Source of the DNA: a virus
IMG/VR virus record: IMGVR_UViG_3300025886_000202
Coordinates: 1-20,302 of that record
Strand: one strand, 5' to 3'
DNA: 20,302 nucleotides
Shown here piece by piece: positions 1 through 20,302 of this stretch. Position 1 is the stretch's first letter, and every line of letters starts with the position of its first letter. Under the pieces are notes generated by a model, which was not told the DNA's origin, did no database searches, and saw only the letters and a list, made by a program, of their open reading frames with translations. The translations under genes were made by a program, and so were the position numbers.

Positions 1-2463
1 GTTGTTTATTGTTGTCCAATCAGTATCCGTATCAAACGTGCCATTCGTCACCAACTCATTACCAACCAAGTCAGTGTCGTCGGTGTCAGACAGGAAGGCA
101 CCCTTGATGTCGCCGTTCATCCAGCCTGTGTTGTATGTGGAGGTGGTGTAGGCGACTTTTTCAGTGTCAAAAAAGGCTAGCCCGTTGATGCCGCCGTGCG
201 TGCCACCATCAAGACCCTTGCCATAATCACTCAATAGCTTCAAGTCAGAAGCATTAGTGGTGCTATTCAAGTATAAAACGGCAGAACCTTTGCTATACCC
301 ATTGCCTTCTGAAATATCAGTGCTTGGTAGGTCAAAAACATGAACGAACCTATTCCGTGTTGCGACCGCATCGTGGGAGACTACAATTTGATTGATGCCG
401 TTGAAAGCTATAATGCCACAGGCTCCATGGTTTGCCCAAGTAATATCATACACAGCACCACTGTCAGTAATAACACTCACGCCACCATCCGTTGCCACTG
501 CAATAGTAGGCACAGGAAGCCCAGTAGCTGCATCAATAGGGGCGTTGGGTAGCACGGTCATGGCGACGTCGTTGACCACGCCGTTTACCAAAGCAACCCC
601 TGCGTCAACAATAGCAACTACAGCATCGTGGTCGTTTCTCAAACTTACTGTAAGGCCAGCTCCTCTTACGCCCGCTACAGAATATCGCTGAACCGTATCT
701 TCAATAAACCGAGCAGCATAGACCCCTGTATAAGTTGTCCCAGACCCCTCAATTCCAAAGCAGAGAACACCATTTTGCATTACTACAGATGTGGCATTTC
801 GGCCCGTGCGCCATATCTCCACCCCAGAACCTACACCAGCATTAAACACCACCCACATCGGCAGACTTGGATCATCACCATCGTAGATCGTGACCTTAGT
901 AGTCTCAGCCACAATCACAGCAACCGCAGGGAACTCACGACGAGAACCACGAGTAGCAGTGTTCAAGGTCTCCTGATACCAGCTTGTGTGCTGGGTGCGC
1001 TTACGCCATGCACCACCGTCACTGTCCTTGCTGGTGTCATACACGAATACGTCTACGGCTGTGACGCCTTTAGTTTCAGCAATAACGTCCAAGTCATAGC
1101 CAGCAATGCCAGCGGCACTAGAGGCGGCAGCGGCGGCGCTTGTTGCAGCATTTGAGCTATATGTTAAGGCATTGGCCTCTGACGTATCAGCATTAGCCTC
1201 AGAGGTGCTTGCAGCAGATGCCGATGCAGCAGCTTCCCCAGCCTTAGTCGTAGCCGTCCCAGCGTCAGTCGATGCAGATGCAGCAGAGCTTGCAGCATTA
1301 GTTTCACTGGTAGCAGCGTTTGTTTCAGCGGTTTCAGCCGCAGTTTGCGCAGCTTCGGCAGCGGTCTGTGCTGTCTCAGCATTGGTCTCTGCGGTCTCAG
1401 CAGCAGCCTGCGCAGCAACACTAGCCACCTTAGATGTTTCACTAGCAGTGGCGCTGTTAGCACTATTGGTGGCGCTAGTAGCGGCATCATTCTTACTGGC
1501 TAAAGCAGATGCAGCATTCGCACTCGCATTCTGAATGTCAGTAATGTTTGTTGCGTTAGTATTGATCGATGCAATGTTTGTTGCGTTTGTATTTACATTA
1601 GCAATGTCTGTCGCAACAGTGTTCACGTTTGTAATAGATGTTGCCACGGTCCCAATGTCAGCACCGTCAGCAGCAACAGTATTAATATTAGACGCATTTC
1701 CAGCAACAGAAGTTACGTTGCCGCTGATACCAGAAACAGTTGTAACATCAGACGATATACCTGCGACAGTACCAATGTCAGATCCATCAGCCGCAACAGT
1801 CGTAACATCAGCGCTAATACCAGCAACCGTGGAGACGTTTCCAGATATGCCCGATACCGTTGTCACATCTGTGCGGATCGTATTGACGTTTGTAATAGCG
1901 TCAGTCGCAACCGTACCGTCCTGGATCTCTGCCAAAGTCTTAATGTCAGCAGAGATATTTGCTAGTGAATCGACATCAGCAATCTCTGGACCTGGCTCTG
2001 GATCACCCGTAGTAGCATTAAACCCAAGAACTGTACCTTTGCGATCATCCTTCAGGGGAAGCTCTAGGTCAGTAAACACATCACCAGGGTTCACAAACAA
2101 ACCACGCCCAAGTTTCTCATCGAGCTGTTGGGTCATAATCACGTTACTGTCTAGCTGTTCGTTTAAGCTAGAAGCCAGAAGATCCCCGGCTGTAACAAAG
2201 TCTGTAGTCCGTGAAAGCTCACGACCACCAATGATTGTAAGAACGTCAGATGCTATGAGGGCAACAGTTAGAGTGATAGATCCCGTTCCATTCGCGTTAA
2301 TACTGACCGTGTAATCAGTGGTAAGCGTTAGCTCCGTAGTCCCCTTGAAGACTGCGATATCACCATCGACCAAGATGTTGAAAGTAAAGGCATATGGACC
2401 GGTTCCGGTATTGCCTGTGAACTGAACCCGGCGGGTTACTGGATTGATTGCGATATCACTCAT
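1..2463 (-). CDS. Tail fibre protein, T7 gp17-like N terminus (partial, 3' end outside window)
   Basis: Adhesin that anchors to the tail and recognises the host surface. The frame is open for 821 codons from the ATG at 2463 and leaves the window without a stop. Residues 1-85 match the T7 tail-fibre N-terminal domain: a MSDIAINPVTRR start, FTFNILVDGD, then a short beta-rich module ending near LTIIGGREL. Residues 181-310 are a decapeptide repeat, and about 355-452 are an alanine-rich heptad repeat, both expected to form a trimeric shaft. From about 455 comes a globular part (VDVFVYDTSKDSDGGAWRKR, then IYDGDDPSLPMW) of a kind I know from marine phage fibres. The last visible residues (LVTNGTFDTDTDW) look like the start of a repeated carbohydrate-binding-type module. 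The AAAGGA upstream is 13 bases from the ATG, a long spacing. It is the last structural gene seen, as in T7. The receptor is unknown. Confidence 0.9.
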   Translation of the reverse strand, partial: MSDIAINPVTRRVQFTGNTGTGPYAFTFNILVDGDIAVFKGTTELTLTTDYTVSINANGTGSITLTVALIASDVLTIIGGRELSRTTDFVTAGDLLASSLNEQLDSNVIMTQQLDEKLGRGLFVNPGDVFTDLELPLKDDRKGTVLGFNATTGDPEPGPEIADVDSLANISADIKTLAEIQDGTVATDAITNVNTIRTDVTTVSGISGNVSTVAGISADVTTVAADGSDIGTVAGISSDVTTVSGISGNVTSVAGNASNINTVAADGADIGTVATSITNVNTVATDIANVNTNATNIASINTNATNITDIQNASANAASALASKNDAATSATNSANSATASETSKVASVAAQAAAETAETNAETAQTAAEAAQTAAETAETNAATSETNAASSAASASTDAGTATTKAGEAAASASAASTSEANADTSEANALTYSSNAATSAAAAASSAAGIAGYDLDVIAETKGVTAVDVFVYDTSKDSDGGAWRKRTQHTSWYQETLNTATRGSRREFPAVAVIVAETTKVTIYDGDDPSLPMWVVFNAGVGSGVEIWRTGRNATSVVMQNGVLCFGIEGSGTTYTGVYAARFIEDTVQRYSVAGVRGAGLTVSLRNDHDAVVAIVDAGVALVNGVVNDVAMTVLPNAPIDAATGLPVPTIAVATDGGVSVITDSGAVYDITWANHGACGIIAFNGINQIVVSHDAVATRNRFVHVFDLPSTDISEGNGYSKGSAVLYLNSTTNASDLKLLSDYGKGLDGGTHGGINGLAFFDTEKVAYTTSTYNTGWMNGDIKGAFLSDTDDTDLVGNELVTNGTFDTDTDWTTINN
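1108..1401 (-). repeat. Fourteen alanine-rich heptad repeats in the fibre shaft
   Basis: Residues 355-452 of the fibre divide into fourteen seven-residue units that each begin with Ala, such as AETAETN, AETAQTA, AATSETN, ADTSEAN and ALTYSSN. Low-complexity Ala/Ser/Thr/Glu heptads of this kind are common in phage fibre shafts and are expected to form a trimeric coiled coil. They link the decapeptide region to the globular distal part. Confidence 0.8.
1534..1923 (-). repeat. Thirteen in-phase decapeptide (30-base) repeats in the fibre shaft
   Basis: Residues 181-310 of the fibre fall into units of exactly ten residues with the pattern xTVAxxxxx(V/I), for example TTVSGISGNV, STVAGISADV and GTVAGISSDV. 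Hydrophobic residues sit at positions 3, 6 and 10, giving 3-4-3 spacing. At DNA level this is a diverged 30-base periodicity. It is a coding repeat in the trimeric shaft and not a CRISPR array. Confidence 0.85.
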
Positions 2464-2481
2464 GTCGTTTTCCCGTTCCTT

Positions 2482-2503
2482 TGTTCACTCTATAGCAGAT
2501 TAA
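2482..2503 (-). promoter_or_regulatory. Possible phage-type promoter before the tail fibre gene
   Basis: The 46-base gap upstream of the fibre reads TTAATCTGCTATAGAGTGAA on the minus strand. The CTATAG core followed by purines resembles the initiation part of T7 and SP6 class promoters, and T7 also has a promoter just before gene 17. The upstream recognition part does not match T7 at the right spacing. CTATAG also occurs by chance inside genes in this window, so this is a weak call based on position. Confidence 0.2.
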
Positions 2504-2509
2504 TTCCAT

Positions 2510-4984
2510 TTACTCAAACACGTTTGACAGCTCTGGGGTTCTTTCGGGAAGGATGTCTCCCTGTGACCACCAGTATTTCTGACCGTATTGCGTTCTATAT
2601 TTGCTTGCGTTTCTACGCATCTTTGTGCGCGTATCAGAATCGACCCACAGTTTGCCCTGGTCAATAACCAATCTTTCAAGCCCAAGTCGTGCATACCATA
2701 AGCTAGATCCAGGGGTATATCGTCCGGCAAATCCTAGAAACTCACTAGCAGCATTACTGTCTTTACCTTGTGCGGCCTGTAGTATGTTGCCTACTGTTAG
2801 CTGAGAAACATCGTTTGCAAATCCTACTACGGGACCGGCAATGGTTTCAGCCAAACCGCCACCATACCTATTGACACTGCCAAACATAAAGTCGCCATAG
2901 ATACCGAGGCCACCACCCTGCATGAAAGCAGCGCCCCAAAACTCAGCGGTATTCATTGGCCGTGGGTCTCTACCCTTTGCCATTTCCTTTAGCTGCATCG
3001 CAAGAGCGCCCATAAGCGTTGTGCTTATCATTAGATCTGCAAAGTAAGCACCCTTCCCTCTGCCGGTAGGCTGGGCCAAGCCGCGCATGATGTGTGTATT
3101 TACCAGGGTAACACCAAAATTCTTATACATTGCAAAGGACCGTGTAAGCTCACCGGCTAATGTCCCAGGTTTGGCATCACCTGTGATCGCCACACGCCCA
3201 CGGAGAGAGCTACTAGGGACAGCAAAGTTAGTTTCTGTGTCAATCATTACAGATAGGTTTGTTGCTAAATCACGGGCCAGCTCTGGGTTTATATCGGTGC
3301 GAGCCTCGATGTCTTCAGCCCTTATGAACTTAGCCCCTTCGTAATCATACAAAGGCGTCTTCCGAATGATCTCCCACTTATCAGCCCCAATATTATAATG
3401 CTCCATGCTTTTCTGCATATTTGCAGGAAGATCCTTAAACTGTAAATTAACATTGTCAGCTAAGAATCCGAGGTACTCCATACCGAAAGACCATCTACCC
3501 GCCTGCGTCCACGGAGAAAGCAATGAAGCTCTCATAACAAAATCAGATATGCGCCTGGTAACTTCTGGCCCTGATATCTCCCCTACATACCGCATTTGCC
3601 CAGCAGCTAAGGTGGACCAGCCTTCAGCAGTAAGACCTAACCTAATTGCTGCGCGGCCCTTTTCCTCAAGAGAAAGCGGGTTCATAAACTCTAAATACTT
3701 TGAAATCATCTTAGTTTGGGGAAGGCCATTCATTGTCCTGGCTATCCGCCCAAAATTAGTATCGGTTATAGCGGCAATAGCTGCGCTACCAAGCTGGGCA
3801 GAGTGCAGAACATTCCTTGTGCCAGCCATAGTTGTCGCCAATACGCCGTCCACCGGTGCATTGTTTGTCCCTACCGTGGCTGAATACAGATCATCGAGAA
3901 ACGCATTTGCTTTTGATGCACTATTAATCTGCTTTGCGTCACCAGATAGACTGGCTTCCTTCGTAAGGGTGTCTTTCATAAATCGCAAAGTGGTCTTTGG
4001 ATCTGGACCCATCACCTCCATCAACGCAATGTCTCTGGACATATTATCGATATGGGCCATCATAACATCGAAAGCATTGGGATTTCCAAACGCCTCTTGG
4101 TACTTCATCCAGTTGTCAGCATCTTTAAATACAAGGAAGCGATGGTCCTGATGTCGTGAAGCAAAAGATTGATTGCCGGCAAAGCTCCCAGGTTTGTTTT
4201 TATTCTGACCGTTTGTCCGTATCGTTTCAAAAACATCCTCCAAAACAAGCTCAAGCTTTTGCTTAGAAAATGGCAGTCCCGTTTGCTCATCAATCATTTT
4301 ATTAACATCAAGCTTTGGAAGGATCGTATCTCGCCACGAAGTAAATCCAGCAGCAGCAACCGCAACAGAGTTATGGAATTGAGGCATACCCCAATCCTTG
4401 CGTTTCGGTATAGCACCACCAGCAGCGTTAAACCTTAACCTTAAATATTCAGCAGCTTCGGCCCAAGCTTCAGCCATTTGTCGCGCCGAAATATCATCGG
4501 TCGATCCTGGCTTGAATATCTCACTGATAACATTTTCTAACCTTGCCTTTTCCCGAGTCTCGCCAATAATGTTTCTTTTAAATGTTCCAAGAAACTGATC
4601 CATTTTTGCTGTGGCTCTGGATCGGACTGCGCTTTGCACCTGGGCGACACTGTTAAAACGAGATGTTACAGATTGCTCAAAAACATCAAACGTAGCTTTG
4701 TATTTATTTTGTTCGCCTGTAACAGCCGTTACGAATGTATCCATGTGCATTCGTATTTTTGTCCAGGTCTTAGCCTGTAACATTGCGCGGCGCTTCTTTT
4801 CCTTAGACATTTTCTTTATAGCCGCAGATGTATCTAAAGCAGCCTTAGAGCTGGCAGCAGCAAAACCCATTTGCTTGTTATACTGAACCTCAAGATCCCC
4901 AAAAAGGGTTTTGATCTCTTCAGCCTTTTCAGAAGAAAGCTCACCGGCAGCAACACCATCGTCAATACATTTTCTAAAACTCAT
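2510..4984 (-). CDS. Large internal virion protein, probable distal half of the gp16-type ejection protein
   Basis: An 824-residue protein whose ATG overlaps the stop of the preceding gene (ATGA, 4981-4984), so translation is probably coupled. It is mostly helical with many small residues. Residues 689-699 (QGGGLGIYGDF) and 758-772 (PGSSLWYARLGLERL), plus the C terminus at 791-824 (RNASKYRTQYGQKYWW, then ILPERTP), fit a C-terminal pattern I know from very large internal proteins of podoviruses and prophages. Residues about 655-675 are hydrophobic (STTLMGALAMQL). In T7 the cognate position is held by a single 1318-residue gp16, which leaves the head with the DNA and forms part of the channel through the envelope. 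Here that role seems shared with the 1305-residue neighbour. No enzymatic motif is visible. The family call is by context and C-terminal pattern. Confidence 0.65.
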   Translation of the reverse strand: MSFRKCIDDGVAAGELSSEKAEEIKTLFGDLEVQYNKQMGFAAASSKAALDTSAAIKKMSKEKKRRAMLQAKTWTKIRMHMDTFVTAVTGEQNKYKATFDVFEQSVTSRFNSVAQVQSAVRSRATAKMDQFLGTFKRNIIGETREKARLENVISEIFKPGSTDDISARQMAEAWAEAAEYLRLRFNAAGGAIPKRKDWGMPQFHNSVAVAAAGFTSWRDTILPKLDVNKMIDEQTGLPFSKQKLELVLEDVFETIRTNGQNKNKPGSFAGNQSFASRHQDHRFLVFKDADNWMKYQEAFGNPNAFDVMMAHIDNMSRDIALMEVMGPDPKTTLRFMKDTLTKEASLSGDAKQINSASKANAFLDDLYSATVGTNNAPVDGVLATTMAGTRNVLHSAQLGSAAIAAITDTNFGRIARTMNGLPQTKMISKYLEFMNPLSLEEKGRAAIRLGLTAEGWSTLAAGQMRYVGEISGPEVTRRISDFVMRASLLSPWTQAGRWSFGMEYLGFLADNVNLQFKDLPANMQKSMEHYNIGADKWEIIRKTPLYDYEGAKFIRAEDIEARTDINPELARDLATNLSVMIDTETNFAVPSSSLRGRVAITGDAKPGTLAGELTRSFAMYKNFGVTLVNTHIMRGLAQPTGRGKGAYFADLMISTTLMGALAMQLKEMAKGRDPRPMNTAEFWGAAFMQGGGLGIYGDFMFGSVNRYGGGLAETIAGPVVGFANDVSQLTVGNILQAAQGKDSNAASEFLGFAGRYTPGSSLWYARLGLERLVIDQGKLWVDSDTRTKMRRNASKYRTQYGQKYWWSQGDILPERTPELSNVFE

Positions 4985-7900
4985 ATCGTACAGAACTCCA
5001 ACCGTTTCATTACAGCGTCTTCTTCATCCATCATGGCACGAAGGTCTTTTATAGGCATTGAAACAGCCTCAAGCTCATTAGTATCTGGATTGAGCCTTTG
5101 ACCTACAGGAACTTCAAGATCCATATTGACATTTGCCGAAGCGATATCTAAATTGGAATCGGAGGTATCATCCATGAAATTATTTAGGTTCGACTTCGGC
5201 TCTATTGCAGCCATCGAAGGTCCACTTGGCATGATCTGGGATACAGAGGACGGTTGGTCTCCTGTAGGTGGTTCCAAGGAACTAGCTCGCGCTGTAGTAA
5301 CAGACGAAGGCTCTGAAGAAATCCCAGAGGACAAAGTTGAGTCTACACTGCTGGCGCGTGGCGCTCCTATCCCAAGCTTTTGAGCAAATGATTGGTCTAG
5401 CGTAGACGTAACAGCCCCATAGATCTCTATCATTTTTTGATTAGCGTCTGCTATTTCAACATCAGTTGAGTCTACACTTCTTAATATTTCATAGTAATCG
5501 TGACCAGATTTTTCAAAAAGTGTTGGATTTTCTTTTGCGTTGAGCATTCCAGGAGGCCAGATTTGAATTTCTCCTAATGACTTATCATCAAAGATAACCA
5601 TTATTTTTCTGTCAACGTATCCAGCCGGAGTAATTTTCCATCCCTCATCTACAAGATGAAATTTCTTAGACATGGCTTTAACAAAAGCGTCTGCCTCTTC
5701 TATAGTTGCTGCATTGATGCCAGTTCTGGCCGCATCAGTTAATCTGTTATATTTTCCGTTGTATTTGTCTCTAACTTTTTCTTCTATTCGTTTGAGTTTT
5801 TTGACCTTTGCTGGTTCAAATTCGATCCCCAAATCAGCAGCAGCTTGAGCCGCTGCTTTGTTCAGAGTTTCGTTGTTCTTTTTGGCTTTGCGGAATAACC
5901 CTAAACCCGTCTTAAACCTTTGACGTTCCAATAGTTTTTGAACAAAAATGTCAGCCTCATCTTGCCCAAGAGTCTCTGCAACGACATAGCGCATTTTATT
6001 TTTACCAAGCGCGTCTTGGTTTAGAATGCGATCTGCCGCTTTGCGAGATAACTCAGAAGCGTACTGAGCATCATCAATTATTTTGCCAGGCACTTCAGAC
6101 CAGCCTGCAGCTTTTGCAATTGAGTATGTAGAATTGCCATCTCGAACTGAGAAAGTTCCGTCACCATTATCTCTAAGAAGTAATGACCCGCGTTTTGGTA
6201 TTTCATTGTTTGCAGATTGAACCATGTAGCCAAGAGAGTTTACAACCCCTTTAGCCCTTACATTGACCGGAACAATGTCTTTCATAGCAACAAGAGTGTC
6301 GCCAGCTTCCATAGCCATATATGGTTGCCAATCTGGCTGGATCTTATCTTGCACCTCCTGAAGCGCGGATTGCATTTCAAGATCTGCCTGCGCCACCGCT
6401 GCTGGTGGCGTATCCACCTCATCAGCACCAAACATATCCGTTATAAGCTGACCGGTCTGTTGATCCGAGGCTGGCCCTGTAGGCTCATCAAATCCGTCTA
6501 GGATTGGCTCTTCAATTGAAGGTCGCGTGACCTCCGCTGTACCATCGATGCCGCGTCCAATGTCGCCAGCAGATATGCTTTGGAAATCGCCTGCGTCAAT
6601 TGATCGTCTGACAGCATCAAGGAATCCGTTTGTGGCTGGGCCATAGCTTCCTGTGTCCCTTGCTGTCTTTGCTGCATCATTGAGGGCGTCCGAGAGCGGC
6701 CCTTTGCGGTTTGCAAGCGCTTGGAGGAGCGTGATCGTTTGGGCATCTGTAGCCGCCTTTCTTTGATTTGCATCAGCCGCAAGGATGTTTCCTTCAGCCT
6801 CTAACCTTTCAGCGTTTCTTACAAGTGTTTCAAACGCAGCTTTATCTCTGCGCAACTCTTTATAAGCTCTGTCCAGAATTTTACCACGCTCGAAATAATA
6901 ACTCTCTGTCATTAGCTCTTCGCCAAACAAAGATATTTGAGTTACTTGCTCCGAAGGGGTTTCTTTTACCTGGCGAACTATAGCCTCAGCTTGGAATTTG
7001 TTTTCTGGGTTAGCTTTGGCAAGCACACTCATTGCTGCGTCTTGCAAGTCCTGATCGTCAATTAACCTACCTACAAATGCCGCATACTTAGCCGGTACAA
7101 CCCCGTTTACAACCATGCCAAATGAATTGTCACTTAAAGGCATTATGCCTCTAGCTTGCTGCACAAGCTCTGAATTTGGTGGCAAATCTGGAAGCCTAGA
7201 AGGATCTACACGCAAGACCTTTGCAGCATCAATTGCTGTACCGCTTCCCTCTACTATGTTTTTCAAAGCAGCGACCACGCGCATTTCTTCTGGCGTGATA
7301 CCGTCTACTTCTCTAAATGTGTATGCGTGTAGACTGATATCCTGAGACGGATCTTGAGCCATAATACGTTTAGCTAGTCCAAGGCGTTGGTGTCCATCTG
7401 CAATAACCTTTCGACCATCTGCATATTCATAAACACTAACAGTGCCAGCCCAATATGGGTTGAATGTCTGGACCCCTTGCAATCTTGCAGTAACGCCAAA
7501 CTCATCACCCTCTGCTTTGAATTGGAATGTTTCTGCATCAACGCCAATCTCAGAAGCCTTCACCATAGATATAAGGTTTACACCTTCAAGATTATTAACA
7601 TCCGCTACAACAGGGGAAGTCTTAGCCGCCTGTTTTTGTTTGTCTAAAATCTTTCCACGCTGTTTGCCTAGTCCATCTTGTATAGATTGTAACTCCTCAA
7701 CTTTAGACTGATTTAGTTTATTTTCAGATATTATATCTTTTATTATCTTACTGTCCTTTGTAAGACTTGGATCAGCATCATAAGCATCATTTAACCGATT
7801 TTGAATTTCAAGACCTTCTGCTTCAGCCGTTTTTAATTTGGCATTGTTTGCTTCCCATTTTTTATCCAATGCGTTTAATTCATCTCGTAATGGATCAACA

Positions 7901-8898
7901 GATTTTAAAGGCAATGGAGCATCTGGAGACATAGCCGGTGGCTGTGCATTGGCCGCAGCAGCACCAGCTTCAACTAACCTTTGGTTATGAACGTATTGAG
8001 CTTCATTAGGTGTGGCTGATTGAAGTGGGTTTTCTATCTCTTCAAACTCTTCAGCTTCTAATAGTGCCGCAGCCATTTCACGATTTTCTAATGTGCCGCG
8101 CTGGTTGTTGCCAGTTAGAGCTAAGTACCCTCTCCTTAATTGATTAGCTGTTAGTTTTACGCCAGCACCAGCAAGGGGGAGAGCTGCACCCAAGGCAGCG
8201 TTTTCAGAAACATTACGCACAAAGTCAGAAAACTCATAATCAACGTCAAGCTCATCATACCATTCTTTAACTGCAATCTCAGAAAAAGCACCAGCTCCAC
8301 CATTTAAAACAGCAGAGTTAAATAGTTGCCGCCACATGGTTCTGCCAATGGCAACAGCGCCCTCCAGCATCATAGCTTGCTGAGTAACTGGATCGCTAAA
8401 TGATGCAACCATGCCACCTAAGAATCTAGCAACAGCATATTTAAACTCAGGATTATCATCGGCAAGTCTTTGCATCTCTGCGCGAGATCTTGTAAATAAT
8501 TCCTTAGTTTGGTTTTGAATAAAATTTTCATTTACCTGGTTTAAATCAGGCGGTAGATCATATTGGTTCTGCCTGATGGTAGAGAAGATCTTTTCAATCG
8601 CATTATTGTAAGCCGTTTCAGACTTATACTGTCCAGTAGTCGGCGCAGATATTAGATATCGAGCAGGGTTAGTCCATCTCTCGCCGTTATTTAGAAACTC
8701 AGTTTCATTAAGCGATTCAATTATAGGATCCCAAACTTCTTGCTTGGCAAAAGCAGGGGAATTAGCGCCAGCACTGTCATTTATAAAACCTAAGTCCTTA
8801 GTCTTTACAAAATTCTCAGCCCATGTAGCAGCAGGAGCTGACATCTTCCTTCTTGGGTCAGAATTTAAAAACTTTATATCTGCTTTTCCAAGGTTCAT
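4981..8898 (-). CDS. Giant internal virion protein (gp16 position) with ParB-like and RelA/SpoT-like domains
   Basis: A 1305-residue protein, ATGA-overlapped at both ends with the gp15-like gene and the 824-residue gene, so it belongs to the ejection-protein set. Residues 1-260 form a helical N-terminal region with Gly/Ala-rich stretches (VASFSDPV, ALPLAGAGV). Residues about 330-425 are predicted coiled coil by composition. Residues about 445-575 look like a ParB/DdrB-type domain: GVQTFNPYW, then KVIADGHQRLGLAKR (497-511), then NIVEGSGTAIDAAKVLR (547-563). A helical segment follows at about 660-765. Residues about 1035-1145 carry RelA/SpoT-like signatures: RLTDAARTG, GYVD, GEIQIWPPGM and GHDYYEILRS. 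Residues 1180-1240 are a Ser/Pro-rich linker. No lytic transglycosylase motif is visible, unlike T7 gp16. Internal virion protein status is inferred from gene order. Domain calls are by motif and could be degenerate folds. Confidence 0.75.
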   Translation of the reverse strand: MNLGKADIKFLNSDPRRKMSAPAATWAENFVKTKDLGFINDSAGANSPAFAKQEVWDPIIESLNETEFLNNGERWTNPARYLISAPTTGQYKSETAYNNAIEKIFSTIRQNQYDLPPDLNQVNENFIQNQTKELFTRSRAEMQRLADDNPEFKYAVARFLGGMVASFSDPVTQQAMMLEGAVAIGRTMWRQLFNSAVLNGGAGAFSEIAVKEWYDELDVDYEFSDFVRNVSENAALGAALPLAGAGVKLTANQLRRGYLALTGNNQRGTLENREMAAALLEAEEFEEIENPLQSATPNEAQYVHNQRLVEAGAAAANAQPPAMSPDAPLPLKSVDPLRDELNALDKKWEANNAKLKTAEAEGLEIQNRLNDAYDADPSLTKDSKIIKDIISENKLNQSKVEELQSIQDGLGKQRGKILDKQKQAAKTSPVVADVNNLEGVNLISMVKASEIGVDAETFQFKAEGDEFGVTARLQGVQTFNPYWAGTVSVYEYADGRKVIADGHQRLGLAKRIMAQDPSQDISLHAYTFREVDGITPEEMRVVAALKNIVEGSGTAIDAAKVLRVDPSRLPDLPPNSELVQQARGIMPLSDNSFGMVVNGVVPAKYAAFVGRLIDDQDLQDAAMSVLAKANPENKFQAEAIVRQVKETPSEQVTQISLFGEELMTESYYFERGKILDRAYKELRRDKAAFETLVRNAERLEAEGNILAADANQRKAATDAQTITLLQALANRKGPLSDALNDAAKTARDTGSYGPATNGFLDAVRRSIDAGDFQSISAGDIGRGIDGTAEVTRPSIEEPILDGFDEPTGPASDQQTGQLITDMFGADEVDTPPAAVAQADLEMQSALQEVQDKIQPDWQPYMAMEAGDTLVAMKDIVPVNVRAKGVVNSLGYMVQSANNEIPKRGSLLLRDNGDGTFSVRDGNSTYSIAKAAGWSEVPGKIIDDAQYASELSRKAADRILNQDALGKNKMRYVVAETLGQDEADIFVQKLLERQRFKTGLGLFRKAKKNNETLNKAAAQAAADLGIEFEPAKVKKLKRIEEKVRDKYNGKYNRLTDAARTGINAATIEEADAFVKAMSKKFHLVDEGWKITPAGYVDRKIMVIFDDKSLGEIQIWPPGMLNAKENPTLFEKSGHDYYEILRSVDSTDVEIADANQKMIEIYGAVTSTLDQSFAQKLGIGAPRASSVDSTLSSGISSEPSSVTTARASSLEPPTGDQPSSVSQIMPSGPSMAAIEPKSNLNNFMDDTSDSNLDIASANVNMDLEVPVGQRLNPDTNELEAVSMPIKDLRAMMDEEDAVMKRLEFCTI

Positions 8899-11534
8899 TT
8901 AAAATCTTTCTCCACAGTCCTTAGCTCTTCCACGGAAACTTTTTCTGAATCAAACGCACGTTTAATAAAGGCGCTAAGGTATTTGTGTTCGGTTGTTCCC
9001 GGATCAAATTGTTCCCGTACCTCAATTAATCTAGTTTGGATCGCCTCTCTTTCATCAAGCTCACTTACAGCCGCAGCACCAGCAGCCGGGGCTTCAGATA
9101 CAGCTTCAGCAACGTCTGATACGGTTTCTGCAAGAGATGTTGTCGCAGATACGATAGTCGATGGTATTACACCGATGCCTGGGGCAGCCATTTTCTCCAG
9201 CAATGTTTCTGGAATAATTCCTTGACCCACATCCTTCTGAGCATCAAACGCATCTTTCTGATCCTGCGTATAATAAACCGGACCACGGGCGGCAGTAAGT
9301 TCAATTACCTTTTTTAGGTCAAAAACAAACATGTCCCCATTGTCATCGTTAATGAAGTCACCACTGTCTTTATACATAAATCCGTAGTTGTTACCTCCCA
9401 AAGAGACAAGATTGTAATCTCCAGAAGTACCCTCGCTTTTTATTACCTGATATATTTTAGCTCCAGGATCAACTAGAGACAACTCGATCTCACCTGACAA
9501 AGCCTCAAACATCTCAGGAGCTACATTTTGATAAACGATCTCCCCATCTACCTCAAATCCCGAGGCTTGCGAAAGTATATCTGCGTCCATTTCTGTCAAA
9601 GCATTTGACACATCAAGAGCAGTATTCCCGCTAGGAATAAGGGTTGAAACAGACCTTACTGTATCGATACCACCCGTTCCATTCTCAGGATTAAATCCAA
9701 CAGCCTGGTTTAAAGAATTTCTCCAAAGTTCTTCATTGAACTCAGTAGCGCCTTCCGCATAAAAAGCATACAGATTTTCAGCCATTGCTCTGTAAGCCGG
9801 TACAGCATCCAGGGTTTCACCGAATACAGATCTAAAGACCGCATTTGAAATTGAATCTGCGTCCGGCATATCCTTGTCTGATGTCAGCTTAGGCTTACCC
9901 ATTGCCTCAATAATAGCTTGGCCCTGTAGCGCACGGGTGGCAACATCTCTGTTTCCAGAAACCATTGAAGCCCCTACGGCAGCATAAAACGCTCCATCTG
10001 TACCGGCCAGCTCTTCAAAGGCTTGAAGCGCGATAGTATCCCCACTGGCAACAACAGATTCCAAAGCAATCAACCTATCGTTTATAGACGCAGATTTAAG
10101 AACATTAGAGAACAATTTGGTTTCCTCTTTAGTAAATAAAGTAAGAGGTGTCCCATATGCTTTAGAGACTAGCTTCGCCTGGTCAAACCTTAAACTAAGA
10201 TCTGCGACCACAGCATTTGGATCTTGGTTAAAGTCAATTGGCTTAATTTGGATTAAGTTATTATTATCATCGGTAAGTTGCCTTTTAACAGCAGCGGAAA
10301 TCGGATTGTCGTTTATGTCTTTATTAAACTGATCCAACATTTTAACAGCAAAATCATACGTTTTGACTTCTACATCCGTGTCCCGACCAGGCTCACCAAC
10401 GCCAGGAAGACCAGCTTCCATTGAGGTAACAAAACTAGCTAAATCAGCAGGCATCATGGCTTTGAGATTATTAGCAGTATCAATATCAAAAATCATGCGC
10501 TCATAAGCAGCTCTTGCTCTATCGCCTTCTGGCCCAAAAGCATCAAGTTGAGCTTCTATCTGTGTTAGCATTTTCTGAGAAACGACACCCCCAGCAATAG
10601 CAATATCATCTTGCTCACTAATCAATGAAACAACATTTGAAACTTTTTGCTCTCTAATCGCTGCGTTTTTGCTGTATGTTCCCTGGAGGCTTTTTCTAAA
10701 AGATTGCGTTTCTGCTAAAGTCATACCGGGGGCCGGAACTGTCTCCATTCTTTTTAAGATTGTTTCTTGCTTTTCAACCGGAGAAGAATTGAAATTAAAT
10801 ATGTAGTTTTCTTTTATAGCGTCATTGTAAGCTTTAGTTTCAAAAGCTTTGAGCTGTTTTTCCGAAAGTGATAAGCCGCCTAAAAGCTCAACAGATTTAG
10901 CAATTTGTTGTTTGATCGTTACAGCGTTTGAACCTGGAAGGATCGCGTTCTCGATAATATTGTTATATTGCAGATCCGCCGCGTTAGCTGCCTTCACCTT
11001 TTGCTTTTGAGCTTGTACGTTTACATACCAATTTGAATATCTTTCTGTTGCCTTGGCTGTTACGCCGTTTAGGTTTTCTCTCAAAACGGTTGCAGCAGTC
11101 GGATCAATTACTCTCAGCGATTCTGAGTAACCGTCAGTAAGTTCTAATAGTTGTGCTTGAACTTTCGTAAATGGAGTTTCATCCCTTTCGGCTTCATTCA
11201 AAATCCGCATTGTTTCAATTTCAGCGGTATTTTGTATTTCGGCTACAGCAACACGACTTCCAAGTGCATATGCTGCACGTTCTGCTATTGTAGTAGGTCC
11301 ACCGGCTTCATCTAATGCGGCCAGGGTAGGCAAAGCACCTTCTTCGCGCACACGCTCCTGCCCACGGATTTCCGCTGCCTGAGAAGCCTGCCTGAAAGCA
11401 AAGTCGGACATACGATCAACTTGCTGAGAAATAGTCTGGCCCAACCTTGCCTGTTCGCGCGTAGCGGCAAAATCCATCTGCTGTGGTTGACGGGTCTGTA
11501 GACCGGTGCGCTGATATCTTGGAAGGATTGCCAT
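8895..11534 (-). CDS. Internal virion protein, gp15-like
   Basis: An 879-residue, largely helical protein; T7 gp15 is 747 residues. In T7, gp15 joins gp14 and gp16 in the internal core and is ejected to build the periplasmic part of the DNA channel. The N terminus (MAILPRYQRTGLQ, then Gln/Arg/Ala-rich helices such as QARLGQTISQQVDR) and long charged helices are typical of this class. Residues 788-830 form an Ala/Ser/Glu-rich linker (SLAETVSDVAEAVSEAPAAG) before a final helical piece. I see no catalytic motif. The start lies 8 bases after the stop of the gp14-like gene, with AGGTTAGAAC before the ATG. The end overlaps the next ATG by four bases. The assignment rests on position, length and composition, because gp15 sequences diverge strongly. 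Confidence 0.7.
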   Translation of the reverse strand: MAILPRYQRTGLQTRQPQQMDFAATREQARLGQTISQQVDRMSDFAFRQASQAAEIRGQERVREEGALPTLAALDEAGGPTTIAERAAYALGSRVAVAEIQNTAEIETMRILNEAERDETPFTKVQAQLLELTDGYSESLRVIDPTAATVLRENLNGVTAKATERYSNWYVNVQAQKQKVKAANAADLQYNNIIENAILPGSNAVTIKQQIAKSVELLGGLSLSEKQLKAFETKAYNDAIKENYIFNFNSSPVEKQETILKRMETVPAPGMTLAETQSFRKSLQGTYSKNAAIREQKVSNVVSLISEQDDIAIAGGVVSQKMLTQIEAQLDAFGPEGDRARAAYERMIFDIDTANNLKAMMPADLASFVTSMEAGLPGVGEPGRDTDVEVKTYDFAVKMLDQFNKDINDNPISAAVKRQLTDDNNNLIQIKPIDFNQDPNAVVADLSLRFDQAKLVSKAYGTPLTLFTKEETKLFSNVLKSASINDRLIALESVVASGDTIALQAFEELAGTDGAFYAAVGASMVSGNRDVATRALQGQAIIEAMGKPKLTSDKDMPDADSISNAVFRSVFGETLDAVPAYRAMAENLYAFYAEGATEFNEELWRNSLNQAVGFNPENGTGGIDTVRSVSTLIPSGNTALDVSNALTEMDADILSQASGFEVDGEIVYQNVAPEMFEALSGEIELSLVDPGAKIYQVIKSEGTSGDYNLVSLGGNNYGFMYKDSGDFINDDNGDMFVFDLKKVIELTAARGPVYYTQDQKDAFDAQKDVGQGIIPETLLEKMAAPGIGVIPSTIVSATTSLAETVSDVAEAVSEAPAAGAAAVSELDEREAIQTRLIEVREQFDPGTTEHKYLSAFIKRAFDSEKVSVEELRTVEKDFK

Positions 11535-11542
11535 GTTCTAAC

Positions 11543-11998
11543 CTATGCTAATTGTCCGTACCGATATGCACCTTGGCCGAGAGTACCGGCGGCGGATACA
11601 TAAGAAGATAACTGCGCTGTGCGACCAGCGGATTGATAAATTGCGGCCTGAGTGCTTGCCTGGCCGAGAGCCATAATAGCGTTGTCTTGAGCAATTTGTT
11701 TCTCTCTAGCGCCCTCAGACAAAGCAAACATCTGCATGGTTGCCGCCGATCCAGATGTAGGATCAACACCACCGGCAGCAGATCGAGATATAACTGCAGC
11801 AAGCGTTTCATTTAGATTGCGCAAAGCATCAGCCCCCTGCTGCTTATAGGCAATGGCCTCAGAACGGCCACGAAGCTCTGCTTGCTCTGCTTGCATTTGG
11901 TATTGACGCTTTTGAGCAGCCCCCGCAGAAATTTGACCAAGAGCTGAAACTCCTGCTGAAAATAACTGGAAACCACCCGTTGCCATTAAACCAGACAT
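11543..11998 (-). CDS. Internal virion protein B, gp14-like
   Basis: A 151-residue protein, shorter than T7 gp14 (196). In T7, gp14 is ejected first and forms the pore in the outer membrane. The N terminus has a Gly/Ala-rich hydrophobic stretch (GGFQLFSAGVSALGQISAG), followed by a Gln/Ala/Arg helical middle (QKRQYQMQAEQAELRGRSEA). A motif common in this family follows near residue 72 (RSAAGGVDPTSGSA), and a second hydrophobic segment lies near the C terminus (SSYVSAAGTLGQGAY). This layout fits other podovirus gp14-type proteins. The ATG follows the tail tubular B stop by one base, and GGGGAATTGAT serves as ribosome binding site inside the end of that gene. Confidence 0.8.
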   Translation of the reverse strand: MSGLMATGGFQLFSAGVSALGQISAGAAQKRQYQMQAEQAELRGRSEAIAYKQQGADALRNLNETLAAVISRSAAGGVDPTSGSAATMQMFALSEGAREKQIAQDNAIMALGQASTQAAIYQSAGRTAQLSSYVSAAGTLGQGAYRYGQLA

Positions 11999-11999
11999 A

Positions 12000-14198
12000 T
12001 CAATTCCCCACGCTTAAACGGTACTCAAGACCGAGAACAATCATTTCCAATGGAACATTTTGACTAATCGTAATCTGCCCCGTTCCGCTATATCCCAGCA
12101 AACCGTGCATAGTTTTTATGCCAGTGAAAGGCTCAACCGGTGAATCAAGTACATCCTCGCCAAAGTTCCTAAACGAGACCTGCTTGCCGTTAATCGTCAT
12201 ATCCTTCGTGCTGTTCACAATAGCATCAACCTGGATAATACGTTTCTTAAAGCCCTGCACAGATCCAGAAGACAGCACCGGCTCCGCAGGCATCGTTCTA
12301 GCCGTGATTGTGTAATTCAAACCAACCTGGTAGCTAGACGTAGCTGCCGAAGCAAACGTAACCGTGTAGGGAGAGCCAGGGACCGTCTGCTCTGGCTCTA
12401 GAACGCCATCTCTAATGATCTGGACTGTCTCCCCCTCAAGATGCTGTAACGTCACTGAGGACGCCGCTCCGCCCTCCTTAGCGCTATCTAGCGTAAGATC
12501 TGGGTCAAACTTCTCCAGCATATAGTTGTCAGTGCCATCAATGGTCCGTTTAACGATCACATAAACATCTGCAACCTCAACGCCCACAGCTATAAACTCA
12601 CCGTCTGTTGTAAACCGGCTTGGGGCAATAACATTCTGACCGACCAGGATAGAGTAAACCGCCATCGATCCGTCAGTACCGTTAACCACAAACAGGCGAT
12701 CCGATTCATCTGTAGACGCAGCCCTACGCGCCGCCATGTCCACAGGATCTTTTAGCAAGTGAGAGCTTAGAGCTGATATGTTCTGTACCTGATAGGATGC
12801 TGTAGTATCGCCAAACTGGAAGACGTTAATAGATTTACCCTGGCGCTGAATAAAGATTGACGCGCCGTTCAGCTCTTCTATTGGAATACCAGACTTTGAT
12901 CCAAGCCGTGTCTGTGGCCGTACAAAGAAAGACGAAGGAGTAATTGGCTCATTGGTCCCTTGTAAGATTACAAACTCACCACCGGTTGTGAAGATCCGAA
13001 AGTCGTTGCCAGAGAACAAGTTGACGATAGTATTGAGCTGATTAGTGTTGATTGTTGCCTCAACGCTCTCATCGTCAAGTCCAGTACCGGCGTTGAAATC
13101 AAAGTAATTGATTACACCAGAACCCCAGATGGTATTTGGCCGAGACTTAGATCCACCAAAATACAACCGGCCCTCATGGAATGCAGCAGACCGAGGCCAG
13201 CCGCGAGTGTTTGACCAAACATCCTCATAGCCATGCTCACTCTCCCATAAACCAGCGGTAATGGCGTCCGTGTCAAAGAAGTCCACTTCCGTGACAGCCT
13301 TCATAACTGTAGGCGATACATATTCAACATATCGAGCGCGGCCAAATGTGCTTGTGACTTGGGCGTATTCACCAACGGCAGAGGGAGCAAAAGCCTCCAC
13401 CTTGTAACCCGTGGTATTATCGGGAGCCGTATCCCATGCGGGATAGACAGTCAGCACCTTAGTAGAGGCCACATAGTCCTCAACGTGCCTAGTCTGACCG
13501 GAGCCTGTGCCGGAAGTTAATGTAATGAACATACCATTTGGCTGATCGTCAGTGCTGTAACTAGACGCCGCCTTCAAGGTAATTGTATTCGCTCCACCCG
13601 CTTGGGCCGTACCGTTGTCAGTAGTCATTGACGAAGCTGTGATCGTAATGTTTCCAGTTGTGGCGCTGGGCGTGATCGTAAAGTCTGGCTGATGCGTGTC
13701 AAAGGCATAAGCATACTGAGGAAGATTTGTCAGAGGCAAGTTCTCTAGCGTCCAGCTTGTGTCACTGTTGCGCACAAGCCTCTTTGTCTGAAGATCCTCA
13801 TGGCAGAGAATGAGCGTATCAACCGCCTGGGTATAGTTAATGTTGTCCAGCATAGCGGTAGTGATATCGGTTGCTGTAATATAGTCATTACCAGATCCGT
13901 TAATATTCGTCTGCAAGACACCAGCCTTGAAGACATAAATCCTCTGAGTGACAAATACCAACAGGTAACTATCATCAACGCTAAACTCAAAGGGGATTAC
14001 CTTGAAGTCAGTAAAACTTGATCCAAAGTCATAGATAAACTTCGTACCATCCCGGCGCTTAAAGCCCCCTTGAGGCTGAATGATTACATTCGTAGCTTCC
14101 TCAAGAGCGTTCTGATATTGCTGCAAGTCGGTACGAGCGCGGATAAGCGGATCAAGCTCACCAACCGAGAAGTTCGTTTGGAACTGCATAATCCGCAT
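12000..14198 (-). CDS. Tail tubular protein B (nozzle), gp12-like
   Basis: A 732-residue protein (T7 gp12 is 794) that forms the nozzle at the tip of the short tail. The N terminus has the family signature: FSVGELDPLIRARTDLQQYQ (residues 10-29), then GGFKRRDGTKF. The central part has further hallmarks: GWPRSAAFHEGRLYFGGSKS (333-352), then FTTGGEFVILQG and RLGSKSGIPI. These belong to the beta-propeller-type core. Residues about 188-270 hold what looks like an inserted beta domain (ANTITLKAAS, LTSGTGSGQTR, then WDTAPDNTTGY), a module I know mainly from fibre-type phage proteins. The first ATG (MRIMQF) is one base after the tail tubular A stop, and an internal ATG three codons later could also serve. 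Assignment by family signature is strong. Confidence 0.92.
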   Translation of the reverse strand: MRIMQFQTNFSVGELDPLIRARTDLQQYQNALEEATNVIIQPQGGFKRRDGTKFIYDFGSSFTDFKVIPFEFSVDDSYLLVFVTQRIYVFKAGVLQTNINGSGNDYITATDITTAMLDNINYTQAVDTLILCHEDLQTKRLVRNSDTSWTLENLPLTNLPQYAYAFDTHQPDFTITPSATTGNITITASSMTTDNGTAQAGGANTITLKAASSYSTDDQPNGMFITLTSGTGSGQTRHVEDYVASTKVLTVYPAWDTAPDNTTGYKVEAFAPSAVGEYAQVTSTFGRARYVEYVSPTVMKAVTEVDFFDTDAITAGLWESEHGYEDVWSNTRGWPRSAAFHEGRLYFGGSKSRPNTIWGSGVINYFDFNAGTGLDDESVEATINTNQLNTIVNLFSGNDFRIFTTGGEFVILQGTNEPITPSSFFVRPQTRLGSKSGIPIEELNGASIFIQRQGKSINVFQFGDTTASYQVQNISALSSHLLKDPVDMAARRAASTDESDRLFVVNGTDGSMAVYSILVGQNVIAPSRFTTDGEFIAVGVEVADVYVIVKRTIDGTDNYMLEKFDPDLTLDSAKEGGAASSVTLQHLEGETVQIIRDGVLEPEQTVPGSPYTVTFASAATSSYQVGLNYTITARTMPAEPVLSSGSVQGFKKRIIQVDAIVNSTKDMTINGKQVSFRNFGEDVLDSPVEPFTGIKTMHGLLGYSGTGQITISQNVPLEMIVLGLEYRLSVGN

Positions 14199-14199
14199 T

Positions 14200-14817
14200 T
14201 TAGTATCTCACATCAATAAGAGAATAATCCTCAATGATCTGCGGCGGCTTACCGCGACTATCTATGTTCATTGCCTCACGCATCAAGCCACCACGGTTTG
14301 ACTCACCGGGTGAGCCATATGCCAAGGCCCGAAAGTAGTCTGACTTGCTAATCTGATCGGTAATTGTAAAGGCTAACTCAGCAGCCAGTGAGGTGCGGAG
14401 AAGGCGCACAAAGTAATTTGGCATTTTGCTTTCATCAACCGTACCTTGGTAGTCGATAAAAACCTTCTCGAAATTTGTGTATAGCTGATCGCCGTAAACT
14501 TCCCACCCGTACCGGACAGGGTTCTCGCCAATACCAGCGCTTGTAAATAAGGCTAAGACACCAGAGAGCATATCTCCCGGCATCTGATAGGCATACTTCC
14601 ATTCATCGATAGGAGCAGTAGACAGCCGATTTAGCTGCACCTTTTTAACGCTCCAGCTCCATTGATAGTTTGAAAGCAGCGAGTCACGGAGATCTGGATA
14701 AAGTCGATCACAAGCCTGGGCTGAGTCAGATCCTTCTGTAAAAGAAGAAATGGGCGAAGCGCCCAACAGTATCAGAGCATCCGAGCAGATCGAAAGTGAA
14801 GTATCACCAGCAGCCAT
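14200..14817 (-). CDS. Tail tubular protein A (adaptor), gp11-like
   Basis: A 205-residue protein (T7 gp11 is 196). It forms the ring that joins the portal to the nozzle, completing the head and starting the tail. The N terminus follows the family pattern: LSICSDALILLGASPISSF (residues 7-25), then QACDRLYPDLRDSLL and YQWSWSVKKVQL, which lines up with the usual helical adaptor core. The C-terminal half (YFVRLLRTSLAAELAF, near 136-151) is also typical. The ATG at 14817 is preceded by GGAG seven bases upstream. The gene lies directly after the hairpin at 14838-14866, so its transcription may depend on readthrough. The stop is one base from the tail tubular B start. Confidence 0.92.
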   Translation of the reverse strand: MAAGDTSLSICSDALILLGASPISSFTEGSDSAQACDRLYPDLRDSLLSNYQWSWSVKKVQLNRLSTAPIDEWKYAYQMPGDMLSGVLALFTSAGIGENPVRYGWEVYGDQLYTNFEKVFIDYQGTVDESKMPNYFVRLLRTSLAAELAFTITDQISKSDYFRALAYGSPGESNRGGLMREAMNIDSRGKPPQIIEDYSLIDVRY

Positions 14818-14837
14818 AATCGTTCTCCGTAAAGGGT

Positions 14838-14866
14838 AAAGGGGGCCAGTGGGTCCAGCCCCCTCT
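14838..14866 (-). terminator. GC-rich hairpin after the capsid/decoration genes, candidate attenuating terminator
   Basis: Read on the minus strand, AGAGGGGGC pairs with GCCCCCTTT. Six perfect GC pairs are extended outward by A-U and one G-U pair, around an 11-base loop that can pair a little further. It begins seven bases after the decoration gene stop. The run after the stem is only TTT followed by ACCCTTT, so a strong intrinsic terminator is unlikely, but partial termination or 3'-end protection is plausible. In T7 the T-phi terminator lies in the same place, between genes 10 and 11. Confidence 0.55.
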
Positions 14867-14870
14867 TTCT

Positions 14871-15110
14871 TTAGATTACTGCCGTTGTGATAACGCCAGA
14901 GGTGTTGGTGGCGACAAGCGTTTGACCGCCATCGCTACCGTATGTGTAGATCCAATCACCAGTAGTGATAAGAGCTTCAACTGTGTTGAAATAGCCAGAG
15001 CCAGCGATAGCAGCTTTGTTATCACCAGAAGATTTGTAGCTATAGATAGCTGGAGCATTGCCGCTTTTAGAAGCGCCAACTGTTGCCCAATTTGCTGTTG
15101 CGAATGCCAT
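14871..15110 (-). CDS. Small protein after the major capsid gene, probable capsid decoration protein
   Basis: A 79-residue protein rich in Gly, Ala, Thr and Ser with a beta-strand pattern (APAIYSYKSS, GYFNTVEALITTGDWIYTY, DGGQTLVATN). Small proteins of this make-up, with a GYFN motif and a late DGGT-like stretch, commonly follow the capsid gene in tailed phages and are often annotated as head decoration or hypothetical proteins. The ATG has AAGGAG eight bases upstream, overlapping the capsid gene stop, so high co-expression with the capsid protein is likely. It has its own start and is not a frameshift extension like T7 gp10B. The exact function is inferred from position and composition. Confidence 0.75.
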   Translation of the reverse strand: MAFATANWATVGASKSGNAPAIYSYKSSGDNKAAIAGSGYFNTVEALITTGDWIYTYGSDGGQTLVATNTSGVITTAVI

Positions 15111-15122
15111 GTCTTATTCTCC

Positions 15123-15956
15123 TTATTCAGTGCAAGAAATTTTGACAATGCCTTCGCCGTCAATTGAGACGGAACCAGCAGAGAACATGGAGCTAACCAA
15201 GAACGATGTCTTTTCTGGGACATAGTTGACTTCGGTTTTCTGAGCCATCGACTCAGCATAGCCCATCGAATCTTTGTGCCAGGCAAAGCAAGTACGAGTA
15301 GAAGGCTTAGGAATACCGCCTTCGTCACGGTCGCCCATTGTCAAGATGTTGAAGCCCATGAATGTGTTGATCTCACCTTGGACAAGAGCTTTGACAGAAG
15401 CAAAGTCTTGGCTTGTGATTTCAGTTTCACCGAGCAAAGCATCTAGCTGAGAAGCGTGCATGAGCAAGTTACGGCCTTCAGAAGGTACGTTCTTCTCATT
15501 CATAGCTTTCGCAGTAGCGCGGAGCTTTTCGATGTTCATGTTTGTGCCAGCACCACCGATTGTTGTTGCAACAGTAGATGTGCCAGTGGCCGCGTTCAGA
15601 GCATCGATCATGATCTGGTCCATGCGACGAGCAATAGACTTAGATACAACCTGTACCAATTCAGAACGCTCATCAAAGTTGATGTGGGACTGTTGGAAGA
15701 TGTCTGAGTATTCTGCTGCAATGTAGTCTTCCATTGTCGCAGTTACTTGGCCGTATGTGACGTTAAGTGGAGTAACATCGGTTTGTGGTACGCGGAGCGT
15801 GGCTACACCTTTACCGATTGTTGGGAACTTAACAGTATTACCGGCAACGCCGGTGCGGGTCCGCATTGTGCCACGAAGCACAGATTCGGCTTGATACGCT
15901 TGTTTGACCTCAGAATCGAAAAGATCAACAAACGCGGTTGAGACGTTAATCGCCAT
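15123..15956 (-). CDS. Major capsid protein (HK97-fold)
   Basis: A 277-residue shell protein. The frame is open upstream to a TTG at 15983. I chose the ATG at 15956 because GGAGG lies nine bases before it and the product then begins MAINVSTAFVDLFDSEVK, a typical start for this capsid family. Features seen include YQAESVLRGTMRTRTG (21-36), a VTPLNVTYGQVTATMEDY stretch (61-78), HINFDERSELV, and the helix ARRMDQIMIDALNAATG (109-125) followed by Gly-rich strands. These resemble capsid proteins of the Bordetella phage BPP-1 (Bbp17) kind more than T7 gp10. The neighbours (scaffold upstream, decoration protein downstream) agree. The strong ribosome site and structured leader suggest heavy expression. 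A cysteine near the end (ISCTE) is present. Confidence 0.9.
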   Translation of the reverse strand: MAINVSTAFVDLFDSEVKQAYQAESVLRGTMRTRTGVAGNTVKFPTIGKGVATLRVPQTDVTPLNVTYGQVTATMEDYIAAEYSDIFQQSHINFDERSELVQVVSKSIARRMDQIMIDALNAATGTSTVATTIGGAGTNMNIEKLRATAKAMNEKNVPSEGRNLLMHASQLDALLGETEITSQDFASVKALVQGEINTFMGFNILTMGDRDEGGIPKPSTRTCFAWHKDSMGYAESMAQKTEVNYVPEKTSFLVSSMFSAGSVSIDGEGIVKISCTE

Positions 15957-15991
15957 TTGCAAAAACCTCCTTTTGCGTTTCAATTAAACGC
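15957..15991 (-). promoter_or_regulatory. Strong Shine-Dalgarno of the capsid gene with an adjacent hairpin
   Basis: On the minus strand AAAGGAGGT (core GGAGG at 15966-15970) lies nine bases before the capsid ATG, near-perfect complementarity to the 16S rRNA end. Immediately upstream, GCGTTT and AAACGC (15975-15991) form a six-base-pair stem with a five-base loop. The stem leaves the ribosome site open and may keep it accessible or stabilise the message 5' end. Confidence 0.7.
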
Positions 15992-16128
15992 TTCCGTTAT
16001 CCGAGGTTCCGGGCGGTCGCTTGCGCGTTATGGCCGCGCCAACCAGTAGATTACTACATCCAACGGGCCGAGCACGGTTAGCCGTTAAGGCTAAAATACA
16101 CGCAAGCGATATTTATTGCAAGTCTCTA
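15992..16128 (-). promoter_or_regulatory. Structured untranslated leader of the capsid gene
   Basis: This is the larger part of the only gap above 60 bases in an otherwise tightly packed module. On the minus strand the arms TCGCTTGCGTG (16109-16099) and CGCGCAAGCGA (16027-16017) pair over 11 positions with one G-U. They enclose a six-base-pair hairpin, TTAGCC/GGCTAA (16094-16078, loop TTAAC), a short GTAG/CTAC hairpin near 16048-16059, and matching GGCC blocks. No open frame is supported here. T7 has its strongest late promoter in this place, and a promoter may overlap this stretch, but I could not recognise a conserved one. Confidence 0.5.
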
Positions 16129-16890
16129 TCACTTTTGCTGAGATTGGAACCACTTTTGTTCCATCTGAGTGCGCCAAGCAGCATCGCTTTGCCAGCGCGG
16201 GTCAGAGATAGCAACTTGCAAATCCTGCTTTGTCATGGTCTCTTGCTGGATCGTAGGCTTAATAGGAATGTTCTCATTCGTAATGGCCTGGTGATACTTC
16301 AAGAAAGCATTAATTGCGTCAGCGTTGTTCAGTGAATATGCTATCGCTTCACGCTCAGAGTTATTCAGAGGAGCCTTCATCAAGACGCGCTCAGTCATTT
16401 GGATCTTCTCAGAAGCATTTGCCCCTAGCTTCTCCATCTCCACGCGCTGATCGTACTGTACGCTCTCCTGCTCATCCTTAGACAAGGCAAGTACACGGCC
16501 TGCAAGATCCTCGAATGCACCCTGGCTAATCCCGTTTTCTTTAGCCCAATCCTGATATACGGCGACAGTCGGATCGTCAGAGTCCAAACCCTGATCCGCA
16601 AGTGCAGATACATCATACTCTTCCGGTGCTTTATGTTTTCCGGCTTTAAACTTTTTCTCAAGCTCTGCATAACTCTTTGCCAGCTTTTCAACATCTGGGC
16701 CGTCCTCATCCCAAAATTTTTCTGGATAATAATCTGGCCGCTGTAACGGCTCATCATCACTTGCAGCAGCAGGCTCACCCTGCGGCGCTTCATGCACAGC
16801 AACCGGCGCATCCTCTTGAGGAGTGTCCGGCTCTGCTACGTTAATCATTGGGGCGTCAGCCTCCACTTGTTCTGCCATTGCTTCAGCCAT
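16129..16890 (-). CDS. Capsid assembly scaffolding protein, gp9-like
   Basis: A 253-residue, acidic, helical protein that guides procapsid assembly and is then released. The first 50 residues are Pro/Glu/Asp/Ala-rich and probably disordered. Residues 51-81 carry the podovirus scaffold signature: RPDYYPEKFWDEDGPDVEKL, then AKSYAELEKKF. The middle is helical (ISQGAFEDLAGRVLALSKDE). The C terminus (DPRWQSDAAWRTQMEQKW, about 230-247) is the expected basic helical capsid-binding end. The ATG at 16890 overlaps the Bbp19-like gene by eight bases (ATGGCTGA), with AGAAAGG just upstream. An in-frame ATG four codons later is possible. It lies directly before the capsid gene, as in T7. Confidence 0.9.
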   Translation of the reverse strand: MAEAMAEQVEADAPMINVAEPDTPQEDAPVAVHEAPQGEPAAASDDEPLQRPDYYPEKFWDEDGPDVEKLAKSYAELEKKFKAGKHKAPEEYDVSALADQGLDSDDPTVAVYQDWAKENGISQGAFEDLAGRVLALSKDEQESVQYDQRVEMEKLGANASEKIQMTERVLMKAPLNNSEREAIAYSLNNADAINAFLKYHQAITNENIPIKPTIQQETMTKQDLQVAISDPRWQSDAAWRTQMEQKWFQSQQK

Positions 16891-17140
16891 TGTTTGACCT
16901 TTCTATTCTTTTCTCAATCATGCGTACCATCTCTGCCATGCCTGTCCTTACATAGCCGAAACTCGCATCCTCTCCAGGAAACCAAGTCGGTTGCTCAATC
17001 GTTATGCTGCGCAAATGACTTAGAACACGTTGCCCCTCTGTGCTTTTAAAAACCTTGCCGTATAGAACATCTATATCAGCAGCCTTTGGGCTTTCGCTTA
17101 TTGCTTGGGTTAAACCTTCCCACCCATCGGGTGAACTCAT
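16883..17140 (-). CDS. Bbp19-like small phage protein
   Basis: An 85-residue protein that overlaps the portal stop by four bases (ATGA) and the scaffold start by eight. Its central pattern (LYGKVFKSTEGQRVLSHLRS, about 26-45, then an aromatic FPGEDASFGYVRTGMAEMVRMI segment) matches the small Bbp19-like family named after Bordetella phage BPP-1. That family is usually found among head genes. No function is established for it as far as I know. Its place between portal and scaffold suggests a role in head assembly or packaging. It may have no T7 counterpart. Confidence 0.65.
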   Translation of the reverse strand: MSSPDGWEGLTQAISESPKAADIDVLYGKVFKSTEGQRVLSHLRSITIEQPTWFPGEDASFGYVRTGMAEMVRMIEKRIERSNNG

Positions 17141-18699
17141 TGCATAGCCTCCATTGTTGCTCCACCATCATTAGCAGTCGGCGGCCCTTGTTCGGCCATT
17201 GCTTGCGCCTGCATCTGTTGCATCATCATTTCTTGCTCTTCCGCTGTGGTAAGCAAGTCCTGTTTGATGTTCATCTTATCGGCAATGAATGCTGTAATCC
17301 GTGGGATCGACAATGCCATCTGACCCTGTGGGCCTAGAGAGTTGGCAATCTGCATAAACTGCACGATATCGTTCACCTCTTGTAACTTCTGAGCCTGAGC
17401 CAAAGGAGCCACCGGCGTGACCTTTACCTCTACACCGTTGACCTTGAGCGGAAGATCGATGTAACCAGCCTGGTCCATTACATAGAGAATGCGTGACACC
17501 AGCGGGATCATCGTCTCATCGATCAATCGACCAAACGCAGAACCCAGATTAGAAGCAAGCTCACGGGATCTCTCAGCGATCTCAGTAGCAGACCGGGCTG
17601 ACATATTGTCAGGCGGCAACGTATCATCCATCAAGATCTTTTTAATGTTCATGCGTAGATCATTCATAACGATCTGACTTGTGTTAAAGTCACCGGCACG
17701 GGGAAGGGGAGACAGGGACGGACCCTGTGCGCCACCGTTACGAGCCACACCAATGATTGCACCAGGCTGGATCTTTACGTTCTGAGGATTGAGAACGCCA
17801 TCGTCAGCAGCAGTATATACGCCAGAGATCGACAAAGAAGCATTCTTCAGGACCAACTCAACGGTCTTGTTTAGCGTCTTGATGTCAGCAATCGCAGTAA
17901 CCAGGGGACCACGGCCATAGATCTCACCGGCAACTTTCATGTAACGCGCAACGATAAATGGCGAAGACTTCATGGTGCGGTAGACCAGATCTTGCCGCTT
18001 ACCAGGCCAGATAACATGATAGCAATATATCGCTCTTTCGTAATCATAGATCACAGCATCCATAAGATCGATCTCTTTAGATGGTGATCGTGATATCGCA
18101 TCTACCAATTCCGGCGTCATTTCAGCATCAGGGAACTCTTGCGGTATCGCTTCAGCCTTCATTCTTAGCTTGCGATACACATTATCGACATTGCCGAATG
18201 TGCCTTCTTCAATCGAAACGAGATACTGAGGGATGGGTGTAAAGCGGATCGGAGTTGCCTCATCACCAGGCGTCACCATCATCACGGCAGTGCCTACACA
18301 GAGATCCAGAAGGAACTCGCCCATAGCCAGATCAAAGTTAGTCTGGCGCATTACCTCAAACATCCGCTCAGTGTAAGCATCAAGCGCAGCTTGAGCCTGT
18401 GGCTGTTGTTCTTTTGGGATGCCACTACCGGCCTCTAGGCGGCACCACGCTTTCTGTGGTGGAAACAAGCCAGCTTGTATGCGGTTAGCAAAACGCTGAG
18501 TGGCTGAGATCGCTGTAGAGTCAAACACACGGCCCATCTTCTTCTGACCGGCGGTGTTACCCTCATAGTTTCCATCGTACATATTGCGCTGCGGCAGAGC
18601 AAACTCGTAGCAATCCTCATAGATAGTACGCCATTGATCCTTGCGGGATTGGGCCTTGGCCTCACGCTCCATGATCTCTCTTACGTCTAGCCGAGCCAT
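17137..18699 (-). CDS. Portal (head-tail connector) protein, gp8-like
   Basis: A 520-residue protein (T7 gp8 is 536) that forms the dodecameric portal for DNA entry and exit. Family features in order are YEFALPQRNMYDGN (31-44), ATQRFANRIQAGLFPP (66-81) and the YGRGPLVTAIADIKTLN stretch (261-277), whose GRGP is a hallmark of the 'head to tail connecting' portal family. A long helix with SATEIAERSRELASNLG and a closing Met/Gln-rich tail (EEQEMMMQQMQAQAMAEQ) follow. The ribosome site AAAAAAGGA is built from the last codons of the preceding gene, with eight bases to the ATG. The stop overlaps the next start as ATGA. Confidence 0.95.
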   Translation of the reverse strand: MARLDVREIMEREAKAQSRKDQWRTIYEDCYEFALPQRNMYDGNYEGNTAGQKKMGRVFDSTAISATQRFANRIQAGLFPPQKAWCRLEAGSGIPKEQQPQAQAALDAYTERMFEVMRQTNFDLAMGEFLLDLCVGTAVMMVTPGDEATPIRFTPIPQYLVSIEEGTFGNVDNVYRKLRMKAEAIPQEFPDAEMTPELVDAISRSPSKEIDLMDAVIYDYERAIYCYHVIWPGKRQDLVYRTMKSSPFIVARYMKVAGEIYGRGPLVTAIADIKTLNKTVELVLKNASLSISGVYTAADDGVLNPQNVKIQPGAIIGVARNGGAQGPSLSPLPRAGDFNTSQIVMNDLRMNIKKILMDDTLPPDNMSARSATEIAERSRELASNLGSAFGRLIDETMIPLVSRILYVMDQAGYIDLPLKVNGVEVKVTPVAPLAQAQKLQEVNDIVQFMQIANSLGPQGQMALSIPRITAFIADKMNIKQDLLTTAEEQEMMMQQMQAQAMAEQGPPTANDGGATMEAMQ

Positions 18700-18703
18700 C
18701 TCA

Positions 18704-18976
18704 TTATCCTTTTTTATTACGGTTAGCGAAGTTACGCGCTGCCTCTACCGATCCAAAACCCCATGCCTTTAGAGCCAGTGCCTTGCGGGTGGGTTCACCC
18801 TTTTCATTCTTCATCGGGCCTTTCATCCCAGCGAACCTAGCAGCAAAGCTAACACGCCGGGGATTGGTCCCTGTCTTGACGGGAGCCTTTAAATTGCCCC
18901 CATCCTTACGCTCAAAGTGCTTTCGACCGGCCTCATTAAGGCCGCCCTTTGGGTTTTGATGAGCTTTCTTGACCAT
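18704..18976 (-). CDS. Small basic protein before the portal (DUF6321-like)
   Basis: A 90-residue, Lys/Arg/Gly-rich protein. The pattern GGLNEAGRKHFERKDGGNLK (residues 11-30), then APVKTGTNPRRVSFAARFAG and MKGPMKNEKGEPTRKALALK fits small phage proteins annotated as DUF6321 that lie among packaging and head genes in many marine phages. The function is unknown; the strong positive charge would allow nucleic acid contact. It sits four bases from the portal start, and its end supplies the portal ribosome site. The family name is from memory of the motif and is only moderately sure. Confidence 0.7.
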   Translation of the reverse strand: MVKKAHQNPKGGLNEAGRKHFERKDGGNLKAPVKTGTNPRRVSFAARFAGMKGPMKNEKGEPTRKALALKAWGFGSVEAARNFANRNKKG

Positions 18977-18979
18977 ATC

Positions 18980-19159
18980 TTACTTCTTGGCTTTGGGCTT
19001 AGCTTTTGCTTTAGCCTTTGGCTTTTCTACCCAGGCCTCATTCTCAGGAGTGTTAAGATCGTCAGCAACGAACCCGCCCTTAGAATCTCTTGCACGAACC
19101 AGCTCAACGGCTGGGCGATTTCTGTGGTGAACGCGGGGATCTGATTTGATTTTAGTCAT
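18980..19159 (-). CDS. Small protein with an H1-like Lys-Ala-Pro tail
   Basis: A 59-residue open frame, ATG at 19159, overlapping the upstream stop by four bases (ATGA). The start is MTKIKSDPRVHHRNRPAVEL, the middle RARDSKGGFVADDLNTPENE, and the C terminus is a Lys/Ala/Pro repeat (VEKPKAKAKAKPKAKK) like the tails of histone H1-type proteins. It keeps the one-after-another packing between its neighbours (stop three bases before the next ATG), which supports it as real. I do not recognise a family. A role in DNA contact inside the head is a guess from charge alone. Confidence 0.7.
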   Translation of the reverse strand: MTKIKSDPRVHHRNRPAVELVRARDSKGGFVADDLNTPENEAWVEKPKAKAKAKPKAKK

Positions 19160-19470
19160 TGCGAATCCTTTATCTTCAGTAACAGCTTGCGTCTTTTAGC
19201 AACCCTGTTTCCCTTTTCTTTTTCAAACTTCTTTCTCTTTTCTTTGCCCTCTGCAATCATTCGAGCACGAGCGGCAGCCTTTGCATCTGGCTTAGATGGT
19301 TTAGATGGTTTATCGTTATCGCTGCTGCTCATCATCTTGTCGAGCATTTCCAGTCGCTTTTTCTGCGAATATTTTTCCATCGGGGTGTATTTTCCCCCAA
19401 ATGGATCTAGGTCGGCTTTTTTCTTATTGATGTCAGAAAAAATCTTTCCTAAAGCTTTAGCAAAGATCAT
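19156..19470 (-). CDS. Unrecognised small, highly charged protein
   Basis: A 104-residue protein. The start MIFAKALGKIFSDINKKKAD is followed by DPFGGKYTPMEKYSQKKRLE, an Asp/Ser/Lys/Pro linker (SSSDNDKPSKPSKPDAK), and a strongly basic helix (AAARARMIAEGKEKRKKFEK, then RVAKRRKLLLKIK). The ATG shares one base with the stop of the preceding gene (TAATG), and the stop overlaps the next ATG (ATGA), which argues for an expressed gene. I do not recognise a family. Its place before the portal suggests a virion or head-tail accessory protein. Confidence 0.65.
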   Translation of the reverse strand: MIFAKALGKIFSDINKKKADLDPFGGKYTPMEKYSQKKRLEMLDKMMSSSDNDKPSKPSKPDAKAAARARMIAEGKEKRKKFEKEKGNRVAKRRKLLLKIKDSQ

Positions 19471-19706
19471 TAAGTTCCACCTCCAAGCTTTGACGTCTTA
19501 GGCAAGTCGCCTGGACCTTCTAGTTTGGCCGGTGAGAACAAAAGCTTTAAACCACCTGTTTTCATAAGCCTGCGGCGCTTCATTGCACTTTTCATCTCGA
19601 ATTTATTTTGAGCCTCCGCTTTTTGTTCAGCCTTAGCTTGCGCGGCCTCTGCATCTTTTTGCGCTTGGGTGGGAGCGGGCCGACCACCGCCAAATATTCC
19701 AGACAT
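19470..19706 (-). CDS. Small Gly/Ala-Gln-rich protein, possible gp7.3-type head-tail accessory
   Basis: A 78-residue protein: a MSGIFGGGRPAP start, an Ala/Gln/Glu helix (EAAQAKAEQKAEAQNKFEM), then a basic patch (KRRRLMKTGGLKLLFSP) and a Gly-rich end. Small phage proteins with a Gly-rich start, a helix and an RRR...TGG patch commonly sit just upstream of the portal, and T7 has the virion protein gp7.3 there. The similarity is of layout only, so this name is a guess. It starts one base after the GNAT-like gene ends and shares its stop with the next start (TAATG). Confidence 0.65.
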   Translation of the reverse strand: MSGIFGGGRPAPTQAQKDAEAAQAKAEQKAEAQNKFEMKSAMKRRRLMKTGGLKLLFSPAKLEGPGDLPKTSKLGGGT

Positions 19707-19707
19707 A

Positions 19708-20187
19708 TTAAAACCTCACCATCATGTAGTAGTCAGACCCATCCGGTCCGTACTTTCTCATAATACTTTCTACCTCGAAACGTAGTGCCTTGGCAAACCT
19801 AAATGCGGTATCGTTATTCGTGTTTACGCAGATCTGTAGCCTTTTTATGCCGTTATTAGCTATTGCGGTATCGGTTAGCTGCTTAGAAGCCCGTATAACC
19901 GATATCGCATGGCGCTCAATCTCTTTGCCGGGGATCAGCCACATCTCTGCAACCCCATCCCAAAAGGGGCGAATGCCAAACGCACAGACAACCTTACCTC
20001 TCCCGATGCCAGACCAGCTCATCCCGTCTACGGCGTGATCCCAGACATAGTTAATGTAGTTAGGTATCACGTTAGCAAAATCTTTGTTCTCTTCTTTAAG
20101 GTTTATTCTGGCTAAATGATCGTAGGTCAGCGGGACGATATGCTCATCGTGGCCCATTCTTACCTGGGGCAGTTGGACTAAAGCCAT
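19708..20187 (-). CDS. GNAT-fold phage protein, T7 gp13-like (DUF2833 type)
   Basis: A 159-residue protein. Residues 64-86 (GKVVCAFGIRPFWDGVAEMW and on to LIPG) fit the central strands of the acetyltransferase fold, 89-112 the long helix, and 116-145 (RLQICVNTNNDTAFRFAKAL, then FEVESIMRKYGPDG) the late strands with the usual A-x-R-x-A-x-x-L-x-F element. The acetyl-CoA loop R/Q-x-x-G-x-G/A is not visible, so activity is doubtful. T7 gp13, needed for virion morphogenesis, belongs to a family with this fold (DUF2833), but it lies after gp12 in T7 and here lies before the portal. The start shares one base with the previous stop (TAATG). Confidence 0.75.
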   Translation of the reverse strand: MALVQLPQVRMGHDEHIVPLTYDHLARINLKEENKDFANVIPNYINYVWDHAVDGMSWSGIGRGKVVCAFGIRPFWDGVAEMWLIPGKEIERHAISVIRASKQLTDTAIANNGIKRLQICVNTNNDTAFRFAKALRFEVESIMRKYGPDGSDYYMMVRF

Positions 20188-20302
20188 TAGAAGACCTCGA
20201 AATCTGTGCTTGCGTTGAATGTTTGCCCACCCGCAAAGCTTCCGCCATAGGTTCCGCGCCGCAATCTGCGTTGCTCACCGCCACCGAGCATAAGATATCC
20301 AA
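20187..20302 (-). CDS. 3' end of an unrecognised gene (partial)
   Basis: The last 37 codons and the TAA of a gene that begins outside the window. The visible product is MLGGGEQRRLRRGTYGG followed by FAGGQTFNASTDFEVF, Gly- and Arg-rich then polar. The TAA shares a base with the next ATG (TAATG), matching the overlap style of the module. Too little is present to name it. Confidence 0.6.
   Translation of the reverse strand, partial: GYLMLGGGEQRRLRRGTYGGSFAGGQTFNASTDFEVF

Follow-up and report, generated by a model that had tools for sequence, protein, structure and literature searches.

The window, by which we mean the whole 20,302-base stretch of DNA analysed here, a virus record from a short-tailed marine phage, carries a T7-type structural block on its minus strand. 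The block comprises a portal gene (Pfam Head-tail_con, E 1.2e-98), a scaffold gene (Pfam Phage_T7_Capsid, E 1.9e-15), a capsid gene, gp11- and gp12-type tail protein genes and a gp14-position gene (11543..11998; 151 aa; phrog_418 internal virion protein), and continues with a gp15-position gene (8895..11534; 879 aa; phrog_992 head protein, 1.8e-17). Two large genes follow, here called P1 and P2, and then a T7-type tail fibre gene (1..2463) whose 3′ end is cut by the window. P1 (4981..8898, minus strand) encodes a polyvalent-type protein of 1305 aa at the ejection-protein position, identified by its open frame and a trunk profile match. P2 (2510..4984, minus strand) encodes an 824-aa protein whose open frame and family profile assign it to phrog_684, ‘virion structural protein’, as a relative of epsilon15 gp17. 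The reading frames bear out an initial annotation made from the sequence, which had placed two ATGA-joined genes of 1305 and 824 residues at the gp16 position: P1 and P2 overlap by four bases at 4981–4984, and the gp15-position gene and P1 overlap at 8895–8898. Fibre genes downstream of near-identical P2 genes vary in length, from 847 aa in locus L007 to 1477 aa in L010.

The order of domains in P1 is a helical part, an optional coiled coil, a ParB region, a variable slot and a tail. Residues 1–290 (8029..8898) form the helical N-terminal part, constant across the family by alignment and model. The coiled-coil hairpin at residues ~332–430 (7609..7905), which the trunk model (pLDDT 81.9, pTM 0.47) places at ~336–426, is an optional insert absent from L007, L009, L010 and L054; L007 lacks it although the comparable P1 sequence is nearly identical. 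Residues 440–650 (6949..7581) have a ParB fold with an N domain and a helix-turn-helix domain, supported by alignment and by VIA comparison. On the model, VIA located this fold at 442–648 with moderate values for PadC (Z 9.1, 97 aligned residues, 3.0 Å), ParB 7bm8 (Z 9.1, 93 residues, 2.5 Å) and Spo0J 4umk (Z 9.0, 92 residues, 3.6 Å); unrelated coiled coils that headed the VIA list for the trunk were disregarded. Within the ParB region, the motif D501-G-H-Q-R505 is invariant in 39 aligned sequences. The helical region, coiled coil, ParB-like domain and RelA-like domain that the initial annotation had read in this gene are all present, the last as a RelA-like fold at residues 996–1174.

Beyond the ParB region lie a conserved stretch of trunk (residues 651–842; 6373..6948; by alignment), the payload slot (~843–1244; 5167..6372) and a constant C-terminal tail (1245–1305; 4984..5166). 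Cys1303 in the tail is the only invariant column in an alignment of 29 cassettes. A cysteine occurs within the last 12 residues in 145 of 146 P1 relatives, the exception being L208, where it lies 15 residues from the end; as a control, 85 of 1181 other frames of at least 300 aa have a cysteine in their last 12 residues. The tail resembles an element for docking or packaging.

Two further features of the trunk were seen in particular relatives. The trunk match stops near residue 350 in L208, L230, L231, L232, L207, L209, L213, L219, L222, L233, L234 and L221, a group in which the N-terminal part is followed by cargo and tail without a ParB region, so that the ParB region is itself a module. When L120 is compared with L188, the gp15-position gene at its end and P1 over residues 1–300 diverge jointly to ~43–65% DNA identity, between gp15 sequence of 85–100% and a 95% stretch at residue 301, as if the end of one gene and the start of the next had been exchanged as an interacting unit.

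The pairing of P1 with P2 is widely retained. Our locus set came from scans of virus contigs and genomes, included a group of 38 loci with bacterial genome contigs among them, and drew on the best 80 matches of each of two virus scans with alignments. In these virus contigs and genomes, 234 P2 frames have a complete start; a P1-trunk gene lies directly upstream of 216 of them, another frame upstream of seven, and no frame upstream of 11. Three of the seven (L170, L224 and L006, the last being the window itself) are P1 genes cut by the locus end, and are counted as truncated P1 because their tails show it. From 164 non-redundant full-length P1 relatives we excluded 18 without P2 next to them (for example, L002 and L003); the remaining 146 lie directly before P2, and because so many non-redundant relatives keep the arrangement it does not reflect chance. 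The P1–P2 gene pair is the norm for this phage group, and a lack of conservation beside gp15/gp16-position genes, which the initial annotation had named as the outcome counting against its view, was not found.

P2 matches phrog_684 over its full length (E 1.7e-175, residues 12–821), and its relatives include gp17 of epsilon15 and phiV10 and proteins of Vibrio phages VP2 and VP5 and of pelagiphages, several of which are annotated as structural or internal virion proteins. The C-terminal motifs that had first drawn attention to P2 are family-conserved, appearing as ‘PGxSLWYxRL’ and ‘GQxYWW’ in a 23-sequence consensus. Direct Pfam searches of P1 and P2 gave no significant family, including no lytic transglycosylase domain in either protein, and the P2 and P1 trunk profiles had no credible match among solved structures.

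T7 has a single gp16, of 1318 aa as the initial annotation had said, which lies between gp15 and gp17. One explanation of the locus is that a T7-type gp16 was split into P1 and P2, and that the slot content took the place of its N-terminal enzymatic domain in this lineage. The shared position, the cell-wall hydrolases found in the slot of some relatives, and a weak colinear match of P2 107–792 to gp16 552–1305 (hhalign against 22 gp16 sequences; probability 15%, E 0.0017) are consistent with this explanation. Against it, the homology is not significant: the P1 trunk matched nothing in gp16, neither the P1 trunk nor P2 had a significant match to single T7 sequences, and no T7 record appeared at E 0.01 among the P2 matches listed. 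A fused form, for which the initial annotation had proposed a search, does exist, yet it is a single case among 249 P2 frames: L250, from an Alphaproteobacteria MAG, has a frame of 2812 aa with the trunk at 8–749, a long middle part containing an ART-PolyVal domain, and P2 at 1935–2801. Because this form is so rare, it could equally well be derived or ancestral. We consider a split gp16 improbable. The polyvalent-type P1 of the initial annotation is supported, and its site is conserved; common descent of P2 with T7 gp16 is possible, but homology is not supported as stated, and P1 has no transglycosylase by Pfam. It had also left open whether one large ancestor was split or a cargo protein was added next to the channel-forming part; the second option fits better, since P1 and P2 are distinct families, nearly every locus keeps them apart, and the cargo is mobile on its own. 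A comparable change is seen among some members of the T7 gp16 family: in L297, L298, L301, L308, L310, L319 and L320 the match starts only at gp16 residue 144–159 and the frames open with a different N-terminus, RG(V/I)RNNN..GNI, which indicates that the N-terminal enzyme region of gp16 has been replaced there too.

The initial annotation saw neither exchange in the slot nor the optional nature of the coiled coil, which are the main point here. The comparison of domain content across related phages that it had suggested reveals the RelA-like part as one of several alternative slot contents. P1 relatives can be aligned over the N-terminal part and the ParB region, and again over the final ~60 residues, but not between ParB and tail, and L054, which has no cargo at all, sets the slot limits at ~843–1244. 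We classified the contents with profiles seeded from groups formed by eye, and called a slot empty when fewer than 135 residues followed the trunk profile and no cargo profile matched. On this basis the 146 non-redundant P1 proteins comprise 63 with Rel-type cargo (19, 26, 10 and 8 in four groups), 38 with zeta-type cargo, 27 with an empty slot and 18 with other contents, although a few ‘other’ rows of 149–200 residues may be nearly empty as well. The RelB label of L103 is based on 21 residues, and the RelC group is joined to the other Rel groups only via cross-matches of these profiles. The length of sequence after the trunk is bimodal in the 146 relatives.

Pfam searches of 29 cassettes (the window and 28 other occupied slots) identified Zeta_toxin in nine, with E-values down to 4.4e-34, and RelA_SpoT in four; the pattern G-x4-G-K-[ST] occurs in 38 of 40 zeta-labelled sequences. 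A Pfam search of ten further contents gave GH108 (one), Phage_lysozyme2 (two), PBECR1 (two), LPD23 (two), GNAT (two, one alongside a lysozyme) and ART-PolyVal (one), and no match for that of L208. The cell-wall hydrolases GH108 and Phage_lysozyme2 fill the slot in more distant relatives, and theirs is an ejection-type function. In the cassettes of L032, L066 and L125, an extra stretch resembling a GNAT acetyltransferase precedes the second ParB-like domain, a label given by eye and without a Pfam match for L032.

The clearest evidence for exchange comes from close pairs. L008 carries Rel-type and L062 zeta-type cargo; their N-terminal parts are 98% identical, their ParB regions 96% and their P2 proteins identical at 820 of 820 residues, whereas the cargoes are unrelated. 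DNA identity between these two loci is mostly 87–99% in P1, falls to 37–52% at the slot and returns to 93–100%. Sharp drops to ~37–52% at the slot, with flanks mostly above 80% and often at 95–100%, were seen in four pairs: L062/L008, L089/L092, L010/L009 and the window with L010. The ParB part of the window is 98–99% identical to that of L009 or L010, against 24–32% for the cargo. The reverse pattern also occurs, with L010 and L008 sharing 82% identity in the cargo but 69% in ParB, 68% in P2 and 38% in the N-terminal part. L008 and L098 have ~12 kb in common, within which there are just two differences: the cargo, with 944 versus 977 bases, and the coiled coil, with 297 versus 21 bases.

Content changed at least 39 times on a tree of 134 P2 proteins scored for four states, compared with 57–74 changes in 300 label shuffles; without the ‘other’ rows, there were at least 30 changes among 116 rows, and shuffles gave 43–57. 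The tree came from a quick, short search and has several long branches, so its deep joins are unsure while its close pairs are not. Since the changes are fewer than in the shuffles, content is also inherited by descent over short times, yet it is often replaced. Assembly artefacts are argued against by prophages in named Aureimonas genomes, where the slot is occupied in L259 and L274 (PBECR1) and empty in L273, and by the agreement of L008 and L060, which come from different metagenomes and have the same Rel type. We conclude that this conserved protein of the ejection position has a single site at which defined enzyme domains are exchanged. It is conceivable that the slot holds neutral or decaying inserts without function, tolerated in a flexible linker, and the 27 empty slots of 146 and the unconstrained length would suit such inserts; this is very improbable given the small number of enzyme classes, represented by 39 divergent Rel and 40 zeta sequences with intact active-site-like residues.

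The window's own slot holds two predicted domains. Residues ~864–942 (6073..6309), corresponding to residues 20–98 of the cargo model, resemble a second ParB/sulfiredoxin-like domain (VIA Z 7–9; Noc E 0.002). Residues ~996–1174 (5377..5913) resemble Tas1 and small alarmone synthetases by both profile and model. A profile of 39 Rel-type cassettes matched Tas1 (6ox6) at 9.3e-24, with SaSAS next at 6e-06. The AlphaFold2 model of the cargo (pLDDT 90.0, pTM 0.83) found Tas1 as its best Foldseek match (5.1e-07), and Tas1 was also the best VIA row (Z 13.8, 169 aligned residues, 3.3 Å), tied with other small alarmone synthetases at 12.8–13.4. The modelled cargo has the alarmone-synthetase fold, closest to the type VI toxin Tas1. 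PADLOC and NCBIfam searches of the window domains gave nothing useful, and a direct search of phage records with the window Rel domain gave no match.

Residues K1033, K1041, D1055, R1058, D1096, E1110, G1132 and Y1136 are invariant in all 39 Rel-type sequences, and the conserved basic, D..R and E positions of Tas1/Apk-type synthetases are present in 39 of 39. The acceptor motif has been described as S-x-H in guanosine and G-x-N in adenosine alarmone synthetases (PMC12226406). The window domain instead reads G-Y-V-D-R-K, with D-R-K where syn3 would be, and because this matches neither motif the acceptor, and hence the product, cannot be predicted. Such enzymes are reported to work at ~100,000 per minute (PMC12691689), and the T7 virion holds ~3 copies of gp16 according to its sequence-record note; given this rate and copy number it is plausible, by analogy, that a few injected copies of the window enzyme would matter.

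An active toxin expressed late should harm the producing cell, and the P1 layout resembles that of polymorphic toxins without their linked immunity. P1 and P2 are spaced by −34 to +9 bases in 142 of 146 pairs, which leaves no room for an immunity gene between them in those pairs, and no cargo-linked gene emerged from the ~12 kb comparison of L008 and L098. The abutting genes and the identity of these two loci together indicate that there is no linked immunity gene, a conclusion limited for the window by the partial sequence of its own phage. Among candidate antidotes elsewhere on the contigs, the alarmone-degrading MazG was found in 0 of 33, and an HD_4 hydrolase in two of 33, below the curated cut-off. 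When that hydrolase was itself the query, a (p)ppApp-hydrolase-like gene was found in three of 124 contigs (L032, L066 and L235); all three have Rel cargo, but so do 58 of the 124, and the link is not significant. In L032 and L066 the hydrolase gene lies well over 10 kb from P1. The small HD proteins on these two contigs (L324:1538-2014 and L325:1491-1967), which carry Tas1-like cargo, have the (p)ppApp hydrolase 7smg as nearest solved relative (3.8e-27) and are 43% identical to pneumococcal prophage phosphohydrolases. With no linked immunity, the slot domains might be only weakly active, become active only on delivery, or be something other than toxins.

If they are not toxins, they could be enzymes of early takeover or counter-defence, a short alarmone burst or a kinase retuning the host or blocking a defence, such as one that detects infection, with contents that vary with host defences. 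Frequent exchange between very close phages fits such an arms race, and alarmone synthesis by polyvalent proteins has been suggested to alter host transcription and translation (Iyer et al., PMC5512222). We regard this as possible but unlikely, as no specific defence target was identified and the 27 empty slots of 146 mark the domain as dispensable. Still less probable is that the slot domains strike rivals or the neighbours of a lysogen in the manner of MuF toxins, serving bacterial competition in temperate members. The enzyme classes are those of MuF toxins (PMC12226406), eight of 33 contigs carry an integrase, and copies occur in bacterial genome contigs among the group of 38 loci; on the other side stand the 25 of 33 contigs without an integrase, many of them fragments, and the missing linked immunity gene.

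The reading that we favour, with a probability of roughly 0.6, is that P1 is an internal-core carrier bringing an exchangeable enzyme into the host by ejection, with P2 as its structural partner. Judged by gene position only, P1 and P2 would belong, as ejection proteins, to the internal core of a T7-type podovirus. P1 may be fixed in the core through its helical N-terminus and cysteine-ended tail, its ParB-type domain probably holding or sliding on DNA and its slot bearing the enzyme, with P2 as the putative channel-side structural partner. On infection, P1 would exit the head together with the core proteins, and the enzyme would reach the host cytoplasm. The enzyme of the window, a predicted Tas1-like synthetase, could within minutes convert ATP to pyrophosphorylated nucleotides, or modify another acceptor, and its product might disable the host or halt a competing response. 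Sister phages would bring a zeta-type kinase instead, or nothing, and the slot would be replaced through recombination in its conserved flanks.

In its wider form, to which we give about even odds, our preferred reading describes a polymorphic payload system in the DNA-ejection machine of short-tailed phages, with a constant carrier and docking tail, swapped host-disabling enzymes and no cognate immunity protein. Its payloads would be the Tas1-like alarmone synthetase, zeta-type kinases, RNase-like domains and cell-wall hydrolases. If true, the ejectosome would deliver proteins in modular fashion, much as a contractile injection system does, and the size and mosaicism of some ejection-region proteins would be explained. 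Natural isogenic pairs with a different or empty slot would then allow direct measurement of what an injected enzyme does to infection. The system would further reveal where, among marine phages, the alarmone-synthetase toxins of type VI secretion circulate.

Like the polyvalent proteins, P1 combines several effector-type domains in one polypeptide and is encoded beside virion structural genes, and ParB, RelA/SpoT, zeta-type kinase, PBECR, ART and lysozyme domains are all catalogued for them (Iyer et al. 2017, PMC5512222). The same account states that polyvalent proteins do not follow the layout of polymorphic toxins; P1, unlike the proteins described there, has one slot between constant ends, swapped between near-identical phages. 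T7 gp16 shares with P1 and P2 the position after gp15 and before the fibre, but is one protein with a transglycosylase (PMC8954989). Epsilon15 and phiV10 have the same gene order in gp15-gp16-gp17, where gp17 is the P2 relative; the 600-aa gp16 counterpart of phiV10, however, has no match to the P1 trunk (hhalign probability 1.8%) and only a weak one to the P1 tail (E 0.042). Functional domain swapping among ejection proteins has been reported, for example lysozyme activity on K1E gp15-like proteins (PMC8954989). In searches of open-licence literature we recognised no paper that describes a slot for toxin-type domains in proteins at the ejection position, so that while the enzyme types and domain swapping in ejection proteins are known, an exchangeable slot of this type there appears to be new.

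The type VI effector Tas1/Apk1 (PDB 6ox6) is the closest solved relative of the window cargo in sequence and predicted fold, but the window carrier is a phage structural-type protein and its acceptor motif is different. The nearest delivery concept is that of the MuF polymorphic toxins, including Apk2, in which a carrier associated with the phage head likewise bears a variable toxic domain that can be an alarmone synthetase (PMC12226406); zeta-type kinases are fused to MuF as well (PMC5512222). P1 matched no Pfam MuF model at E 1 and differs from these toxins in having no adjacent immunity genes and in holding its cargo internally, followed by a constant tail.

Follow-up and report, generated by a model that had tools for sequence, protein, structure and literature searches.

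A protein in the T7 gp16 position with a predicted ParB-like core and an exchangeable enzyme cassette suggests that T7-like phages may inject poisons into the host along with their DNA

What does a ParB-like motif block do inside a large protein encoded at the position of T7 gp16? The block lies in a 20,302-nucleotide stretch of viral DNA from IMG/VR, referred to here as the window. The original prediction had placed it at 7174-7566, as residues of about 445-575 of a 1305-residue protein, and this location, on the minus strand, is exact. The FNPYW, GRKVIADGHQRLGLAKR and NIVEGSGTAIDAAKVLR elements are all present as described, with DGHQR at residues 501-505. The reading that we regard as probable is that the protein is an ejected polyvalent carrier in the gp16 slot, with a ParB-like core that holds DNA and an effector cassette that can be exchanged. 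The carrier gene, its parts and its closest virion-gene neighbors are as follows.

4981..8898, minus strand: carrier gene P0001, 1305 aa, occupying the T7 gp16 position, with a 4-nt overlap with the next gene
7909..8898, minus strand: N-terminal carrier region, aa 1-330, kept in carriers of differing cassettes
7597..7908, minus strand: charged linker, aa 331-434, a blastn gap at gene nt 991-1304
7246..7578, minus strand: predicted ParB-like N-domain, aa ~441-551, with DGHQR 501-505 and N547 (AlphaFold2 model, VIA, residue conservation)
6955..7242, minus strand: HTH-like helical domain, aa ~553-648 (VIA match to the Spo0J/Noc DNA-binding domain)
6439..6897, minus strand: remaining conserved core, aa ~668-820, long helices after a beta hairpin ('Q.sLFGeE') (alignments, model)
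5177..6418, minus strand: swappable cassette, aa ~827-1241 (DNA comparison with sister phage L004)
5941..6348, minus strand: possible second ParB-like domain, 'DGNSTY' at aa 920-925 (weak PF02195 and Noc matches)
5377..5919, minus strand: predicted SYNTH (alarmone-synthetase) domain, aa ~994-1174 (PDB profile, AlphaFold2, Foldseek, VIA)
4984..5175, minus strand: conserved C-terminal tail, aa 1242-1305 (tail profile)
8895..11534, minus strand: P0002, gp15-like internal virion protein (phrog_992, E=1.8e-17)
11543..11998, minus strand: gp14-like internal virion protein (phrog_418, E=1.2e-9)
2510..4984, minus strand: P0003, virion structural protein (phrog_684, E=1.7e-175)

The carrier gene belongs to a T7-like late cluster with the order connector (PF12236), scaffold (PF05396), capsid (PF19821), two tail-tube genes, gp14-like and gp15-like genes, P0001, the phrog_684 virion protein gene and a tail-fibre gene. 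This arrangement is widely kept: a gp15-like gene lies upstream of the carrier in 133 of 151 testable loci, and a phrog_684 gene lies downstream in 126 of 130 tests. The position supports the assignment of P0001 as an ejected internal virion protein, and from synteny alone we infer that it is packaged and delivered into the host. The internal virion proteins of P-SCSP1a were likewise inferred by their authors only from gene size and position (PMC9860041). The T7-like make-up suggests that these phages are virulent, the window being a 20-kb fragment.

An alternative is that the enzyme cassette works late in the producing cell, by shutting down metabolism or excluding a second phage, without ejection. 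The cassette is encoded among late structural genes, and action in the producing cell is known for toxSAS enzymes and for alarmone synthetases of prophages. However, the cassette is not a free protein but is embedded between the conserved core and tail of a protein in a structural position, and carriers without a cassette leave the gene position unchanged. Late action is thus unlikely. The ejected-carrier reading has its own difficulty, in that a very toxic late protein might need a neighboring immunity gene. The carrier and phrog_684 genes usually overlap by 4 nt, and therefore there is usually no adjoining immunity gene; no gene lies between P0001 and P0003 in the window. Virulent phages would need no lasting immunity. 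In a Methylobacterium prophage, a 90-residue acidic open reading frame (L068:8113-8382) sits directly behind a carrier with a SYNTH cassette. It is an immunity-gene candidate without a Pfam match, at a place where viral carriers usually have none.

The series FNPYW, DGHQR and NIVEGSGTAIDAAK within residues 445-575 is part of a conserved module of about 370 residues (aa ~445-820). The block is not a chance occurrence: all 162 homologous open reading frames share G, H and R at these places in DGHxR, as well as the KNIxEG asparagine (N547), and the D and Q of DGHQR are identical in 160 of the 162. A first search yielded 46 IMG/VR loci. A profile search then gave at least 465 IMG/VR contigs, of which 80 were kept, as well as 32 contigs from bacterial genomes, most of them alphaproteobacterial. 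In annotated phages, similarity to P0001 is limited to the module at aa ~445-800. It occurs in Ruegeria phage 45A6, Dunaliella viridis virus SI2, Prochlorococcus phages P-SCSP1 and an uncultured autographivirus, in each case in a protein labelled 'hypothetical protein'. Positions 997-1322 of the 1362-position phrog_21 profile ('portal protein') also match P0001 residues 421-743 (window 6670-7638), that is, the ParB-like core, and the portal label probably stems from a fusion or mis-annotation.

A ParB-like fold had been proposed for this block, and the predicted structure agrees with it. The AlphaFold2 model of the core, built from 37 sequences, is of medium confidence (mean pLDDT 75, pTM 0.56). 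The first 15 Foldseek matches to this model are all ParB, Noc or Spo0J structures (7nfu, E=7e-4, probability 1.0), and VIA-align gives a Z of 10.2 to ParB-CDP (7bnk). The N-domain alone aligns with ParB 7bm8 over 93 residues (Z 9.6, rmsd 2.5 Å). Residues ~553-648 align with Spo0J/Noc DNA-binding domains at Z 9.2 (4umk) and 8.1 (6y93), values that helical domains can reach by chance. With the core model, sulfiredoxins rank behind the ParB-type structures (VIA Z 6-7). The nearest relatives in BFVD include phage proteins annotated as 'large polyvalent protein associated domain-containing' and phage Spo0J/ParB proteins. Residues ~441-648 are thus closest to ParB/Noc in the model, and the core is predicted to be a member of the ParB/sulfiredoxin superfamily with the alpha+beta ParB N-domain fold and a GxxR-type pocket. 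Profile searches of Pfam and the PDB gave no match to the core, and the ParB Pfam models had no acceptable match in the window or in 40 homologous domains.

In CTP-dependent ParB proteins, the GERR (P-motif) and ENxxR motifs contact CTP. Neither is present as such in the core, which has DGHQR and K546-N547 instead, with the N invariant. The ParB CTPase residues are kept only in part. A second ParB-like domain is possible at aa ~870-960, where the evidence consists of weak matches to PF02195 (best E=0.0048, in 3 of 7 homologues) and Noc (E=0.004); this segment compares with the core at 1% in hhalign. It belongs to the long form of the SYNTH cassette, and its DGNSTY sequence is invariant.

The more specific assignment to the DdrB type found no support. 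PF18763, which detects P1 DdrB at 6e-42, is silent in the window and in the 40 homologous domains, and hhalign of the core to P1 DdrB gives 0.9%, a comparison made with a single DdrB sequence; a search for further relatives returned mostly near-copies. The suggestion that the domain is a nuclease is not supported either: no nuclease signature was found, and the nearest solved structures are CTP-switch ParB and Noc proteins. These results bear on the alternative that the effector role belongs to the ParB-like domain, which would be a DNase of the DdrB type that is delivered with the genome and attacks host DNA or defence. Nuclease-active ParB/Srx domains are cited for polyvalent proteins (PMC5512222), and the pocket residue R505 is invariant among core homologues. 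Nevertheless, PF18763 is unmatched in every homologue tested, the predicted architecture is that of ParB with an HTH-like domain, and variation is found in the cassettes but not in the core, a pattern that fits a carrier rather better than an arms-race effector. A DNase role is quite unlikely, and the swappable enzyme cassette is a better candidate for action on the host than the ParB-like core.

Among homologues, the N-terminal region and core are conserved, the next segment is variable, and the short C-terminal tail is conserved again; this tail of about 60 residues is common to carriers with different cassettes or none. The clearest case is the sister phage L004, whose core DNA is 95% identical to that of P0001 and whose cassette is different. 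In blastn, identity between the two genes is 87% for nt 1-990 and 95% for nt 1305-2480; nt 2481-3722 contain no alignable DNA, after which identity is again 87% as far as the stop codon and 89% in the next kilobases. DNA identity downstream of the core is lost only across nt 2481-3722, and therefore window 5177-6418 (minus strand) is an exchanged cassette of about 1.2 kb. The charged linker is missing in two near-identical carriers, L003 and L004. Four cassette types occur among 124 homologues. A tree of the core with 122 rows requires at least 34 changes of cassette state, with 4 the minimum possible, and the clade of four that contains P0001 already has two cassette types.

The P0001 cassette type has no Pfam match by itself. 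A 12-sequence cassette profile matches Tas1 (6ox6) in the PDB with E=1.2e-22 over ~190 residues, followed by SaEAS and GTP pyrophosphokinases (E 0.05-0.09). In the AlphaFold2 model of the cassette, pLDDT is mostly about 90 over aa ~990-1170. Foldseek again ranks Tas1 first (E=8.6e-7), before SAS and Rel proteins, and VIA aligns the model with 6ox6 over 170 residues (Z 13.3, 3.3 Å, 24% identity). All of the best 26 VIA rows are alarmone or tRNA pyrophosphokinases. The cassette is thus predicted to have the SYNTH fold, with Tas1 as its nearest relative. The candidate catalytic residues D1055, R1058, Y1094, E1110 and Q1112 are each kept in 31-36 of 36 SYNTH cassettes (D1055 and R1058 in 36, E1110 in 35, Y1094 in 34). 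Presumably D1055 and E1110 bind metal and Y1094 stacks on the base, as in Rel/SAS enzymes. The acceptor-site motif Syn3 of the P0001-type cassette is DxK. This motif is GxN in characterised (p)ppApp synthetases and SxH in (p)ppGpp synthetases (PMC12226406). Since DxK is neither, the product cannot be named with confidence.

Other carriers bear different enzymes. Two sister cassettes match Pfam Zeta_toxin (L036, 4.9e-34; L005, 1.3e-17), and another matches RelA_SpoT (L037, 1.6e-13). Every one of the 30 zeta cassettes, 27 of them viral and 3 bacterial, has a Walker A motif. A fourth type (L002, L004 and L007) is filed as a putative divergent SYNTH relative because it aligns with the P0001 type at 95% in hhalign; with the RelA_SpoT-matching cassettes it reaches 7.8%. 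Counted as distinct complete carriers in viral contigs, the census comprises 83 carriers: 41 with SYNTH-type cassettes (30 of the P0001 type, 8 divergent and 3 RelA/SpoT), 27 with zeta cassettes and 15 without a cassette. No further cassette kind was found among these complete carriers. Bacterial contigs hold eight more carriers, whose C-terminal parts are longer and either of another kind or unassigned. Although 15 of the 83 lack a cassette and Syn3 is non-canonical, it is very unlikely that the cassettes have decayed or are remnants with a structural role only, on a carrier that is DNA-ejection machinery alone, given almost invariant catalytic residues in 36 distant SYNTH cassettes, Walker A in every zeta cassette and repeated swapping between enzymes of two superfamilies.

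According to the ejected-carrier reading, P0001 would be a compact phage-type polyvalent protein in the T7 gp16 slot. Its constant parts (N-terminal region, ParB-like core and C-terminal tail) would be packaged and ejected with the genome. The core may bind the incoming DNA or clamp it, perhaps by way of a nucleotide switch, and the exchangeable effector cassette would travel between core and tail. The P0001 effector is a putative SYNTH-fold pyrophosphokinase related to Tas1 that would act in the host cytoplasm, with ATP as the donor of the pyrophosphate group. The acceptor is most likely an adenine nucleotide, with GTP or tRNA as possible alternatives. Early in infection, such an enzyme would deplete the pool of nucleotides and cripple the metabolism or defences of the host, to the presumed benefit of the phage. 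The zeta-toxin-type kinase cassettes of sister phages would instead hit cell-wall precursors. It is also conceivable, though doubtful, that a ParB-type nucleotide-gated clamp in a T7-like podovirus ejectosome both grips the entering DNA and imports a poison swapped between two enzyme kinds (alarmone synthetase-like and zeta-type kinase), immunity-free because the phages are virulent.

The T7 gp16 protein is ejected, and its C-terminal part enters the cytoplasm, where it binds DNA; this part is believed to act as a clamp on the genome at around 850 bp (PMC8954989). P0001 resembles it in gene position between gp15-like and fibre genes, with one extra structural gene (P0003) before the fibre, in size (1305 and 1318 residues) and in a central part predicted to bind DNA. 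Unlike gp16, P0001 has an additional enzyme cassette, and it lacks a sequence match to gp16 and a transglycosylase domain. The core is also comparable to the CTP-dependent ParB/Noc clamps in its predicted N-domain and possibly in a DNA-binding domain, and N547 stands at the place of the ENxxR asparagine. However, it has DGHxR for GERR and K for E before N547. We know of no parS for the P0001 core.

P0001 is also like phage-type polyvalent proteins, including P1 DdrB: a large multidomain protein beside virion genes, it joins several effector or DNA domains, a ParB-like one among them. This kind of protein is already known, because RelA/SpoT and DdrB-ParB occur among phage polyvalent domains and zeta-like kinases are fused to MuF (Iyer et al., 2017; PMC5512222). 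Ruegeria phage 45A6 and a number of bacterial contigs encode this core within proteins of ~2,600-3,900 residues, which add helicase, methylase, GNAT, LPD38, ART-PolyVal or InPase domains, all hallmarks of polyvalent proteins (PMC5512222). Unlike the polyvalent proteins of Iyer et al., P0001 has no PF18763 match and no metallopeptidase was found in it; it is compact, is encoded in an ejection cluster of the T7 type and has a single exchangeable cassette flanked by a constant tail.

A similar enzyme, the Apk2 adenosine 3'-pyrophosphokinase, is part of MuF proteins in temperate phages (PMC12226406). MuF polymorphic toxins are likewise virion-associated carriers of variable toxin domains, one of them a SYNTH (p)ppApp synthetase (PMC12226406), an association that P0001 would share judging by its gene position. 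Nevertheless, the P0001 cassette is internal and not C-terminal, and both marks of Apk enzymes, GxN at Syn3 and adjacent immunity genes, are missing, the former replaced by DxK. No MuF domain was found by Pfam in P0001 or in its N-terminal region. Tas1, which makes (p)ppApp and drains ATP (PMC8118318), is a type VI (p)ppApp synthetase (Tas1/Apk1, 6ox6) and the cassette's best profile and structural match. The two differ in the proposed delivery route and in the acceptor motif, and no Tis1-like partner was seen for P0001.

No report of a T7-type ejection protein with toxin cassettes was found in open-access papers, which does not by itself prove novelty. By that literature, the new elements are the placement in an ejection slot of the T7 type, a ParB-like core that is not of the DdrB kind and has an HTH-like part, and restricted cassette exchange within a single protein. 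If the reading is correct, the DNA-delivery machine of a widespread T7-like group would double as a toxin-delivery device with exchangeable warheads that, from the first minute, target nucleotide metabolism or the precursors of the cell wall. The principle of polymorphic toxins, familiar from the MuF proteins that temperate phages encode, would then extend to podovirus ejection proteins. If a ParB-like switch acts here, the long-standing question of how gp16-position proteins hold the first entering DNA would become testable.

The N-terminal region (aa 1-330) has no Pfam match, hydropathy reveals no clear transmembrane segment in P0001, and neither the proteins P0001, P0002 and P0003 nor the core profile had a meaningful sequence match in the PDB; an enoyl-CoA hydratase match was rejected as weak. 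PADLOC, run on P0001 and three sister cassettes, gave nothing beyond a weak match of the RSH cassette. A GNAT domain suspected by eye in L026 had no Pfam match. On an alphaproteobacterial contig (L060:4756-12984), the carrier and a phrog_684-like protein form one open reading frame with an ART-PolyVal domain between them. Elsewhere in the window, the open reading frame upstream of the connector (19708-20187) matches phrog_4177 (7.9e-19), phrog_308 'internal virion protein' (1.8e-9) and, weakly, a GNAT-like phrog, and is possibly a T7 gp13-like protein or an acetyltransferase relative. The capsid gene (15123-15983) is of the Phage_capsid_2/P22-coat type (PF19821, 2e-69; PF11651, 1.5e-4) with TTG as its listed start. 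The tail-fibre protein (1-2463) has long Ala/Thr/Glu-rich and NVNT/INTN-type repeats.

Follow-up and report, generated by a model that had tools for sequence, protein, structure and literature searches.

A RelA/SpoT-type synthetase domain as exchangeable cargo in a protein of a podoviral ejection locus

Why should a phage encode a domain of the alarmone synthetase type inside a large protein of its virion operon, and could that domain act on a host cell as infection begins? The question arises from IMG/VR record IMGVR_UViG_3300025886_000202, which was analysed over its whole length of 20,302 nt (hereafter, the window) and in which a first-pass annotation, made from the sequence, had noticed a RelA/SpoT-like nucleotidyltransferase signature.

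The virion operon and the carrier gene

This 20.3-kb virus record comes from a short-tailed marine phage and contains a single operon of virion genes, on the minus strand. The operon encodes portal, capsid, tail tubular proteins A and B, proteins of 151 and 879 aa, a 1305-aa protein that contains the domain (the carrier), an 824-aa protein and a tail fibre; the labels for portal, capsid, tube A and fibre are our own reading of gene order and sequence. The features used below are as follows.

12000..14198, minus strand: tail tubular protein B, upstream of the carrier in the same virion operon
8895..11534, minus strand: internal virion/head protein of 879 aa, upstream of the carrier (phrog_992, E 1.8e-17)
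4981..8898, minus strand: carrier gene, 1305 aa, an ORF syntenic with the epsilon15/phiV10 ejection-protein locus
7609..8898, minus strand: residues 1-430, the N-terminal region of the carrier, conserved among carriers
6499..7578, minus strand: conserved core, residues 441-800 (phrog_10691, E 1.9e-64), putatively ParB/Srx-like by the motif DGHQR
5182..6411, minus strand: cassette slot, residues ~830-1239, a variable segment that is replaced in near-identical carriers
5359..5901, minus strand: SYNTH domain (RelA/SpoT-homologue, RSH, nucleotide pyrophosphokinase fold), residues 1000-1180, from profile, model and structure matches
4981..5166, minus strand: conserved C-terminal tail, residues 1245-1305, ending in RLEFCTI and kept with any cargo or none
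2510..4984, minus strand: virion structural protein of 824 aa, downstream of the carrier (phrog_684, E 1.7e-175)

The N-terminal region of the carrier matches protein DVVG_00008 of Dunaliella viridis virus SI2 (E 2.5e-33). The core has no match in Pfam and appears ParB-like only by its DGHQR motif and PHROG match. With this putative ParB-like core and the SYNTH domain, the carrier combines several effector-type domains in one polypeptide beside virion genes, as is typical of phage polyvalent proteins.

A divergent RSH synthetase domain

The RelA/SpoT-like signature had been placed at positions 5464-5796, residues ~1035-1145, where all five motifs quoted for it are indeed found in the order given. 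The numbering of D1055 and E1110 is exact, and R1058, Y1094 and Q1112 also occupy the expected sites; the full domain, however, is wider than the signature, extending over residues ~1000-1180 (5359-5901).

A single-sequence search of PDB returned Tas1 as its sole match, at E 0.067 and aligned across most of the segment. Tas1 was found at 1.2e-7 with a profile of 10 viral homologues and, as Tas1/Apk1, at 7.9e-20 with a diverse 16-member profile, which matched only three further proteins, two streptococcal GTP pyrophosphokinases (0.002 and 0.003) and SaEAS, an exported synthetase (0.25). Bacterial genomes searched with the family profile yielded one Tas1-like protein and several secreted proteins of ~250-260 aa, which appear, from their length, leader and motifs, to be of the Vibrio RelV type. 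The profile search with PF04607 that the first-pass annotation had proposed failed to detect the domain: neither the window nor its SYNTH domain reached the curated cut-off, and the domain matched none of the Pfam models. Among the 16 family members PF04607 gave one weak match (0.015), and its cut-off was passed by one phage relative and two slot relatives. The phage relative above the PF04607 cut-off is a Bordetella phage protein with 29% identity, which adjoins a portal gene and weakly matches RelSeq. Bordetella phage PHB04 (L010:7077-9342) has an RSH-type protein beside its portal gene and, two genes further, a second protein annotated as a bifunctional (p)ppGpp synthetase/hydrolase. Because it falls below PF04607 detection, the window domain is filed here under the RSH SYNTH superfamily, of which it is a member closest to the Apk1/RelV-type synthetases and with an acceptor motif of its own.

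An AlphaFold model of the domain based on a diverse alignment (pLDDT 90.1, pTM 0.85) superseded a mediocre earlier model from ten close sequences (pLDDT 72). The predicted fold has the antiparallel central sheet and flanking helices of RSH SYNTH domains. When PDB was searched with the model using Foldseek, ranks 1-44 were all RSH enzymes, with Tas1 first (5e-8). By VIA-align, Tas1 (6ox6) scored Z 14.8 (3.2 A over 164 residues) and Bacillus subtilis SAS1 Z 14.6; B. subtilis SAS2 and SaEAS, like SAS1, lie within 1 Z unit of Tas1, and CapRel and FaRel2 are also among the matches, at the lower values of Z 12.0 and 6.8. In this structure comparison, likewise proposed beforehand, the top matches were all alarmone synthetases. 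The nucleotidyltransferase fold suggested from the signature is borne out by profile, predicted structure and conservation.

Active-site conservation and the acceptor motif

Conservation was assessed in 39 SYNTH members less than 80% identical to one another, with the following outcome for the key residues.

5734..5736, minus strand: D1055, predicted metal-binding Asp, equivalent to SaEAS D121 (39/39 invariant; Tas1 alignment)
5725..5727, minus strand: R1058, equivalent to Apk1 R330 (39/39 invariant)
5605..5613, minus strand: D1096-x-K1098, predicted acceptor (syn3) motif, specific to the subfamily and replacing SxH or GxN (D, 39/39; K, 39/39)
5569..5571, minus strand: E1110, equivalent to Apk1 E382 (39/39 invariant)
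5563..5565, minus strand: Q1112, second residue of E-x-Q (38/39)

The domain thus retains the catalytic D, R and E-x-Q of the RSH SYNTH superfamily. Loss of the conserved D or E in close homologues, which would have told against the first-pass reading, is not seen among these members, and a change of D121 inactivates SaEAS (PMC12691689). Lysines 1033 and 1041 in the N-terminal part of the domain are likewise invariant (39/39), against a mean column conservation of 49%. Pairwise dN/dS of the SYNTH domain was 0.03-0.25 in 10 of the 11 computable pairs, the exception (1.6) being the near-identical pair of the window and L012, which is too close to inform. The SYNTH cargo is under purifying selection.

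The syn3 acceptor motif is SxH in enzymes that use guanosine and GxN in those that use adenosine (PMC12226406). Neither the S-x-H of guanosine 3'-pyrophosphokinases of the RelA/Rel type nor the G-x-N of the Apk adenosine 3'-pyrophosphokinases occurs in the 39 members, all of which have D-x-K; RelV-type proteins carry D-x-N at this site. Because D-x-K matches neither SxH nor GxN, the product is not readable from the sequence, and for the same reason the motif selects neither the ppGpp-like nor the tRNA option that the first-pass annotation had offered.

The cassette slot and its cargo

A search with the core alone (residues ~442-800), which involved no selection for cargo, returned 71 viral loci. 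Their slots contain a domain of the SYNTH family (22 loci), a zeta-toxin-type kinase (20), no cargo (16), an RSH-like domain with E retained and Q lost (4) or a canonical-looking RSH domain (4); in the other 5 a contig end cuts the slot. By Pfam, the kinase is Zeta_toxin (PF06414, E 4.6e-20 to 1.8e-34), and the RSH domain of canonical appearance is PF04607 (7.3e-14 and 2.0e-11). Profile comparison linked the RSH-like (probability 95%) and canonical RSH (probability 85%) domains to the SYNTH family and found no such link for the zeta-type kinase. The slot family of L014, L015 and L041 retains the E of E-x-Q and has lost the Q.

On a tree of 70 cores, the cargo has changed at least 19 times. The window, L013 and L014 have cores ~99% alike and three different cargoes. 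L019, with a kinase, and L020, with a SYNTH domain, are 97.9% identical over 7137 nt ahead of the slot and 95.9% identical over 3415 nt behind it, with no alignable sequence in between; comparison of the empty carriers L031/L057 with L091 (SYNTH) reveals a clean insertion of ~695 nt. The DNA breakpoints of the slot are clean, at reverse-complement positions 13884-13889 and 15122-15127, and its boundary motifs, QLITDMFGADE and DLEVPVGQR, are conserved. The SYNTH domain is a swappable cargo between the putatively ParB-like core and the C-terminal tail. A conserved carrier with a variable effector exchanged by recombination is a trait of polymorphic toxins; the effector does not occupy the extreme C terminus as in those proteins, since a conserved tail of ~60 aa lies behind the slot in filled and empty carriers alike.

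Gene order and delivery

The gene after the carrier is that of phrog_684 in nearly all relatives, and the tail tube genes lie ahead wherever the locus extends that far. Phage phiV10 has the same order: internal virion proteins p16 and p17, then p18 (phrog_992-like), p19 and p20 (phrog_684-like). As with podoviral ejection proteins, the carrier gene is clustered with those for internal virion proteins and has tail tube genes on one side and fibre genes on the other, and the ejection proteins of epsilon15 have been placed in such a cluster (review, PMC8954989). The carrier has no detectable sequence similarity to its syntenic counterpart phiV10p19, so its ejection role is read from synteny, from which we infer that it is packed in the virion and ejected with the DNA. 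The gene order is T7-like in outline, yet the nearest described virion proteins are from other podoviruses, namely those of the epsilon15/phiV10 type and of Vibrio and Pelagibacter. We know of no protein of this SYNTH family, characterized by GYxDxK, that has been assayed or detected in virions.

Hosts and neighbouring genes

A first scan of bacterial genomes with patterns of the window subfamily found no loci. With patterns of the prophage subfamily, 13 loci were found, 12 in records named as Alphaproteobacteria and one in an unclassified Proteobacteria MAG; the bacterial copies lie in Pleomorphomonas, Ancylobacter, Bradyrhizobium, Pseudovibrio, Salipiger, Methylobacterium, Palleronia, Mesorhizobium, Roseobacter, Rhodoblastus and Seohaeicola. 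Given these genera, the phage hosts are likely to be alphaproteobacterial. In a survey of 289 genomes of the class the seed itself was the sole match, so the domain is rare in chromosomes. Six inspected bacterial loci look like prophages in which the next gene encodes a structural protein; in one of them (L141) a 90-aa ORF separates the carrier from that gene.

No obvious immunity gene adjoins the carrier; in the window and in nearly all relatives checked, the next gene is that of phrog_684, and Pfam finds no PAAR or MuF N-terminal delivery domain in the carrier. HD_4-like ORFs occur in 4 of 48 records, all four SYNTH-bearing, which is too few to claim an association. These small ORFs (frames of 147-170 aa) resemble HD_4 alarmone hydrolases and lie in the four phage records L159 (G010 C1 9600-11000), L161, L162 and L163; none was found in the other-cargo records tested, though the numbers are small.

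Proposed function and alternatives

The reading that we favour, and consider probable, is that the domain is a virion-delivered RSH SYNTH nucleotide pyrophosphokinase, a replaceable cargo of a podoviral ejection-locus protein, that perturbs the host at entry. Family membership, the conserved active site, purifying selection, exchange of cassettes and gene order are observed; virion location, ejection, activity, product and benefit are what the proposal adds. The carrier would be packed in the virion core and expelled alongside the DNA; packaging and translocation would be the task of its conserved parts. Once in the host cytoplasm, the cargo would use ATP to pyrophosphorylate a nucleotide or some other acceptor with a 2'/3'-hydroxyl, and the outcome might be slower host growth or a diversion of ATP and nucleotide pools while the DNA arrives. 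Related enzymes have published rates of ~1e5 per minute (PMC12691689); a simple calculation from such rates, assuming a few copies in each virion, suggests that the ATP of a small marine cell could be affected within minutes. Because relatives place other RSH domains or a zeta-type kinase in the same position, the slot may hold whichever metabolic effector is currently useful. Against this reading stand the D-x-K motif, unlike that of either characterized class, and the lack of detectable similarity between the carrier and phiV10p19. A highly toxic activity also sits uneasily with the lack of an adjoining immunity or hydrolase gene and, in most records, of HD_4, and survival of the producing cell would then need another explanation: the enzyme may be inactive until ejection, weak, or made late, or an HD_4-like hydrolase may protect the cell in a few phages. 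A broader and rather doubtful proposal is that the GYxDxK family forms a new RSH class that yields something other than (p)ppGpp or (p)ppApp, or acts on another acceptor, and that podoviruses use the ejection protein as a general vehicle for exchangeable effectors, delivering metabolic enzymes together with their DNA.

With the same fold and delivery, the acceptor could instead be the tRNA 3' end, as in FaRel2/CapRel, in which case translation would be stopped and no alarmone made. D-x-K is unlike the acceptor motifs of the nucleotide-specific classes, the structural matches include CapRel and FaRel2, and three lysines in the N-terminal part of the subfamily are nearly or fully invariant; yet the closest protein in both sequence and structure is Apk1/Tas1, which makes pppApp from ATP, while CapRel (Z 12.0) and FaRel2 (Z 6.8) rank lower, and we regard tRNA as an unlikely acceptor. 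It is also improbable that the enzyme acts late in the producing cell, in host shutdown or superinfection exclusion, with packaging incidental or absent. Such a role would suit a gene of the virion operon, presumably expressed late, whose product is placed in the virion by inference, and the possible hydrolases (small HD_4-like proteins) of a few SYNTH-bearing phage records; it does not account for the fusion of the domain to a protein syntenic with ejection proteins, kept with a conserved tail, when a free enzyme would serve better.

The idea that the domain lacks catalysis and is a structural or DNA-binding module of the ejectosome is very improbable. The empty slots of some relatives, and the slot family that has kept E without the Q of E-x-Q (L014, L015, L041), could be taken in its favour, but full invariance of the active site at ~30% identity and purifying selection are not expected of such a module, and the replacements are unrelated enzymes (the zeta-type kinase) rather than other structural modules. 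Nearly all carriers come from metagenomic contigs, which invites the suspicion that the diversity of cargo is an artefact of chimeric assembly. This is scarcely credible because separate samples yielded each type of cargo with the same junctions (for example L018/L019, L020/L021, L024/L025, L037/L038, L031/L057); furthermore, open frames and conserved tails are found throughout, and the SYNTH domain is also present in prophage-like regions of cultured Alphaproteobacteria.

Comparison with known systems

The best match in sequence and structure, with D, R, E and Q aligned, is Apk1/Tas1 (PDB 6OX6), a (p)ppApp synthetase and T6SS effector. It has a GxN syn3 motif, a PAAR delivery domain and an immunity gene, whereas the window protein has D-x-K, a carrier of the podoviral ejection type and no adjacent immunity gene. 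Another phage SYNTH domain fused to a virion-associated protein is found in Apk2 of temperate phages, an active (p)ppApp synthetase fused to MuF (PMC12226406); there, the partner is the MuF minor head protein, the immunity genes iapK and aph1 are present and the motifs are GxN and RYT, while here the carrier and motifs are different and the cargo is internal. The exported synthetases RelV/VpEAS, of which RelV makes (p)ppGpp, and SaEAS (PMC12691689) are stand-alone secreted proteins with signal peptides. RelV-like proteins were found with the family profile and share GY-x-D with it, as GYRDLN in contrast to GYxDxK here. The epsilon15/phiV10 ejection loci have the same order of tail, small internal virion, phrog_992, variable large and phrog_684 proteins, but the variable protein of phiV10 (p19, 600 aa) is without cargo and has no detectable similarity to the carrier.

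The polyvalent phage proteins of Iyer et al. (2017, PMC5512222) are likewise multidomain, combine ParB-like with RelA/SpoT or zeta-like domains and were predicted to act at entry. In the available text of that paper, RelA/SpoT domains are described from spirochaete and epsilonproteobacterial prophages and from MuF fusions, and the zeta-like kinase from conjugative elements and MuF; a single exchangeable slot in a podoviral ejection protein does not appear in that text. The presence of RelA/SpoT and zeta-like domains in phage proteins of the polyvalent or MuF kind had already been proposed there (PMC5512222). Our searches of the open-access literature turned up no account of an ejection protein with a cargo slot, and, as far as these searches reach, the carrier type, the internal exchangeable slot common to RSH and zeta cargo, and the D-x-K subfamily are new.

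If the cargo is active, these phages bring an enzyme of growth control into the cell ahead of their own gene expression. Alarmone-type effectors, found in secretion systems, in toxin-antitoxin pairs and as MuF toxins, would then have a further setting in the podoviral ejection locus. Carriers that are almost the same apart from their cargo (three RSH types, a zeta kinase or none) offer a clean comparison of ejected-effector function, and the natural cargo set is a source of new RSH specificities.

Several loci depart from the usual arrangement. The window cassette has an extra segment ahead of the SYNTH domain (5902-6411, minus strand; residues ~830-999), absent from shorter SYNTH cassettes such as those of L013 and L020. 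In L022 (carrier residue 821), whose core is near-identical to those of L020/L021, the SYNTH cargo is terminated by a stop after ~77 residues, owing either to a broken cargo or to a sequencing error. A Pseudovibrio contig (L139:4737-11507) encodes a 2257-aa protein with two SYNTH domains in tandem, and in the 1467-aa carrier of L114 (ORF 1859-6259) the module order is reversed, with the SYNTH domain (715-882) ahead of the ParB-like core (1013-1342).
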